Assembly: GCA_947479085.1 (NCBI GenBank)
Contig: CANJYB010000006.1
Coordinates: 62,001 to 126,000, forward strand
Reading direction: 5' to 3'
DNA from: Bacteroidota bacterium
Lineage (GTDB): Bacteria; Bacteroidota; Bacteroidia; 2-12-FULL-35-15
DNA: 64,000 nucleotides
Positions 1-64,000 of the stretch are shown here, piece by piece. Position numbers and translations under genes: made by a program. Numbering within the stretch: the first letter of the stretch is position 1; the number at the start of each line of letters is the position of its first letter. The notes beneath the pieces were generated by a model. That model was not told where the DNA came from and did no database searches. It worked only from the letters and a program-made list of their open reading frames with translations.

Positions 1-1224
1 TGCAACCGCAATGGCATAGATGAGTATGAAGCCACAGAGAAGATTAAGGCACAATACAACTATGATGAGGTAGAAGTATCAACTGCAATTAAAAGTGCCT
101 ATAACAATGGCAAACACGAAACAGGCAAGTTTGCCCCACGAAACCATTCAAATAATTTTCAAATGACAGTTAAACAAACAACTCCAGACATTCAGCCTTC
201 TTATTCGCAAAAAGGAGTTGTAGGACTTGACGAATTAATAGAACGCCACAATCAAGAGCCTCCCGTGCCTTTTATTTGGAGTGGTATCAAAAAAAACTCC
301 TTCGGTTTTGTTTTTGGTCCTTCCAAAAGTTGCAAGACAACTTTTTGTGAAAACCTTGCAATGTCGCTTGCAGCTAACTTGCAATCTTTTTTCAACCAAC
401 CCATCACACCGGATGAATACAAAGTTCTTTTTATTTCATTGGAAGAATATTGGCAAAACCGCACAGAGCGAAACAAAAAACAAATTATTCCTATCAATGA
501 TAATTTAGGACAAAGTAATTGGGTGAAAAATTACAAAGTCATAAATGAATTGGTGCCTCGTCAGGTTACAACGGATAATGATTGGTTAGAAATTGAAAGA
601 ATGATAGTAAACTCAAAAGCCAATGTAGTTTTTATTGATAGTCTAAGCCGTTTGTATGAAGGAGGCATTGAAGATAGTGGACTTGCAAAGAAAGTTGCTT
701 TCAAGTTGCGCGAGCTTACAAACAAATTAAAAATTACATTAATTGTAATTCACCACACACCCAAACAAATCGGCAAAGCCATTACACAGGATAGTTTGGC
801 AGGTTCAAGAATGTTAGGGCAGGAAGCCGATTTTATGATTGGAATAGGTAAAAACTTGGAAGGAAAAAGATACTTCAAAGAAGTTTCTTTTCGCTACCGG
901 CAGGAACAACAGGAAAATGTTACAGTGTTTGACATTGACCAATACCAGTGGCTTATTGCAGGTGCTGAACTCCCCGAAGCAGCACTTCTCAAAGAACCTG
1001 ATGGAAGAAATGATGATACCAACCCCGAACAAATTTTTGATTTCATACACGAAAAAACCACCTCCACACAAGGCGAAACATACACGCGAGAATTGATGGC
1101 AGAATTTGTTACCACCGCCATAATTTCAAAACAAACTCTTTACAATTGTCTTGACCGTCTTGAAAAATCCAACCGCATTTCAAAAACAGGCAAAGGCATT
1201 TACAAGTCCATCACAACACCATAG
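1..1224 (+). CDS. RepA-like AAA_25 ATPase with C-terminal winged helix, 5' end cut by the window
   Basis: The reading frame is open from base 1 with no stop before the first ATG at 163, so this is the C-terminal part of a longer protein. Bacteroidota mobile elements often carry such proteins with a primase or VirE-like N-terminal region, and the 54 codons before 163 fit the end of one. The P-loop is at 316-339 (GPSKSCKT, with C in place of the usual last G). A Walker B-like strand follows near 625-645 (VVFIDSLS). The last 70 residues (EQIFDFIHEK onward) look like a winged-helix DNA-binding domain. RepA/AAA_25 ATPases act as hexameric helicases or replication initiators. It probably belongs to the replication backbone of the element, not to its defence cargo. 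The ATPase fold is secure; the N-terminal identity is inferred. Confidence 0.75.
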   Translation, partial: CNRNGIDEYEATEKIKAQYNYDEVEVSTAIKSAYNNGKHETGKFAPRNHSNNFQMTVKQTTPDIQPSYSQKGVVGLDELIERHNQEPPVPFIWSGIKKNSFGFVFGPSKSCKTTFCENLAMSLAANLQSFFNQPITPDEYKVLFISLEEYWQNRTERNKKQIIPINDNLGQSNWVKNYKVINELVPRQVTTDNDWLEIERMIVNSKANVVFIDSLSRLYEGGIEDSGLAKKVAFKLRELTNKLKITLIVIHHTPKQIGKAITQDSLAGSRMLGQEADFMIGIGKNLEGKRYFKEVSFRYRQEQQENVTVFDIDQYQWLIAGAELPEAALLKEPDGRNDDTNPEQIFDFIHEKTTSTQGETYTRELMAEFVTTAIISKQTLYNCLDRLEKSNRISKTGKGIYKSITTP

Positions 1225-1259
1225 CAAGTCCACTATAAAGTAGTCAAACCTAAATTGGA

Positions 1260-1275
1260 TTGACTACCTTGACTT
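1260..1275 (+). repeat. Left copy of a 16-nt direct repeat flanking the cargo
   Basis: TTGACTACCTTGACTT lies just after the AAA ATPase gene. A copy with one change (A for the second C of ACC) is at 20859-20874, beyond the last cargo gene. The defence genes lie exactly between the two. Confidence 0.5.
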
Positions 1276-1382
1276 GTTTTACTTTTTCCCTCTTTCCGCT
1301 TCTTTTTACTTTATATTGCTTACTTTTACCCCGCTAAAAAAAGCAATAATTTAAAAAGTAAAAATCTATATTTTCAAAAAGG

Positions 1383-3377
1383 ATGAACCAAAGTCAACAC
1401 AATACATTAGTGAACTTTATTTGGAGCATTGCAGACGATGTTCTGCGTGATGTTTACACAAGAGGAAAATACAGAGATATTATTTTGCCTTTCACTGTCC
1501 TTCGCAGGTTGGATGCCATTCTTGAACCTACCAAAGAAAAGGTGATTGAGATGCACCAGAAACTGAACACAATGAAATTGGATAACCAGGCACCTCAGCT
1601 TCGCAAGGTGTCCGGCTATGTGTTTTACAACACTTCCAATTTTACCTTCAAAAAATTACTGAACGACCCAAGCAATATCCGCCAGAATCTTGAAACATAT
1701 TTAGACGGTTTTTCTTCTGATGTGCAGGACATCATTAGCAAATTTAAGTTGAGAAATCAACTTACCACAATGGAAGAAGGAAACATTACTTTTTCTTTGA
1801 TAGAAAAATATTGTTCCTCTCAAATCAATCTTAGCCCAATCCCTGTAAAAGACAAAGAAGATAAAATAATTTTAGAAGGATTAAGCAATTTAGGAATGGG
1901 TTATGTCTTTGAAGAACTCATAAGAAAGTTTAACGAGGAGAACAATGAAGAAGCAGGAGAACACTTCACACCACGCGAAATAATCAAGTTAATGACTCAC
2001 TTGATTTTTGAACCTATAAAAACAAAAATTAAAGAAGGAACTTATTTAATTTATGACCCTGCTTGTGGTAGTGGAGGTATGCTTACCGAAGCAGAGAATT
2101 TTGCAATGGAAATAAATCCCAAAGCAAAATTCCATTTATACGGACAGGAAGTAAACCCCGAAACATTCGCTATCTGCAAAGCAGATATGCTCATTAAAGA
2201 GGAAGACCCTGAAAAAATATTTTATGGCTCTACACTTGGCAATGATGGTTTCCCACGCTTACAGTTTGATTTTATGTTAAGCAATCCTCCTTATGGCAAA
2301 ACTTGGAAGATAGATCAGGAGGCAATCATTGACACAAAATCAAAAGAAATTTCTGACTACCGTTTCAGAGGTATTGGAGTGCCGAGAGTAAGCGATGGGC
2401 AATTGCTCTTCCTGATGAATATGGTGAGCAAAATGAAAAAAGAAAGTGAATTAGGAAGCCGCATTGCATCCGTTCACAATGGCTCTTCTTTGTTTACAGG
2501 CGAAGCAGGAAGCGGAGAAAGTGAAATCAGAAAACACATTATTGAAAATGATTTGTTGGAAGCTGTTATTCAGTTGCCGAACAATATGTTTTACAACACC
2601 AGCATTGCAACTTATATTTGGGTATTGAATAACAGAAAAACAGAAAAACGAAAAGGGAAAGTTCAGTTAATAGATGCTTCAAATATTTTTAGCAAAATGA
2701 GAAAAGCATTAGGCAACAAAAGTAATGAATGGAAAGACGAACAAATAAAAATCATTACCGATTATTTTCTTGACTTCACTGAAAATGGTATTTCAAAAAC
2801 TTTTGACAATACTGATTTTGGTTATTGGTGCATTACGGTTGAAAGACCATTACGCTTGAGTTTCCAACTTAACAAAGAAAAACTTGCTTCCCTCGAAAAA
2901 CCAGATACTTTCAAAAATATTATTTCATCACTGCAAAAAACTTTTGGAACTGAAGTACACAATGATTTCAATAAATTCACAAAAGAGTTGGACAAAGTTT
3001 TAAAAACGGAAACAATTAAACTAAAACCAAAAGACCGTAAAGATTTTATTACTGCTATCAGTTGGAAAAACGAAACAGCAGAGAAAATTATTAAGAAGCA
3101 AGACAAAGAGGGTATAGAATATGAACCCGATACAGAGTTAAGGGATTATGAAAACATACCGTTGAAACAAGATATTCAAATACATTTTGAAACGGAAGTA
3201 TTGCCTTTTGTGCCTGATGCTTGGATTGACAATAGCAAGACAATTATTGGATATGAAATAACTTTTACTAAAATATTTTACAAGTACCAATCACTAAGAA
3301 GTATTGAAGAAATTACTAATGAAATATTGATTTTAGAAAAAGAAACAGAAGGTATCTTAAAAGAAATTGTCGCGTAA
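1383..3377 (+). CDS. hsdM: Type I restriction-modification N6-adenine methyltransferase subunit
   Basis: HsdM methylates adenine in the site chosen by HsdS and forms the M2S1 core of a type I enzyme. The N-terminal HsdM_N region is recognisable (VNFIWSIADDVLR, then LPFTVLRRLDAILEP). The SAM-binding motif I DPACGSGG is at residues 225-232 and the catalytic NPPY at 301-304, so the enzyme looks intact. At 664 aa it is longer than classical HsdM (about 500) owing to a C-terminal extension seen in one branch of the family. The ATG is 5 nt after an A-rich stretch, with a weak TATATTTT box at 1367-1374. The stop codon is followed at once by the hsdS ATG. Confidence 0.95.
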   Translation: MNQSQHNTLVNFIWSIADDVLRDVYTRGKYRDIILPFTVLRRLDAILEPTKEKVIEMHQKLNTMKLDNQAPQLRKVSGYVFYNTSNFTFKKLLNDPSNIRQNLETYLDGFSSDVQDIISKFKLRNQLTTMEEGNITFSLIEKYCSSQINLSPIPVKDKEDKIILEGLSNLGMGYVFEELIRKFNEENNEEAGEHFTPREIIKLMTHLIFEPIKTKIKEGTYLIYDPACGSGGMLTEAENFAMEINPKAKFHLYGQEVNPETFAICKADMLIKEEDPEKIFYGSTLGNDGFPRLQFDFMLSNPPYGKTWKIDQEAIIDTKSKEISDYRFRGIGVPRVSDGQLLFLMNMVSKMKKESELGSRIASVHNGSSLFTGEAGSGESEIRKHIIENDLLEAVIQLPNNMFYNTSIATYIWVLNNRKTEKRKGKVQLIDASNIFSKMRKALGNKSNEWKDEQIKIITDYFLDFTENGISKTFDNTDFGYWCITVERPLRLSFQLNKEKLASLEKPDTFKNIISSLQKTFGTEVHNDFNKFTKELDKVLKTETIKLKPKDRKDFITAISWKNETAEKIIKKQDKEGIEYEPDTELRDYENIPLKQDIQIHFETEVLPFVPDAWIDNSKTIIGYEITFTKIFYKYQSLRSIEEITNEILILEKETEGILKEIVA

Positions 3378-4613
3378 ATGATTTCTTATAAAACATATAA
3401 TAAAATTGATTTGCCTTGGCTTTCCGCAATTCCTTCACATTGGAAGCTAATTGGATTAAACCTTATGTTTAGTGATAACAACACTAAAAATGAAGGAATA
3501 CTTGAAACAAATATCCTCTCTCTGAGCTATGGCAATATCATTAAAAAGAAGAAAGAAGAAAATTATGGTTTAACTCCGGCTTCTTATGAAACATATCAAA
3601 TAATTAATCCCGGATACATTGTTTTGAGATTAACTGATATGCAAAACGACCACAAAAGTTTAAGAGTAGGATTAACAAAAGAAAGGGGAATTATTACGTC
3701 TGCCTACACAGGATTAATTCCAAAGCAAAATGTAAATTCAACTTATTTTTATTATTTGCTTCACACTTTGGATTTGGTAAAATACATTTATGTTTTGGGT
3801 GGTGGTGTTAGACAGTCTTCTGACTTTAACGAAATAAAAAAACTTAAACTTCCATTCCCTCCTTTACAAGAACAAATTGGCATTGCAAAATATCTTGATG
3901 AAAAATGTAATAGCATTTCAAGTTTGCTTGAAAAGAAAAAGCAACTAATTGGTAAATACAGAGAAAAAATTAATGTAATTGTTCAAACAAGCACAGAAAA
4001 AAATAACCCAATATCCCAATTTTGGTTAAGTATTTCGGATAGTTGGGGGATAGAAAAAGCAAAACGAATATTTACCGAAGTTAATAGTAAGAATCACCCA
4101 AAAGAAGAACTTTTAGCAGCTACACAAGATAGGGGCGTTATATTAAAAAGTTTATGTGAACAAGACTTCGTTTCTCCTTCTGGTGATTATGATGGTTTAA
4201 AATTGGTTACTGAAAATGACTTTGTAATTAGTTTGCGTTCCTTTCAAGGTGGTATTGAACATTCTGCATACAGGGGTATAATAAGCCCTGCTTACACTGT
4301 AATAAGATTAAAGCCACCATATAATAACGAATATTACAACCGCTATTTTAAATATCTTTTCAAAACACCTCAGATGATTTCATTACTCAATACTGCTATT
4401 TCAGGTATTCGTGAGGGGAAGAATATTAATTGGGTTGATTTCTGCGATTTGCCATTACCAATTCCATCTGTTGAGGACATTGAAAAGATGCAGGATGATT
4501 TTGATAGGTACGAACACTTAGTAAAAGTTTTTGAAAAGGAAAAGAAATTGTTGGAAGAATACAAGGCAACAATTATTGCCGAAGTAGTAACAGGTAAAAT
4601 AAAAGTTTCATAA
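3378..4613 (+). CDS. hsdS: Type I restriction-modification specificity subunit
   Basis: HsdS sets the bipartite DNA target through two target-recognition domains. The central conserved region (FPPLQEQIGIAKYLDEK, about residues 157-173) leads into a coiled-coil spacer. A second recognition domain follows, and a second conserved helix ends the protein (EYKATIIAEVVTGKI). The 411-aa length is normal. The start abuts the hsdM stop with no gap, implying translational coupling. Both half-subunits appear complete, so the target should be asymmetric and bipartite; its sequence cannot be read from the protein. Confidence 0.93.
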   Translation: MISYKTYNKIDLPWLSAIPSHWKLIGLNLMFSDNNTKNEGILETNILSLSYGNIIKKKKEENYGLTPASYETYQIINPGYIVLRLTDMQNDHKSLRVGLTKERGIITSAYTGLIPKQNVNSTYFYYLLHTLDLVKYIYVLGGGVRQSSDFNEIKKLKLPFPPLQEQIGIAKYLDEKCNSISSLLEKKKQLIGKYREKINVIVQTSTEKNNPISQFWLSISDSWGIEKAKRIFTEVNSKNHPKEELLAATQDRGVILKSLCEQDFVSPSGDYDGLKLVTENDFVISLRSFQGGIEHSAYRGIISPAYTVIRLKPPYNNEYYNRYFKYLFKTPQMISLLNTAISGIREGKNINWVDFCDLPLPIPSVEDIEKMQDDFDRYEHLVKVFEKEKKLLEEYKATIIAEVVTGKIKVS

Positions 4614-4615
4614 CA

Positions 4616-5731
4616 ATGAGCAAAATAAAAATCTTTATATCAAGCAAAGTAAATCCTGTTTTTGAAGGGTTAACTGAAAAGGACTATACACTTGGAAAGT
4701 TAAGAGCTTTTATAAAAACTCAATTGGAAGCGGAAACCTTTTTAGGTGAAAAAATATTTGATGTTATTCTAAATGAAGATGGCTTTGAAGCTGATTTTAC
4801 CAAAAGTGCTTTTGATACTTGTTTAAAAAGAGTATCAGGGGCAGATGTAATAATTATTCTTTACAATGGTGATGCAGGTTGGGCTCCTGACAAAAAGAAA
4901 AATGTAAATGGTATTTGCCACGAAGAATATTTAATGGCAGTTAAAGACCACCCGGGAATGACATTTGGAATAAACATTTCAGGGCATTTTGCTAAAGTAA
5001 AATATTCAGCAGAACAACAAGTAAGGAACAAATCATTTCAAGACGATATAGATAGTTATTATCGTTTTAAAGAATATTCAGAAGCAAAAAACGTAACCGA
5101 ATTACAGAACTACATTTTAAAACTTATAAAGGCGGACATACAAAGTTCGTCCGAAAAAGCATTTAAAGCAAAAAAGGTAGCTGATTTATCAAATACTGTT
5201 TTTGGAAAAACATTGGACTGGAGCAAATTAAACTATAACCAAAGAGTTACTGAATTAAAATCAGAAGCAGAAAAAGATTTTAAAGATTTTGCACCTTTCA
5301 AAGACATCATAGTAACCCACAATATTATTCCTGATAATATGTCAGTAACGGATGCAAGAAACTATATCAAAAGACCTTTTTTATATGAGCAGGAAACAAT
5401 TAAAGGAAACAAACTAAAAAAGGGAGTAGTTCATTTAATATCTATTTATGGCAGTGCTACTGAAACACAGGTTAAAAATTTAGTTGGACATCCTGATTTA
5501 ACAGTAATCAAAACTGAATTTGGTTTTTATCTATGGGAGCAATGCACCCATATTCAAATTTTCTTTTTGATAAACTGTAAAAATCCTAGCATCATTAAAA
5601 CAAGAGTGCAGCTAGTGGAAATTTGGTTAAAAAGTTCTAAAGAACTTTCTAAGGTTCAACAAAGAAGCGTTGCAAGATATTCAATTCTTGAAGCAATAAA
5701 CAAATCTCAAGACATAAAAGGCATTAAATAG
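4616..5731 (+). CDS. DUF4062 domain protein inside the type I locus
   Basis: The N-terminus begins MSKIKIFISSKVNPVF and continues to a second block, VIIILYNGDAGW, at about residues 78-90. This two-block pattern is typical of DUF4062, a Rossmann-like domain related in shape to TIR and found at the N-terminus of many NLR-like and defence proteins. The remaining 280 residues do not resemble anything I recognise, and no NTPase motif is visible. The gene starts 2 nt after hsdS, so it is in the hsdMS operon. A role as accessory or anti-phage sensor is inference. The domain assignment is fairly sure. Confidence 0.65.
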   Translation: MSKIKIFISSKVNPVFEGLTEKDYTLGKLRAFIKTQLEAETFLGEKIFDVILNEDGFEADFTKSAFDTCLKRVSGADVIIILYNGDAGWAPDKKKNVNGICHEEYLMAVKDHPGMTFGINISGHFAKVKYSAEQQVRNKSFQDDIDSYYRFKEYSEAKNVTELQNYILKLIKADIQSSSEKAFKAKKVADLSNTVFGKTLDWSKLNYNQRVTELKSEAEKDFKDFAPFKDIIVTHNIIPDNMSVTDARNYIKRPFLYEQETIKGNKLKKGVVHLISIYGSATETQVKNLVGHPDLTVIKTEFGFYLWEQCTHIQIFFLINCKNPSIIKTRVQLVEIWLKSSKELSKVQQRSVARYSILEAINKSQDIKGIK

Positions 5732-5758
5732 TAAACATAAAAAATAAAATAACAATCC

Positions 5759-5783
5759 AACTGTTCGGTAATTCCGAACAGTT
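5759..5783 (+). terminator. 10-bp perfect hairpin after the DUF4062 gene
   Basis: AACTGTTCGG, loop TAATT, then CCGAACAGTT. The run of T after it is weak, so it may be a terminator, an operator or an attenuator between the hsdMS-DUF4062 block and the next gene. Confidence 0.4.
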
Positions 5784-5831
5784 CATTGTTTCAATAAAAA
5801 GAGAAAGAATAAAAGTGGCATACTAAAACAA

Positions 5832-7499
5832 ATGACAGAAGCTCAACTCATACAAAAATTAACTGAACTTCGTTCACTTCCAGGTGAAACGGAAATAGTT
5901 GAATTTAAGGAAGCAAAAACACAATATGATTTTACCAAAATTGGCAAGTACTTTTCTGCATTATGTAACGAAGCTAACCTCAAAGGTAAACAGGAGGCTT
6001 GGCTTGTTTTTGGTGTGGAAAACAGTAAGAGAAATATTGTTGGTTCTTTATTTCGCAATAACAACCGCCCATACATAGACAGCCTGAAAGGAGAAATAGC
6101 AGACAAAACAACCATCCGTATAACATTTATTGAAATCTACGAACTTAATTTGCCTGAAGGCAGGGTAGTAATGTTGCAAATCCCTGCTGCCCCAAGAGGT
6201 ATTCCTGTTGCATTTGAGGGACATTATTATGGTAGAGATGGCGAAGAACTTTCACCACTTAATATTGAAGAAATTGAGCGCATACGCAAACAGGCAACCC
6301 AAACAGATTGGAGTGCTACTATTTGCGAAGATGCTACCTTAGATGATTTAGAACCTTTAGCCATTGCTAAAGCAAGAGAAAATTATAAAAATAAATTTCC
6401 CGAACAGGCAGTAGAAGTAGATACTTGGAATGATATAACTTTTTTAAACAAAGCAAAAATAACCATTAAGGGAAAAATAACAAGAGCAACAATTATTCTT
6501 TTAGGTAAACCCGAATCAGAACACTTTCTCAATCCAGCAGAAGCTAAAATTCGTTGGATTTTAAAAGAAAAAGATGGAACTGAAAAAGACTATGCTATTT
6601 TCTCTTGCCGTTTTTTGTTAAATGTAGATGAGGTATACAGAAAAATAAGAAACCTCAAATACCGCTACATTCGCGACCATTCGCTTTTCCCCGAAGAAGT
6701 GGACAAATATGAACCTTATGTAATTCGTGAGGCTATCAATAATTGCATAGCACATCAGGACTACACAAATAATGGTAAAGTAAATGTGGTGGAAAAAGAT
6801 GATGAACTTATTTTTACCAATGTAGGCAGCTTCATTCCTGGCACCGTTGATAATGTTATTCGCGAAGATGCTCCCGAAGAAACATACCGCAATCCTTTTT
6901 TAGCAACTGCAATGTTCAACTTGAAAATGGTAGACACAATTGGTAGTGGTATCAGACGGATGTTCAATTTTCAACGTAAAAGATTTTTCCCTTTACCGGA
7001 CTATGATTTTTCAGGTGGCAAAGTAAAAGTAACTATAACAGGAAAAGTTCTTGACGTTAATTATGCAATGACTTTGGCTCAAAATCCTGAACTTGGATTA
7101 GAGGAAATTATAATGTTGGATAAAGTGCAAAAAAGAAAACCACTTTTAGCCGAAGAACTTAAACTTCTTCGTGAAAAAGGGTTAGTGGAAGGCAAAAAAC
7201 CTAACATTATTATTTCAGCAAAAGTGGCACAAACCACAGGGCAAAAAGCTACCTATACAAAAAACAAGGCATTTACTAAACAGCAGTATTTTGATTGGAT
7301 TATAAAAGGCATTAAAGACCACGGTTCATTAAGTCGGGCTGATATTGAAGGTCTTTTAATGGCTAAACTTTCCGACTTATATGTTGGAAAACAAAAGAAA
7401 AATAAAATTACAAACCTTATTTCTGAAATGCGTATTAAAGGTATAATCCGAAATGATGGAACAGACCTTAATTCAAAATGGGTATTAGTAAACCCTTAA
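5832..7499 (+). CDS. AlbA_2 DNA-binding / HATPase_c_4 protein (COG2865 type)
   Basis: The N-terminal AlbA_2 domain is recognisable from EIVEFKEA near residue 20 and WLVFGVEN near residue 60. A HATPase_c_4-like segment follows near residue 299 (REAINNCIAHQDY, then TNVGSFIPG), and the C-terminus carries winged-helix-like segments. Proteins of this architecture are common accessory genes inside type I restriction loci, where they lie between hsdS and hsdR, as here. Their molecular role is not settled; transcriptional control or modulation of restriction has been proposed. The gene is 100 nt after the DUF4062 stop and 247 nt before hsdR. Length (555 aa) is usual for the family. Confidence 0.8.
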   Translation: MTEAQLIQKLTELRSLPGETEIVEFKEAKTQYDFTKIGKYFSALCNEANLKGKQEAWLVFGVENSKRNIVGSLFRNNNRPYIDSLKGEIADKTTIRITFIEIYELNLPEGRVVMLQIPAAPRGIPVAFEGHYYGRDGEELSPLNIEEIERIRKQATQTDWSATICEDATLDDLEPLAIAKARENYKNKFPEQAVEVDTWNDITFLNKAKITIKGKITRATIILLGKPESEHFLNPAEAKIRWILKEKDGTEKDYAIFSCRFLLNVDEVYRKIRNLKYRYIRDHSLFPEEVDKYEPYVIREAINNCIAHQDYTNNGKVNVVEKDDELIFTNVGSFIPGTVDNVIREDAPEETYRNPFLATAMFNLKMVDTIGSGIRRMFNFQRKRFFPLPDYDFSGGKVKVTITGKVLDVNYAMTLAQNPELGLEEIIMLDKVQKRKPLLAEELKLLREKGLVEGKKPNIIISAKVAQTTGQKATYTKNKAFTKQQYFDWIIKGIKDHGSLSRADIEGLLMAKLSDLYVGKQKKNKITNLISEMRIKGIIRNDGTDLNSKWVLVNP

Positions 7500-7746
7500 A
7501 TATAAAAACAAGTGAAGAAAATTTTAAAAGACCATATAAAAGGCTATATTTCTAAAGGTACTGAAAATCAGTCCCTTTTTACCCTTTTAAAATTTAAAAA
7601 CTTTACAAATTTAAAAGACCTTTTAAAAGACCTCCCCTCCCCTGAAAAAAGGGGTAATAATGTTCGATATTCACTGCAATGCGCTGATTTTCAACGCAAA
7701 AAAGGCGAATTTTCGGCACTTTTAACTTCACCTCAAATCTTATAAA
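7500..7746 (+). other. 247-nt spacer with repeated TTTAAAAGACC words
   Basis: The word TTTTAAAAGACC occurs at 7522-7533 and 7621-7632, and ATTTAAAAGACC at 7609-7620. A CCCCTCCCC / AAAAAGGGG stretch follows. A 77-codon frame starting at GTG 7512 covers the spacer, but its repetitive low-complexity sequence argues against a gene. Nothing else is visible. Confidence 0.5.
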
Positions 7747-10700
7747 ATGAGCACAGATACATCAGAAAAAGGTTTAGAAAACATCATTGAAAAATGGTTG
7801 TTGGAAGAATGCCAGTACAGGCAATCCACCTCATCCGATTATGACCGTGACTTATGCCTTAACAAAAGGTTATTGTTTGAATTTATTAAAGAAACACAGC
7901 CCCAGGCTTATGAAACCATTCAGAAAAGAGGAGAAGAAAAGTTTATCAAACGCCTTGCTGAACAAATAAAACAAAGAGGAACTATTGATGTACTTCGCAA
8001 AGGTGTAAAAGACCTTGACCTTGAAGTTTCTCTTTATTACAAGCAACCTGCAAACGATTTAAACCAACGCACAATTTCACTTTACAACAGCAATATTTTT
8101 TCTGTTACCCGTCAGGTGCATTACAGTTTGGCAAATAACAACAGCTTGGATATGGCTGTTTTTATAAATGGTTTGCCACTTATAACTTTTGAATTAAAAA
8201 ATCACTTCACCGGGCAAACAGTAAAAAATGCCATCAAGCAATACCAAACAGACCGCGACCCAAAAGAACCTTTGTTTCTTTTCGGTAGGTGTATGGTACA
8301 CTTTGCAGTTGACCCCGATTTAATATATATGGCAACCGCTTTAAGCGGTTTCAATACATTCTTTCTCCCATTCAATAAAGGACATAACAATGGTGCCGGA
8401 AATCCACCCAATCCAAACGGTTTAAAAACCGATTACCTCTGGAAAGAAATTCTTACAAAAAAAGGATTGAGCAACATTATAGAAAATTATGCTCAAATTG
8501 TAGAGGAAACAGATGAAGACACCGGAAAGATAAAAAGGAAATTAATCTTCCCTCGTTATCATCAATTAATAGTCGTTAAGAAAATTTTAACAGATGCAAA
8601 AGAAAAAGGAGTTGGCCAGAAATACTTAATTCAACACAGTGCAGGTTCAGGCAAATCAAATTCCATTACTTGGTTAGCCCATCAGTTGGTTAGTTTACAC
8701 GATACCACAAATACCAATCCTGTTTTTGATAGTATAATTGTTGTAACAGATAGAAAGGTTTTAGACAAGCAAATAAGGGATAACATCAGGCAGTTTGCAC
8801 AGGTGGCAAAGGTAGTTGAGGCAATTGAAAAAGGCAGTCAGCAACTCAAAACAGCCATTGAAGATGGAAAGAAAATAATTATTACCACCATTCAAAAATT
8901 CCCTTACATCTGTTCCGAAATAGCAGAATTAGGAAGAAAGAATTTTGCCATCATCATTGATGAAGCTCACAGCAGTCAAAGCGGAGAAACGGCAGCAAAA
9001 ATGAATTTAGCCCTTTCAAATGGAGAAGAAATAATGCCTGATGCAGGGGAAGCAATTATTGCAGATGGTGAATTAATTATTGAAAATGGTGAAGTTGTAA
9101 AAGATGAAGAATTTATTCCCAACAGCAATGTTCAGGAAGACATAGAGTTCACAACAGAAGATTTAATTAATCAGATAATGAAACAAAGAAAGATGCTGAA
9201 AAACGCATCATACTTTGCTTTCACAGCCACACCAAAAAATAAAACATTGGAAACGTTCGGTTCAAAAAGTCCCGAAGGCAAGTTTTATCCTTTTGACTTG
9301 TATTCAATGAAACAGGCCATTGAAGAAGAATTTATTTTGGATGTATTAAAAAATTATACAACCTATTCTTCCTATTACAAACTAAATAAAGAAGTAGAAA
9401 ACAATCCGCTTTACGAAACACATCAGGCAAACAAAAAATTAAGAGCCTATGTAGAAAGCCATCCTTTCTCTATTATGGAGAAATCTAAAGTAATGATTGA
9501 CCACTTCCAATTAGAAGTAAAAAAACAAATCAAAGGTCAGGCAAAAGCAATGGTTGTTACAAAGAGTATCAACAATGCTATTCAATACTACAAAGCATTT
9601 AATGCTTATTTAAAAGAAATCAATTCACCTCACAAAGCAATTATTGCTTTTTCAGGCAAGCGAAAAGTGGATGGAATAGAAGTAGATGAAGCAAAGCTAA
9701 ACGGTTTTGCAAGTATGGATATTCCAAAAGTTTTTAAGAAAAGTGAATACAAATTTTTAATTGTTGCCAATAAATTTCAAACAGGTTTTGACCAGCCTTT
9801 ATTACATACAATGTATGTAGATAAAAAGTTAAGAGATGTTCAGGCGGTGCAAACCCTTTCAAGGTTAAACAGGGCTTATAAGCCAAATAAAACAGACACA
9901 TTTGTTTTAGACTTTTTTAATTCAGTGGACGAAATCAAAGAAGCATTTGAACCTTTCTACATAACAACAGTTTTAAGTGAAGAAACAGATGCAAACAAAT
10001 TAAATGATTTACAGGATGCCTTGGATAAAGCACAGGTCTATTCAAAAGAAGATGTGATAAAATTCACAGACCTTTATTTTACCAATGCCGAAAGAACAAC
10101 ATTAGACCCCATTCTTGATTTTTGTAAAGAAAATTTTCTTCGTGATTTAACCGAAGAAAAACAAATTGATTTTTTCGTAAAAGCAAAATCTTTCAACAGA
10201 ACGTATTCTTTCCTTTCAAAAATTCTTTCCTTCAATAATAATTATTGGGAACGTTTAAATTGGTTCCTCAAATTCTTAATGCCAAAAATAAAACCAACAG
10301 AGAATGAAGATTTAGCAAAAGGAATTTTAGAGGCGGTAGATTTAGATAGTTACCGCTTATCAAAAACAACTACAGATGAAATAACTTTGCAAGGTGGTGA
10401 AGAGTTAGAACCTACACCGCCAATGATGAAAGGAAAGAAAGGAGAATATGAATTTGACCACTTGGCTGTTATTGTTGAAGAGTTCAACTCTCGCTTTGGT
10501 ATTGACAATTGGACAGATGATGACAAAGTAAAATTATTCTTATTCAAACAACTTCCGGCAGAACTTGCCAAAGACATAGCAACTCAAAATGCAGTAAAAA
10601 ATTCTGACAGGCAAAATGCAAAAATCACAGCCGATAAAAAAGTAGAGGATTTAATGCAGGATGTTATTTTTACATACACTGATATTTACAAAAAATTCTC

Positions 10701-10785
10701 TGATGATGCTGATTTCAAAAGGCAATACCTTGACTTTGTTTTTGAAAAGGTTTGGAGCTTAAATCATCCTTCTCAAAACAGATAA
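7747..10785 (+). CDS. hsdR: Type I restriction endonuclease / translocase subunit
   Basis: HsdR is the motor and nuclease that pulls DNA through the complex and cuts unmodified DNA. The PD-(D/E)XK site is visible as D135 and E149-L-K151 in the VFINGLPLITFELKN stretch. Superfamily 2 helicase motifs follow: Walker A AGSGKS at 299-304 and DEAH at 405-408. FAFTATPKN then marks motif III, and VQTLSRLNRAY marks motif VI. At 1012 aa it is full length and looks active. It is separated from hsdMS by two accessory genes. The Argonaute gene starts 19 nt after its stop, so Argonaute expression is probably tied to hsdR. Confidence 0.95.
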   Translation: MSTDTSEKGLENIIEKWLLEECQYRQSTSSDYDRDLCLNKRLLFEFIKETQPQAYETIQKRGEEKFIKRLAEQIKQRGTIDVLRKGVKDLDLEVSLYYKQPANDLNQRTISLYNSNIFSVTRQVHYSLANNNSLDMAVFINGLPLITFELKNHFTGQTVKNAIKQYQTDRDPKEPLFLFGRCMVHFAVDPDLIYMATALSGFNTFFLPFNKGHNNGAGNPPNPNGLKTDYLWKEILTKKGLSNIIENYAQIVEETDEDTGKIKRKLIFPRYHQLIVVKKILTDAKEKGVGQKYLIQHSAGSGKSNSITWLAHQLVSLHDTTNTNPVFDSIIVVTDRKVLDKQIRDNIRQFAQVAKVVEAIEKGSQQLKTAIEDGKKIIITTIQKFPYICSEIAELGRKNFAIIIDEAHSSQSGETAAKMNLALSNGEEIMPDAGEAIIADGELIIENGEVVKDEEFIPNSNVQEDIEFTTEDLINQIMKQRKMLKNASYFAFTATPKNKTLETFGSKSPEGKFYPFDLYSMKQAIEEEFILDVLKNYTTYSSYYKLNKEVENNPLYETHQANKKLRAYVESHPFSIMEKSKVMIDHFQLEVKKQIKGQAKAMVVTKSINNAIQYYKAFNAYLKEINSPHKAIIAFSGKRKVDGIEVDEAKLNGFASMDIPKVFKKSEYKFLIVANKFQTGFDQPLLHTMYVDKKLRDVQAVQTLSRLNRAYKPNKTDTFVLDFFNSVDEIKEAFEPFYITTVLSEETDANKLNDLQDALDKAQVYSKEDVIKFTDLYFTNAERTTLDPILDFCKENFLRDLTEEKQIDFFVKAKSFNRTYSFLSKILSFNNNYWERLNWFLKFLMPKIKPTENEDLAKGILEAVDLDSYRLSKTTTDEITLQGGEELEPTPPMMKGKKGEYEFDHLAVIVEEFNSRFGIDNWTDDDKVKLFLFKQLPAELAKDIATQNAVKNSDRQNAKITADKKVEDLMQDVIFTYTDIYKKFSDDADFKRQYLDFVFEKVWSLNHPSQNR

Positions 10786-10804
10786 ATCACAACATCATTT
10801 TCAA

Positions 10805-12847
10805 ATGGCTGAACAAAACCTGATTCTTAATATCGTTACCTTTTCTCCTCCAAAAGAGAAACAGGAATTTTCTTTTTTCACAGAAAAGAAAGCAGGTTTT
10901 TTTCCAATCAGTAAAAGAGAATTTCCTTTAAATATCAATGACATTATTGACAAGTCAATAACAGACACAGTAGAATTTCTTTACACAGATTTTAGTGTAA
11001 GCCCCGACAAGAAAAATAATATAGTAGTTGATATGCATAAATGCACAAGGTTTGCAAAGCATTACTACACGTATTTAATCCACCAGTATTTCAAAACAAA
11101 AGCCGACATCACAAATTCAAATTTCATTCACGACAATGAAGTTTGGTTTACAAACAAAGCAGAATCAACTAAAGATTGGTTGGCTTACACTGTGTACACA
11201 GTGAAGACACAAATCAACCGTGATACTTACAAACCTGAATTAGTATTGTCTTATGATGGTGTTTCGAAAGTCTTAATCAAAAGTTTAAATGAATTAGAAT
11301 ATGATACAACCCTTTACAGGCGGGTAGTATATGACAAACAAATCTACAGATATGAAGATATGCCTGAAGTTGCAAAGTATGATTTAGCAAAAGTCTTTCC
11401 GGTATTGAACAACCCATTGAAAAAAGCAATGGGCTTTCCTGTGGAGGTGAAATTTATTAAAAATAAATATTTGAATTTTTATAACATCATTGATGATTTT
11501 TATAAAAAGCACATAAACACGGCAGAGTTCAAAATAATAATTCCTCTCAATGGTAATGGCTTTTTAAAGGTAGAAAAAACTGCAATAAATAACACAACAC
11601 CCGGCAGCAACAAACTTTTATTTGGACAAGGTGCTTCAGATGTTAATCCTTATTTTGGATTAAACAAAAGCGGACCATATTCCCTTTCTCCCTTGCCTCA
11701 CATAAAGTTTATTTTCATTTTTCATAAAGCAGATAAGGATTTGGCAAATGAATTATTTGAATGGTTCAATGGTAAAAAAACTGGTTTTTCAGGATTTAAG
11801 AATTTCATAAAACTTAGTTTTTCAATTGATATTGCAAACAGCATAATTTTTGAAAACCTTGATAACCCAATTGAAGAAATAAGACAGCAATTGTCAGTAA
11901 AAGAAAGAGATGCGCAAACACGATACATTGCAGTTTATATTTCTCCATTTACAAAAAACGAAACCGACCCTGATAAACAGAAGGTGTATTATCAGGTAAA
12001 GCAGGAGCTTCTTAAATATGAAATTACATCACAGGTAATAGACAAAACCAGTTTGCACAAAGAAGGTTTTAAATTTTATTTACCCAACATTGCCATTGCA
12101 ATATTGGCTAAATTAAATGGTGTTCCCTGGAGATTGGAAAGAACTGTGGCAAACGAATTAATTGTTGGAGTGGGAGCATTTAAAAATGCTGCATTAGATG
12201 AAAAATATTTAGGTAGTGCATTTTGTTTCTCCAATGATGGCCATTTCAAAGGTTTTGACTGCTATTCAGCAACCGACACTTTTATGTTGGCAGGTTCAAT
12301 CAGCAAAGCAGTAAGAAAATATAGAAGTGAAAACACAGAAGTAAAACGTCTGGTAATTCATTTCTACAAAACAATGGGGAGAAGAGAATTAGAGCCAATA
12401 GAAAAGCAATTAAAGGAGTTAGGTTTAGATATTCCGGTAATAATTATCACCATTAATAAAACAGAAAGCAAAGACCTTGTAATATTTGACAGCAACCACA
12501 AAGAGCTTATTCCAATAAGTGGAACATTTGTAAAAGTTGGTTGGCAAAGTTTCTTACTTTGCAACAACACCCGTTATGGCACAAGTGCCAGTGAAAAGAT
12601 AGAAGGGTTTCCATTTCCTATCAGAATAAAAATTTCATCCACACAGGAAAATATTTTTGATGATGATACAGTTATAAAAGGGTTGATTGATCAGGTGTAT
12701 CAGTTCAGCAGAATGTATTGGAAAAGTGTTAAGCAACAAAACCTTCCGGTAACAATTAAATATCCTGAAATGGTAGCAGAGATATTTCCATACTTTGAAA
12801 ACAAATCAATTCCATCTTTCGGAAGGGATAACCTTTGGTTTTTATAA
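10805..12847 (+). CDS. Long prokaryotic Argonaute with degenerate PIWI catalytic site
   Basis: The last 290 residues are a MID-PIWI module. MID keeps a Y-K-Q-K guide 5'-end pocket: Y395/Y396, K399, Q410 and K436 in IAILAKLNGVPWRL. The protein ends in hydrophobic NLWFL, as Argonautes that coordinate the guide phosphate through their C-terminus do. In PIWI, the strand that should carry the first catalytic Asp reads VGVGAF, with G457 at that position. The second site reads IHFYKTMGRR (H519 onward) instead of a His-Arg-Asp-Gly type sequence. Target cleavage is therefore unlikely. The 680-aa length, with about 390 residues before MID, makes it a long, inactive (long-B-like) Argonaute. Such proteins are known to act with separate effectors encoded next door; here the next gene encodes a PLD nuclease. 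Its place right after hsdR is unusual. Confidence 0.88.
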   Translation: MAEQNLILNIVTFSPPKEKQEFSFFTEKKAGFFPISKREFPLNINDIIDKSITDTVEFLYTDFSVSPDKKNNIVVDMHKCTRFAKHYYTYLIHQYFKTKADITNSNFIHDNEVWFTNKAESTKDWLAYTVYTVKTQINRDTYKPELVLSYDGVSKVLIKSLNELEYDTTLYRRVVYDKQIYRYEDMPEVAKYDLAKVFPVLNNPLKKAMGFPVEVKFIKNKYLNFYNIIDDFYKKHINTAEFKIIIPLNGNGFLKVEKTAINNTTPGSNKLLFGQGASDVNPYFGLNKSGPYSLSPLPHIKFIFIFHKADKDLANELFEWFNGKKTGFSGFKNFIKLSFSIDIANSIIFENLDNPIEEIRQQLSVKERDAQTRYIAVYISPFTKNETDPDKQKVYYQVKQELLKYEITSQVIDKTSLHKEGFKFYLPNIAIAILAKLNGVPWRLERTVANELIVGVGAFKNAALDEKYLGSAFCFSNDGHFKGFDCYSATDTFMLAGSISKAVRKYRSENTEVKRLVIHFYKTMGRRELEPIEKQLKELGLDIPVIIITINKTESKDLVIFDSNHKELIPISGTFVKVGWQSFLLCNNTRYGTSASEKIEGFPFPIRIKISSTQENIFDDDTVIKGLIDQVYQFSRMYWKSVKQQNLPVTIKYPEMVAEIFPYFENKSIPSFGRDNLWFL

Positions 12848-12870
12848 TTAATTAGTAACATTGTAACGAT

Positions 12871-14241
12871 TTGGAAACAATAGCGCATTTTACAGATATA
12901 AGGAATCACATTCAAGAAGAATTGAAAAAAGCGCAGCAATCAATTATTGTTGCGGTTGCTTGGTTTACTGATGCAAAACTATTTGACATCCTTTGCCAAA
13001 AGGCAACGGCAGGTTTAGATGTTCAACTTATTGTAATGGACGATGACATTACCAGAAATTGTTCTATTGATTATAATAGGCTAGAAAAATGCGGAGGAAA
13101 ACTTTATCAAATAAATAACGAAACCACAGGCACGTTAATGCACAATAAGTTTTGTGTACTTGATAATAAAGACACAATTACAGGTTCTTATAATTGGAGT
13201 ATCAAAGCTCAATCCAACCACGAAAACATTACAATAACAAAGGACAGCCAAGAATTGGCTGAAATGTTTTTAACAGAATTCAAAAGAATAAGAGTTCAGT
13301 ATCACGGTAACGAGCCTTTAAAATCTTATGATGTAGATATTATAAGTAAACGTCTGACAATAATTGAAAACTATATTCAGTTAAACGAATATGAAAATAT
13401 AAAAATACATATTGAAAAAATATGTGAATATGATATTCCTTCCATAGTTCAATCAATTATAGATTCTCTTAATTCAACCAAATATTCAAATGCCTCATTG
13501 CAGATTAGAGAATACTTAATTAAAATTAAGTCAGTTACCATTTTTGAGGATATTGACTTGGAACAAATAAAGTGGCAGATAAAATATTTAGAGATTGAAA
13601 TTATTGCTTTAGAAAATGAAAAAGTTACAATAGAAAAAATCATTTCCGATTTTGTTCATACTTATACTCTTTCATTTGGCGAATTGATTTTAAAAATATT
13701 AAAACTAAAAATTGAGAAACTTAAAAAGGAAGGAAAAAATACAAGAGCAGAAGAATATCAAAACGCTGAAGAGGAATACAATAATTATAACGAACAGTTT
13801 AAGCAGGAAAAGAAAAATGATATTAAAGATTTATCAGATGATGAAAAGGAAGAAATAAAGCAAAAATACCGTAAAGCTGTCACGCTTTGCCATCCTGACA
13901 AATTTACTGATGAAGAACAAAAACAAAAGGCGCACAAAATTTTTGTACAGTTACAAGATGCCTATTCCAAAAATGATTTAAGAAGAGTTAGAGAGATATT
14001 ATCTAATTTGGAAAGCGGAATATTTGATATTGACGAAAATATTAAAACTTCAAATAAAGAGCATTTATTAGCACAATTAAATTATTTAAAACAAAAGCAA
14101 CAAGTACTTTCCCAAGCTCTAACAAAAATAAGAAATGACAAAACATATAAGCAGGTAATTAATATTAAGGATATGAATAAATACTTTGCTGAAGAAAAAG
14201 TAAGATTAGAAACAGAATTAAAACAATTTCAAAATGGATAA
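12871..14241 (+). CDS. Phospholipase-D-type nuclease fused to a DnaJ J-domain
   Basis: Residues 1-150 form one PLD-like domain with the catalytic HxK motif at H91-N-K93 and a GSYNW motif at 105-109. Single-HKD proteins normally dimerise to build one nuclease site. Residues 150-330 are helical and charged, probably coiled coil. A J-domain follows (EIKQKYRKAVTLCHPDKF) with the Hsp70-activating HPD at 341-343. The C-terminus is again helical. J-domains recruit DnaK, so this protein may be a chaperone-gated nuclease. The TTG at 12871 is the most likely start, 23 nt after the Argonaute stop; a later in-frame ATG would remove part of the PLD fold. The gene overlaps the vWA gene by 8 nt. Candidate effector of the Argonaute, of the TerY-P triad, or of both. 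Confidence 0.85.
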   Translation: METIAHFTDIRNHIQEELKKAQQSIIVAVAWFTDAKLFDILCQKATAGLDVQLIVMDDDITRNCSIDYNRLEKCGGKLYQINNETTGTLMHNKFCVLDNKDTITGSYNWSIKAQSNHENITITKDSQELAEMFLTEFKRIRVQYHGNEPLKSYDVDIISKRLTIIENYIQLNEYENIKIHIEKICEYDIPSIVQSIIDSLNSTKYSNASLQIREYLIKIKSVTIFEDIDLEQIKWQIKYLEIEIIALENEKVTIEKIISDFVHTYTLSFGELILKILKLKIEKLKKEGKNTRAEEYQNAEEEYNNYNEQFKQEKKNDIKDLSDDEKEEIKQKYRKAVTLCHPDKFTDEEQKQKAHKIFVQLQDAYSKNDLRRVREILSNLESGIFDIDENIKTSNKEHLLAQLNYLKQKQQVLSQALTKIRNDKTYKQVINIKDMNKYFAEEKVRLETELKQFQNG

Positions 14242-15211
14242 TGATAATAACCTACCAGTAAATAATGGGCAAGGTAATTCGGTAAATATTAGTTCAGCTA
14301 AAACCATTTTAAATGCGAGAAATACAGCTTTGAAACCAACCCAATATTCAGCAAGAGTAACAAGAGATAATCCCTGTGCAATTGTTATTTTAATTGACCA
14401 ATCAGGCTCTATGGATGAAATATTTCGCAACGACATTACAAGAGCTCAGGCTGTTGCAGATATTGTTAATGACCTTTTTGATAGTTTGATTATGAAATGC
14501 CAAAAAGAAGGAGGCATTAGAGATTATTTTAAAATTATGGTAATTGGCTATGGAAAAGATTTTGGCGAAACTGATGTTTCGGTTATGTGGGAAGGTAATT
14601 TAGCTAACAAAGATTGGGTTTCTGTTAGTGAATTAAAAGATAATATTTTGAATATTGAAACTATTCAAACTACTAAAATGATGCCTTGGGGATTAGAGCC
14701 AGACGTGAAAACCAAAAAAATATGGATAAACCCTTGTTGCGAAGGTTTAACGCCAATGTATGGTGCATTGCAAATGTGTAAAGACAAATTAGATGATTGG
14801 ATTTATGACTATCAAAATAGTTTCCCTCCAATGGTTTTTAATATTACTGATGGCTACCCAACTGATATAGAAGATTTATCATTGATTGAAAAAATTTGTT
14901 CGGAAATTAAATCAATAAAAACAAATGATGGAAATACACTTTTATTTAATTGCTTAATAACTGATGGTAATGAAATGAGATTGCCTAGCGCAGAATCTTT
15001 AGAATTTGAAGAAAACGAATTTCATTTGACTCTATTTAATTCTTCTAGTAGTTTGCCAAATGAAATGAAACAAATAGCAACCCAAGTTTTTCAAGATGAT
15101 AGATTTTTATTAGGTGATATAAAAGGTGTAATTATCAATTCAACCGTAAACAGTTTAATAAACCTATTAAATATAGGAACAAATACCGCTTTAGCTAATG
15201 CAGCAGAATAA
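14234..15211 (+). CDS. TerY-like von Willebrand factor A protein
   Basis: The MIDAS metal-site motif D55-Q-S57-G-S59 follows a hydrophobic strand (CAIVILIDQSGSM). GLTPMYGAL supplies the MIDAS threonine, and FNITDGYPTD supplies the third loop. Proteins with one vWA domain of about 210-320 residues beside a PP2C phosphatase and a kinase are the TerY component of the TerY-P triad, a predicted phosphorylation-based signalling module. The start overlaps the PLD-J gene by 8 nt and the end overlaps the phosphatase gene by 14 nt, so translation is probably coupled. No signal peptide or membrane segment is seen, so it should be cytosolic. vWA assignment is firm; the role is by family. Confidence 0.85.
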   Translation: MDNDNNLPVNNGQGNSVNISSAKTILNARNTALKPTQYSARVTRDNPCAIVILIDQSGSMDEIFRNDITRAQAVADIVNDLFDSLIMKCQKEGGIRDYFKIMVIGYGKDFGETDVSVMWEGNLANKDWVSVSELKDNILNIETIQTTKMMPWGLEPDVKTKKIWINPCCEGLTPMYGALQMCKDKLDDWIYDYQNSFPPMVFNITDGYPTDIEDLSLIEKICSEIKSIKTNDGNTLLFNCLITDGNEMRLPSAESLEFEENEFHLTLFNSSSSLPNEMKQIATQVFQDDRFLLGDIKGVIINSTVNSLINLLNIGTNTALANAAE

Positions 15212-16046
15212 ACATTATATCTCTATTCATAACTTTATTGACAAATCTTCTGAAATTGAAAATGAAGATGCTGTAAAATATTTTGAAGATGATAATATCA
15301 TAAAAATTGCAATGTCTGATGGTGCAGGAGGAGCAGGTATTTATTGTAAACATTGGGCAGAATATTTAGTGGACAATCAACCTGAACAATCTTTCAAAAA
15401 GGATTTGGAAACTAACGAATGGTTTTTATCAACCAGCAAATTATTCTATAAAGAAAACATAGAATTAATAAACAAGTCCGACCCATTTATTTTAGAAAAA
15501 TTTAATACTGAAGGTTCTTATGCAACTATAATGTATGTTTGGCTACAAAAAAATATTAATCAATTAAGCTATACAGGGATTGGTGATACAACTTTATTTA
15601 TTTTTCGTGAAATAAATAATGACTACTCCCCTATTTTGATTACGCCAATAAATGAACAAAAAAACTTAAACGATTTTCCGAAATTAGTTAATTGGAACAA
15701 ATCTTTAAGCTATGATTTAAAAAGTAAGGTTATAGATATACAGCCTACCGACATACTTATCATTTGTACTGATAGCTTATCAAGATGGTTAATTTATAAT
15801 TTGCTCATATTATCACCTTCGGAAACACAAGACCTATTGAATAATGAAATCATAAACAATATAAGTAACATATCAATAGAGCAGTTTAGGACAAATGAAA
15901 GCTATGAGAATTTAAGCGATTTATTAAGTAAGATAGAACAAGTAATAAAAGAAGGTTCAGAATATTTTCAAAAAGTAATTTCAAAAAAAATAAAATTAAA
16001 TCAAGTTGAGAAAGATGATTTTTCAATTTTATTTAAAAGAATATAA
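15198..16046 (+). CDS. PP2C-type protein phosphatase of a TerY-P triad
   Basis: PP2C metal-binding motifs are in order: N22-E-D24, S40-DGAGG-45, YTGIGDTTLFIF and ICTDSLSRWL. These acidic residues bind the two Mn/Mg ions used to hydrolyse phosphoserine and phosphothreonine, so the enzyme looks active. At 282 aa it is a stand-alone phosphatase domain. It overlaps the vWA gene by 14 nt and directly abuts the kinase ATG. In TerY-P modules the phosphatase is thought to reverse the kinase of the same operon, the vWA protein acting as scaffold. That role is inferred from the family. Confidence 0.85.
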   Translation: MQQNKHYISIHNFIDKSSEIENEDAVKYFEDDNIIKIAMSDGAGGAGIYCKHWAEYLVDNQPEQSFKKDLETNEWFLSTSKLFYKENIELINKSDPFILEKFNTEGSYATIMYVWLQKNINQLSYTGIGDTTLFIFREINNDYSPILITPINEQKNLNDFPKLVNWNKSLSYDLKSKVIDIQPTDILIICTDSLSRWLIYNLLILSPSETQDLLNNEIINNISNISIEQFRTNESYENLSDLLSKIEQVIKEGSEYFQKVISKKIKLNQVEKDDFSILFKRI

Positions 16047-17453
16047 ATGTATCCAACCAGTCCACAATATAGACATTCAGTAGTCAACAAATATTATCCG
16101 CCAAACAACGGAGGGTATAAGTTTACTCCAATCATTATTAATGACGAACCAGTATATGAATCAGGAAATAAGGCAATAGTATTTAAAGTTATAGATGATA
16201 ATAGTAACAATACTGTTAAGGCATTAAAATTATTTTTAATTGATAACAAAGAACGTTTTAATCAGTACGAAGAGATTAGTAATTTCTTAAATCGTTTGAG
16301 TTCATCTTTTTTCGTTGGTTTTAAATTTATTGAAAATTTAATTTATGTTGAGGCGAATGAAAATCAAGAGGAAAACTATTTCCCAGGGCTAATAATGGAA
16401 TGGGCCGATGGAATGACATTAGGTTCAAAAGTAAAAGAACTATGCGATTCACAAAGCACAAACGAGTTAAAAAAACTAACACAATCTTTTAAAGAACTTT
16501 CTTTATTCCTTTTAAATAGCCAAATGGGCCACGGTGATTTAAAGCACGACAATTTAATAGTTGACGACAATTTAAAAATTAAAGTTATTGATTACGATGG
16601 TTTGTTTGTTCCTGCATTTGAAAACAAAACTTCAAATGAATTAGGCACTGATTCATTTCAACACCCTTTAAGAAAAAACACAGACTTTAATCACAATGTT
16701 GACCATTTTTCAATATTAACAATATACGTTTCACTTATTGCATTATCGGTAAATCCAACACTATATAATAAATTCAATGACCAACAGAATTTATTATTCA
16801 CTCTTGAAGATTTTTTAGCCCCCGACCATTCCGAACTATTTAAAATTCTTTCTGATTTAAAAGAAACCAAACCACTTGTATCTGTTATTAGAAATTCACT
16901 TGCAAACGATTCAATCTACATAGATAAGATTAAAGAAATATTTAATGACCAACCACCTAAAATAAAATTTTTTAATTGTGATAGAAAGGTTATTCTTAAT
17001 GGTGTTGAGGCAAATATATCTTGGGAAATTGAAAATGCTTATTCAGTAGAAATTAACAACGGCATTGGTGCACTACCATTATCTGGGGAAATAAAACTAA
17101 AACCTAAATCCGATACAATTTACAAAATAACTGCAATTGGGTTTAATGGTGAAACTTCTGAACAGATTGAAATAAGAGTGTTTCCAACGCCAGTTATTGA
17201 ATCTTTAAAAATTCCAACTCCAATTTTTGAAACAAGGTTAAATATTAACTCTATAAGTATTCAAGCACCAAATATTGATTTGAAAATTAACCTTGACTTA
17301 AATAAATTCTCTCAAACTCCAGCTAACTTTACAATCCTAAAAGAAGACATACAAAATACAAAGCCTTTGTCTTGGCTTAAAGACGAAACAACAACTTGGA
17401 ATAGTATTTCAAAAATATTTGACGAAATAAAAACTAAAATAAACAAAAAATAA
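16047..17453 (+). CDS. Serine/threonine kinase of a TerY-P triad, with C-terminal beta domain
   Basis: Kinase motifs are complete: the ATP-anchoring K61 (VKALKLF), the catalytic loop H162-GDLKHDN-169 with D164 and N169, and the metal loop D182-YDG-185 in place of DFG. The glycine-rich loop is degenerate, as in other TerY-P kinases. Residues from about 305 (KIKFFNCDRKVILNG onward) form an all-beta, Ig-like segment of about 90 residues, not the zinc ribbon often found at this end. The rest of the C-terminus is low complexity and charged. The gene abuts the phosphatase stop and ends 6 nt before the DUF4407 gene. Likely substrates are the neighbouring proteins; this is inference. Confidence 0.85.
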   Translation: MYPTSPQYRHSVVNKYYPPNNGGYKFTPIIINDEPVYESGNKAIVFKVIDDNSNNTVKALKLFLIDNKERFNQYEEISNFLNRLSSSFFVGFKFIENLIYVEANENQEENYFPGLIMEWADGMTLGSKVKELCDSQSTNELKKLTQSFKELSLFLLNSQMGHGDLKHDNLIVDDNLKIKVIDYDGLFVPAFENKTSNELGTDSFQHPLRKNTDFNHNVDHFSILTIYVSLIALSVNPTLYNKFNDQQNLLFTLEDFLAPDHSELFKILSDLKETKPLVSVIRNSLANDSIYIDKIKEIFNDQPPKIKFFNCDRKVILNGVEANISWEIENAYSVEINNGIGALPLSGEIKLKPKSDTIYKITAIGFNGETSEQIEIRVFPTPVIESLKIPTPIFETRLNINSISIQAPNIDLKINLDLNKFSQTPANFTILKEDIQNTKPLSWLKDETTTWNSISKIFDEIKTKINKK

Positions 17454-17459
17454 AAAACA

Positions 17460-19127
17460 ATGCTTGAAAAATTTTTCATTATATGTAGTGGTGCAGATAA
17501 GCCGATATTAGATTCTTGCCCGACTGAAAAGACGAAATTTGTTGGCATTGGAGCAACAATATTTTTAACCGCTTGTTTAGCCGCTATCTCTGGTGGTTAT
17601 GCAATTTATTTTACATTTAATGACTTTCGTGTTTCGTTAATATTTGGCTTGTTTTGGGGTATAATAATTTTCAATTTAGACCGTTATATTGTTTCAAGCA
17701 TCAAGAAAACAGGAAAATTTTCCAATGAGTTATTGACAGCATCGCCTAGATTGCTTATTGCAGTTGTATTAGCTATTACAATTTCAAAACCTTTGGAAAT
17801 CAAACTTTTTGACGGTTCTATTACAAAGAAAATGGGGCAAAATGAAGATGAATATAATAAAGGTTGTGTAACAAGTTTTAATAGTCAAAGAAGCAATTTA
17901 GATATTACCAAATCTGATCTTGAAAAGGAGCGTGATAGTAAGAAAAATAGTATTTATGTAAACGACCCAATTAAAAAAGACATTGGAGATAAAATTCCTC
18001 CTTTAAATTATTCTAATTCAGATTTAAGAGAAAGAATCAAAACAAATAATGGCATTATCGGAGCAAACACAGAATATAAAGATGGCGATATAAATCCCAA
18101 AACTGGCATAGCAAAAAGAATTGCAGTTCCTAATTCAATCGCCATTTCAAAAATGGGAGAAAATAGAACTCTTAACAATACTATCGGAGAAAATAATTTT
18201 AAGATAAAATCATTAACTGACAGCTTAAATAATAGAGATGCAGAATTAATGAACCAAACAAGAGCAGCGGAAAAGCAATATGCGCTTCAAATTGCAGGTG
18301 TTCAACATCAAATAGATGATTTGAATGCAAATAGAGAAGTAATTCTTTTAAAATGTAAAACAGAAGCAGCTTTGGATAAAGACATACTTTCTAGATTAAG
18401 AGCATTAAGCGAATTAAAATCTTATGGCAACCCTGTGTGGTGGGCAAGTTTATTAATTACTATTCTATTTATATTACTTGAAACTTCCCCTATTTTAGTA
18501 AAATTATTATCTAAAAGAGGACCTTATGACGAGATACTTGAAAGAGTAGAATATGAAATATTTTTAAACCAACAAAAAATTATTTCTGATAAAAATGATG
18601 AAATAAATAATATCCTTGAAGAAATAAAAGAAGTAAATAAACTTAAAGGAGAGGTTAGATTAAAAACTGAAAAAATAAAACTTTCTTCCGAAATGAAAGC
18701 AAATGAATCCCTACTTGATTATATTGCAAGTAAACAAGCAGAAATTGCAAAAATTGCTGTTGATAATTGGTATATTGAAGAATCAAAAAAAATGCAAGGA
18801 AATCAGAACCAACATAATTCAAAATCTCAACAAACACAACAGGCACAGCCTAATTTACCTAAATTTGAAGAAGTGCAATGGAAGGATAATAATTCAAAAG
18901 AAGAGATATTTTATATTTTCAAAAATGGACAACCTTCAAAAAACACTTTAATTTACACTAAAAACGGAGCAAAGCAATTTGGAGAATGGGAATACTTATC
19001 ACTAAATGATGAAATAAAAATTAAATTGCAATCTTTAAAAGAAACATATTTTATTGAAGAATTAACTCTTGATTCAGTTAAGTTGAGAACAAAATCAAAC
19101 GAAACAATAGAATTAATAAAAGCATAA
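17460..19127 (+). CDS. DUF4407 integral membrane protein
   Basis: Three membrane segments lie near the N-terminus (about residues 27-53, 58-77 and 90-110) and a fourth at about 320-345 (WWASLLITILFILLE). A long hydrophilic stretch, largely coiled coil, lies between the third and fourth. NLDRYIVSSIKK after the second segment and the WWASLL block before the fourth are typical of DUF4407. After the last membrane segment comes another coiled coil, a Gln-rich linker (about 440-460) and a beta-rich tail of about 90 residues. DUF4407 has no known biochemical role. Its position as fourth gene after kinase, phosphatase and vWA suggests a membrane target or pore-like output of the signalling module. 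Confidence 0.8.
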   Translation: MLEKFFIICSGADKPILDSCPTEKTKFVGIGATIFLTACLAAISGGYAIYFTFNDFRVSLIFGLFWGIIIFNLDRYIVSSIKKTGKFSNELLTASPRLLIAVVLAITISKPLEIKLFDGSITKKMGQNEDEYNKGCVTSFNSQRSNLDITKSDLEKERDSKKNSIYVNDPIKKDIGDKIPPLNYSNSDLRERIKTNNGIIGANTEYKDGDINPKTGIAKRIAVPNSIAISKMGENRTLNNTIGENNFKIKSLTDSLNNRDAELMNQTRAAEKQYALQIAGVQHQIDDLNANREVILLKCKTEAALDKDILSRLRALSELKSYGNPVWWASLLITILFILLETSPILVKLLSKRGPYDEILERVEYEIFLNQQKIISDKNDEINNILEEIKEVNKLKGEVRLKTEKIKLSSEMKANESLLDYIASKQAEIAKIAVDNWYIEESKKMQGNQNQHNSKSQQTQQAQPNLPKFEEVQWKDNNSKEEIFYIFKNGQPSKNTLIYTKNGAKQFGEWEYLSLNDEIKIKLQSLKETYFIEELTLDSVKLRTKSNETIELIKA

Positions 19128-19129
19128 AT

Positions 19130-19309
19130 ATGGGATGGAGATTTAGAAAATCATTTGGCTTTGGAGGTTTCAGAACAAACCTGTCTGGTAAAGGTGTAGG
19201 TAGTAGTTTTGGTCTTTTTGGCTTTCGCTTTGGTGTTACAGCTGAAGGTAAAAAATATTGGAGTTTTGGAATAAGAGGAACAGGTTTATATTACATCAAA
19301 TATTATTAA
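19130..19309 (+). CDS. DUF4236 micro-protein, 59 aa
   Basis: The start is MGWRFRKSFGFGGFRTNLSG and the end RGTGLYYIKYY. MGWRFRKSF near the start and the RGTGL-Y ending are the hallmarks of DUF4236, a short Gly/aromatic-rich domain usually found at the N-terminus of small bacterial proteins or alone. It starts 2 nt after the DUF4407 stop and ends 3 nt before the next gene, so it is part of the operon. Function unknown. It is easy to miss because it is so short. Confidence 0.75.
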   Translation: MGWRFRKSFGFGGFRTNLSGKGVGSSFGLFGFRFGVTAEGKKYWSFGIRGTGLYYIKYY

Positions 19310-19312
19310 GCA

Positions 19313-19603
19313 ATGGATAAAATAATAAAAATAGTTTTAGCAATCCTTTTTTTTCTTTGCTTATTAAAAATGCCTTATGGTTATTTTCAATTAGTACGAT
19401 TTGCTGGCCTTATTGGCTTTGCTATACTTGCATATCAGGCAAACGTAAAACAAAACAAGGTTGAAATGATAATTTTCATTTGCCTTGCTGTATTATTTCA
19501 ACCGTTTTTAAAAGTTTCTTTCGGAAGAGACATTTGGAATATTATTGATATGGTTATAGGAGTTGCTCTGCTTATTAGTATCTTTTGGAATCCCAAAAAA
19601 TAA
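19313..19603 (+). CDS. Small membrane protein, DUF6804-like
   Basis: 96 residues with three to four hydrophobic helices: KIVLAILFFLCLLKM, FAGLIGFAILAY, MIIFICLAVLFQPF and IDMVIGVALLISIFW. The MPYGYFQLVRF block between the first two helices and the FQPFLKVSFGR block resemble DUF6804, a family of small inner-membrane proteins of unknown role. It is the last gene of the cargo run. Together with the DUF4407 protein it gives the operon two membrane components. Family assignment is tentative. Confidence 0.65.
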   Translation: MDKIIKIVLAILFFLCLLKMPYGYFQLVRFAGLIGFAILAYQANVKQNKVEMIIFICLAVLFQPFLKVSFGRDIWNIIDMVIGVALLISIFWNPKK

Positions 19604-19710
19604 GGCATTAAGATTTAAGCAGGGCTTCTGCATTCCCTCATATTTCGGGCCTTTTCTTTTTAACAATTGTGTAGTAAAATAATATTTTAATTATAGAGAA
19701 ATAGAAAAAA

Positions 19711-19757
19711 GAAGCGGTGGGGCAAAGCCCCGACTTTAATTACGGGCTATTCCGCTT
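19711..19757. repeat. REP-like palindromic element
   Basis: GGGGC, loop AAA, GCCCC sits at 19719-19731, flanked by GAAGCGG and CCGCTT. The words CGGGCTATTCCGCTT are shared, with one insertion, with the element at 38721-38823 (CGGGCTTTCCGCTT). The two look like copies of one dispersed extragenic palindrome family. Confidence 0.45.
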
Positions 19758-19980
19758 GTTCCTCCTCGTGAAATATAAATCCTCCGCTTGCGAAATGCAA
19801 GCTGCATAGTCTTCATATTTCACTCCACACTCCATCCCTTCTGTTGTTTTTATCTGTCATAGTTTTTGCAATGCCATCGCAATTATAGCACATTGCTTTT
19901 ATTCGTACCTCATAAGAAGCAATAAGCTATCCATCCGCACAATAAGCAAAAACATACGCCAGAAAAAACAACCCAAAACT

Positions 19981-20062
19981 ATTTAACATAATGTGGCATT
20001 ATGATATTTGCCTTGCAGGTAAAGGGATGAACCCCAAATCTCATAATAACATTATGTTAAAT
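19981..20062. repeat. Nested palindrome with 13-bp outer arms
   Basis: ATTTAACATAATG at 19981-19993 is matched by its exact inverse CATTATGTTAAAT at 20050-20062. Inside, CATAATG-TGG-CATTATG at 19987-20003 forms a second dyad that competes for the left arm, so two alternative structures are possible. Confidence 0.65.
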
Positions 20063-20858
20063 ATTCGCAATACAACGCACAACAAGCTCCATAGCCCGAA
20101 AATCCAACGCACCCCACCCACCCTTCATAGGTTGCTGAAAATAAGAAAGCATTTTTTTATTATTGCAATGTGTTTGCGGAAGTTCCATTAATTTATCTCA
20201 TCCGTTCCTCATACATTCCGTTTCATTGCATTCCTCTTTATTCCTTCGTCTCTGCTTCGATAAATTGAATGGAACACCCTCAACACCGCTCACAAGAGTA
20301 GCACCTGTAAAAAATCATCCGAATGCTTATGCTTCGTTTCATTTCGCATCACACCGTAATTTCCCGCCCTTTTGGTAAGATGCTCACGAAAAGTGAACAT
20401 CTTTCCTCCTCCCACATTCCGGCAGTGATGCTTCATTTCACCCTCTGCCATTCGGATATTTTTTTCAGTCACTACCCTTGTCTTTTCAACGCACTTAATA
20501 ATTTTGTCTACTTTCTTATTTTCAGCGTGTGTTTGTCCCTGCCCAGAAAAGAGGGAAAGCCAATAATAAAATTCATACACCAATCGTTTCACTAATGGAT
20601 GCACTCAGTTTTCTTATCCGCTTTCCCTCAGAATAGGTTGCAAGAGTTAAAGCGAAAAGCATTAACACTTGCCCCGTGTGCGCATCTTCTTCCAGTCGGT
20701 CAAGGCGCAAGCCACAGGCGTATGGTATTTTTATTTTTTTATTTAATAAGCATTTTTTATTTTGTAAGTCCAACAAGTCAAAGCAGTCTAATTTGTTTGT
20801 CAAGAGAAAATCAATAGCCTTGAAAATAAGCCTAACGATTTTCTCTTGTATAAATAGG

Positions 20859-20874
20859 TTGACTACATTGACTT
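20859..20874 (+). repeat. Right copy of the 16-nt direct repeat flanking the cargo
   Basis: TTGACTACATTGACTT; 15 of 16 bases match the copy at 1260-1275. It is followed by another TTGACTT three bases later. Confidence 0.5.
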
Positions 20875-20926
20875 AGTTGACTTAATAAGACAAAACAAAA
20901 AGTAAAAGGAATTTTTTAATGGAATC

Positions 20927-21136
20927 AAAAAAATAAAAAAGAAAGCAAAGGTAGGGGGCGCACACAAGCCATCGCTCATTGAAAGAACCAAAAGACTTCG
21001 GCATAATGAGAATCAAATATTAGTTTCATTTTTTTTATTGGTATTTGATTCTCACACTTCGTGACTTATTCCGATTCCTTTTGTTTCTTTCCCTTTCGCC
21101 CCCTCCTGATTTGCTTTCTTTTTTCTTTTTTTTTAT
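20927..21136. repeat. About 200-nt imperfect inverted repeat
   Basis: Several blocks pair in order. The outer arms share AAAAAAGAAAGCAAA and AGGGGGCG (left 20930-20960, right 21096-21125). The middle arms share GAAAGAA-CAAAAG with one mismatch (left 20981-20993, right 21078-21090). The inner arms share TGAGAATCAAATA (left 21007-21019, right 21042-21054). The tip is the T-rich loop at 21020-21041. It could be a MITE remnant, a structured RNA or a transfer origin. Confidence 0.65.
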
Positions 21137-21209
21137 GGTTTTTTTTCTCTTTTCTTTTGGTTTAGGTTTGTGTGGGGCGTTTTTTTGAGTAGGAGAGTGG
21201 TAGATAATT

Positions 21210-21237
21210 CCTATATAAGCCCTATATGTCCCCTATA
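21210..21237 (+). repeat. Three CCTATA words at 11-bp spacing
   Basis: CCTATA begins at 21210, 21221 and 21232, placing the three copies on one face of the helix. This is typical of cooperative protein-binding sites. Confidence 0.45.
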
Positions 21238-21310
21238 CGAGTGCACCATATTTGAAAATTAAAGCAGAGCAGGGCAGGAAATTTTAGTGAATTTCGGGGT
21301 GTTTTTGTGG

Positions 21311-21331
21311 TGTTACTGTGATGTTACTGTG
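21311..21331 (+). repeat. TGTTACTGTG repeated at 11-bp spacing
   Basis: Two perfect 10-nt copies start at 21311 and 21322, with the same 11-bp phase as the CCTATA words upstream. Confidence 0.45.
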
Positions 21332-21350
21332 GCGTGAGCGAAAATAAGGC

Positions 21351-21392
21351 AAAAAAAAAGAGCCCCGGCCAAGATTGGTAGAGCCCTCTTTT
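21351..21392 (-). terminator. Terminator of the minus-strand unknown gene
   Basis: Read on the minus strand, AAAAGAG pairs with CTCTTTT, with inner GGGCTC/GAGCCC-like and CCAA/TTGG pairing, followed by a long T run. It starts 15 nt after the stop of the gene ending at 21407. Confidence 0.6.
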
Positions 21393-21406
21393 ACAATGGA
21401 AAGTTT

Positions 21407-22210
21407 TTAGAATACTGTATCCACTCTCATTGCATTATCTGATGCAAAAAGGTAATAACTTGAACCTATTTGCTGATAAAATTCAATTCCAATACAATTT
21501 AAAACACTTGTGCTTCCGGTCATTGTTGGTGAACCTGGCAAGGTGGTTGTAACTGTAATTGAAGATGTGGTTGTGCTTAAATCAGTATATCCTGAAAATT
21601 GAACATCTGACAATTCATTTAATGTTGGGTCAGTTGGTTCATATTGTCCAGTACTTGTGTTGAAGGTGTAATCAGAAACAACAGAAATCGCATTCATTAA
21701 ACGGAAATGTGTTGCGCCTGCAGGAGCATTGATTAAATTCATTGGCTCAAATGCAGCAATTGTAAATGTTGCACTATCTCTTCCAACGGTGTTGGTTAGT
21801 GTGTAGGGTGCATTAAAAACACCTGCCAAACTCAAGTTTGCATCAAAGTTCAAACCAACCAAATAATTCTGGTGTCCTGAAACTTTAATCTGTCTTTGTC
21901 CTCTTGGGCTTCCTGTGTCTTCCTTATTAATTTCCTTCATAATCTTCGTTAAACGTCCTGTTAAACGAGGGTCTGAATACTGTTTAATTACTTGTGCCAA
22001 TCCTACACGGATTGATTTTGCACAAGACGCGCTTCCACCAAATTCGCTCATATTTTCGCGAGTTCTGATAAATGCAGCATCATTTTTAATTTGAGAGTCG
22101 GTAGGTCCACCTGCCAACCCTGCGAAATCACCTACAAGTCCTTTTATTTTGAAGTGACGAACTCCGCCCATTGTGCCGGAGTATTTTACGAGACCTTTCT
22201 GTCTAGCCAT
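21407..22210 (-). CDS. Unknown protein, probably encoded by the mobile element
   Basis: I do not recognise a named family. The 267-aa protein starts MARQKGLVKYSGTMGGVRHF, with a basic, Gly-rich N-terminal half. The middle is helical (residues about 60-95). The C-terminal half is rich in Thr, Ser and hydrophobic strands and looks like a beta-sandwich. There is no signal peptide or membrane segment. It is transcribed towards the non-coding stretch from a -7 box at 22256-22263, divergent from the nuclease gene. Position at the end of the element suggests an element gene, but no function can be assigned. Confidence 0.65.
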   Translation of the reverse strand: MARQKGLVKYSGTMGGVRHFKIKGLVGDFAGLAGGPTDSQIKNDAAFIRTRENMSEFGGSASCAKSIRVGLAQVIKQYSDPRLTGRLTKIMKEINKEDTGSPRGQRQIKVSGHQNYLVGLNFDANLSLAGVFNAPYTLTNTVGRDSATFTIAAFEPMNLINAPAGATHFRLMNAISVVSDYTFNTSTGQYEPTDPTLNELSDVQFSGYTDLSTTTSSITVTTTLPGSPTMTGSTSVLNCIGIEFYQQIGSSYYLFASDNAMRVDTVF

Positions 22211-22255
22211 TTTGTTTATTTTTTTTAGTTAATAATTAGTATAAATTTTATGATA

Positions 22256-22263
22256 CAAAATTA
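22256..22263 (-). promoter_or_regulatory. -7 box of the minus-strand unknown gene
   Basis: Minus strand TAATTTTG, matching the Bacteroidota TAnnTTTG box, 45 nt before the ATG. It is back to back with the plus-strand box at 22267. Confidence 0.55.
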
Positions 22264-22266
22264 GTG

Positions 22267-22274
22267 TATATTTG
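22267..22274 (+). promoter_or_regulatory. -7 box of the nuclease gene
   Basis: TATATTTG ends 20 nt before the ATG at 22295. Only 3 nt separate it from the divergent box, so the two promoters should compete. Confidence 0.6.
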
Positions 22275-22294
22275 TATAGAAAAATCAGCTACAA

Positions 22295-22798
22295 ATGAGC
22301 AAAGAAGACCTTTTCAGAGCAAACACATCACATATTATAGAAACACATTTGAAAATCTCAAAAGTGATAGATGGAGATAGTATAAAAGTCATTTCACTTT
22401 TCAATAAAGTTGAAAAAGAAATTCGTCTTTATGGACTTGATGCTCCCGAGACAAAAATTAACAGAAAACTAAAAGAGGATGAAAAGAAAACCCAACTGGC
22501 AGGAAATTTTTTAATTCAGATGGGAATGCAGTCTTTAAAATTCGTTTTAAAGATGGCACCACCGGAAACAAATGTTACAATAATTACAGAGAAAGAAAAT
22601 TTCTTTGATTTTTACGGAAGGCAGTTGGCTTATGTGATTTTGCCCGATGGCTCTTGCCTGAACGAGCTTTTAATAAAAGAAGGTTATGCAAAAGCATTCA
22701 ATGAATATGCCTGTTCTGAATTAGCCAATTATCAGAAGCTTAATTTCGCTGCAATGCAACAGGGGCGGGGCTTGTATAAGTTTGCGAAAAAGTTCTGA
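22295..22798 (+). CDS. Staphylococcal-nuclease-like (SNase/TNase) protein
   Basis: An SNase OB-fold is recognisable from VIDGDSIKV (about residues 27-35), RLYGLDAPE (about 49-57), and FYGRQLAYVILPDG followed by LNELLIKEGYAKA. The first D, the LDAPE block and the Y-GRQLAYV arginine correspond to the metal and phosphate ligands of thermonuclease, so activity is plausible. There is no signal peptide, so it should be cytosolic. At 167 aa it is a single-domain form. It is the last gene before the tRNA-Lys and probably belongs to the element; a role in DNA processing or defence is inference. Confidence 0.85.
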   Translation: MSKEDLFRANTSHIIETHLKISKVIDGDSIKVISLFNKVEKEIRLYGLDAPETKINRKLKEDEKKTQLAGNFLIQMGMQSLKFVLKMAPPETNVTIITEKENFFDFYGRQLAYVILPDGSCLNELLIKEGYAKAFNEYACSELANYQKLNFAAMQQGRGLYKFAKKF

Positions 22799-22800
22799 TT

Positions 22801-22820
22801 TGTTTACCCTATGTTTACCC
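22801..22820 (+). repeat. TGTTTACCC repeated at 11-bp spacing beside the tRNA
   Basis: Perfect copies begin at 22801 and 22812. Lying between the last element gene and the tRNA-Lys 3' end, they resemble arm-type binding sites of a tyrosine integrase. Confidence 0.45.
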
Positions 22821-22829
22821 CAAAAGAAA

Positions 22830-22864
22830 AAATCCGCTGTAAATACTTGATTTACAACGGATTT
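22830..22864. terminator. 15-bp hairpin between nuclease gene and tRNA-Lys
   Basis: AAATCCGCTGTAAAT, loop ACTTG, ATTTACAACGGATTT with a single mismatch. It can end transcription from both sides, or be part of the attachment region. Confidence 0.6.
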
Positions 22865-22877
22865 AAGGGCTGAAATG

Positions 22878-22950
22878 TGATCCCGCTGGGATTCGAACCC
22901 AGGACCCCTACATTAAAAGTGTAATGCTCTACCAGCTGAGCTACGGAATC
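22878..22950 (-). tRNA. tRNA-Lys, anticodon TTT
   Basis: On the minus strand the 73-nt cloverleaf runs from GATTCCGTAGC to GCGGGATCA. The acceptor stem GATTCCG/CGGGATC has one G-T pair. The anticodon loop CTTTTAA has TTT, and the T-arm is GGTTCGAATCC. CCA is not encoded. The 3' end faces the mobile element, the expected orientation for integration into the 3' part of a tRNA gene. Confidence 0.95.
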
Positions 22951-23202
22951 TTAATCTACACTTATTTTGTAGTCACCTACCCCTTTTTTTGGGAGCGCAA
23001 AGGTATAATCTATATTCTATTCTGCAAAGATTTTTTTATAAAAAAAACATTTATTTTTCAAACAAAGTAATTACCCATATTTTATAGGCTGTTTGGAGTG
23101 TTTGAGATGGGTTATTGAACAACTTATTAACAAAATTTAATTGTTGTAGCTATTTATAAAAGTAGTAATATTGCATATCATTATCAAAATAGCCCTTAAA
23201 AA

Positions 23203-23646
23203 TTGGAAATAAAACCTGGTATAGGAATTTCAATACTTACATTCGGCAGTTCTATGGCGGATGCTGAAAAAGCATTTGGAAAACCCGAAGAAATTGCCAG
23301 CTTGAATGAAATAGAAGAGTATCAATCGATTGTTTGGCATTATTGGGAAAAAGGTTTTTCTTTATTCTTTGATGAGCAGAAAGGCCAGGAGTTTTGCTGT
23401 GTGGAGATAGAGCATCCGGAAACAACAATGTGGGGAAGCCTTATTTTTAAGTTAAAAGAAAAAGAAATTATAGAATTATTTAAAGCTAAGGGAATAGCCC
23501 GTTACGATTCAGAAACCCATGAATGGGGCGAAAAAAGAGTAAGTTTTGATGAAGTGAACATTGATTTATATTTTGAAAATAACAAACTGGTTTCTGTTAA
23601 CTACGGGAAAATTGCAGCAACAGAGCCACTAATACTATCAAACTAA
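23203..23646 (+). CDS. Conserved-looking hypothetical protein upstream of aroK
   Basis: 147 aa, starting at TTG 23203 (MEIKPGIGISILTFGSSM). No ATG is available until residue 18, which would cut into the first strand. The sequence alternates short strands and helices and has no cysteine pairs, membrane segment or known catalytic motif. Its stop overlaps the aroK ATG by 1 nt, so the two are translationally coupled. I do not recognise the family. Confidence 0.7.
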   Translation: MEIKPGIGISILTFGSSMADAEKAFGKPEEIASLNEIEEYQSIVWHYWEKGFSLFFDEQKGQEFCCVEIEHPETTMWGSLIFKLKEKEIIELFKAKGIARYDSETHEWGEKRVSFDEVNIDLYFENNKLVSVNYGKIAATEPLILSN

Positions 23647-24164
23647 TGGCAAAATTTTTTTTAACAGGCTACATGGGCAGTGGAAAGACCACAGCCGGCA
23701 AAAAACTATCCACAAAACTCGGGTATGAATTTATTGATTTAGATAAATTCATCGAACAGGAGTATCAACTTACTATCCCGGAGATATTCGCTAAAAAGGG
23801 CGAAAAGGAATTCAGGGCTATGGAACACAATGCTCTGAAAAAGTTGCTGGAAAAGGACAACCTGGTAATAGCCTGTGGTGGAGGAACTCCTTGTTATTAT
23901 AATAACATGGAATTAATGAATAATCATGGAAACACTGTTTATCTTAAAATGAGTGCAGATTCGTTGGTTTCCCGTTTATTGAATGCAAAAGACAAACGTC
24001 CCATAATAGCTAATAAAACAGAAAAAGAACTTCGCGAGTTTGTAACCCGTCAATTAGAAAAAAGAGAAGATTTCTATGATCAGGCTCAGTATGTTGTAAA
24101 AGGTAAGGATTTGAATGTGGATGAACTCGCCTTATTTGTAAAAGAAAAGGTTGGAGTAAATTAA
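23646..24164 (+). CDS. aroK: Shikimate kinase
   Basis: Phosphorylates shikimate at the 3-hydroxyl with ATP, step five of the chorismate pathway, in the cytosol. The P-loop is G8-YMGSGKTT-16, the shikimate-binding region is IDLDKFIE (about 31-38), and the CGGGTP loop is at about 78-83. The lid and RPII arginine follow (KDKRPII). At 172 aa it is the usual size. It overlaps the upstream gene by 1 nt and faces the phosphoribosyltransferase gene tail to tail 3 nt away. Confidence 0.95.
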   Translation: MAKFFLTGYMGSGKTTAGKKLSTKLGYEFIDLDKFIEQEYQLTIPEIFAKKGEKEFRAMEHNALKKLLEKDNLVIACGGGTPCYYNNMELMNNHGNTVYLKMSADSLVSRLLNAKDKRPIIANKTEKELREFVTRQLEKREDFYDQAQYVVKGKDLNVDELALFVKEKVGVN

Positions 24165-24167
24165 CAC

Positions 24168-24671
24168 TTAACTTAAATATACTGATTCTTTTCCTTTCCC
24201 GTCAATCTCGACAGATACGTGCTCCTGCAAAGTAGTGGAAAGGGATAAGCCAACAAAATCAGCTTTTATAGGGTAACGATTATGCCCGCGGTCAACGAGT
24301 ACTGCGGTTGTAAGTCGTTTAATTGGAGAGGATAAAAAGGGTTTTGCCCCGAATATTAATGTTTTTCCTGAATTGAGTACATCATCCACCAGCACAATCA
24401 CTTTGTTTTTTAATTCCTTTTCGCTCAGAGAAATTTTAATTTCTTTTGCCAAAGGATTTTTTTTATCAATAGTTATTTCAATAAGTTTTGTTTTGAGCGG
24501 AGCAATTTTTTGCAATACATCTGTTATTCGTTTTGCCATAAAAAAGCCGTTCCCCCCGATTCCTGCAATTATAATATCCTTTTCATCATAATTGTTTTCA
24601 TAAATTTCATAAGCAATTCTGTTTATTTTTTGCTGCACCTGCTTGCTATTCAATATTAATGTCTTTGTCAT
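24168..24671 (-). CDS. PyrR-like phosphoribosyltransferase
   Basis: Type I PRTase fold with the PRPP-binding loop VIVLVDDVLNSGKT at residues 91-104 (D96, D97). An upstream AGIGGNGFFMAKR block and a C-terminal TAVLVDRGHNRYPIKADFVG block resemble PyrR and hypoxanthine PRTases. PyrR proteins have weak uracil PRTase activity and, in Firmicutes, regulate pyr attenuation. In Bacteroidota the gene is often beside the shikimate kinase gene, as here. The substrate cannot be told from sequence. 167 aa; no signal peptide. Confidence 0.8.
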   Translation of the reverse strand: MTKTLILNSKQVQQKINRIAYEIYENNYDEKDIIIAGIGGNGFFMAKRITDVLQKIAPLKTKLIEITIDKKNPLAKEIKISLSEKELKNKVIVLVDDVLNSGKTLIFGAKPFLSSPIKRLTTAVLVDRGHNRYPIKADFVGLSLSTTLQEHVSVEIDGKGKESVYLS

Positions 24672-24720
24672 AAGGTTAGTTCAATTTGTTTGTGATTTTA
24701 AAGGTTATCAATAATGTAAC

Positions 24721-25239
24721 TCATTCGTTTACTCTTCCCCCTTTAAAAAAATATTTTTTATAATAGTCTTCGTCCATATCACTAATGGTAACTCCAGAAT
24801 TTACAGAAGCATGTGCAAATTTATTATTTCCCAGGTAAACTCCGACATGAGATATTTGGCCCTTTCTTATTTTAAAAAAGAGCAAATCTCCTTCCTGCAG
24901 TTCTTCCTTTTCTATGGGTTTCACACAGGTCCATATATCCCTCGACCCACCTGTTAAGTTTACACAATAAGTGTTTTTGTACATTTCGGTTACAAATCCC
25001 GAGCAATCAACTCCTTTTTTCGTTCTTCCCGAATATTGATAACGTGTTCCGGCCCAATCATAAACCTGATAATAAAGGTATGGATTACATGCCGAATCTG
25101 GCTGAAGGCAATATGCAGAGTAAAACTGCTCAAGAGAGGGCAGTTTTGTCCTTGATTTAGTTTTATGCTGCTTTCTTTTAGTTTGAGCGCAAAGAAAAAG
25201 GGGCATGATTAATAATATAATTAATATCCGACACTTCAT
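24721..25239 (-). CDS. Secreted NlpC/P60 peptidoglycan hydrolase
   Basis: A signal peptide (MKCRILIILLIMPLFLCAQT) is followed by a basic linker and an NlpC/P60 domain. The catalytic triad is C79 (VDCSGF), H131 (SHVGVYLG) and H143 (FAHAS). These enzymes cut the D-Glu to diamino-acid bond of stem peptides. The LFLC segment could be a lipobox. 172 aa is typical of single-domain forms. A -7 box ends 7 nt before the ATG, so the mRNA leader is nearly absent. Confidence 0.85.
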   Translation of the reverse strand: MKCRILIILLIMPLFLCAQTKRKQHKTKSRTKLPSLEQFYSAYCLQPDSACNPYLYYQVYDWAGTRYQYSGRTKKGVDCSGFVTEMYKNTYCVNLTGGSRDIWTCVKPIEKEELQEGDLLFFKIRKGQISHVGVYLGNNKFAHASVNSGVTISDMDEDYYKKYFFKGGRVNE

Positions 25240-25246
25240 GTAAATG

Positions 25247-25254
25247 CAAAGATA
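25247..25254 (-). promoter_or_regulatory. -7 box of the NlpC/P60 gene
   Basis: Minus strand TATCTTTG, 7 nt before the ATG; the transcript should start almost at the start codon. Confidence 0.6.
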
Positions 25255-25267
25255 GAGAAATCAAACC

Positions 25268-25978
25268 TTATTCGACAACTTTATGTTGTAATGATTCCTC
25301 GGCTGCTTTTTTTACAATTTGATGGGCTTCTTCATCACCAAGGTATTTTTCAATCAGATTATGTCCTACATAAATAAGAGGAGTTAGTACGACAGCAATT
25401 ATTAATTTGAAGGTATACCCTGTCAAAGCAGCATTCAGAAACACCGCTGTAGTCATTTTTCCGGGCAACCAAAAAGCAATTCCCAAAACAACAAACGTGT
25501 CAATTAATTGCGAAATAACTGTAGAACCTGTGCTTCTTAGCCAAATCATTTTACCCCCGGTTTTATCACGTAATAACCAGAATATAAATACATCAATGAA
25601 TTGAGAAAATAAAAATGCCACCAGACTACCTACAATTATCCATAAACTCTGACCAAATACAGCATAAAACTGTTCATCTGTAACAGTCGAAATTCCTACT
25701 GCCGCAGGAATTTTAATTGCCAGTAATAATATTACAAAGGCATAAGCAATCAAGGAAGCTGTAATTAATGATAGTTTTCGAACTCCTGTTTTTCCGTAAT
25801 ATTCATTTATTAAATCGGTTGTAATAAATACGACTGGCCAGGGAATAATGCCAATACTCATTACAAAAGGTCCAATATGAATCAGTTTACTCCCTATCAG
25901 TTCGGCTACCACTGCATTGGTAATAAATATTCCAGCCATTATAATGTATACCAGATTGCGTTTCGAAGAAAAAATCAT
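25268..25978 (-). CDS. Queuosine precursor transporter (YhhQ/VUT family)
   Basis: Six hydrophobic segments carry the family blocks: FITNAVVAELIGSKL, TDLINEYYGKTGVRK, GSLVAFLFSQFIDVFIF, and a final STVISQLIDTFVVLGIAFW. YhhQ proteins import 7-deazaguanine precursors for queuosine-modified tRNA. 236 aa is typical. The gene lies in the same direction as the NlpC/P60 gene, 28 nt upstream of it. The DUF165 fold is certain; the exact substrate is by family. Confidence 0.88.
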   Translation of the reverse strand: MIFSSKRNLVYIIMAGIFITNAVVAELIGSKLIHIGPFVMSIGIIPWPVVFITTDLINEYYGKTGVRKLSLITASLIAYAFVILLLAIKIPAAVGISTVTDEQFYAVFGQSLWIIVGSLVAFLFSQFIDVFIFWLLRDKTGGKMIWLRSTGSTVISQLIDTFVVLGIAFWLPGKMTTAVFLNAALTGYTFKLIIAVVLTPLIYVGHNLIEKYLGDEEAHQIVKKAAEESLQHKVVE

Positions 25979-26096
25979 ACTATTTGCGAATTATCAAATG
26001 AAAAATTAACGAAATAAAAATACATGAAATACGTATTCAAAGGTCTGTTTTTTATGTAAAAAATTTAAAAACTGCAAAATCAGTTTTTTGTTGAAT

Positions 26097-26127
26097 TTTG
26101 TGGGGTAAGAAATTAATTATAAATTTG
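26097..26127 (+). promoter_or_regulatory. Full Bacteroidota promoter of the HD hydrolase gene
   Basis: TTTG at 26097-26100, a 19-nt spacer, then TAAATTTG at 26120-26127. This matches the -33/-7 consensus. It lies inside the longer TTG-started frame and therefore decides the start at 26134. Confidence 0.7.
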
Positions 26128-26133
26128 TCTTCG

Positions 26134-26724
26134 ATGGAATATCAAAAAGCCGAAAAGTTTATAGTTGATAAACTAAAAAAAGAGCTCCCTAAAAGATTAT
26201 ATTATCATAGTATTAATCATGTGGAAGATGTTTTTCAGGCAGCTATAGTGCTTGCCAAACTTGAAGGAATCAGCGATGATGATTTTCAACTTTTGAAAAT
26301 TGCTGTATTGTTTCATGATTCGGGTTTCATGGTTCATCCAAAAGAACATGAAGCTACGGGCTGTAAAATTGTTAGAGAAAATCTTCCATTTTTCGGTTAT
26401 TCAAACGAACAAATTGAAAAAATATGCGGAATGATAATGGCAACAAAAATTCCTCAGAATCCGCTTAACTTATTAGAAGAAATTATTTGTGATGCTGATT
26501 TGGATTACTTAGGGAGAGATGATTACGATTCCATCAGCAATAATTTATACAAGGAAATAAATGTGAACGGTAACTTGGATGAGGACAGTTGGCTCAAATT
26601 ACAGATTGGTTTTTTAGAAACACACCATTATTACACAGCTTCAGCTATCAAAATGCGCAAACAGAAAAAGGAAGATAAACTAACCGCTCTAAAAAAAAAA
26701 CTTGCGGGGCTCAGCAATAAATAA
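26134..26724 (+). CDS. HD-domain phosphohydrolase
   Basis: HD-superfamily metal ligands, numbered from ATG 26134: H29 (INHVEDV), H61-D62 (FHDSGF), H68 and H72 (HPKEHE), and D120/D122 (CDADLDYLG). The pattern fits small predicted metal-dependent phosphohydrolases of about 190-200 aa. The substrate is unknown. I chose ATG 26134 and not TTG 26098 because the promoter occupies 26097-26127. The mRNA would be leaderless or have a leader of only a few bases. The TMEM175-type gene follows after 15 nt in the same direction. Confidence 0.8.
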   Translation: MEYQKAEKFIVDKLKKELPKRLYYHSINHVEDVFQAAIVLAKLEGISDDDFQLLKIAVLFHDSGFMVHPKEHEATGCKIVRENLPFFGYSNEQIEKICGMIMATKIPQNPLNLLEEIICDADLDYLGRDDYDSISNNLYKEINVNGNLDEDSWLKLQIGFLETHHYYTASAIKMRKQKKEDKLTALKKKLAGLSNK

Positions 26725-26739
26725 AGAAAAATACTATTT

Positions 26740-27411
26740 ATGGAAGAAGCCAAGCACGATGAATCAAAATTAAAATTTCAATTAGAAAGACTTGTTTTTT
26801 TCTCGGATGGAGTTTTTGCAATCGCTATTACCCTATTGGTTATAGAAATAAAAGTACCCGAAACTACTGAATTTACTGATCACTCATTACTTCAATACCT
26901 TTCTCATACCTTGTTTAAGTTTATTGGGTTTATAATCAGTTTTGGTATAGTTGGCCATTACTGGTCTGTTCATCATCGTATTTATGGTTATGTAACCAGA
27001 TACACATCCACTTTGTTTTGGGTGAATTTGATTTATTTACTTTCGGTGGTTATTTTGCCTTTTAGTTCAGGACTTTTAGGAGAATACAGTACACATATGG
27101 AAATGAAAGTGCCTTATTCGATTTATGTAATCAATATGTGTTTTACTGGTTTTGCTAATTGTCTTCTTTGGATTTATGTTTCTAACCCCAAAAGAGATAT
27201 GCTTACCCGTAAAATTTCTAAATCCCGGATTAGATTAGGACTTTCAAGAAGTTTAATAATTCCTGTTGTGTTTCTAATTTCATTAGTAATTTCTTTCTTT
27301 CTTCCAATTACGGCTCGTTTTGTTCCTGTTTTAATTCCTTTCGCTTTGCATTGGGGAATGAAAGGGCTCGAAAAAAGTGCTAATTCGCAGGAGGCGCCTA
27401 TTGAAGAGTAA
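26740..27411 (+). CDS. TMEM175-family (DUF1211) potassium channel
   Basis: The signature F21-S-D23 in RLVFFSDGVFAIAITLLVIEI marks the first helix of prokaryotic TMEM175, which lines the K+ pore. Further helices are FKFIGFIISFGIVGHYW, LFWVNLIYLLSVVILPF, VINMCFTGFANCLLW, LIIPVVFLISLVISFFL, and a last short one. Six helices and 223 aa are typical; these channels are tetramers in the inner membrane. Probably cotranscribed with the HD gene. Confidence 0.88.
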   Translation: MEEAKHDESKLKFQLERLVFFSDGVFAIAITLLVIEIKVPETTEFTDHSLLQYLSHTLFKFIGFIISFGIVGHYWSVHHRIYGYVTRYTSTLFWVNLIYLLSVVILPFSSGLLGEYSTHMEMKVPYSIYVINMCFTGFANCLLWIYVSNPKRDMLTRKISKSRIRLGLSRSLIIPVVFLISLVISFFLPITARFVPVLIPFALHWGMKGLEKSANSQEAPIEE

Positions 27412-27453
27412 TAAGTAAAATTTCTATAAAGCTTTAAAGTTTCAACAATATAT

Positions 27454-27461
27454 TACCTTTG
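27454..27461 (+). promoter_or_regulatory. -7 box of trmD
   Basis: TACCTTTG ends 4 nt before the trmD ATG at 27466, which implies a leaderless or nearly leaderless mRNA. Confidence 0.6.
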
Positions 27462-27465
27462 CGCC

Positions 27466-28140
27466 ATGCGTATTGATATTATTACTGTTTTACCACAATT
27501 ACTAGAAAGCCCATTTCAGCATAGTATTCTAAAACGTGCTATTGATAAAGGATTGGTAGAGGTAAATTTAATTAATTTAAGGGATTATTCTACTCACAAG
27601 CAAAAAAGTGTGGATGATTATGCTTTTGGCGGAGGGGCTGGTATGGTAATGAGTATAGAACCTATCGCTAATTGCATCAATTCATTAAAAGAGCTTAGGA
27701 AGTATGACGAAGTTATATACACAAGTCCGGATGGAGATGTTTTGAATCAAAAAATGAGCAATCACTTATCTACCTTTAAAAATATTATTATCCTTTGCGG
27801 TCATTATAAAGGTGTTGATCAGCGTGTAAGGGACCATTTTATTACTAAGGAGATTTCCATCGGAGATTATGTGCTTTCGGGCGGAGAATTGGCGGCTGCA
27901 GTAATTTGCGATAGCATCATTCGACTTATTCCCGGTGCAATATCTGATGAAACTTCTGCTCTAACCGACTCTTTTCAGGATGGCTTATTGGCTCCTCCTG
28001 TTTATACAAGACCAGCAGAATACAATGGTTGGAAAGTCCCTGAAATTCTTCTTTCAGGTCATACTTTAAATATTGAAAATTGGAGACATGAGCAAAGTTT
28101 AGAACGCACAAAACTCAGAAGACCTGATTTATTAGATTAA
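27466..28140 (+). CDS. trmD: tRNA (guanine-N1)-methyltransferase TrmD
   Basis: Methylates G37 of tRNAs reading CNN and some other codons, preventing frameshifts. The knotted SPOUT fold is recognisable: [25 protein letters not shown] (glycine-rich substrate loop), [11 protein letters not shown], and [15 protein letters not shown] for the SAM knot. It ends with [17 protein letters not shown]. 224 aa is full length. The rplS gene follows after 93 nt with its own -7 box. Confidence 0.96.
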
Positions 28141-28177
28141 ATTTTAAGGTTTCTGTTACCCGTTTCAATAAATAAAC

Positions 28178-28185
28178 TATATTTG
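28178..28185 (+). promoter_or_regulatory. -7 box of rplS
   Basis: TATATTTG, 48 nt before the ATG. A longer leader than at trmD leaves room for ribosomal-protein autoregulation. Confidence 0.55.
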
Positions 28186-28233
28186 CACTCCTTTTTAAGA
28201 AAAACAATTAAAATAGTATAAAAAAATAGAGTC

Positions 28234-28584
28234 ATGAGCATATTATTAAAATACGCAGAGTCGCAATTAACAACAAAAGCAAATCATCCAAAGTTTAAAG
28301 CAGGTGATACTGTTACTGTGCATTACAAAATTAAAGAAGGCGATAAAGAACGCGTTCAGCAATATCAAGGTGTTGTTATACAACGCAAAGGAAGTGGAAT
28401 CACTGAATCATTTACAGTTCGTAAAATGAGCAACAACGTTGGAGTAGAGCGTGTTTTCCCTTTACATTCCCCTTATATTGACAAAATTGAGGTTAATAAA
28501 GTAGGTGTGGTTCGCAGAGCAAGAGTATTCTACCTTCGCGAATTAACCGGAAAAGCTGCTCGTATTACCGAGAAAAAACAATAA
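28234..28584 (+). CDS. rplS: Ribosomal protein L19
   Basis: Structural protein of the 50S subunit at the 30S interface. [50 protein letters not shown] and [16 protein letters not shown] are the L19 signature blocks. 116 aa is normal. A terminator follows at 28604. Confidence 0.97.
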
Positions 28585-28603
28585 TTCAATAAAATAAATT
28601 TTG

Positions 28604-28638
28604 AAAACCCTTTCTGCATACAGCGGATAGGGTTTTTT
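28604..28638 (+). terminator. Terminator after rplS
   Basis: AAAACCCT pairs with AGGGTTTT, with an inner CTG-cata-CAG, then a T run. Confidence 0.7.
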
Positions 28639-28695
28639 ATTTTGAATGAACCCAATATCGTTAAAGAATAAAAGCCTTATACAAATAGCTAAGAA

Positions 28696-30282
28696 ATGAC
28701 TTTACAGGAAGAAATCGATAAAAGAAAAACCTTTGGTATCATTGCTCACCCGGATGCCGGTAAAACGACATTAACGGAAAAATTGCTTTTGTTTGGAGGA
28801 GCTATTCAAACTGCAGGAGCGGTTAAATCCAATAAAATTAAAAAGCATACTACTTCTGATTTTATGGAAATTGAGAGACAGCGGGGTATTTCGGTGGCTA
28901 CTTCTGTAATGGGTTTCGAATACAAGGGAGTAAAAATAAACTTACTTGATACTCCCGGCCACGAAGATTTTGCTGAGGATACTTACAGAACTCTAACCGC
29001 TGTCGACAGTGTTATCATGCTTATCGACTGTGCTAAAGGCGTGGAGCCTCAAACAAGAAAACTTCTTGAAGTTTGCAGAATGCGAAATACTCCTGTTATA
29101 GTCTTTATAAATAAGTTAGACAGGGAAGGAAAAAATCCTTTTGATTTGCTGGATGAAATAGAAAAGGAGTTAAGAATAGACTTACGGCCTTTAAGTTGGC
29201 CTATAAGTATGGGGAAAACATTTAAAGGAGTTTATAACCTATATGAAAAAAGCTTAACGGTTTTTAATTCAGGAGAAAAACAGACCTTAGAGAATTCAAT
29301 TGAAATTAAAGATTTGAATGATGGAACTCTGGATAAGTTAATAGGTGAAGATTACGCCATAACTCTCAGAAATGATGTGGAGTTGTTGGTGGCAGGCTAT
29401 CCTGAATTTGATATAGAAGAATACCTCGAAGCAATGGTATCGCCCGTTTTCTTTGGAAGTGCGGTAAACAATTTTGGAGTAAGGGAGTTGCTTGATGGAT
29501 TTATCAGAATTGCCCCTGCCCCTAGAGGTAGGACTACTGATGTAAGAGAAGTTAAGCCAAGCGACAAAAATTTCAGTGGCTTTGTTTTTAAAATACACGC
29601 TAATTTAGATCCTAAGCACCGTGATAGAATTGCTTTTATGAGAATTGTTTCCGGAAAATTTGAAAGAAATAAGAATTATTACCATGTTCGCGATAATCGT
29701 AACTTGAAATTTTCAAACCCTACTGCTTTTATGGCCCAGGAAAAAAGCGTTGTCGATGAAGCATTTCCCGGAGATATTATTGGGTTGTACGATTCGAGTA
29801 ATTTCAAAATAGGAGATACTCTTACGGAAGGAGAGAAAATGAACTTCAAAGGAATTCCTCAGTTCTCTCCGGAATTGTTTAAGTATGTTGTTAATACCGA
29901 TCCTCTTAAAACAAAGCAGTTGAACAAAGGACTGGAACAATTAACGGATGAAGGAGTTGCGCAACTCTTTACTAAACGGACAGATAACAGGAAAGTATTG
30001 GGTACTGTTGGAGCACTTCAATTTGAAGTTATTCAGCATCGTTTAAAAAGTGAGTATTCCGCCTCTTGCAGTTACGAACATATCAATCTATATAAAGCAT
30101 GTTGGATTCACAGTCAGGATAAGAAAAAGTTGGAAGAGTTCATCCATGATAAATTGCATCATATAGCTAATGATAAAGAGGGGAGACCTGTATTTTTAGC
30201 TGAATCAGCATGGGCATTGCAAATGGCACAGGAAAAAAATCCGGATATAAAATTCTATTTCATATCAGAGTTTAAAGAGTAA
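28696..30282 (+). CDS. prfC: Peptide chain release factor 3
   Basis: RF3 is the GTPase that removes RF1 and RF2 from the ribosome after termination. The P-loop HPDAGKT is at residues 18-24. G2 lies in the [10 protein letters not shown] block, G3 is DTPGHEDF, and G4 is NKLD. The RF3-specific C-terminal blocks follow ([39 protein letters not shown]). 528 aa is full length. The gene faces a T9SS protein gene across a shared terminator. Confidence 0.96.
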
Positions 30283-30302
30283 TAATTTTTTAATTTTATT
30301 CA

Positions 30303-30343
30303 AAAGAAAGCCCCCTGATATTTAATATCAGGGGGCTTTCTTT
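30303..30343. terminator. Bidirectional terminator with 19-bp perfect stem
   Basis: The arm AAAGAAAGCCCCCTGATAT, loop TTA and its exact inverse, with A and T flanks, sit between prfC and the convergent T9SS gene. Confidence 0.92.
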
Positions 30344-30361
30344 AATGGAATTCTTTATTAA

Positions 30362-31432
30362 TTATTGAACAATTAATTTGGTAATGCTACGTCCATTGTT
30401 TGTTTGAACGCTAACACTGTAAAATCCTTTTGCCAATAAAGCTGTATTAATATTAGCAAAATGACGGCCTTGACTCAATGAACCTTTGTTTTCAGAAGAA
30501 ATTAATTTACCAGTTACATCATAGATACTTAATATAACAGAAGTTTCAGAAGATAATGTATAATTTACCTGAGCATTTTCAGTTGCTGGGTTAGGAAATA
30601 CGTTTAAAGAAATATTATTGGCATTTTCAGTTATACCTGCATCCAAAGTTCCACGAATCATAACATCATCGAATGAAATCATATTGTCATCAGCAGTATT
30701 GTGATGAAATGCGATAAAAACATTTTGACCTGCATAAGCATCTAAAGCTACAGAGAAAGGGTGTAAGCGACAACGATGCGAAACAGGTGCGGTTGTTCCT
30801 GCCGGATCAATATAAGTTCCATCCTGTCCGTGAACAAAAACAGATACGCCTGTCGGAGCAAAAGTAAAATCAGCAAATACTGTATCAGGATCAGTTGCAG
30901 GAGAACCAGTCATTTCTGCTGCTCTGAACAACGAATGTGTAAAATCTGCTGCGTCATTAGTTTGTGTTGAAAGTAATACTTCATAACCATCTAAGTAACG
31001 AGGAGTTTGTAAAGATGCGGATTTCCAAAATAAAGTATCGTGACTACCTAAAACAACTGATGGTGTAACTAACCAGTTATTTTCAGGATTACTATCGCCT
31101 AAGTTGGTCCATGAATTGCAGCCTAAAACTGTATTAGTATCAGGAGCTCCCGTGGTTCCATAAACAGTTTCGTATTGGTCAACCGGTGAAATTGGTTGAA
31201 TTGCAAAAAATCCCATTGGGCGATTTGCATTAGTAGAAGCATCGGCATGATTGTCAGCATCAAAAGAATACCACATAGTATCTGTTGAATTACCAGGTAA
31301 TAAACTGGCGCTATCAAGATGGCTGTAAAATGATGTTAATTCAAAATCCGAAAACAACAGGGTGTCTTGGGCCTTTGATTTAAGGTTAAATAGTAAAAGA
31401 GAAGCTACTACAAGTGTGTAAAGTTTTTTCAT
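30362..31432 (-). CDS. Secreted T9SS cargo protein with choice-of-anchor-J-like domain
   Basis: The signal peptide MKKLYTLVVASLLLFNLKSKAQ is followed by a beta-rich domain of about 240 residues. WLVTPSVVLGSHDTLFWKSAS and FIAFHHNTADDNMISFDDV blocks are typical of choice-of-anchor J / cleaved-adhesin domains. The C-terminal 80 residues are a type A T9SS sorting domain (LNVFPNPATENAQVNY, LSIYDVTGKLI, GFYSVSVQTNNGRSITKLIV). It should be exported across the outer membrane and anchored at the surface. A TAACTTCG box lies at 31472-31479 on the minus strand. Confidence 0.88.
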   Translation of the reverse strand: MKKLYTLVVASLLLFNLKSKAQDTLLFSDFELTSFYSHLDSASLLPGNSTDTMWYSFDADNHADASTNANRPMGFFAIQPISPVDQYETVYGTTGAPDTNTVLGCNSWTNLGDSNPENNWLVTPSVVLGSHDTLFWKSASLQTPRYLDGYEVLLSTQTNDAADFTHSLFRAAEMTGSPATDPDTVFADFTFAPTGVSVFVHGQDGTYIDPAGTTAPVSHRCRLHPFSVALDAYAGQNVFIAFHHNTADDNMISFDDVMIRGTLDAGITENANNISLNVFPNPATENAQVNYTLSSETSVILSIYDVTGKLISSENKGSLSQGRHFANINTALLAKGFYSVSVQTNNGRSITKLIVQ

Positions 31433-31540
31433 TTTTTTATTAAATTTAAAGGTTAATTTATTTTTATTTTGCGAAGTTAACGATTAATTTTAATTCCCAA
31501 AACAAATTGTGATGAATGGTCAATAACAAAGGGTGAAATA

Positions 31541-32503
31541 CTATTTCAATAGCTCCGAAATAATGGCATCAACTGTTATTCCTTCAGCTTCGGCCTTATA
31601 ATTTCTAACAATACGGTGTCGAAGAATGGCTGCCGCGACAGCCTTTACATCTTCTATATCCGGTGAATATTTGCCTTTTGTTAAAGAATGGCATTTAGCA
31701 CCAATTATTAAATATTGTGATGCTCTTGGTCCTGCTCCCCAGGACAGGTATTTATTTGAAATTTCTGCAGCATGGGCTGTATTCGGTCTTGTGCTAGAAG
31801 CCAATTTAACGGCATATTCCAAAACATTATCAGTTACAGGAATCTTGCGAACGAGCTCCTGAAAATAAATAATCTCCTCGTTGGATACAATTTTCTTTAG
31901 CTCCACCTTTTTGTTGGAAGTTGTATTTTTAACAACCGTAATTTCATCCTGTAATGATGGATAATCCAACCATACATTAAACATAAAACGATCAAGTTGT
32001 GCTTCAGGCAATGGGTAGGTTCCTTCCTGTTCTATTGGGTTTTGGGTAGCAAGCACAAAAAAAGGATTTCCTAATTCATATCTTTTTCCTCCTGTGGTAA
32101 CACTTCTTTCCTGCATTGCTTCAAGCAAGGCGGCTTGTGTTTTGGGAGGTGTCCGGTTAATCTCATCTGCCAAAATAATATTGGCAAATAAAGGCCCTTT
32201 AATAAATTTAAAATGTCGGTCATCTCCAAGAATTTCAGAACCAATAATATCGGAAGGCATTAAATCAGGGGTAAACTGTATACGGTTATAACTTAATCCT
32301 AATACATCTGCAATTGTGTTCACTAATAATGTTTTGGCAAGTCCTGGTACTCCTATTAATAAACAATGTCCTTTACTGAAAATGGAAATTAATACATCTT
32401 TTACCACTTCATCCTGACCGATAATAATTTTACCTATCTCAGCATTTAGTTCTTTATATTTTACCAAAAAAGCATCTACAGCTTCTACATCTGATTTATA
32501 CAT
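31541..32503 (-). CDS. MoxR-family AAA+ ATPase
   Basis: MoxR ATPases act as chaperones that insert metals or remodel partner proteins, often with vWA proteins. Walker A is GVPGLAKTLL, Walker B is ADEINRTPPKTQAALLEAM, sensor 1 is VLATQNP, and the AAA lid is WGAGPRASQYLI. 320 aa is typical. It is the last gene of a run of foldase genes (27 nt after the SurA-like gene). No vWA gene lies next to it here. Confidence 0.92.
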   Translation of the reverse strand: MYKSDVEAVDAFLVKYKELNAEIGKIIIGQDEVVKDVLISIFSKGHCLLIGVPGLAKTLLVNTIADVLGLSYNRIQFTPDLMPSDIIGSEILGDDRHFKFIKGPLFANIILADEINRTPPKTQAALLEAMQERSVTTGGKRYELGNPFFVLATQNPIEQEGTYPLPEAQLDRFMFNVWLDYPSLQDEITVVKNTTSNKKVELKKIVSNEEIIYFQELVRKIPVTDNVLEYAVKLASSTRPNTAHAAEISNKYLSWGAGPRASQYLIIGAKCHSLTKGKYSPDIEDVKAVAAAILRHRIVRNYKAEAEGITVDAIISELLK

Positions 32504-32530
32504 ATGTTATTTATTTGTTGAATGTTTAAA

Positions 32531-33889
32531 TTAATTTAACCACTTATTCGTATAAGGGCATAACTTATAATCGTCTGTAAGATGAACATAAGTATCCACT
32601 AATTTTTTCTTTATCCATGCCTGTATAGCTTTTTCTTGTTTTTTAGCTAAAGCTATTGCCTGTATCTTTTGATAATCATCAGTTAAATTAGCCTGATGGG
32701 GTTCAGTTCTGATTTTTAAATACAATATGTGATATGCTTGTTTACCATCTCTGGTAGTAAAAGGAATTGGTTTGGTGTATTGCCCTACTTTTAGTTTATC
32801 AATTGCAAATGCTACATTCTGGTCCATTTGTCCTAATTCATCCATTTGAAAACGGCTTGAACCTGTCTGAGGATTGATAATTAAACCTCCGCTATTTTTG
32901 CTTTCTTCATCATCAGAATATTTTGCCGCCATTTCACTAAAGGTGGTAGTATCTGTCAAAAGTTTATTATAAATAGTATCAAGGGAAAGTTTAGCTTTTA
33001 ATAAATCCGCTGTTTCCACTTTAGGTGTAATGAGCAAACTACGTGCATCCACTTCTTCTCCTCTTCGTTCTATCAATTGAATAATAAAATAACCATAAAC
33101 AGTTTCAAACACTTCACTTATTTCTCCCTGTTTTATTTTAAACGCTGCAGCATCCCATTCCGGAACAAATTGTCCCCTTTGGATATGTTCATACAAACCT
33201 CCTTTGCTTGCCGAACCGGGATCTTCTGAATAAAGAGCAGCAAGGGCTGCAAAACTTGCTTCACCTTTCATTATACGGTCTCTGATTGATGATATTTTAT
33301 CTTTCGCTTCTTTTTTTGCTTCGGGTGTTAATGCAGGTTTCTTCACTATCTGTCCCACTTCTACTTCTGCATTAATAAGGGGAATAGAATCTACCGGAAT
33401 GCTGCTGTAATACAATTTGACATCATTAGGTGTAACATTTATGTCACCTGTAATTTTACTCTGCATTTGTTGCGACAGCAATAAATCGCGAACATTGTCC
33501 CTCAAATCTGCTTTGAAATCATCAATTGATTTTCCATAAAATGCAGTGAATCGCTCCTCTGAACCAAATTGCTGAACATAATAATGTATCCTTCGGTCCA
33601 GTTCTTGGTCTACTTGTGCTTCGGTTACAGTCAAACTATCCTTTTGAGCCTGTGCCAAAAGTAATTTCTGATAAAGCAATTCTTCCATCAGTTTGCATCG
33701 GGTATTATCATCAACTGCTTCCTGTTGAGATATCATTTGCTGGTAATTCGATTCCAGTTCCGATTGCAATAAAGGATTACTCCCTACCACGGCAATTACA
33801 CGGTCTATAATTTTTTCCTGCGCTTGGGCACAAACAACCAACAATAGACTTATGCAAACGAGGAAGTACTTATTTTTTAGATTTATCAT
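32531..33889 (-). CDS. SurA-like periplasmic peptidylprolyl isomerase
   Basis: A signal peptide ends near VVCAQAQ, followed by an N-terminal SurA chaperone region (IIDRVIAVVGSNPLLQSELE). Two parvulin-type rotamase domains follow, one with FAALAALYSEDPGSASKGG and one with FSEMAAKYSDDEESKNSGG. It helps outer-membrane proteins fold in the periplasm. 452 aa is close to E. coli SurA (428). It overlaps the upstream lipoprotein gene by 20 nt and lies 27 nt before the MoxR gene. Confidence 0.92.
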   Translation of the reverse strand: MINLKNKYFLVCISLLLVVCAQAQEKIIDRVIAVVGSNPLLQSELESNYQQMISQQEAVDDNTRCKLMEELLYQKLLLAQAQKDSLTVTEAQVDQELDRRIHYYVQQFGSEERFTAFYGKSIDDFKADLRDNVRDLLLSQQMQSKITGDINVTPNDVKLYYSSIPVDSIPLINAEVEVGQIVKKPALTPEAKKEAKDKISSIRDRIMKGEASFAALAALYSEDPGSASKGGLYEHIQRGQFVPEWDAAAFKIKQGEISEVFETVYGYFIIQLIERRGEEVDARSLLITPKVETADLLKAKLSLDTIYNKLLTDTTTFSEMAAKYSDDEESKNSGGLIINPQTGSSRFQMDELGQMDQNVAFAIDKLKVGQYTKPIPFTTRDGKQAYHILYLKIRTEPHQANLTDDYQKIQAIALAKKQEKAIQAWIKKKLVDTYVHLTDDYKLCPYTNKWLN

Positions 33890-34739
33890 TTATATAGATT
33901 TCAATTTTACTATTATTTGCAGCATCATTATATACATCTTCTTTCATTTTCGAAATCAACTGCAATTTACGCTTATTCAATATTATATTTTTTATGTTCT
34001 CTTTCTCAAAACTTAAAGGAGAAATACTGTTTCGTGTTTTAAATCCTTTTATGTTTAAAAAATAACTGCTTGTAGAATCAGAAACTTCCACATACCGGTT
34101 ATTCTGCAAAAATAACTCTTTATTATAGGTTTGAATAGGAATTTCTTTCAACAAATCATCAAACAACAACCAGGAATTATCATCCAGATAAAAATTCAAA
34201 GCAAACTGATGACAGTAACTTGCCAATTGTTCCTTGTCTTTAGGGCTTTCTGACTTATATAGCTGTTTCAGTTTGGCAATATTGGGTGCTTTTTTATTCA
34301 CCTTTACATATATTACTTTAATAATATTATCCTTCAACTGAAAATCGCTGGCATTGCTGGTATAGTATTTTTCTATTTCCTGGTCAGATACTGTTGTGTC
34401 CAGCTTTTGTTTTACCAGTTCGTTTTCGTAAGCATAGGTGATCAATGAATTTCTATATTCCTGTAGTTGCTTTTCCACGTTTTTCTGTTCGTCAGTAAGG
34501 TTATTCTCGGCCTTCTGAATTACCAGTGCATCATGTATCCAGTTATCAATATATTTGTTCAGTAATTCTAAACTGTCTTTTGCAGGAGTATTTAAAGGTA
34601 CAATGTTTTTTATTTCGTCCGCATACAAATAATTGTTTCCTGCTTTTGCAATTGCCACACGTGAGACGTCTGCATCGGGTGAATTGTTACAGCCAGCAAA
34701 AAAATAAATAAGGATTATATATAATAAGGGATGTCTCAA
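33870..34739 (-). CDS. SurA-N-like lipoprotein without a PPIase domain
   Basis: The lipobox FAGC follows a short hydrophobic start (MRHPLLYIILIYFFAGC), so the protein is lipid-anchored. The helical region LNKYIDNWIHDALVIQKAE resembles SurA/PrsA chaperone N-domains, but no rotamase motif is present. The start is TTG at 34739; no ATG precedes the lipobox. It overlaps the SurA-like gene by 20 nt, so it probably works with it as an accessory chaperone. 289 aa. Confidence 0.8.
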   Translation of the reverse strand: MRHPLLYIILIYFFAGCNNSPDADVSRVAIAKAGNNYLYADEIKNIVPLNTPAKDSLELLNKYIDNWIHDALVIQKAENNLTDEQKNVEKQLQEYRNSLITYAYENELVKQKLDTTVSDQEIEKYYTSNASDFQLKDNIIKVIYVKVNKKAPNIAKLKQLYKSESPKDKEQLASYCHQFALNFYLDDNSWLLFDDLLKEIPIQTYNKELFLQNNRYVEVSDSTSSYFLNIKGFKTRNSISPLSFEKENIKNIILNKRKLQLISKMKEDVYNDAANNSKIEIYINDKSKK

Positions 34740-34854
34740 TTCGTTTTTTTATTTATTCTTTTTCTCGCAAACGGTATTTAGGTTAATCAAATACTGCCTT
34801 CCTTTTAGTTCTCCTGTTTAATTTAGGAGAGAATGTAAGCGAAAGGCATTTAAA

Positions 34855-34889
34855 CTAAAAAAGTTTATGGCACTAATCGCCATAAACTT
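34855..34889 (-). terminator. Terminator after the large PPIase gene
   Basis: AAGTTTATGGC and its exact inverse (11 bp) are followed, on the minus strand, by TTTTTA. It separates the large PPIase gene from the downstream foldase run, though read-through is possible. Confidence 0.7.
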
Positions 34890-34911
34890 CCTTAGTCGTA
34901 ATAATTATATC

Positions 34912-36876
34912 TTATTTAACTGTTGCAAGTACAGCTTTATCAATTGAAACAGGATATTTAGATTTCAATGAAGAAATCCATTCTTTTTCCAGGTAATTTT
35001 GATAATCAGCTGTTACCATTCCTTTTGCTTCGGTATATGATTTAGGTTCAGGTTTCAACAATTTATTAGTTACTACAATAACTACCTTTTTGTCTTTATC
35101 CGATTTGATATCAATAGAAGTTCCCGGATTCCAGTTTTTGTCAACAAACTCATTTTCTCCCTGGTTAAATATTTTTGTATCCACATTCAGGTTCAGTTGC
35201 GAATCTTTGTTTATTTCAGCAATAATATCTTTGTCCGATTTTTTCTTTTTCATCAGGCTACGAACCTTTGCTGCCTCTTTTTCATCTCCGCAGGTATAAA
35301 TGGTTGCATCAGCACGTTCTTCCCACATGTATTTGGTTTTGTTTTTTTCATAATATTCTTTAGAACCGGTAGTATCTTTCACTGCTTTGCTCCATACTTT
35401 CTGGTCTGTTAATTCAAATAATAAAATACCATCTCTGTATTCCTGCATCAACGATTTAAATTCAGGGTATTTTGTATCAAGTCTTGATTCTTCATAAGCT
35501 ATAACGGATTCGTCAACAAATTGTTTGTACATTTGGTTCACCACCATGTTGGCATCTGTTTTAGGACGTTTGCTTTGGTGTGCAGAAATGAAATTAGCAA
35601 AATCTGTTTGCGTGTACATTTTATCATTTAAGTTAAAGATGGGTTTGTTCAATGCTTTAGCTTTAGCTGCATCCCATTTTCCTTCAAATAATGTGGTGTC
35701 CATTACCTTGTAAAACTCATCACGAAGTTTAGTGTTTTCTTTAAACTTGTATTCTGCTTTCACTTTAGCTATCAATGATTCTCTGCCTACTTGTGCTCTC
35801 GAATCTTTGGTAACTTTAGCTTTCAGTTCAGCTTTCATTTCGTCAAACGAAGCAAGACCACGTTTATCCAATAATTTAATGATGTGCCAGCCATATTTGG
35901 TTCTCATAATTTCACTGTAATCTCCTTTGTTTTTTAAGGCAAAAGCAGCTTTTTCAAATTCTGCAGGCATTTTGTTGGTTCCAAACCAAGGCAATTCTCC
36001 TCCTTTTTTTGCAGATTGTTTGTCATCTGAATACTGTTGCGCCAACTCATCAAATTTTCCTCCTGCTTTTAGTTTGCTGTATATTTCAGTTGCTTTGGTA
36101 TAAGCGTTCAACGAATCTTCCTTGGTCATGTTAGGAGTAGCTTTAATCATAATATGAGCGCAAAGTAATTCGCCCTGAGCAGGTCTTCTGTCGGTTACTT
36201 TAATGATGTGGTAACCATAACGGGTACGTACCGGTTGAGAAATTTCTCCCACTTTGGTAGTGTAAGCCACTGTTTCAAACGAATAAATCATTTGCATAGC
36301 AGTAAAATATCCTAAATCTCCACCATTTTCTTTTGCCGAAGGGTCATCAGAAACTCCTTTTTCCATGGCCACTTTATTAAAATCTTCGCCTTTTATTACT
36401 CTTCCGCGAATTTTCATTATCTTGTTATAGGCTTCCAAAGTATCTTTTGGCAAAGCACTTTCTCCCACTTTTACAAGGATATGAGAAGCACGAACATCTT
36501 CCTTCATTCTGTCATACGTTTCGTGAAGCAATTTATCGTTCACATCTTTATCAGTAAGGTAAGGCTGAGACAATTGTTTGCGGTAACCAGCCAGCTCATC
36601 TCTGAAAGCTTTTGCAGTATCCATTCCCAGACTTTCGGCCTCTTTTACTTTCAATTTAAAATTAACAAACAAATCCACATAATCCGTCAACGATTTAGCA
36701 TCATTAGCAGTTTCCTTTGCATTGTTTTTATGATACACACTCTCAAACTCACCCACTGTCACCTTGCTTCCGCCAATGGTCATCAGCGTTGCATCCTTGT
36801 TTTGAGAAACGCCAATGTTAACCAGTAACATAGCAACAGGCAATAAAATTGTTTTTGATAAAATACGATTATTCAT
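34912..36876 (-). CDS. Periplasmic peptidylprolyl isomerase with two parvulin domains
   Basis: A signal peptide (MNNRILSKTILLPVAMLLVNIGVSQ) leads to an N-terminal chaperone region with a GEFESVYHKNN start. Two complete parvulin domains follow: ASHILVKVG to YGYHIIKVTDRR, then CAHIMIKAT to YGWHIIKLLDKR. A helical C-terminal part of about 300 residues follows. At 654 aa it resembles the Bacteroidota PpiC/SurA type rather than PpiD, because no membrane anchor other than the signal is seen. It has its own -7 box at 36906-36913. Confidence 0.9.
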   Translation of the reverse strand: MNNRILSKTILLPVAMLLVNIGVSQNKDATLMTIGGSKVTVGEFESVYHKNNAKETANDAKSLTDYVDLFVNFKLKVKEAESLGMDTAKAFRDELAGYRKQLSQPYLTDKDVNDKLLHETYDRMKEDVRASHILVKVGESALPKDTLEAYNKIMKIRGRVIKGEDFNKVAMEKGVSDDPSAKENGGDLGYFTAMQMIYSFETVAYTTKVGEISQPVRTRYGYHIIKVTDRRPAQGELLCAHIMIKATPNMTKEDSLNAYTKATEIYSKLKAGGKFDELAQQYSDDKQSAKKGGELPWFGTNKMPAEFEKAAFALKNKGDYSEIMRTKYGWHIIKLLDKRGLASFDEMKAELKAKVTKDSRAQVGRESLIAKVKAEYKFKENTKLRDEFYKVMDTTLFEGKWDAAKAKALNKPIFNLNDKMYTQTDFANFISAHQSKRPKTDANMVVNQMYKQFVDESVIAYEESRLDTKYPEFKSLMQEYRDGILLFELTDQKVWSKAVKDTTGSKEYYEKNKTKYMWEERADATIYTCGDEKEAAKVRSLMKKKKSDKDIIAEINKDSQLNLNVDTKIFNQGENEFVDKNWNPGTSIDIKSDKDKKVVIVVTNKLLKPEPKSYTEAKGMVTADYQNYLEKEWISSLKSKYPVSIDKAVLATVK

Positions 36877-36905
36877 AAGTCTTTTAATTTTTTAAATTCG
36901 GGAAG

Positions 36906-36913
36906 CAAATGTA
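36906..36913 (-). promoter_or_regulatory. -7 box of the large PPIase gene
   Basis: Minus strand TACATTTG, 29 nt before the ATG. Confidence 0.6.
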
Positions 36914-37217
36914 CTTATTATTATGAACCACCAAAATAAATCTTAGGCTATTATAAGGATGAAGGGGTGTTAAAATATGTTAAGCGAGAAAGCTTTAAAT
37001 ACTTGTTAATGCATTACCCAAAATAGAAATATTAGAGATGAAAAGAAAAAAAGTGAAACAAAAACGTTACAGTAAATGCCTCGATAAGCAAGCATTACTA
37101 TTTAAATGATATTTTTTAAATAATAGCAATACTCAATTTTTACCTTTATTCGGTCTGTTTAAGAGTATCGTTTTCCTTTTTTTATTTTTTTTTAGAAAAG
37201 CGATTGGTTTTTTATTC

Positions 37218-37370
37218 TTAGTTCTTAATTAGCTTTTGGTTCATCACATTTTTCTGTTCATCCTCCACACAGACAAAATATATTCCTTTGGCATAGCCCT
37301 CCATATTTATTGTTGCGCTTTTACCGTTCACTATTAACTCTTCGCTGTTCATTGTTTCCGGAAAAGGATT
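37218..37370 (-). pseudogene. Orphan T9SS sorting-domain fragment
   Basis: The minus-strand frame reads NPFPETMNSEELIVNGKSA, then NMEGYAKGIYFVCVEDEQKN, and ends QKLIKN-stop. This is the C-terminal half of a type IX sorting domain: NP-F near its start, then a KGIYFV block. The frame is closed by a stop at 37371-37373, and nothing upstream encodes a cargo domain or signal peptide. It is therefore the tail of a lost secreted protein. Confidence 0.65.
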
Positions 37371-37564
37371 TTATTTAAATAATCGTCTTTTCTTTTTTTA
37401 CCTATAAAGAAAACATAAAAACAGCAAATAGTAATGAACCAAAGAGAATAAATAGGCCATTTAAAAATTATTATAATCAATTTGTAAAGGCTCCTTCGCC
37501 ATTGCCAATTTGTCATTATTTACCCAAAAAGCATCCTTAGTTATGCCAAAAGTGCTCCTTTCTG

Positions 37565-37690
37565 ACCTTCCGTCAACCCTTTTTCACCTTCCGCCAGTCC
37601 TTTCCCACCTTCCACCAGTCCTTTTCCACCTTCCGTCAACCCTTTTTTACCTTCCGCCAACCCTTTATAAATTTCCGTTCATCCTTTTTT
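37565..37690 (+). repeat. 21-bp minisatellite, ACCTTCC type
   Basis: ACCTTCC begins at 37565, 37586, 37607, 37628 and 37649, with a degenerate sixth copy near 37670. The part after it varies between GTCAACCC, GCCAGTCC and ACCAGTCC. Confidence 0.85.
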
Positions 37691-37694
37691 TATT

Positions 37695-37775
37695 ACGAAT
37701 AAAACTTCCCGAGTAACGAATAAAAAGGAACCAATAACGAATAAAACTTTTTTATCAGCGAATAAAAAAGAAAGA
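37695..37775 (+). repeat. 21-bp minisatellite, ACGAATAAAA type
   Basis: ACGAATAAA begins at 37695, 37716 and 37737, with a GCGAATAAA variant at 37758. The core differs from the array just upstream but the period is the same. Confidence 0.8.
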
Positions 37776-37901
37776 GGGAATTACCATCCATTTTCATAAA
37801 AATGAGACGGTTAAAAAAAATTTCAAAAAGTGTTTTGTCATATTAAAAATATTTTTGAAATTTGTTTTAAAATTTATTTACTAACCTAAAAAACTAAAAA
37901 C

Positions 37902-38600
37902 ATGACGAAGAAAAAAGAATCCATTCGCGATTACAGATTTTCGGATGGAATATTAAAACAGAAAGCGGATGACATTGCATCCAGCGTTACCAGAGACATT
38001 ACACAGTTCAACACACGTGGTGTAACGGCAGACACAGTTACAGCATTTGAAACCCTTGCTCAGGAATTTGACGATTTGCCAACGGACGAAGAAGCACAGG
38101 GGGATGTATCTGATGCCACTGAAATTAAAGATGCTGCGGCTGAAGCATTGAAAGTAAAAATAAGAACCATACGCACCATGGCGCAAAACAAATGGGGCGA
38201 TGGGGCTGCCAAATACCGCAGCTTTGGCTTCGAAGGCATGGACGACATGAACGACAGCGATTTGCACCGCCTTGGCAAACGGGTAGGACGCAGGGCAACA
38301 GCTAATCTCGCTGCCCTCGAATCGGAAGGACTTACAGAAGACATGATAACCGCACTTGGCACTGCCAATACCACTTTTGATGACGCAATAGATGCCATGG
38401 AAGACAAAGTAAAAGACCGCGATTTGTCCACCCAAAGCCGTGTGGACAAAGGAAATGCCTGCTACAAGGAATTGGTGAGATTATGCAACATCGGCAAAGA
38501 CCTGTGGGCAGCCAGAGACGAAGCCAAGTACAATGATTACGTAATTTACAACACCCCGGGCGGAACAGCACCCTCAGAGCCACCACCTCCGGGTTCATAA
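37902..38600 (+). CDS. Unknown cytosolic protein, 232 aa
   Basis: I do not recognise the family. The protein is largely helical, with no signal peptide or membrane segment. It seems to contain two similar halves: FNTRGVTADTVTAFETLAQEF and ESEGLTEDMITALGTANTTF share a pattern of G-(L/V)-T-x-x-x-(V/I)-T-A-x, suggesting an internal duplication. It ends in a Pro/Gly-rich tail (PSEPPPPGS). The coding sequence is visibly richer in G and C than its surroundings. It stands alone between minisatellites and a strong terminator. Confidence 0.8.
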   Translation: MTKKKESIRDYRFSDGILKQKADDIASSVTRDITQFNTRGVTADTVTAFETLAQEFDDLPTDEEAQGDVSDATEIKDAAAEALKVKIRTIRTMAQNKWGDGAAKYRSFGFEGMDDMNDSDLHRLGKRVGRRATANLAALESEGLTEDMITALGTANTTFDDAIDAMEDKVKDRDLSTQSRVDKGNACYKELVRLCNIGKDLWAARDEAKYNDYVIYNTPGGTAPSEPPPPGS

Positions 38601-38616
38601 CATTTTCAACCTGAAA

Positions 38617-38652
38617 ATAAAAACTCCCCCGAACCAACATTCGGGGGAGTTT
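38617..38652 (+). terminator. Terminator with 15-bp perfect stem
   Basis: AAAAACTCCCCCGAA, loop CCAACA, then the exact inverse ending in five T. It lies 16 nt after the stop of the 232-aa gene. Confidence 0.9.
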
Positions 38653-38720
38653 TTGTTTTATAAATCAACCAAGTAAGGATGGCATTACATCCCACACTCT
38701 CCTGATAAATAAAAATTTTT

Positions 38721-38823
38721 GGGGCGTGCCCCCGATGAAAAATCGGGGTCGGGCTTTCCGCTTCAATCTTTTTTGTGAAAAACAAAAAAGGATTTCCGCT
38801 GCAATCCCTCACGCAACGCTTCG
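38721..38823. repeat. REP-like extragenic palindrome
   Basis: GGGGC-gt-GCCCC overlaps CCCCGAT-gaaaa-ATCGGGG (38730-38748). CGGGCTTTCCGCTTCAATC follows, then a T6/A6 hairpin and GGATTTCCGCTGCAATC. The near-repetition of TTTCCGCT-CAATC and the similarity to 19711-19757 suggest a dispersed repeat family. Confidence 0.6.
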
Positions 38824-38949
38824 TAGCCAAGCTTCGTGTTTAGCCATCAGCCTTTAAAAGTACAAAAAATTAAAACCTACCGTTTTTCATCGGGTAAGGT
38901 TCTCCAAGGTCTTTTTTCCAAAAAACACCTCCGGTTCAAATAATTTTAC

Positions 38950-38957
38950 TACTTTCG
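38950..38957 (+). promoter_or_regulatory. -7 box of rpsP
   Basis: TACTTTCG, a one-base variant of TAnnTTTG, 51 nt before the ATG. Confidence 0.5.
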
Positions 38958-39008
38958 CAGTCCCAAATAAAAAAAGGGAACTAATTAATAACAAAAAAAC
39001 AATAAAAA

Positions 39009-39542
39009 ATGGCAGTAAAAATTAGATTACAACGTCATGGTAAAAAAGGGAAAGCTTTTTTCCATATTGTAATTGCGGATGGTCGTGCACCTCGAGACGG
39101 AAAGTTTATTGAGAAAATTGGTACGTACAACCCAACTACAAACCCGGCAACTATTAACATTGACAGCGATAAAGCGCTTGAATGGTTAAGCAATGGTGCC
39201 CAACCAACAGATACGTGCAGAGCTATCCTTTCTTACAAAGGAGTCATGTACAGAAACCACCTGAAAGGAGGAATTGCCAAAGGCGCTCTGACACAGGAAC
39301 AGGCAGATGCCAAATTTGAAAAATGGTTAGCCGAAAAAGAAAACAAAGTAAGTGCTAAAGTTTCTAATTTAGATTCTTCTAAAAAAGATGCTTACACACA
39401 ACGTATGGCTGCCGAGTCGGCTGCTAAAGAAGCAAAAGCTGCTAAAATAGTTGCAAAAAACACTCCGCCACCGGCAGAGGAAGTTGCAGCTCCTGAAGCA
39501 GAAGCACCTGCAACCGAAAGTACTCCGGAAGCAGAAGCATAA
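39009..39542 (+). CDS. rpsP: Ribosomal protein S16 with acidic C-terminal tail
   Basis: Component of the 30S subunit. [37 protein letters not shown] and [16 protein letters not shown] are the S16 blocks. The S16 core is about 80 residues; here the protein runs to 177 aa, with a lysine-rich helix and then an Ala/Pro/Glu tail. Such extensions are common in Bacteroidota. It is followed by its own terminator. Confidence 0.96.
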
Positions 39543-39563
39543 TTGCATCTCACTATTTATTTG

Positions 39564-39595
39564 AAAAGGCAACTGAACATCTTCAGTTGCCTTTT
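39564..39595 (+). terminator. Terminator after rpsP
   Basis: AAAAGGCAACTGAA, loop CATC, exact inverse ending in TTTT. The DinB-like gene starts 20 nt further on, so the stem may only attenuate read-through. Confidence 0.85.
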
Positions 39596-39615
39596 TAGTT
39601 AAAACAATTTATAAT

Positions 39616-40137
39616 ATGCAAAAATTAAAATACCCCATCGGAAAGTTTGAATATGGTAAAACCTATTCAGCAGAGGACAATGCAAGACACATCAGGGAAA
39701 TTAGTTTTTTCCCGACCGAACTGGCAACATTAGTTAAACAATTTGGTTTCGAACTTTTAGAAAAAAGTTATCGCCCCGGTGGCTGGACAGCAAGGCAGAT
39801 TATTCATCACCTGGCCGATAGTCACATGAACGCTTACATAAGAACCAAGCTTACATTGACAGAAGAAGCGCCCACCATAAAACCATACAACCAGGACAAA
39901 TGGGCCAACCTGGCGGACAGCAAAACAGTTTCTGTTGAAACTTCAGTGAAACTGATTGAAGCAATTCATTATCGTTGGGTGTATTTATTAAAATCTTTAA
40001 CAGAACAGGACCTGCAAAGAACATACATTCACCCGGAATATAACCGCGAATTTAAGCTGGACGAATTACTTGCCTTATATGCGTGGCATGGCAAACAACA
40101 TTATGCACATTTAAAAATCATTATAGCTAATCAATAA
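39616..40137 (+). CDS. DinB-like (YfiT/BstA type) metal-dependent thiol transferase
   Basis: Four-helix DinB_2 fold with the metal-binding histidines at H64/H65 (IIHHLADSH), H158 and H162 (WHGKQHYAHL). The GGWTARQIIHHLADSHMN block is typical of YfiT/BstA proteins, which transfer small thiols or act as hydrolases. The substrate is not known for Bacteroidota. 173 aa is usual. It lies between rpsP and rimM, 3 nt before rimM. Confidence 0.88.
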   Translation: MQKLKYPIGKFEYGKTYSAEDNARHIREISFFPTELATLVKQFGFELLEKSYRPGGWTARQIIHHLADSHMNAYIRTKLTLTEEAPTIKPYNQDKWANLADSKTVSVETSVKLIEAIHYRWVYLLKSLTEQDLQRTYIHPEYNREFKLDELLALYAWHGKQHYAHLKIIIANQ

Positions 40138-40140
40138 AAA

Positions 40141-40713
40141 ATGACAAAAGACGAATGTTTTAATCTTGGGTATATTTCCCGCAGGGTAGGCAACAAAGGA
40201 GAAGTAGCCTTTATATTGGATGCCGATAACCCTGCCCGATATAACAAGCTGGAATCCGTATTTGTTGAAATCAATAATTCGCTTATTCCTTTTTTTATAA
40301 AAAAGATTGTCATCAGTCGCAACTTTGCCACCGTGAGCATAGACGGAATAGATACAGTGGATAAGGCAGACGGAATGGTGGGCTCGGGTTTGTATTTGCC
40401 ATTGAGTTTTTTGCCCCCATTAAAAGAAAAGAAATTTTATTTCCATGAGTTAACCGGTTTTAAAGTCACCGATAAAAATTATGGAGAAATAGGCACCGTG
40501 CAAAATGTTTTGGATTTTCCGCAACAGGCCATATTTCAAATATTGAAAGACAAAACAGAAATATTAATTCCCGCCAAAGAAGAATTTATTGTCACCATCG
40601 ACCGTGAAAAAAAAGAGCTGCATCTGAATGCCCCCGAAGGATTGATTGACATATACCTTCAAAATACGAAGGAAGATGAATCGGAAAAAGAAACCGATGC
40701 AGACGAAAATTAA
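40141..40713 (+). CDS. rimM: Ribosome maturation factor RimM
   Basis: RimM binds S19 and helps 16S rRNA 3'-domain folding. The N-terminal beta-barrel starts NLGYISRRVGNKGEVAF. The DKADGMVGSGLYLPLS block links to the PRC-barrel half, with FHELTGFKVTDKNYGEIGTV and ILIPAKEEFIVTIDREKKEL. 190 aa, with a charged tail rich in Glu and Asp. It follows the DinB-like gene by 3 nt. Confidence 0.93.
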   Translation: MTKDECFNLGYISRRVGNKGEVAFILDADNPARYNKLESVFVEINNSLIPFFIKKIVISRNFATVSIDGIDTVDKADGMVGSGLYLPLSFLPPLKEKKFYFHELTGFKVTDKNYGEIGTVQNVLDFPQQAIFQILKDKTEILIPAKEEFIVTIDREKKELHLNAPEGLIDIYLQNTKEDESEKETDADEN

Positions 40714-40802
40714 TTTGTAATCAAATAATTTATTTTAACTTTATTGCATGAATTACAAAAAGGATGAACAGCATTTCTTTTTTAATTCATTAATGAACGT
40801 TT

Positions 40803-41516
40803 ATGCCGAATCAGGAATTTGTATTCAAACAGTTTAAAATCAATCAGTCGAAATGCGCCATGAAAGTGGGCACGGATGCTGTTCTTTTAGGTTCGTGGGT
40901 AAATCACCCGAACGCAAAAACCATTTTAGATATTGGAACAGGTACAGGAATCATAGCCCTGATGCTGGCTCAGAAAATAGCCGCAAAAATAGATGCAATA
41001 GATATTGATGAAGGAGCGTACATCCAGGCCCGCGAAAATGTGGATATGAGCAGCTGGAAAGATAGGATAAACATTCATCATATTTCCCTGCAACAGTTTG
41101 CTTCCGATTGTTTCACCCGTTACGATTTAATTGTAAGCAATCCCCCTTACTTTGTCGACTCTTCGAAAGCCAACGAAGAATCGCGCACCAATGCCCGCCA
41201 TACAGACCTCTTGCCTTATATAGATTTGATGAACGGGGTATTGAAATTATTAAACCCGGCCGGGAAATTTTATGTAATACTTCCCAAAAAGGAAAGCGAA
41301 CAGTTTTGCGAAATGGCAAAAGAAAATAAATTGTTTTTAACCAAACTTACTAAAGTAATTACGCGCACTGATAAGCCCGAAAAGCGATTGCTGATGCGTT
41401 TTGAATTTACCCCTAAAACATTTTCTGAAGATTCAATTACAATCGAAGAAGATGCACGTCATTCGTACACCCCTGAGTACAAAGAACTGACAAAAGAATA
41501 TTACCTGAATTTTTAG
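40803..41516 (+). CDS. trmN6: tRNA1(Val) adenine-37 N6-methyltransferase
   Basis: Rossmann-fold SAM methyltransferase with motif I DIGTGTGIIALMLAQ, the acidic loop DAIDIDEGAY and the catalytic VSNPPYF. The start (FKQFKINQSKCAMKVGTDAVLLGSWV) is diagnostic of YfiC/TrmN6, which methylates A37 of tRNA1-Val. 237 aa is full length. It ends 5 nt from the convergent xerD. Confidence 0.92.
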   Translation: MPNQEFVFKQFKINQSKCAMKVGTDAVLLGSWVNHPNAKTILDIGTGTGIIALMLAQKIAAKIDAIDIDEGAYIQARENVDMSSWKDRINIHHISLQQFASDCFTRYDLIVSNPPYFVDSSKANEESRTNARHTDLLPYIDLMNGVLKLLNPAGKFYVILPKKESEQFCEMAKENKLFLTKLTKVITRTDKPEKRLLMRFEFTPKTFSEDSITIEEDARHSYTPEYKELTKEYYLNF

Positions 41517-41521
41517 AAAAC

Positions 41522-42421
41522 CTACGACCTTGGATGAAACTGGATAATGGCCTGGCGCAGGTAATCCCTGTCGAGGTGTGTATATATTTCAGTGGTGGTT
41601 ATAGATTCATGCCCCAGCATTTCCTGCACAGCACGCAAATCAGCACCACCCTCGATGAGGTGAGTAGCAAACGAATGACGAAAAGTATGAGGGCTGATGT
41701 GTTTTTTTAACCCGATTTTAAAAGCTAATTGTTTAATAATGGTAAATACCATCACCCGGGTAAGCTTTGCTCCACGCCTGTTCAGGAATAAATAATCCTC
41801 ATTGTCTTTTTTAATATTAATGTGGCAACGAACTTCTTCTTTATAGATATTTATTTGTTTAATCGCCACACTTCCTATTGGCACCAGCCTTTCCTTATCT
41901 CCTTTGCCGGTAACTTTTACAAAACCATCGTTGAAATAAAGGTGCGAAATTTTCAGATTAACAAGTTCACTAACCCGCAACCCACAACTATAAATAGTTT
42001 CCAGCATGGCTTTGTTTCGCTGACCTTCCGGAGTGCTTAAATCTATTGCATCAATAATATTGTTTATTTCTTCCAGGCTCAATGTATCAGGAAGTTTACG
42101 GCCAAGTTTGGGAGCTTCCAGCAGGGTAGTGGAATCGGTATTTAAAATGTTTTCTAAAAGTAAATACTTATAAAACCCCTTTATCCCACTAATGATGCGG
42201 GCCTGGGAATGTGCACTCATGCCCAATTCATTTATCCATTTCAGAAATTCCTGGAGGTGTGTCAGTTGAATTTCTTTTGGAGAAAGGTTGTATTTTTTAT
42301 ATTCGAGGAACTGCACCAGCTTTTCCACATCGTGCAAATAAGCATCAATAGAGTTAACCGAAAGGGATTTTTCCAATGCCAAAAAGGATTTGAATCCCTG
42401 TATGTATATTTTCCAGTTCAT
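41522..42421 (-). CDS. xerD: Tyrosine recombinase XerD
   Basis: Resolves chromosome dimers at dif with its partner. The N-terminal SAM-like core-binding domain starts MNWKIYIQGFKSFLALEKSL. Catalytic blocks are YSCGLRVSELVNLKI (Arg I), HTFRHSFATHL (His-x-x-Arg), GHESITTTEIYTH (His and the nucleophilic Tyr). I chose the ATG at 42421, giving 299 aa, the normal XerD length. An upstream non-ATG start adds 10 residues unlike the family. It lies far from the mobile element and is divergent from aroQ, so it is the housekeeping recombinase. Confidence 0.9.
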   Translation of the reverse strand: MNWKIYIQGFKSFLALEKSLSVNSIDAYLHDVEKLVQFLEYKKYNLSPKEIQLTHLQEFLKWINELGMSAHSQARIISGIKGFYKYLLLENILNTDSTTLLEAPKLGRKLPDTLSLEEINNIIDAIDLSTPEGQRNKAMLETIYSCGLRVSELVNLKISHLYFNDGFVKVTGKGDKERLVPIGSVAIKQINIYKEEVRCHINIKKDNEDYLFLNRRGAKLTRVMVFTIIKQLAFKIGLKKHISPHTFRHSFATHLIEGGADLRAVQEMLGHESITTTEIYTHLDRDYLRQAIIQFHPRS

Positions 42422-42511
42422 GTGATTTCGAATAGTAAAAGTATAGAACAAAAATTTCGTTTATCTTTACACAACAAAAAATAACTAACAAATCGTTGCT
42501 CATAACTACCT

Positions 42512-42931
42512 ATGAAAATTATCATTATTAATGGCCCTAACCTTAATCTATTGGGTACTCGTGAAACAACAGTTTACGGAAATCAAACATTCGAGGAATA
42601 TTTTAATGCCTTAAAAGGTAAATATACTGCCGTTACTCTCGAATATTATCAAAGCAATGTGGAAGGTGAATTGATTAATAAATTACACGAGGTAGGTTTC
42701 TCTTATGACGGAATTATATTAAATGCCGGGGGCTATACGCATACTTCGGTTGCAATAAGGGATGCAATTGCTTCCATCAAAACTCCGGTTATAGAAGTAC
42801 ATATTTCCAATGTGTATGCAAGGGAAGAATTTCGGCATATTTCACTGATTGCACCAAAATGCAAAGGCTCTATCTCCGGTTTTGGATTGGATTCATATCG
42901 ATTGGCGATAGAAAGCTTTATGATTTCATAA
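42512..42931 (+). CDS. aroQ: 3-dehydroquinate dehydratase, type II
   Basis: Converts 3-dehydroquinate to 3-dehydroshikimate, step three of the chorismate pathway, as a dodecamer. NGPNLNLLGTRE, YQSNVEGELINKLHE, NAGGYTHTSVAIRDA and EVHISNVYAREEFRH carry the catalytic Tyr, Arg and His residues. 139 aa is normal. It overlaps the convergent glycosyltransferase gene by 14 nt. Confidence 0.96.
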   Translation: MKIIIINGPNLNLLGTRETTVYGNQTFEEYFNALKGKYTAVTLEYYQSNVEGELINKLHEVGFSYDGIILNAGGYTHTSVAIRDAIASIKTPVIEVHISNVYAREEFRHISLIAPKCKGSISGFGLDSYRLAIESFMIS

Positions 42932-43955
42932 ACCGGTCTTTCAGGTCTATTTCCTTAAAGGTTTTCTTTCCTCTTAAATAAAAATCAGCAACTATAGAAT
43001 GAAGATAAACAGCTGTGGTGGTGTAATGTTTAATTTCTGATTTTAATTTCCTCCTTTTTTCTAATGTCTTTCCAAGAGTTTTATAAAAACTTCCATGAGC
43101 TCTCAATACGGCATTAAAATGGGAAAACTGTCCGGCAAATAAAAACTTAGCACCTGCCAAACCGTCCATTAACATTCGGGTAATGAGTTTTGCAAAGAAA
43201 AACTTTGGAGGATGATTTTTGCAAAGAAGAATAAGATTGTTCCTGAAATTCAAATAAGTTTTATGTGCACTTGTTTTGTTTAAAGTTCCTCCGCCAACGT
43301 GATAAACAGTAGAGTAGGGGCAATACATAATTTTATATCCCCTGTTCTTTAATCTCCAGCATACATCAATTTCTTCCATGTGTGCAAAAAAATCTTCATC
43401 AAAACCACCTACGAGGTGAAAGCATTCTGCCCTTACAAACATACAGGCACCGGTGGCCCAGAAAACTTCACGTTCGTCATCGTATTGATTTTTATCTTCT
43501 TCAATGCTGTCCAATATTCGTCCACGACAAAAGGGGTAAGCAAACTTATCAATAAAACCTCCCGCAGCACCGGCATATTCAAACAAGTGTTTATTATAAT
43601 ATGATTTTATTTTTGGTTGGCAGGCGGCAATGGATTTATCTTTATCCATCAGGTTAATGATATGATCTATCCAGCCTGCAGTTACTTCCACATCAGAATT
43701 TAGCAAAACATAATATTCGCTTTTAACCAATTTTAAAGCGTCATTATAGCCCTTCGCAAAACCTCCGTTATCAGCATTCTGAATAATCCTGATTTCGGGG
43801 TAATGATTCTTTAAAAAGGAAATGGAATCGTCCGTGGAGCAATTATCAGCAACAATAATTTCAGAATACGAAGAATTGTTGGTTAGAACTGATGGTAAAA
43901 ACTTTTCGAGAAAACTTTTACCATTCCAATTTAAAATAACAACCGCAACCTTCAT
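42918..43955 (-). CDS. Family 2 glycosyltransferase
   Basis: GT-A fold: VAVVILNWNGKSFLEKFLP, VADNCSTDDS (nucleotide site) and VLLNSDVEV (the DxD-like metal site). GGFDEDFFAHMEEIDVCWRL then supplies the catalytic base and acceptor region. This rhamnosyl-like subgroup builds surface polysaccharides, but donor and acceptor cannot be told. 345 aa. A TACATTTG box sits 4 nt before the ATG, again implying a nearly leaderless mRNA. Confidence 0.9.
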   Translation of the reverse strand: MKVAVVILNWNGKSFLEKFLPSVLTNNSSYSEIIVADNCSTDDSISFLKNHYPEIRIIQNADNGGFAKGYNDALKLVKSEYYVLLNSDVEVTAGWIDHIINLMDKDKSIAACQPKIKSYYNKHLFEYAGAAGGFIDKFAYPFCRGRILDSIEEDKNQYDDEREVFWATGACMFVRAECFHLVGGFDEDFFAHMEEIDVCWRLKNRGYKIMYCPYSTVYHVGGGTLNKTSAHKTYLNFRNNLILLCKNHPPKFFFAKLITRMLMDGLAGAKFLFAGQFSHFNAVLRAHGSFYKTLGKTLEKRRKLKSEIKHYTTTAVYLHSIVADFYLRGKKTFKEIDLKDRFMKS

Positions 43956-43959
43956 GAAA

Positions 43960-43967
43960 CAAATGTA
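43960..43967 (-). promoter_or_regulatory. -7 box of the glycosyltransferase gene
   Basis: Minus strand TACATTTG, 4 nt before the ATG. Confidence 0.6.
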
Positions 43968-44002
43968 AAGGAATTGTACCTAATGTTATTGTTCATGAAA
44001 TA

Positions 44003-45505
44003 TTAACGAGGATTATTAAAATTATCATCAATATTACTACCGAAATTGTCCGGAGCTTTCTCTGCATCTATATTGCTGTTCGACATATTTCGATTGTACA
44101 AAAGAAGTTGCCACCTTGCATTGGTTATTTCACCCTTGGCGGTCGAATGAATTAAGACAAATCGATTGGAAGATAAATCGGAATTTGCAAATACGAATTT
44201 TTTATTCGATTGCCGGTTATTGGGGTTGTTGAATAACTGGGTTTTATCAACTAAGGCATCGTATTGCCATATCTCGTAAGGGTAAGTACTGGGCTCGTTT
44301 TCATATTTGCCTCTAAGGGTCGGAGCTCCATATTGCAGAAATATTCTTCCTCTGTCCGTATCATATCCTTTTAAACCAAATGTACCAAACTCTTTGTTTA
44401 CTTTTCGCACTTCTTCGTTATAATCTTTCCAGGCAGTTTCCGGTTGAACTTCGTTTCTCGATTTCCAAAAATTATAAAAGAATTGCTGCATCAGCAGTAA
44501 GTCCTTTCCCTTCATCTGGTTCTCTTCATACTGTACTTCCGAAGGGCTGGAAATAGGACGCAAACTGCGGATGTATCCGTGCAAAGTATCAATGCTTTTA
44601 TAATCTTTAACAAATGTACTACTTATGTCAATTGACTTCAAATCTTCAAAAGCTAAAGCGGTAAGTTTATTTTTGCGCTGAAAAAAACATTCTCTTGTGG
44701 CTCTTATTTTATTATTCTTATCTCTCACTTCCACTATAAAGTTATAGTTACCTGATGGTAAACTTTCAATATTTAATTCATTTAATAAGATAGCAACATC
44801 ATTAGAGGTTTGTTTCGAAAAACCACTGAAATTATTAAGTTTTGAATTCGATTGATTAGTTTGTATAGAATAACTCACCAACATTTTTTCTCCTTCACCC
44901 AATATTTTTTTTGAATTATATATTTCTACATAAAACTTTATCTGTTTAATGTTCTCAGGATAAAACCCTGAAACATAAGGAACCAGGTCATAACCGCTTT
45001 TTGTAATAATACTTGGGTTGGTTGATTTGGTATAAGTTTCCAAAAACTGAACATCAGAAATTGAAATACTATCGCTTGACAGATTTATTTCAATTGGGAA
45101 TGAACTTACAAATGGAGCAACGGATGAATTATTCTTGTCACCTATTGATATTTGCATAGTGTATTTTCCGTTAGGCAGTGCAAACCGCTGCTGGTCAATG
45201 AAATTGGGATAACCTTTCATGGTATCTTCAGTTTCAGGACTGCTAAGGTTGTATTTTAAGGCATTTTTAATTTCGTTATTAATAGAGAAATTAATAGCAA
45301 TACTAACATCTCCCTGGTATTTCCCCTTACCATTCTTTACAAATTTTACCGTATTTCCTATTACAGAGATATACGTTTCAATATAAGGGCCTTTGTTAGG
45401 AGTGTTAAAGGTAGCATAGGTTAAAGATGCTTTTAGAACGGGCGTTGCAAAAGCGGAGCATGCGGTAACATAAATGAATAAAAACAATACAAAACATTTT
45501 TTCAT
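44003..45505 (-). CDS. Secreted GWxTD-domain protein
   Basis: The signal peptide MKKCFVLFLFIYVTACSAFA is followed by beta-rich repeats. The C-terminal GWxTD domain reads ETAWKDYNEEVRKVNKEFG, then GYDTDRGRIFLQYGAPTLR and YPYEIWQYD. GWxTD proteins are found in Bacteroidota and Acidobacteriota; their role is unknown. I chose the ATG at 45505 (500 aa) because a longer frame reaching 45559 has no signal sequence at its start and includes the promoter box at 45547-45554. Confidence 0.85.
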   Translation of the reverse strand: MKKCFVLFLFIYVTACSAFATPVLKASLTYATFNTPNKGPYIETYISVIGNTVKFVKNGKGKYQGDVSIAINFSINNEIKNALKYNLSSPETEDTMKGYPNFIDQQRFALPNGKYTMQISIGDKNNSSVAPFVSSFPIEINLSSDSISISDVQFLETYTKSTNPSIITKSGYDLVPYVSGFYPENIKQIKFYVEIYNSKKILGEGEKMLVSYSIQTNQSNSKLNNFSGFSKQTSNDVAILLNELNIESLPSGNYNFIVEVRDKNNKIRATRECFFQRKNKLTALAFEDLKSIDISSTFVKDYKSIDTLHGYIRSLRPISSPSEVQYEENQMKGKDLLLMQQFFYNFWKSRNEVQPETAWKDYNEEVRKVNKEFGTFGLKGYDTDRGRIFLQYGAPTLRGKYENEPSTYPYEIWQYDALVDKTQLFNNPNNRQSNKKFVFANSDLSSNRFVLIHSTAKGEITNARWQLLLYNRNMSNSNIDAEKAPDNFGSNIDDNFNNPR

Positions 45506-45546
45506 ACTTATAAGATTTATAACTATTAATACTGTTGGGGATGATA

Positions 45547-45554
45547 CAAAGTTA
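45547..45554 (-). promoter_or_regulatory. -7 box of the GWxTD gene
   Basis: Minus strand TAACTTTG, 41 nt before the chosen ATG at 45505; it supports that start. Confidence 0.55.
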
Positions 45555-45604
45555 AACAATAAATATATTTTTTAGCTTTTTTAATTATCAAATCAAAAAA
45601 ATGA

Positions 45605-45612
45605 TACTTTTG
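45605..45612 (+). promoter_or_regulatory. -7 box of tRNA-Ser
   Basis: TACTTTTG ends 5 nt before the first base of the tRNA. This fixes the usual distance from box to transcript start at about 6 nt in this genome. Confidence 0.65.
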
Positions 45613-45617
45613 CGCTC

Positions 45618-45702
45618 GGAGAAATGGCAGAGTGGTCGATTGCGGCAGTCTTGAAAACTGTTGAAGGTAACACTTCCGGGGGTTCGAATCCCTCTTTCTC
45701 CG
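45618..45702 (+). tRNA. tRNA-Ser, anticodon TGA
   Basis: 85-nt class II tRNA: acceptor GGAGAAA/TTTCTCC, D-arm GGCAGAGTGGTCGATTGCGGC, anticodon loop CTTGAAA with TGA. A long variable arm follows, then T-arm GGGGTTCGAATCCCT and discriminator G. CCA is not encoded. Confidence 0.96.
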
Positions 45703-45708
45703 CTTAAT

Positions 45709-45745
45709 AAAGGAAAAACCCCGCTTATGGCGGGGTTTTTCCTTT
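45709..45745. terminator. Bidirectional terminator with 16-bp stem
   Basis: AAAGGAAAAACCCCGC, loop TTATG, exact inverse. It serves tRNA-Ser and the convergent T9SS gene. Confidence 0.92.
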
Positions 45746-45762
45746 TATTTATTAGCTCTTTC

Positions 45763-47487
45763 CTATTTTGTAAACAGTATTTTCTGAATCAAAACATTCT
45801 CTGATGTTTGAAGTTTTACAAAATAAAGCCCCGATTTTTCAACGGAAAGAGTATAAAAGTAATCTCCTTCGCTTTGCTTTTCATTATTTACCAAGGAAAT
45901 TATTTTCTCTCCCAATTCATTAAAAACTTCAACTTTTACTTCCGAGTCCTTTTTTAAAGAGTAATAAATGGTGGAAGAACTACTTGATGGGTTAGGATAA
46001 ACCGTCAGACCATTATTTATATCCTTCTTTGCTATCCCAACAGTAGAGTATGGATACAACCTTGCAACAAAAGCATCTCCCATCCCGTTATTGCTTATAG
46101 TATTACCATCGAATGTAGCTGTAGCACTATAATATTGTCCGGTTGCATACACATTATGCGTCCCGAAACAGGCAACACTATTTCCAAGATCTCCGGCAAC
46201 GCCTCCTCCCTGTGCAGCCCATATATAGGTGCCATTAGGATCGTATTTTAAAACAAACACCTCACTATCAAAATTTGGATTTGTAATCGAGTTTCCATCA
46301 AAGGAAATACTTCCGGATGAATAATATCCAGTTATAATAACATTACCGCTGCTGTCTACCACCATTCCTCGCCCTTCGTCATCCAGAAAATCTCCGGCAG
46401 ACTCAGCCCAAATAACACTGCCCGAAGTGTCATATTTTGCAATAAACAAATCTCTGCTGGTATTGTAGTTGTATAAGTTAATTCCATCGAACATTATACT
46501 GTCGTATCTGAAATATCCTGTAATGTAAATGTCTCCGGCCTTATTCATCGCTATTCCGTTACTGCTGGCTTCGTCATAATAACCGCCATAACCTCCCGCT
46601 TTTTTAACCCACAATAAATCCCCGGAAGCATTGTATCTTGCTACAAAAACATCATCTGTCCTGTTTCCCAGACTGTCAATTGTTGTATCTGTTTTCATTA
46701 AAACAGTGTTTCCAAAGGAGATGGAATCACTGTAGAAATATCCTGTGATTCCAATATTTCCAACTGAATCTGTGCTTACTGCTAAACTTTTATCTTCCGA
46801 ATCTCCTCCTGCAAATCTTGCCCATTGAACATTTCCTAGTCCATTAATTTTTGCAAGATAAATATCCAGGTTACCAATAGATGAAAGACTGGTGGTATCA
46901 AAATGAATAGTATCACTACTATAGGTACCTGTCAGGTAAGTATTATTCCAAATATCTGTATTAATTCCATTAGAAATATCATCACTTCCTCCACCATATT
47001 TTTTTGCCCATACCACATTTCCTCCGGTATCGTACTTTGCCAGAAAAATATCGTAAAATTGTCCTGAAGCATCTGCATTGGTTAATAAAACACCTCCGAT
47101 TGAGATGTTAGCACTTGTGAAATTTCCGGTCACATATAGGTTGCCGTTTATATCTGTACTAACACCTGAGCCCTCATCATTTCCTGTTTCACCAAAACTT
47201 ACAGCCCATTGAACCACTCCATTGGCATTGTATTTTACAAGAAATACATCGTCCGTATTTCCTGAAATGTCAGCATTTGTTAACGTGTAGGAGCCAAAAG
47301 AAATGGTTGTACTTCTGAAAAAGCCGGTCACAAAAACATTGTTATTTGCATCCGTAACTATGCTTCTTCCATTATCTTCCGCAGCCCCGCCTGCTGATTT
47401 TGCCCAGTCCCAGATAGGAGCCTGTGCGATGGATTGTTTTGACAAGATGGTAAGAAGAAATAAAAAGAGAGTAATTGTTTTTTTCAT
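45763..47487 (-). CDS. T9SS-secreted SBBP beta-propeller protein
   Basis: Signal peptide MKKTITLFLFLLTILSKQSIAQ, then eight or so SBBP repeats of about 50-60 residues. They are of the form D-x-x-GN-x-Y(V/I)TGxF and FLVKYNANGVVQWA, which fold into a beta-propeller. The C-terminal 80 residues are a T9SS type A sorting domain (VYPNPSSSSSTIYYSL, VEVFNELGEKI, SGLYFVKLQTSENVLIQKI). I chose the ATG at 47487 (574 aa), which starts the signal peptide; a longer frame to 47559 would run into the promoter box at 47529-47536. Confidence 0.88.
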   Translation of the reverse strand: MKKTITLFLFLLTILSKQSIAQAPIWDWAKSAGGAAEDNGRSIVTDANNNVFVTGFFRSTTISFGSYTLTNADISGNTDDVFLVKYNANGVVQWAVSFGETGNDEGSGVSTDINGNLYVTGNFTSANISIGGVLLTNADASGQFYDIFLAKYDTGGNVVWAKKYGGGSDDISNGINTDIWNNTYLTGTYSSDTIHFDTTSLSSIGNLDIYLAKINGLGNVQWARFAGGDSEDKSLAVSTDSVGNIGITGYFYSDSISFGNTVLMKTDTTIDSLGNRTDDVFVARYNASGDLLWVKKAGGYGGYYDEASSNGIAMNKAGDIYITGYFRYDSIMFDGINLYNYNTSRDLFIAKYDTSGSVIWAESAGDFLDDEGRGMVVDSSGNVIITGYYSSGSISFDGNSITNPNFDSEVFVLKYDPNGTYIWAAQGGGVAGDLGNSVACFGTHNVYATGQYYSATATFDGNTISNNGMGDAFVARLYPYSTVGIAKKDINNGLTVYPNPSSSSSTIYYSLKKDSEVKVEVFNELGEKIISLVNNEKQSEGDYFYTLSVEKSGLYFVKLQTSENVLIQKILFTK

Positions 47488-47528
47488 AAGAGTAAGTATT
47501 TGGTTATTAAATCGAATGAATTGTTTAA

Positions 47529-47536
47529 CAAATATA
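47529..47536 (-). promoter_or_regulatory. -7 box of the SBBP protein gene
   Basis: Minus strand TATATTTG, 41 nt before the chosen ATG at 47487. Confidence 0.55.
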
Positions 47537-47558
47537 GATGTATTTACATTATAAAACA

Positions 47559-47594
47559 AAAAAGTCGCTTAACTATTTTGTTAAACGACTTTTT
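47559..47594 (-). terminator. Terminator after the 272-aa secreted protein gene
   Basis: AAAAAGTCGCTTAAC and GTTAAACGACTTTTT pair with one mismatch, with a T run on the minus strand. Confidence 0.8.
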
Positions 47595-47618
47595 ATTTTA
47601 AAAAATACTTGTATTATC

Positions 47619-48437
47619 TTATTTTGACAATGCTTCGTTAATTGTCATTTGCACGGTTTCTACTTTTAAATGCTCTGGAGCTACTTCCGCAAAAGTATCA
47701 TTCCATTTTACAAACATTTCCACCTTTTGCATATCCATGGCTTTCCCTCCTTGCATTCTGTCCCAGTTTAAGGTAAATGTATCGCCTTTTCCTTTTGTAA
47801 GCAATAATGCACTTGATTTCGCAAAAACGCCCGATGATTTTACGCAAGCATATTCATTTCCATCCGGCATTTTTACTCCCGCTTTGTCTGGGAACACAAA
47901 ACCTATTTTATCTCCGTTATAAGTAACATTCAGTTTCAGATTCGTGGCATCGCTTTCTTTATAAAGTTTATTTAAAGAAACTGTAAAATTCCCGGTTCTG
48001 AAATCATTTTTTGTAACAGGTAGTCTGTAATCAGGTGTTTCTATACCTTTTGTATTTGATGATATTTTGTATAATCCGTCAATTACATAGGAGTAAGAAG
48101 TAGTGGAGTTAAGTCCCGTGCCTTTCATATTGATAACTCTCCAATCATCTTCATTTGGAGAAATAACCAACCATTTTTCTTCAGGTTTCATTTCTTTTCC
48201 ATTAATAACAAATTTACTTTCTTCCGGCTTAAAAATAATATAATCAGCAGTAAGATTTTTTATCTTTAATTTGAATTTTGTTTCTTTATCAGTCGAAACA
48301 GCATTGTCCACAGTAATGGTTACTTCATTGGTTACCACAGGTTCTGCTTTGTAAACAATTTTTGCATACGTTTTTTGTGCTTGGGCTGCGGTCAAAGTAC
48401 AAAAGGCCGCTACTGCCAGAATAAGAGTTTTTTTCAT
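47619..48437 (-). CDS. Unknown secreted protein, 272 aa
   Basis: A clear signal peptide (MKKTLILAVAAFCTLTAAQA) precedes an all-beta protein with no cysteine cluster, sorting domain or lipobox. Strand pattern and blocks such as FKLKIKNLTADYIIFKPEESKF suggest an immunoglobulin-like periplasmic domain, but I do not recognise the family. It has its own -7 box (48470-48477) and terminator, so it is a single-gene unit. Confidence 0.8.
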   Translation of the reverse strand: MKKTLILAVAAFCTLTAAQAQKTYAKIVYKAEPVVTNEVTITVDNAVSTDKETKFKLKIKNLTADYIIFKPEESKFVINGKEMKPEEKWLVISPNEDDWRVINMKGTGLNSTTSYSYVIDGLYKISSNTKGIETPDYRLPVTKNDFRTGNFTVSLNKLYKESDATNLKLNVTYNGDKIGFVFPDKAGVKMPDGNEYACVKSSGVFAKSSALLLTKGKGDTFTLNWDRMQGGKAMDMQKVEMFVKWNDTFAEVAPEHLKVETVQMTINEALSK

Positions 48438-48469
48438 AGTTTAATTTTTTTTGGTTTATGAATGCTTTA

Positions 48470-48477
48470 CAAAAGTA
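48470..48477 (-). promoter_or_regulatory. -7 box of the 272-aa secreted protein gene
   Basis: Minus strand TACTTTTG, 32 nt before the ATG. It sits in the palindrome GCTTTAC-aaaa-GTAAAGC, a possible operator. Confidence 0.55.
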
Positions 48478-48581
48478 AAGCCAAAAAGTTAATTACTTAA
48501 TTTTTGATATTAAAATTTATGTTAAAAGTATAAAGAAAAAGATTTTCAAATCGAAAATATTCGAATCAATTCTTCAAAAGA

Positions 48582-49073
48582 CTATTTATGAAAATAAAAT
48601 GTTTTCAGGTTGCCGGGATGATCCGTTTGTGCCAATACCAGACTATTTGCTGTTACCTGCATTATTACAGTTGCCGGAAAAACTACTACTAATACATGAT
48701 GTGAATAGGTTGGACTGCCATCCACCTCTTTCCAAGTCCCACTTGTATTAACCGGCTGCCCCGGACCATATAACCCTCCCGCAAAATAAGTAACAAAATT
48801 GGAATTAGATGGATAAGGGCTTGAGGTTAGGTTTAAATGATAACCCAAATACATATTATCGTGTATAGGAACCGCGCCCCATATCGTATCTCCGTCACAA
48901 ATCCAATCACCGAACAATTGTGCTTCAAGGGCTGTAGGCGCTGGTGGAGGTATTTCTATAACAGTTTTATCTGGCTTTGGTTCCTCTGCAGGTTTGTTTT
49001 TTTTACACGAAGTAGTTGCAAACAAAATAGTAAATACAAATACAAAGTTCAAAAATAATTTTATCGTTTTCAT
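48582..49073 (-). CDS. Small lipoprotein, possibly lipocalin-like
   Basis: Lipobox TTSC after a hydrophobic signal (FVFVFTILFATTSC), followed by a charged KKNKPAEEPKPDK linker. The remaining 120 residues contain a FGDWICDGDTIWG start and a SGTWKEVDG block, reminiscent of lipocalin-like domains. 163 aa. It starts 9 nt after the stop of the deacetylase-like T9SS gene, so the two form an operon. Family is tentative. Confidence 0.7.
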   Translation of the reverse strand: MKTIKLFLNFVFVFTILFATTSCKKNKPAEEPKPDKTVIEIPPPAPTALEAQLFGDWICDGDTIWGAVPIHDNMYLGYHLNLTSSPYPSNSNFVTYFAGGLYGPGQPVNTSGTWKEVDGSPTYSHHVLVVVFPATVIMQVTANSLVLAQTDHPGNLKTFYFHK

Positions 49074-49082
49074 AATTGATGA

Positions 49083-51236
49083 TTAATTGGTTATCAATAA
49101 TTTTTTTACAATTGTTTTATTTCCAGATTGTATTTTGCAGAAATAGGTGCCTGCCGAAATCCCTTCGCTTACAAAGGTTTCTTTATAGATATCCGGGCTC
49201 ACTGTTTTGTTCACTAGGTTTTTTACCACCTGGCCGTACATATCATAAATAGTAATGTTCAACGTACCTGTTTCTTTTTGCCACACCTCTATGGTAGTTG
49301 ATTTACCAAATGGGTTCGGAAAACAGTTCACCGTCACTTCATCTTTTCCTTTTTCACTATTTTCAGTAACTCCCGATATATAATATGCAAAGTGAACAAT
49401 CACTCCATTATTATCCCAGTTCGATTGAACAACTTGTATAGGCGCTCCGGTCAAACTATCTTTCACTTCTATCATGGTTAAACTTTGTCCGTTATCCACC
49501 ACAAAACTTATGGGACTTTGCGGAATAGATGCATTAAGAAGCGCTACCTGTGATGGGGGAATTAGAATAGTCAATACTCCATTCAGTAATGTAGTTGTAA
49601 ATCGCAAACTATCCCTCTCCACCCAATAGTCAGCGTAGGTCTCAAAATTAACAATATCAACCTTGGGGTCAAGCTGATTAACTAAAAGTTGTTCTGCAAA
49701 CAGTTTGTAATATCGCGTTGGGTGAATCAAAATTACCGTTGGTGCATAGTTCGCCATATTTCTGTTTACCACATCTATCCATATCGCTTCTTTTTGCAAA
49801 TAATTAGCTCCTGTAATATGGTCCGAATTAAAAACATCCGACAAGGTCATTGGCAATTCCCAAATCTTAGACATCTTCGATCGGTAGTTTCTGAATTTCC
49901 TATCCCTGTAAGGAAAATTTGTAAGCACATCGTTTGCCGAATAAGTAGAATTATAAGTATACCCCACTGTATCCAGTCCTCTTATCAAATCACGATTGTT
50001 ACAAAGATAACCCGAACGGAACGAACGGATAGGAACCCCGAGATCCTGTTGTAATAACTGCCGTGAAAGTTGTGTCTCTCCTAAAACCGTTGCACCTGTT
50101 GTTCTTGGGGTACCTGATGCGCTATAGGGATACGCATAAGGCTGATAATTGCTTGTAGTATAATTACCCAATCCAATTCCCGCATCAAACGGCACATACA
50201 AACTATCAAAATCCCAGAAATGGGAAGTTGAATGACTTCCAATTGTATGACCTTGTCCCATTACATATTGTATTTTTCCAATATTTGTTTGATTGTAAAA
50301 TGGTGATAACCATCCATCCTGTATATAGTGTGTGGTACAAAAATAAAAAGTAGAAACTCCAATGGATTTTTCATAATCTGCATAATAATGCATAGTATCA
50401 TAACTTGTTGCAGCATCTATATCATGTGTTATTATTAGAGATGATTTACTATCGTAAGGACTTGTATGTAGCCATACTGAATTAGGAATTTCATTCGCCA
50501 CTATTCCTTTTATAAACAAAATCCATGCATCCATCGTTGGCTCAAAACCATTGCTCCAGGTTCGTTGTGCCTCCTCATCCTTACTTATTTGCGGAAGCGC
50601 AATCATATTTTTATACGAAACTCCTAATGCGTAAGCTCGGCCCAGGCCCCACTGGTTTTTTGTTACAGCAGCCGAATCCAGGCTTTCATAAGTAGCCAGC
50701 GTGGTGGCAGTGGAAGTAACATAAGCCCTGCTGCTGATTACAGTTGGCAGATTATCTTTTCCAAGACAAATGTTTTGTTCCAGGGAATCATTCAGCCAAC
50801 GCATCGAAGGGTCTCCAAGCGAAGTATTAAAAACGATGTGATGCCGGTTTTCGGCCCAGGTAACCGAAGAAATTCCAAAACAATTAAATAAAGCGGCATC
50901 CTTCATATTAGGTGCCACCATTATTCCTCCGTTATAAATCCACGACTGTATCGAACTCTCTTCCCATCCGGCCAATGTCAGAATACTTGTTGAATCATAT
51001 TTGAAAAACGTTCCCGATACAAGCACTACCTGATATTGAGAGGCGGTTATCCAGCTATCAGTTATCACAAATGGAATACCTGCCACCTTAAGGATATGAG
51101 TCAGGCCATCAATATCTGCTGTATGACTCATACTGTCGCGTGCTGTTAAATCAAACACTGCAACTGTTCTCAGGTTAACCGAAAATAGATTTAAGCTAAC
51201 AAAAAAAAGAAATACAATTAAAAAATGTTTTTTCAT
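49083..51236 (-). CDS. T9SS-secreted polysaccharide-deacetylase-like protein
   Basis: Signal peptide (MKKHFLIVFLFFVSLNLFS). The first 240 residues resemble a glutamine-amidotransferase-like fold (VFDLTARDSMSHTADIDGL). Then a NodB-type carbohydrate esterase region follows: SLIITHDIDAAT (metal Asp), GHTIGSHSTSHFWDFDS (His-x3-His), FRSGYLCNNRDLI, and later TVILIHPTRY. The C-terminus is a T9SS type A sorting domain (VNCFPNPFGKSTTIEVW to TIVKKLLITN). It should be a surface or secreted polysaccharide deacetylase; substrate unknown. 717 aa. Confidence 0.82.
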   Translation of the reverse strand: MKKHFLIVFLFFVSLNLFSVNLRTVAVFDLTARDSMSHTADIDGLTHILKVAGIPFVITDSWITASQYQVVLVSGTFFKYDSTSILTLAGWEESSIQSWIYNGGIMVAPNMKDAALFNCFGISSVTWAENRHHIVFNTSLGDPSMRWLNDSLEQNICLGKDNLPTVISSRAYVTSTATTLATYESLDSAAVTKNQWGLGRAYALGVSYKNMIALPQISKDEEAQRTWSNGFEPTMDAWILFIKGIVANEIPNSVWLHTSPYDSKSSLIITHDIDAATSYDTMHYYADYEKSIGVSTFYFCTTHYIQDGWLSPFYNQTNIGKIQYVMGQGHTIGSHSTSHFWDFDSLYVPFDAGIGLGNYTTSNYQPYAYPYSASGTPRTTGATVLGETQLSRQLLQQDLGVPIRSFRSGYLCNNRDLIRGLDTVGYTYNSTYSANDVLTNFPYRDRKFRNYRSKMSKIWELPMTLSDVFNSDHITGANYLQKEAIWIDVVNRNMANYAPTVILIHPTRYYKLFAEQLLVNQLDPKVDIVNFETYADYWVERDSLRFTTTLLNGVLTILIPPSQVALLNASIPQSPISFVVDNGQSLTMIEVKDSLTGAPIQVVQSNWDNNGVIVHFAYYISGVTENSEKGKDEVTVNCFPNPFGKSTTIEVWQKETGTLNITIYDMYGQVVKNLVNKTVSPDIYKETFVSEGISAGTYFCKIQSGNKTIVKKLLITN

Positions 51237-51375
51237 ATCGGTTCAAATTTGGTACGAAGATAAAAAAAAAAGCATTGTAAAAGCATTAGTAATAAGTAGA
51301 TGCTACATTATAGAATAAAATAATATTCTTTTAACTTTTCTATTAAACCTCCGGTTTCCAGAAAAACAAGATGGA

Positions 51376-52011
51376 TCAATCAAATTTCGTTGCTATTATT
51401 ACAATGTCCTTTGTCCATTTTTCATTGCCAGCCATATACTCCTTCCTTTCTAATGCGATATCTCTAAAACCAACACCTTCCAAAACCTCCTTTAAATAAT
51501 CCCCCTCATAATAATGCATAAAAATCTCATCCCCTTGGCTTCCCTTCTCCAATCCCGATTTACCATAATCATCCTCCATTGTACTTATATATATCACTCC
51601 TTCATCATTCAATCGTGCGTAAGCATCACTTATCAATTGTTCAGTCTCTTCCTTACATAAATAGGGCAAACAAAACCCACACATTATCCCATCATATTTC
51701 TCTTCCAGTTTCCCTGTATCTCTGCAGTCCATCTTTTCAAATTTAGCAGACGGATTATTAATTTTAGTAAGCTCAATCATATTATCAGCCAGATCAGTTC
51801 CTTTTATTTTAAAATCAGGTCGTTTACTTAACAGGTATCGGGTAATATTTCCCGGGCCACAGGCCAATTCCAGCACCCTTGCATTTTCCTTTTTTATTCT
51901 TTTGCAAAAAACATCAAACGTATCACCGTACCTATCCACATTCATAAACTTCCCCTCATACTCCTTTGCATACTTATTAAATAATTCAACTGCTCTTTTC
52001 GACATATCCAT
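51376..52011 (-). CDS. Class I SAM-dependent methyltransferase
   Basis: Motif I LELACGPGNITRYLL and the acidic loop GTDLADNMIELTK place it among class I methyltransferases. The middle block MDCRDTGKLEEKYDGIMCGFCLPYL and a UbiE/BioC-like C-terminal half support this. No substrate-specific motif is visible. 211 aa, cytosolic. It is a single gene with no close neighbours. Confidence 0.88.
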   Translation of the reverse strand: MDMSKRAVELFNKYAKEYEGKFMNVDRYGDTFDVFCKRIKKENARVLELACGPGNITRYLLSKRPDFKIKGTDLADNMIELTKINNPSAKFEKMDCRDTGKLEEKYDGIMCGFCLPYLCKEETEQLISDAYARLNDEGVIYISTMEDDYGKSGLEKGSQGDEIFMHYYEGDYLKEVLEGVGFRDIALERKEYMAGNEKWTKDIVIIATKFD

Positions 52012-52096
52012 AATTTATCTTCATTTAAAATTAGTTACCCCGTAAAATTAAAAATAATTTGGGCAGGCAGCTCATCATTTCATAGCCCACCGTCTT

Positions 52097-52222
52097 CCCG
52101 CCCTCGCGCGGTATCTTTTTTTTATTAACCTCCTCCCTCCGAATCCGGTCCTTTCCGGATTTGGAGGTTAACGTTCCTTAATACCTGTCCAATCAAAAAA
52201 AAGGATACTTCGCGCGGGTCGG
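52097..52222. repeat. 126-nt imperfect extragenic palindrome
   Basis: The outer arms share CCCG, CGCGCG, GTATC and a T8/A8 run. The inner arms TAACCTCC / GGAGGTTA and AATCCGG / CCGGATT are exact. Its layout resembles the REP-like element at 38721, but the sequence differs. Confidence 0.65.
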
Positions 52223-52494
52223 GTGCAGATGGCGAATGTCATACTTCGTAGCAATTTTCATTATTTCTATTTCTCAGCCCATTCCAAAAATTCCCCTATG
52301 TGGAATCCTATATTCCTTATGTGCCTATGTGTTAAAAAAAACGATACTTGTGGCTGCTTCTTTAATTTGAGAAAAACACTACTTGATACTAAGTCCTTTC
52401 CCTAGTAAATTAAATAATCTATTGTATATTAATTAGTTAATGTTATTAGTTACCTAAATACCCCTCTCAGGAACCCACTTTTTCCATTACAGGA

Positions 52495-52752
52495 CATACC
52501 TTTTTTCATTATATGGGGTACCTTTTTTCATTATATGGGGTAACTTTAATGGTTATATGAGGTACCTTTTTTCATTATATGGGGTAACTTTAATGGTTAT
52601 ATGGGGTACCTTTTTTCATTATATGGGGTACCTTTTTTGGTTATAGGAGGTACCTTTTTTCATTATATGGGGTACCTTTTTTGGTTATATGGGGTATCTT
52701 TTTTCATTATATGGGATACCTTTATTGGTTATATGGGGTAACTTTTTTTCAA
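52495..52752 (+). repeat. 22-bp minisatellite, ATATGGGGTACC type
   Basis: ATATGGGGTA-like units start at 52511 and then every 22 bp to 52731, 11 units, with one partial copy before. Unit ends alternate irregularly between CATT and GGTT. Confidence 0.92.
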
Positions 52753-52889
52753 ACAGAACCTCCCTTTTTTCAAAACCAACCCTCTTTTTCATTCCATTTC
52801 CCATCCTACACTCTCCCAATAAACCCTTATTTTAACAAACATTAGAATTCCATAACGCTCTCATAATCCAAATCATCCATTATTTTCCG

Positions 52890-52897
52890 TACTTTTG
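52890..52897 (+). promoter_or_regulatory. -7 box of the universal stress protein gene
   Basis: TACTTTTG, 22 nt before the ATG. Confidence 0.6.
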
Positions 52898-52919
52898 TAC
52901 CAAAATTTTAAAACAAACT

Positions 52920-53744
52920 ATGTCAACAACACAACAAACTTGTATTTTAGTACCCATTGATTCTACCGAACAAACTATCATCGCACTCCACCAAACCTAC
53001 AACCTGGCCCGATTAACAAATTCAAAAATCATATTATTAAGTGTAGACGAAGGCGAACCTCCATTTGTTCAAAATCGTTTGGAAATACTTGCCAAAGAAG
53101 CATCAGCAGCATCCGGTCAGCCGGTAGAAACCATGATGCGGCATGGTAATGTTTATGAAGAAATCATTAAAGTAGCCGATGTGCTTAACCCTATATTTGT
53201 AATGATAGGGCTTAGTTCCAAAATTACCGTAGGCAAAATCATTGGTAAAAACGCTTTTAAAATGGTACGTGAGTCGCATCATCCTATCATCACCATTCGC
53301 GGAAAAGTACACCGCGATGGTTGCAAAACCATACTTTTGCCACTCGATTTAACCAAAGAAACCCGCGAAAAGGTGGACAAGGCAATCGAATTGGCAAAAC
53401 TTTTTGGAGCAACAGTACGTGTTATTTCCATCCTTACCAGTACCGATGAATTTCTCGAAAATCGTTTAATATCTCTTTCCAATCAGGTTTGGAAACGCAT
53501 TAAAGAAGAAGGAATAAAATGTACCATTAAAACGCTGAGAGGAAAAGACATTGTGGACATGGTATTAAGTTATGGTCACGAAGTGGAAGCCGACTTGATT
53601 TTAATCATGAGCAAAGCAGAGTTATCTGTCAAAGAATTCTTTATCGGCACAGTAGCCCAGCGTGTTATCAACGAATCTGATATTCCCGTGGTAAGTTACC
53701 GCCCAATGGTAAGAAAAGACACCACCGTTTTTGTACCTTATTAA
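52920..53744 (+). CDS. Tandem universal stress protein
   Basis: Two Usp domains in one chain. Residues 9-140 start ILVPIDSTEQTIIALHQTYNLA; residues 145-274 start ILLPLDLTKETREKVDKAIELA. The GKIIGKNAFKMVRESHHPIITI block of the first resembles the nucleotide loop; the second has FFIGTVAQRVINESDIPVVSY, close to the G-x2-G-x9-(S/T) ATP motif but degenerate. Tandem Usp proteins are stress-response factors in the cytosol. 274 aa. Confidence 0.9.
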   Translation: MSTTQQTCILVPIDSTEQTIIALHQTYNLARLTNSKIILLSVDEGEPPFVQNRLEILAKEASAASGQPVETMMRHGNVYEEIIKVADVLNPIFVMIGLSSKITVGKIIGKNAFKMVRESHHPIITIRGKVHRDGCKTILLPLDLTKETREKVDKAIELAKLFGATVRVISILTSTDEFLENRLISLSNQVWKRIKEEGIKCTIKTLRGKDIVDMVLSYGHEVEADLILIMSKAELSVKEFFIGTVAQRVINESDIPVVSYRPMVRKDTTVFVPY

Positions 53745-53760
53745 TAGGGGAGGAGACGAC

Positions 53761-53804
53761 AAAAAAAATGCCTTTAACAGTATTCTGTTAAAGGCAATTT
53801 TTTT
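53761..53804. terminator. Bidirectional terminator with 12-bp stem
   Basis: A8, TGCCTTTAACAG, loop TATT, exact inverse, T7. It separates the stress protein gene from the convergent CotH-type gene. Confidence 0.92.
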
Positions 53805-53816
53805 ATTAGGTCATTC

Positions 53817-56465
53817 CTATAATTTTACCCACTTTACTATTTCCCCTTCCTTGGTTTTAATATAATACACCCCTGGAACTATAGCAGTTATGTTCAGGCT
53901 ATTTACCTTTTCCGATTCTATTATTTTTTGTCCAATTGAATTATACATGGAAAAAGAAATCACTTTATTGAAAAACAAAACATCACTGGCCGAGGCCGGA
54001 TTCGGATATACAAACAAAGGAGTAAGTATTTTTCCACTTAAATCATTTACACCTGCTTGGTTATTGGATGCTCCGGGAGTTGAAGAAGAAAATATTATCC
54101 AGTTAGCTGCCCCGTCTGTCTGCCTTCCATCCGAATGATTAGCTGTTTGAGCTCCGAACGAAACAGAATCTACCACCGTAATCCCATCAGATAAAATCAA
54201 AGCCAGTTGTTCTCCGGCAGAGGAAAATTTAAAATTGGTATGCAACGGTCCTTTTTCAGTTTGCTCATCGGCCCATAAAAGTGAAAAGCCATGAGCAGGA
54301 ATGACAGTTCGGGAATTTCCACTTGGAAAGCGATACTTGGTTTTATTAGGAAAAGAATCAGTAACATAATAATTGTCAATATCCACTGCAAAGTTATTTG
54401 GATTATAGATTTCAAACCAATCGCTTGTCAATTTACCAAATTCATCAGCTATGGTAGTATTATCAGCCATTAACTCATTAATATACAAAAAGTGGTAGGG
54501 CACAAATGTGCTGTCAATACCAAAGACTGCAGTGAAAGTAGTATCACTCGTTAAGTTTGTAATAATATCAGGAGTAGTTATTCCCGTATTTAACCAATTT
54601 AGAAATTTATAACCTGGGCGAGGAATAGCCTTTAAAGGAACAGGCACAGAAGTAAAATATTTTCCAGTCCAAGGATAAGGAAGTCCAATTATTCCCACTG
54701 TATTGTTATCAATAATCAAAGTGCTTATTTTTACTCTTCCGGCAGCCGTATCCGATACATTAACTGTTACATCAACTGTGTCAGTTAAAGTAAAGTAATT
54801 CATATACTGTGCACGAACTGTTTTAGGTCGTTTAGAAATAAAAGTGTGAAACCCTGTATTAATTGTATTCCAGCGTGTCACAGATGGAACTTCGGTTGCG
54901 CGTGTTGCAAGTGTTGTAGAAACAACCGGATATCGCCACCGGGTAACATGTTCCAGAACTTCAGGGTTAACTTCAGAATATAAATTATTTGCAATCGGTA
55001 AACACCTTGAAGGAAGAAACTGAGTATTTAAAAGATCTGCCGAACGATTTATAAACAGGTTTTTAAAATCCACATTCACCAGCAGCGAGCGAAGTAATAA
55101 CGTATAATTTCCTAAAGAAGCATTAGTTGCCGAAAATAATACGTTGTTTGTATAACCCACAGAACCACAGCTGCCACCAAATCCTGCATCAAGGTCATAC
55201 ATTATCCAGCGCCATCTTCCATCCAGGCATTCCGCAGTATTGGGATTATATGCAGCCGTTCTGTATCTCCACCATTTAACATTGTTATCCGGCCAATCAC
55301 CATTGCCAAAATAAATTTCGGATGCCTGGTAATCAATAAAATTCTCCACATCCATCTGGGTATTGATGTAGTTATAATTGGAGGAAATTGTCATATCATT
55401 TGAAGCAGCAAAACTTCTCATATTCAAATAATGTAAATCATCACTGGGGATGCCATGATCCACATAATCTCCTACCACCATTACAGCAACATCTGCCTGA
55501 TTAAAATGATATTTATCAGCAAAATAATTTTCGTCCATCATGTTCTTCAGCGTTTGAATTCCCCAATACTCTCCGTTAATAAAAACAATTACATATTTTT
55601 CATGCTCTACTTCAAACTTCATATTCGCAAGTATTCTACAGCCTAAGTCATCCCGTTGAAAACAATCCGGACGGTGCCCGCCATTTCGTACCAATACATT
55701 TTTATATTTATCAATTCTGTAGTCATCAAATATTTTATATCCAAATGAGTCTAACCCTCCATATATTGTCCTGGCAACCAATTGCAAAGACTTTTGCGGA
55801 GCATGACGTCCTCCGCCTCCATGGTTTTTGGCGCCACAATACTGAGATATTTTTAACGAACCATCCGTTTCATACAATTGAAAATGAACCATCGGTTCTG
55901 CATCTCCTTTGTAGTTTCCTCCATCTATAGTATCATATCCATATACGTATATCCCGGTCGAATCTGAAAAAAAGTTTCTGCTATCTGTGGTGATAGAAAC
56001 AACAGGGAAAGAAAAACGGCTACTTAATGCTGCATCTATAAAATAACTAGCAACTGAAGTAAGACTTGGCGAAAAGCCACTTTGAAATACCTTTGCTTTC
56101 AAAATATTAGTTTTATAAACTTCGCTATAAGGAGGAAGCCAACCTCTTTCATTGGCGCGTGTTGCATCGTAACCATTTACCGGATAAGAAAAACTTGGAT
56201 TCGTAGGTATCATTGAAAAGATATTCGGATCACCAATTCGGCTTTTCATCAATATTGGTGAGGAATATATAGCAGAAGACGAGGTTGGTTCATCTCCATT
56301 TAAAGTATAACGAATAGTCGCTCCTGCATTGGATGTAGAAATACTTACAAAAATTGAATCAGGATAATAACCGGAAGTATATGAAAATACCGGAGCCAAA
56401 AGTTGTGCCTTCATTGCATAAAATAGCATCACAAAAAGGATGGATAGAAGTTTAGTTTTTACCAT
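53817..56465 (-). CDS. Large T9SS-secreted CotH-kinase-like protein
   Basis: Domain order: signal peptide (MVKTKLLSILFVMLFYAMKA); a chitobiase C-terminal-type repeat (ATIRYTLNGDEPTSSSAIYSS); and a CotH domain. CotH is marked by KNVLVRNGGHRPDCFQRD, then FINGEYWGIQTLKNMMDENY and WRWIMYDLDAGFGG. An INELMAD-type lamin-tail domain (SDWFEIYNPNNFAVDIDNYY) follows, and finally a T9SS sorting domain (LFVYPNPASASDVLFF to GEIVKWVKL). CotH proteins are atypical protein kinases or spore-coat-like factors; substrate here unknown. 882 aa, likely at the cell surface. Confidence 0.88.
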   Translation of the reverse strand: MVKTKLLSILFVMLFYAMKAQLLAPVFSYTSGYYPDSIFVSISTSNAGATIRYTLNGDEPTSSSAIYSSPILMKSRIGDPNIFSMIPTNPSFSYPVNGYDATRANERGWLPPYSEVYKTNILKAKVFQSGFSPSLTSVASYFIDAALSSRFSFPVVSITTDSRNFFSDSTGIYVYGYDTIDGGNYKGDAEPMVHFQLYETDGSLKISQYCGAKNHGGGGRHAPQKSLQLVARTIYGGLDSFGYKIFDDYRIDKYKNVLVRNGGHRPDCFQRDDLGCRILANMKFEVEHEKYVIVFINGEYWGIQTLKNMMDENYFADKYHFNQADVAVMVVGDYVDHGIPSDDLHYLNMRSFAASNDMTISSNYNYINTQMDVENFIDYQASEIYFGNGDWPDNNVKWWRYRTAAYNPNTAECLDGRWRWIMYDLDAGFGGSCGSVGYTNNVLFSATNASLGNYTLLLRSLLVNVDFKNLFINRSADLLNTQFLPSRCLPIANNLYSEVNPEVLEHVTRWRYPVVSTTLATRATEVPSVTRWNTINTGFHTFISKRPKTVRAQYMNYFTLTDTVDVTVNVSDTAAGRVKISTLIIDNNTVGIIGLPYPWTGKYFTSVPVPLKAIPRPGYKFLNWLNTGITTPDIITNLTSDTTFTAVFGIDSTFVPYHFLYINELMADNTTIADEFGKLTSDWFEIYNPNNFAVDIDNYYVTDSFPNKTKYRFPSGNSRTVIPAHGFSLLWADEQTEKGPLHTNFKFSSAGEQLALILSDGITVVDSVSFGAQTANHSDGRQTDGAANWIIFSSSTPGASNNQAGVNDLSGKILTPLFVYPNPASASDVLFFNKVISFSMYNSIGQKIIESEKVNSLNITAIVPGVYYIKTKEGEIVKWVKL

Positions 56466-56516
56466 TTTCGTTTTTTTTATTAAGTATTTAATAGTTTAAT
56501 TTAAGTATTTGTACTA

Positions 56517-56524
56517 CAAAAGTA
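56517..56524 (-). promoter_or_regulatory. -7 box of the CotH-type gene
   Basis: Minus strand TACTTTTG, 51 nt before the ATG. Confidence 0.55.
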
Positions 56525-56728
56525 TCAAATTATTTCGATTAAAATAAAGGTGTTAAAGAAATTTCAGATGGGGATTTAGTTAATTCAGAAAGTAATTTTA
56601 TAGCGGAATAAGAGTAGATGCGGTTGGCATTCCTTATTAAATTATTTTCCTACAAAATTTCAGCCTTCACTTTTTTTAAAGACTTTCTTAAGAGTCCTTT
56701 CCCAGACTTTTGGGGTGATGAAAGGGGA

Positions 56729-57859
56729 TTAAAACTCTGTGACCACGTTATATAAAGTATCCCTTTCTACAGGGGTTCTTCCTACTTGTTTTATCAAATC
56801 CACCAGTTCCTGGGTAGTCAATGCCGGGTTTTGTTCTTCCGAACCGGCCATGGTATATATTTGGGTCGAATCATCAATAGTTCCGTCCATATCATCCACC
56901 CCAAAAGAAAGGGATAGCTGGGCAGTTGTGCGGCCAATCATAGGCCAGTAAGCTTTAATGTGCCCGAAATTATCCATGTATATACGCGAAATAGCATAAT
57001 TCCTCAAATCTTCAATCACCGAACTTTCCTTAATATGACTCATCTGATTGTCCTTGTTCCTGAACTTTAATGGAATGAACGTATTAAAACCATTGGTCTT
57101 GTCCTGCAGGGTTCTTAGTCGGTTCATATGGTCAATACGATGTTCAAACTTTTCAATATGTCCGTAGAGCATCGTAGCGTTAGAAGGCATTCCCAGGTTA
57201 TGCGCAGTTTCGTGTATTTCCAGCCATTCTGCCGCAGTGCATTTATCTTCACAAATCGTTTTTCTTATTTCTTCATCAAATATTTCTGCTCCGCCTCCGG
57301 GCAATGAACCTTGTCCATGTTCTTTCAAAATCTGCAATCCTTCTTTATAACTCACCTTTGCTTTTCTGCACATATATTCTAATTCCACAGCAGTAAAAGC
57401 TTTAACATGCAAATCAGGACGAATGTCTTTTATCTTTTTAATAAGATTGGCAAAATACATCAATCCCATTTTTGGGTGCACTCCGCCTACAATATGAACT
57501 TCTGTAATTGGTTGCCCGTTATAACTTCGCACTTTCTCCAAAATCTGTTCTTCCGAAAGTTCCCAGCCGCCTTCTTTTTGTTTTAGTAAACGGGAGTAAG
57601 AACAAAATTTACAATCGAACACGCAGATATTGGTAGGTTCAATATGAAAATTACGATTGAAATAAACATTATTTCCATTCTTTTTCTCACGAACATAATT
57701 AGCCAAAGTGCCAAGATAACCGAGTTCTCCTTTTTCATAAAGAAGAACCCCTTCTTCAAAAGAAATGCGTTCGTCAGCATACACTTTTTCAGCAATTAGT
57801 TTTAAATCGTTGGAGATTTTTGAATCAAATAAAACAGAGGAGGTGGTTTGAGATTGCAT
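56729..57859 (-). CDS. mqnE: Aminofutalosine synthase (radical SAM, menaquinone pathway)
   Basis: Joins SAM and a chorismate-derived enol ether to form aminofutalosine in the futalosine route to menaquinone. The radical-SAM cysteines are C79-x3-C83-x2-C86 (NICVFDCKFCSY). VHIVGGVHPKMGLMYF, GQGSLPGGGAEIFDEEIR and a MPSNATMLYGHIE block match MqnE rather than MqnC. 376 aa is normal. The other mqn genes are not in the window. Confidence 0.92.
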   Translation of the reverse strand: MQSQTTSSVLFDSKISNDLKLIAEKVYADERISFEEGVLLYEKGELGYLGTLANYVREKKNGNNVYFNRNFHIEPTNICVFDCKFCSYSRLLKQKEGGWELSEEQILEKVRSYNGQPITEVHIVGGVHPKMGLMYFANLIKKIKDIRPDLHVKAFTAVELEYMCRKAKVSYKEGLQILKEHGQGSLPGGGAEIFDEEIRKTICEDKCTAAEWLEIHETAHNLGMPSNATMLYGHIEKFEHRIDHMNRLRTLQDKTNGFNTFIPLKFRNKDNQMSHIKESSVIEDLRNYAISRIYMDNFGHIKAYWPMIGRTTAQLSLSFGVDDMDGTIDDSTQIYTMAGSEEQNPALTTQELVDLIKQVGRTPVERDTLYNVVTEF

Positions 57860-57877
57860 AAATAAAATATAAGGCTA

Positions 57878-57885
57878 CAAAGGTA
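57878..57885 (-). promoter_or_regulatory. -7 box of mqnE
   Basis: Minus strand TACCTTTG, 18 nt before the ATG. Confidence 0.6.
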
Positions 57886-58017
57886 ATAAAGAAATGACAA
57901 TGATTAATAATTAAGAACTATCCTTATAGTAAGGACTACCTATTAATTAAGGTATTAAAGACTTGCTTAAAAGGGATAATAGGTTAAAAATTATTTTAGA
58001 GGAATGCATAAAAATGG

Positions 58018-58140
58018 TGGAGGAAGACATGAAAGCAGTAAAGGCTCACTCCCCGACAGTAAATACTCACGCTGTGACAGTAAAGGTTCACGCTGTGACA
58101 GTAAATACGTGATCCCAGACAGTATTCATGTCTTCCTCCA
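58018..58140. repeat. 21-bp minisatellite enclosed by a 16-bp inverted repeat
   Basis: TGGAGGAAGACATGAA (58018-58033) is exactly inverted at 58125-58140. Between them CAGTA(AA) starts at 58036, 58057, 58078, 58099 and 58120, an exact 21-bp period, with CACGCTGTGA in the middle units. Confidence 0.88.
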
Positions 58141-58341
58141 GCTTTTAAGTTGAAGTTTTATTAAAGGTATAATTGCACCAATTCATTTTTGCCCCCTTTC
58201 ATTACCTTGGGCTCTTTTGAGTTTCATATTGTTAAGCATGAGAACAAATACCAGTCATATTTTATGTTTCCTGCACCTTTAGTTATGAACCCTGACAGGA
58301 GGTATTAAAAAAACAACTGGCAATTGAACCAATGAACTCAT

Positions 58342-58349
58342 TATCTTTG
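58342..58349 (+). promoter_or_regulatory. -7 box of the response regulator gene
   Basis: TATCTTTG, 7 nt before the ATG; nearly leaderless. Confidence 0.6.
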
Positions 58350-58356
58350 CCGAAGA

Positions 58357-59055
58357 ATGGAAAAGAAAAGAATCCTCCTAGTTGAAGACGAAGAACACCT
58401 GTTAAAAACCATCCGGCTAAACCTGGAATTGGAAAATTACGATGTTACAACGGCAGTTACAGGATATGAAGCATTAAAGGAATTTCGCAAAAGCAATTTC
58501 GATTTAATCATACTGGATGTTATGCTTCCGGAAATGAATGGTTTTGATGTATGCGAAGAAATAAGGAAGGAAAATACCAAAGTACCCGTTCTTTTTCTTA
58601 CCGCAAAGAGTTCAGGAAGCGACAGAGTGCAGGGATTAAAGATCGGTGCCGATGATTACCTTACCAAACCTTTTAATCTGGAGGAATTATTATTGCGTAT
58701 CGAAATTCTTATTCGCAGAAGCAAACCTCATGTAGATACTGCAAATGAATTAACAGTTTATACTTTTGGCAATAGCGAAATTAATTTTGTTACTTACGAG
58801 GTGAAGGACATAAACGGTGATGCTACAGGTATTACCAAAAGAGAAATTGCGTTATTAAAACTGTTGATTTCAAGAAAAGGAGAAGTTGTTTCCAGGGAAG
58901 AGATTCTGGATGCCATTTGGGGTACCGATGTGTTTCCTTCTTCCCGCACTATTGATAATTACATACTCGCTTTTCGAAAATATTTTGAAGAGAACCAGCG
59001 GGAACCGAAACATTTCCACTCCATACGAGGGGTGGGTTATAAATTTACTGATTAA
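58357..59055 (+). CDS. OmpR/PhoB-family response regulator
   Basis: Receiver domain with the acidic pocket E10-D11, phospho-acceptor D54 (ILDVMLPEMNGFD), T82 and K104 (LTKPF). A winged-helix Trans_reg_C domain follows (EIALLKLLISRKGEVVSREEIL to RTIDNYILAFRKYFEE). 232 aa is normal. No histidine kinase gene is adjacent, so it is an orphan here. The nearly leaderless transcript follows the pattern of several other genes in the window. Confidence 0.93.
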   Translation: MEKKRILLVEDEEHLLKTIRLNLELENYDVTTAVTGYEALKEFRKSNFDLIILDVMLPEMNGFDVCEEIRKENTKVPVLFLTAKSSGSDRVQGLKIGADDYLTKPFNLEELLLRIEILIRRSKPHVDTANELTVYTFGNSEINFVTYEVKDINGDATGITKREIALLKLLISRKGEVVSREEILDAIWGTDVFPSSRTIDNYILAFRKYFEENQREPKHFHSIRGVGYKFTD

Positions 59056-59056
59056 G

Positions 59057-61930
59057 CTATCTGTTACAAATACCTTTAAAAGGGCAATACTCGCAATTTT
59101 CAATTAATAAAGTTTGTTCAAACATAAGTTCTGGATTAAAAATATCCGAAAGTAATTTTTTTAATTGATTTTCAAATTCAGCTAAAACTTTCGAATCAAG
59201 TTCCGAAGTGTTTTCCACTTTCACCATTTTTAATCCTGCGCTCAATTGACGAAACGTAACAATTCCGGAGACAATATTTTCGGTTATAGCAGGATTCATT
59301 TTTTGATACATCAATGCGTACATCAATAACTGGAAGCTTTTAGCAAGATTAGCATCTGTTTTTATTTCCGACCAATCATCAAATTTTAATTCGTTATCAG
59401 CAGCTACTCCCGTTTTATAATCAACTATTCGGGTTACCTTGCCTATCGAATCTATTCTGTCTGCATTTCCTTTTATTTTTATTGGTTCTGAGCCAACTTT
59501 AATAACAGCAATTAGTTCCTGTTCCAATGCCTTTATTATAGTTGGTTGTGAGTTTTTTTCATTTTCCGCAATGCTTTTAATTTCCTCTTGTAAAAAATTA
59601 GTAATGAATTTCAGGGCCACCTTCACAGTCAGTAAATTCTTTCCATAACTTATTTCATTTTTACTGTATTCCTGCTCAAATATTTCAATAGTGGTTGCTT
59701 CCACATTTTTTTTCATTTCCTTAATATCGTCTGCTGTAATTTTTTTTCCAATGAAAGGAGTATAAAATAGCTGCAAAACTTTATGAATTACATTTCCTAA
59801 TGTATCGGCTCCAATAGTTTCTTCCACTTCATCTTCTTCTTTTAATCCCTGTATGGCCTGGAAATAGAATTGCAGTGAACAGTTCCTATACCTGTTCAAT
59901 AGGGAAGGAGAAAAACCATAATCAGCCTTTTGTTTAAGTATCTCAAGTATTTGCGGAGTTTTAATTATCTTAATTTCATTTGTTACTTTTTCAACCGAAA
60001 CAGGAATGTTGACCAGCATTTCTTTCAGTTCTATATTTGGATTTATTTTAGGTAACTCATAAATCAATTGGGTAAGGTACCTGCTTTTTTCTCCACTTCC
60101 AAACGCATCACTTTCGGTATTATAAAGCAGGTATATATTTTTCGCACGCTGAAGTAATCGGTAAAAGTGATAAGCAAAAATAGCATCCTTATCACTATAA
60201 GTTGGTAAACCGAAATGTCTTTTTAATTCAAAAGGGACAAATGAATTCACCGTTTTGGCTGAAGGCAATATATCTTCGTTGCACGAAAGAAGAATCACAT
60301 TTTCAAAATCCAGGGTACGTGTTTCCAACATTCCCATTACCTGAAGACCCATCAATGGCTCACCATAAAAAGGAAGTGTCGTTCCTCTTACTATTTGATT
60401 CAAAATGCTTCGTAAGGTTTTTAAATCGTTAATTGATGTATTGTAGTCCTTTGTTAAATCCTGTATTCGTTTAATTATTTTTGTGAATGCAAACAGGTAT
60501 TCCAATTCAAGGCTGGCTTTGTTTTCTCCTCTTTGGTCACGTTGGGTAACAATCGAATTCTTTAATAGTTCTATTAGTTGAGTTAAACAAATAAGTCCGT
60601 CATTCGGATTTTCCCAATGTCTGAAAATGGGTAATAATATTTCAAATTCTTTCTCACAAAATAATTCCGTAAAAATGTCTTTCAACATGGTTATACCCGC
60701 AAACACAATGTTTCGCCCCTGTATTACCTGAACCACCTTTTTTGCAGAATAATTTTTATTGTCTCCTGATAAGGCAATAGCAGTGTAAGGATGGCTAAGT
60801 AATTTAATTACATCACTATGATAAAAACTGTAATTCGTTTTTCCTTTGCTTAGTTTTTGCGCATTTTCATGAAGATTGAAAACAAGGTCAAAATAACCGG
60901 CAACGGGAGTGTTCTTTAATGGATACCCCATCGTTACGTTAATGTCAGTTAAGTCATCCGGCAGTGAGTGAAGAACAGGGAACAAGAGATTCTCATCTGC
61001 AAGCACCAATGCGGTGGTTTGTAAACTCTCATTTTCTTTTTTTAGCTCACTTATTAAACTTCCAGCAACTTTAGCCTGGGCCACATTTTTAGCCGCACCT
61101 ATAACGGTTATCTTTTTAGGTTCAACTGAAAGTAAATCCTCTTCAATGGTAATACTTTGTTCTTTTATTTTAGAAAAGTTTCCAATCTCGTTATACCTCC
61201 TTATAAATCTGCCAGCTTCCTGGTTTGGATTATTTATATAATAAGCGTCCGTATCCCATATTATTTCTGCTTTTCCCGAATTAAGTAATTTTTCTATGAT
61301 CTGTTCCTCAGCTTTATTCAATGCGTTGAATCCTGCAAAAATGATTTTTTCCCAGCTATGTTTATTAATTCGTTCTTCAACATTCTGCGCCACTAGCTTA
61401 TATGCAAGTCCCTGATAAGCCTGATGGTTTTCAAGCAACCTTTTTTGAAAATGGAAGTAATATTCCTTTAGCGATTTCCAGAAAGTTAAATAGCTATTTT
61501 GAAAGTCTGTCAGGTTTTCCGAATTAAGTGTCCAGTTCTCCAACTCTTTAATATCCTTTAAATTTCCGAATAATTGGGAAGCATCCACCAGGTAACGATC
61601 TATTTCATTAAAGTCATTTAATAAAACCTGACCCCATTTGCTGAACTCATCAAAGCTATCGGCTTCTCCAATGCTGGTTGATTTTACAGTTTCATATAAT
61701 TCAAATAATAAAGTGGTGGAATCAGCCAATTCCACTTCGGCAAGTAGCGCAACAAAATCTTCTGTTGCCAATATCTCAGGCGACCAGAATGTTTTTTTTA
61801 GTTCTGTTGCAAAATGGGTTTTCAGAAATAACCCAGCTCTTCTGTTGGGCAGTACAATGCATAGGTCACTTATGTCATCTTTATATTTTTCACATAAATG
61901 TAGTACAAGTTTTTCCAGGAATGATTGCAT
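59057..61930 (-). CDS. AddB-like PD-(D/E)XK nuclease with Fe-S cluster
   Basis: The N-terminal part starts with a degenerate helicase-like region (LCIVLPNRRAGLFLKTHF). The C-terminal RecB-type nuclease domain has GNVIHKVLQLFY, then NADRIDSI and IVDYKTG with the catalytic Asp and Lys. Four cysteines (one in RYRNCSLQFYF and three in ENCEYCPFKGICNR) would bind a 4Fe-4S cluster, as in AddB. 957 aa. Its partner AddA-like helicase is not in the window. The ATG is 4 nt after a TAATTTCG box on the minus strand. Confidence 0.85.
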   Translation of the reverse strand: MQSFLEKLVLHLCEKYKDDISDLCIVLPNRRAGLFLKTHFATELKKTFWSPEILATEDFVALLAEVELADSTTLLFELYETVKSTSIGEADSFDEFSKWGQVLLNDFNEIDRYLVDASQLFGNLKDIKELENWTLNSENLTDFQNSYLTFWKSLKEYYFHFQKRLLENHQAYQGLAYKLVAQNVEERINKHSWEKIIFAGFNALNKAEEQIIEKLLNSGKAEIIWDTDAYYINNPNQEAGRFIRRYNEIGNFSKIKEQSITIEEDLLSVEPKKITVIGAAKNVAQAKVAGSLISELKKENESLQTTALVLADENLLFPVLHSLPDDLTDINVTMGYPLKNTPVAGYFDLVFNLHENAQKLSKGKTNYSFYHSDVIKLLSHPYTAIALSGDNKNYSAKKVVQVIQGRNIVFAGITMLKDIFTELFCEKEFEILLPIFRHWENPNDGLICLTQLIELLKNSIVTQRDQRGENKASLELEYLFAFTKIIKRIQDLTKDYNTSINDLKTLRSILNQIVRGTTLPFYGEPLMGLQVMGMLETRTLDFENVILLSCNEDILPSAKTVNSFVPFELKRHFGLPTYSDKDAIFAYHFYRLLQRAKNIYLLYNTESDAFGSGEKSRYLTQLIYELPKINPNIELKEMLVNIPVSVEKVTNEIKIIKTPQILEILKQKADYGFSPSLLNRYRNCSLQFYFQAIQGLKEEDEVEETIGADTLGNVIHKVLQLFYTPFIGKKITADDIKEMKKNVEATTIEIFEQEYSKNEISYGKNLLTVKVALKFITNFLQEEIKSIAENEKNSQPTIIKALEQELIAVIKVGSEPIKIKGNADRIDSIGKVTRIVDYKTGVAADNELKFDDWSEIKTDANLAKSFQLLMYALMYQKMNPAITENIVSGIVTFRQLSAGLKMVKVENTSELDSKVLAEFENQLKKLLSDIFNPELMFEQTLLIENCEYCPFKGICNR

Positions 61931-61934
61931 GTCG

Positions 61935-61942
61935 CGAAATTA
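61935..61942 (-). promoter_or_regulatory. -7 box of the AddB-like gene
   Basis: Minus strand TAATTTCG, a variant box, 4 nt before the ATG. Confidence 0.45.
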
Positions 61943-61984
61943 GAAATTATAACTTATAAACGCAGAAGGAAGCATTGTTTAATT

Positions 61985-61992
61985 TACTTTTG
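61985..61992 (+). promoter_or_regulatory. -7 box of the 84-aa gene
   Basis: TACTTTTG, 4 nt before ATG 61997. It rules out the longer frame that starts at 61925. Confidence 0.6.
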
Positions 61993-61996
61993 CCGT

Positions 61997-62251
61997 ATGA
62001 ATGAACAAATCACTTACCCTCAGTACAGAAAATATCTGAATGATAGAGTTTTTTTTAAAATCATTTCGGAGAAGGAATGGGAAGAAATTCAAATTTTAGG
62101 AAGCTCCTATTTAATACATTATTTTACAGTAAAAATATTACCCGACAGAAATTTAATCTATGATATGACTTTTGATTATAAAGGAAACTGGATGAAGATT
62201 GAGGAGGAGGAATACGAATTGATAAAAACAAAAATTTCAAATAAGGATTAG
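61997..62251 (+). CDS. Unknown small protein, 84 aa
   Basis: MNEQITYPQYRKYLNDRVFFKI, then a beta-alpha pattern with IQILGSSYLIHYFTVK and NLIYDMTFDYKGNWMKI. It is charged, soluble and without known motifs. I chose ATG 61997 because the -7 box ends 4 nt before it. A terminator follows 9 nt after the stop, so it is a one-gene unit. Confidence 0.75.
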   Translation: MNEQITYPQYRKYLNDRVFFKIISEKEWEEIQILGSSYLIHYFTVKILPDRNLIYDMTFDYKGNWMKIEEEEYELIKTKISNKD

Positions 62252-62260
62252 TATAAACAA

Positions 62261-62288
62261 GATGCGCCACACTTTCGTGTGGCGCATC
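62261..62288. terminator. 12-bp perfect terminator hairpin
   Basis: GATGCGCCACAC, loop TTTC, exact inverse. It lies between the convergent 84-aa gene and the peptidase gene; the T run is short. Confidence 0.75.
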
Positions 62289-62324
62289 CTGCAAATTTTA
62301 ATCACAAACAATTAACTATAATTT

Positions 62325-64000
62325 TTACCAGATCTCGGCTCTTTCGTTTTTCGGACGATACATTTTATCTCCTTCTTTTACCCCAAACGCATCATAAAAT
62401 TCTTGCATATTGCTTGGTGCACCATTCGCACGGAAATTACCGGGAGAATGAGGGTTGGTTTGTACCATGTTTTTCAAAAACTTATCACGCAGATTTGCTC
62501 TCCAGCCTTGTCCCCAAGCCATGAAAAAACGTTGTTCAGCAGTAAATCCATCAATTTTTTCCGGTGCAGGTTTCCCTTCCAGAGATTTTTTAAACGCATA
62601 ATATGAAATGGTCAATCCTCCAAGATCGGCTATGTTCTCTCCTAATGTAAGTTCTCCATTTACATGCATATCATCAATGGCCACATAATTGTTAAACTGT
62701 TTCACAATCATGTCTGTTTTTGCTTTAAAGTTAGCACTGTCTTTCGGAGTCCACCAGTTTTTTAAATTGCCATCAGCATCATACTGACATCCCTGGTCGT
62801 CAAATCCATGAGTCAATTCGTGGCCAATGATAGCACCCATACATCCATAATTTACTGCATCATCCGCATCAGGATTAAAGAATATTGGTTGCATTATTCC
62901 TGCAGGGAAAACAATTTCATTCAATGCCGGGTTATAGTAAGCATTAATAGTTGGTGGTGTCATTCCCCATTCCCCGCGGTCTATTGGTTTGCCCAATTTA
63001 TTAACCATATAATTAAACTCAAATACATTGGCACGCATTAAGTTTTGAATATACGAATCACGTTTGATATCCAGAGAAGAATAATCTCTCCATTTATCAG
63101 GATATCCTAGTTTTTTCATCACTTTATCCAGTTTCAACATTGCTGCTTTTTTTGTTTCGTCACTCATCCAATCACGGCTGTTAATACGAACTCTGTATGC
63201 AGCTATCAGGTTTTCAACCATTTCTCCAACACGCTTCTTGCTGTCTTCAGTAAAGTATTTTTCAACAAATATTTTTCCCAAAGCTTCTCCTAATGAACGG
63301 TCAGTAGCTTCTAGTGATCTTTTCCAACGTGGTTTTAAAGCAGGAATTCCATTTAAAGTTGTCCCATAAAATTTGAAATGCTCGTTTACCAAATCATCAC
63401 TTAATCTGCTTGCAAAACCATCAATCAGGTTCCAACGTAAATATGTTTTCCAGTCATTTATTGAAACAGCTTTAACTGCACGATTCATTTCTTTGAAAAA
63501 TTCAAGTTGACCAACCACACAGTCATTTATCCCTTTAATTCCAACACCTTCCAAATATGCATTCCAGTTAAAGTTAGGAGTCATTTCGTTAAACTCCTTT
63601 AAAGTTCTTTTGTTATAGCTTTTTTCAGGGTCGCGTAATTCTACTTTTGTCATTGAAGCTTTTGCAAGATTTTTTTCAATTTCATAAATTGTTTTCGCTT
63701 CTTTTTCCGCAACTTCAGGCTTGTCTCCAAGTAATTTAAACATATTAGTTACATGTTCAACATAAGCTTTCTGAATTCCTAAAGAACGTTCATCTGTATT
63801 GGTATAATAATCTCTGTCCGGTAAACTGATTCCTCCCTGGGCAAATTGAGTAATATAGGTAGTACTCATTTTAGGATCCTGATCAACATATCCTGCAAAC
63901 AATGGTCCTATACCAATTGTATGCAAGTGTGCAATTTCCTTTGCCAAATCATCAGTGGTTTTAATTTTATCGATGGCATCAAATTCGTCTTTCAATGGAG
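62325..64000 (-). CDS. M13 family metallopeptidase (neprilysin/PepO type), 5' end beyond the window
   Basis: Zinc protease with the HExxH motif in AIIGHELTHGFDDQG and the third ligand in ENIADLGGL. The N-terminal cap domain (IAHLHTIGIGPLFAG, SLPDRDYYTN) and the C-terminal WRANLRDKFL and NMQEFYDAFGVKEGDKM blocks are typical. The frame is open to the window edge; about 120 residues, including the signal peptide, are missing. These enzymes cut peptides in the periplasm or on the surface. The family is certain. Confidence 0.95.
   Translation of the reverse strand, partial: PLKDEFDAIDKIKTTDDLAKEIAHLHTIGIGPLFAGYVDQDPKMSTTYITQFAQGGISLPDRDYYTNTDERSLGIQKAYVEHVTNMFKLLGDKPEVAEKEAKTIYEIEKNLAKASMTKVELRDPEKSYNKRTLKEFNEMTPNFNWNAYLEGVGIKGINDCVVGQLEFFKEMNRAVKAVSINDWKTYLRWNLIDGFASRLSDDLVNEHFKFYGTTLNGIPALKPRWKRSLEATDRSLGEALGKIFVEKYFTEDSKKRVGEMVENLIAAYRVRINSRDWMSDETKKAAMLKLDKVMKKLGYPDKWRDYSSLDIKRDSYIQNLMRANVFEFNYMVNKLGKPIDRGEWGMTPPTINAYYNPALNEIVFPAGIMQPIFFNPDADDAVNYGCMGAIIGHELTHGFDDQGCQYDADGNLKNWWTPKDSANFKAKTDMIVKQFNNYVAIDDMHVNGELTLGENIADLGGLTISYYAFKKSLEGKPAPEKIDGFTAEQRFFMAWGQGWRANLRDKFLKNMVQTNPHSPGNFRANGAPSNMQEFYDAFGVKEGDKMYRPKNERAEIW

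Follow-up and report, generated by a model that had tools for sequence, protein, structure and literature searches.

The short tandem array lying between mqnE and the divergent gene of a response regulator is regarded here, with moderate confidence, as a young minisatellite of local origin with a step of 21 bp, belonging to a clade-specific population of arrays which share this exact step (often in the form of 42-bp dimers) but no sequence, and having acquired its perfect inverted arms by template switching. The basis of this reading is observational and comprises the structure of the array, its uniqueness, its absence at this place from five clade relatives, the abundance of such arrays throughout the clade, the exactness of their period and the lack of relatedness between their units. 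Minisatellites are usually defined by sequence, whereas in this clade only the repeat length is common, and the question of what sets a minisatellite period becomes directly testable here, either by comparison of gene content between the clade and array-poor sister lineages or through young arrays traceable to their seed.

Architecture of the array and its inverted arms

Positions below refer to the window, i.e., the whole stretch of 64,000 nucleotides subjected to analysis, and the features of the locus are collected in Table 1. Units of the array start at 57994, 58015, 58036, 58057, 58078, 58099 and 58120, the clearest stretch extending over 58036-58105, and TRF assigned to it a period of 21 with a score of 91. 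Within the intergenic region of 497 bp the word CAGTA has precisely five occurrences (58036, 58057, 58078, 58099 and 58120), which bears out the five units counted between the arms in the preliminary description and places each of them 21 bp from the next. Head-to-tail arrangement and a unit size within approximately 10-100 bp attribute the array to minisatellites (VNTR), its copies being 65-84% identical to the reference copy and hence not perfectly repeated.

Table 1. Positions of the array, its arms and the surrounding features in the window
Feature	Position	Strand	Basis or remark
Left arm, TGGAGGAAGACATGAA, 16 bp	58018..58033	+	Within the 21-bp periodic tract
Right arm	58125..58140	-	Exact reverse complement of the left arm; its end coincides with a 21-bp unit boundary
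Tandem array of 21 bp, about seven degenerate units	57994..58140	.	TRF, lag-21 identity, CAGTA positions
mqnE, aminofutalosine synthase	56729..57859	-	TIGR03700, 462.5 bits (cut-off 434.55); flanking, outside the array
OmpR/PhoB-type response regulator gene	58357..59055	+	PF00072, PF00486; flanking, outside the array
Segment of 394 bp missing from G015, the nearest relative (22 bp there)	57909..58302	.	Alignment ends; includes the array and hairpin
Degenerate end (CCCTGACAGGG end) of a dispersed palindromic element	58256..58307	+	About 80% identity to other copies in own genome

The perfect 16-bp inverted repeat announced in the same description is real: its arms, separated by 91 nt, match exactly, and in 2000 sequences generated from the region by a first-order Markov model perfect inverted arms did not exceed 14 bp, a length reached in 3 of them. 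The assumption that the array is enclosed by these arms stood only in part. CAGTA copies do lie between them, but identity at lag 21 already amounts to 13/21 in segments taken from 57991 and 58001 (falling to 4/21 by 58121), and the left arm is therefore situated inside the periodic tract, which continues leftward through it. Past the arms the inverted repeat is prolonged imperfectly over 38 nt with 76% complementarity. Comparison of the left flank with the right flanks of other arrays gave a maximum of 9, against 16 with its own right flank. Folding of the region yielded a predicted -50.5 kcal/mol for RNA (z -4.95; z -3.82 for the other strand) and a predicted -26 for DNA (z -4.13), supporting, at the level of predicted structure, the hairpin with a repetitive loop that had been suggested before.

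Intergenic setting and age of the array

The two flanking genes diverge from the intergenic region 57860-58356, which harbors the array. The corresponding gap is much the shorter in the relatives compared, measuring 123 bp at L054 (G015), 77 bp at L055 (G005), 117 bp at L061 (G014), 85 bp at L059 (G034) and 93 bp at L070 (G004), with MqnE of L054 being 93% identical to that of the window. Together with the window these five relatives compose one clade (SH-aLRT 99 by a quick method, in a tree built from 33 rows of MqnE plus regulator). Since the gap comprises 77-123 bp in all five of them versus 497 bp here, the array is young, and the earlier remark that this locus might show how arrays arise appears fair for a young array in an array-rich clade. 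No intermediate states of the array were seen, which counts against the favored explanation.

The extra DNA at the junction is composite, since its right part (58256-58307) bears a likeness to the ends of a palindromic element dispersed in own genome. This element has the ends CCCTGTCAGGG and CCCTGACAGGG and the inner palindromes CGTCCCTACGGGAC and ACCGATATTT; apart from the tract in the window, its sites were noticed at L044, L048 and L051 in own genome and at L045 in G015, while a short form, reduced to the ends, is located behind the regulator gene of G015 (L216). In one genus-mate (L056 and L161) the mqnE-regulator junction extends over 579 bp and contains apparently two small genes in line, judged by eye as possibly a toxin-antitoxin pair of RelE/ParE type.

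Population of 21-bp arrays in the clade

The census of arrays covered the window together with 400 kb of own genome (G000) and stretches of 17 other genomes, at a TRF score of at least 70 and a length of at least 60 bp. Arrays with a period of 21, 42 or 63 amounted to 55 in the 1.05 Mb sampled from the clade, to which G000 contributed 23 (464 kb), G015 15 (320 kb), G014 6 (58 kb) and G004 9 (93 kb); G034 (1 in 76 kb) and G005 (1 in 41 kb) turned out to be array-poor in what were small samples, and this counts against the favored explanation. The 55 do not include arrays of other periods (14 in G000, 6 in G015 and one each in G014 and G004). Eight members of the genus not belonging to the clade contained none of this class in 305 kb (five arrays of other periods), and four class outgroups none in 320 kb (nine of other periods); at a looser threshold the outgroup G074 showed a single array of the 21/22 class in 80 kb. 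No array was returned from a Markov version of the own-genome sample. Extrapolation from the 21 arrays detected in 400 kb outside the window suggests roughly 200 in own genome as a whole.

Averaged over 46 arrays, self-identity has its maxima at exactly 21, 42, 63 and 84, with 42 higher than 21, no further peak between these and nothing at 7, 10, 11 or 14; for lack of autocorrelation at such lags, an origin from heptamers or from steps of 10-11 bp was rejected. The 32 unit consensuses whose lag-21 identity reaches 0.55 or more resemble one another about as much as shuffled units do, and the best pair, identical in 16 of 21 positions, belongs to neighbors within one stretch. With its exact period and private unit, the array considered here fits the clade type, characterized by a period of precisely 21 or 42. 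Location of the arrays is almost exclusively outside long reading frames (28 of 29 in G000 and 15 of 15 in G015, according to a crude gene call discounting frames made by the arrays themselves), and their gene contexts, assignable in 42 cases, were tandem in 25, divergent in 12 and convergent in 5, tracking intergenic length.

Two further arrays of the window, 37556-37687 (period 21) and 52477-52789 (period 22 (44)), are also found between divergent genes and have unrelated units, two unit types alternating in the latter. Directly after the array at 37556 there is a second one of 21 bp (37682-37766), in which only some half of the unit (AACGAATAA) is preserved, the rest being variable; Flavo-1 RNA (Rfam RF01705, 62.9 bits) was recognized on the minus strand at 38743-38819. 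In G005 an array (L229, 15404-15520) stands after the regulator, at a place where in the window the two reading frames are almost adjacent.

A common period might have been inherited rather than generated repeatedly, if an older 21-bp array located elsewhere had given rise to the present one through transposition or conversion, with subsequent rewriting. The period would go back to a shared ancestor, and the sequence would have drifted under homogenisation within each array. One period for all arrays would then come without any special duplicating process. Two pairs of arrays at corresponding places of G000 and G015 agree with such a course: place and period are kept and the unit is changed both for 37556 versus L219 18002 and for L178 6933 versus L220 13598, the correspondence being weaker for the second pair, where a single flank was aligned. 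We nevertheless hold this scenario rather unlikely, as own genome offers no array with a related unit from which the young one might have come and the units of different arrays are no more alike than chance.

Inverted repeats within arrays and the origin of the arms

Of the 23 inverted repeats with arms of at least 14 present in the own 464-kb sample, 7 overlap arrays, although the arrays, taken together with 30 bp on each side, make up 7.6 kb. Among 61 clade arrays (periods 20-22, 41-43 and 63), a perfect inverted repeat of at least 15 nt was present in 9, compared to 1 for the mirror-repeat control, and of at least 16 nt in 7, compared to 0. Arms are 107-144 bp apart in the array described here, in L359 and L361 (G004) and in L180, and flipped or inverted parts of units were encountered in L180, L193 (flipped core), L359 and L361.

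Three results count against the favored explanation. Among the seven longest inverted repeats, four represent palindromes in or beside units and not distant arms. Of 38 arrays tested for arms in bracketing position, only the present one (16) and the imperfect L177 (15) exceed all mismatched pairings, so long perfect arms bracketing an array are rare. Inverted 8-mers are likewise not in excess within arrays (565 versus 553 in the mirror control); the idea of inverted partners as a general feature of arrays was rejected on this equality, the excess being confined to long ones, and a palindromic unit as a general rule was dismissed with only 4 of 38 arrays at p of 0.05 or below.

In the scheme that we favor, repeated tandem duplication of 21 bp would have grown the array in place, and a strand switch of DNA synthesis inside it would have made both perfect arms, either by copying one terminal unit in reverse or by perfecting an imperfect palindrome. 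Template switching seems the likeliest maker of the arms; it is described as homogenising the arms of inverted repeats and inverting their spacers (PMC8604942). Quasipalindrome mutation by template switch likewise perfects imperfect inverted arms and inverts spacers (PMC7202029, PMC8604942), being known, however, as events at palindromes and not as a feature of 21-bp arrays. In the present case the perfect arms sit in a degenerate array, for which no ancestor possessing imperfect arms was found, and long inverted repeats are in excess in the clade arrays. If the arms did originate from strand switching within the array, the hairpin would represent a by-product of array growth and not a moving device.

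Regulatory, RNA and mobile-element interpretations

Position between two divergent genes and a period of exactly 21 invite the assumption that the array serves as a cis-regulatory or architectural element. Because 21 bp correspond to two turns of the helix, a bound protein would meet every unit on one and the same side, and extrusion of the hairpin as a cruciform could take place between the divergent promoters; slight clustering of conserved unit positions (lag-1 correlation 0.10 versus -0.05 for shuffled units, sd 0.04) is consistent with this. Such a role is unlikely in our estimation, given that array contexts track intergenic length as indicated above, units have no motif in common, and five clade relatives do without an array at the same place between mqnE and the regulator.

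It is very unlikely that the hairpin acts at the level of RNA, as a transcribed structured molecule or terminator. A strong fold is predicted for both strands, but Rfam gave no match at the array, neither terminator-like nor sigma-70-like sites were detected in 57800-58420 by a scan whose scope does not extend to Bacteroidota promoters, and the array is absent from relatives at this place. Moreover, TAnnTTTG-like boxes stand beside both mqnE and the regulator gene outside the array and are directed away from it.

The preliminary description had also offered a small transposable unit with terminal inverted repeats, for which a unique arm would be an adverse result, and this proposal failed. In own genome, which comprises 4.28 Mb in 50 contigs and is 99.4% complete, a search for the 15-nt core of the arm allowing up to 2 mismatches gave 23 places, compared to 20 for the same core read backwards, and the match is exact only at the two arms; the unit with up to 3 mismatches occurs only at its own two places, and the 161-bp element retrieves only itself, all other matches being short, with E of 0.17 or worse. 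No relatives of the element were found in plasmids and phages, and in the class sample of 395 genomes it matched only own genome and, over 44 bp, G326, where the match falls into a coding-like stretch without an array and is taken as chance. The exact 15-mer of the arm core occurred in at least 120 stretches of viral contigs, which by our own estimate approximates the chance level in a large collection. Target duplications, whose search was likewise proposed, do not abut the arms, since the outer bases make no direct repeat and prolong the pairing; a 10-bp direct repeat is available only far beyond the arms (57950-57959 and 58300-58309). Thus, even with perfect arms flanking the array, a place newly occupied relative to five clade members without the insert, and a precedent for such a plan in BrickBuilt (PMC4596501), a MITE of this or similar kind is most improbable for a structure whose arms and unit are single in own genome, whose kin are missing from plasmids, phages and, save the chance match in G326, the class sample, and whose pairing runs on into the flanks with no target duplication.

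Comparison with known repeat systems

BrickBuilt of Porphyromonas gingivalis is presented as a minisatellite within a MITE (PMC4596501), and the likeness consists in belonging to Bacteroidota, in short intergenic tandem units (23 nt in BrickBuilt) and in inverted ends. BrickBuilt constitutes one sequence family of 19 copies with a common leader, tail and IS5-like ends (PMC4596501), and this sets apart the array under study, with its unique 21-nt unit and arms and its unshared ends. REP/BIME elements, being many dispersed copies of one palindrome, differ from the present palindrome, which is single in own genome.

Borg tandem repeats resemble the clade arrays in the presence of many arrays per genome with nearly all units private and of independent recent origin, in absence from close comparators, and in occurrence either between or within genes (PMC9879509). 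The Borg arrays are characterized there as perfect repeats, A-rich, of varying unit length and located in genes in about half of the cases (PMC9879509), in contrast to the degenerate units, fixed length of 21/42 and nearly complete restriction to non-genic DNA in the clade. The present array accordingly shares with the Borg type a unique unit and independent recent origin, but its units are not perfectly repeated. Satellites of Methanobrevibacter ruminantium and Clostridioides difficile are likewise described as many scattered non-homologous arrays per genome (PMC6749651), with no single shared period reported in the part of that work consulted, unlike the clade arrays. The heptamer and TAACTGA direct repeats, known from Bacteroidota and other bacteria, are similar in being intergenic and, in some Bacteroidota, abundant, but consist of one fixed word of 7 nt (PMC4679880), whereas 21-bp arrays display no 7-bp periodicity. 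Our searches of the literature revealed no genome in which numerous arrays share a period but differ in unit sequence.

Possible source of the 21-bp step

We tentatively propose, as a possibility that falls short of an even chance, that some process of DNA copying or DNA packing in this clade imposes a fixed step of 21 bp, equal to two helical turns and giving 42-bp dimers, on newly arising tandem duplications, irrespective of the sequence at the site. Arrays would then be born, rewritten and partly inverted in place, representing satellites defined by period and not by sequence.

RVT_1 reverse transcriptase was not found in G000, G015, G004 or G034, and Y1_Tnp matches are present in 29 of 36 genus genomes, array-bearing and array-free alike. 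SbcD, an enzyme that would cut hairpins, exceeds the cut-off (TIGR00619) in only 2 of the 36; its lack is therefore not special to the clade. The SbcCD hairpin nuclease may thus be missing from most of the genus, and tolerance of hairpins may be genus-wide, which does not explain the arrays. On these grounds none of the three, whether reverse transcriptase, Y1 transposase or SbcD loss, was accepted as a cause. Heptad repeats of coding origin were rejected as a general cause as well, the codon-phase pattern being absent (0.502 versus 0.492 for 35 arrays); open frames are slightly above expectation, 2.29 versus 1.73 per array, and 8 of the 55 arrays have no open frame at all.
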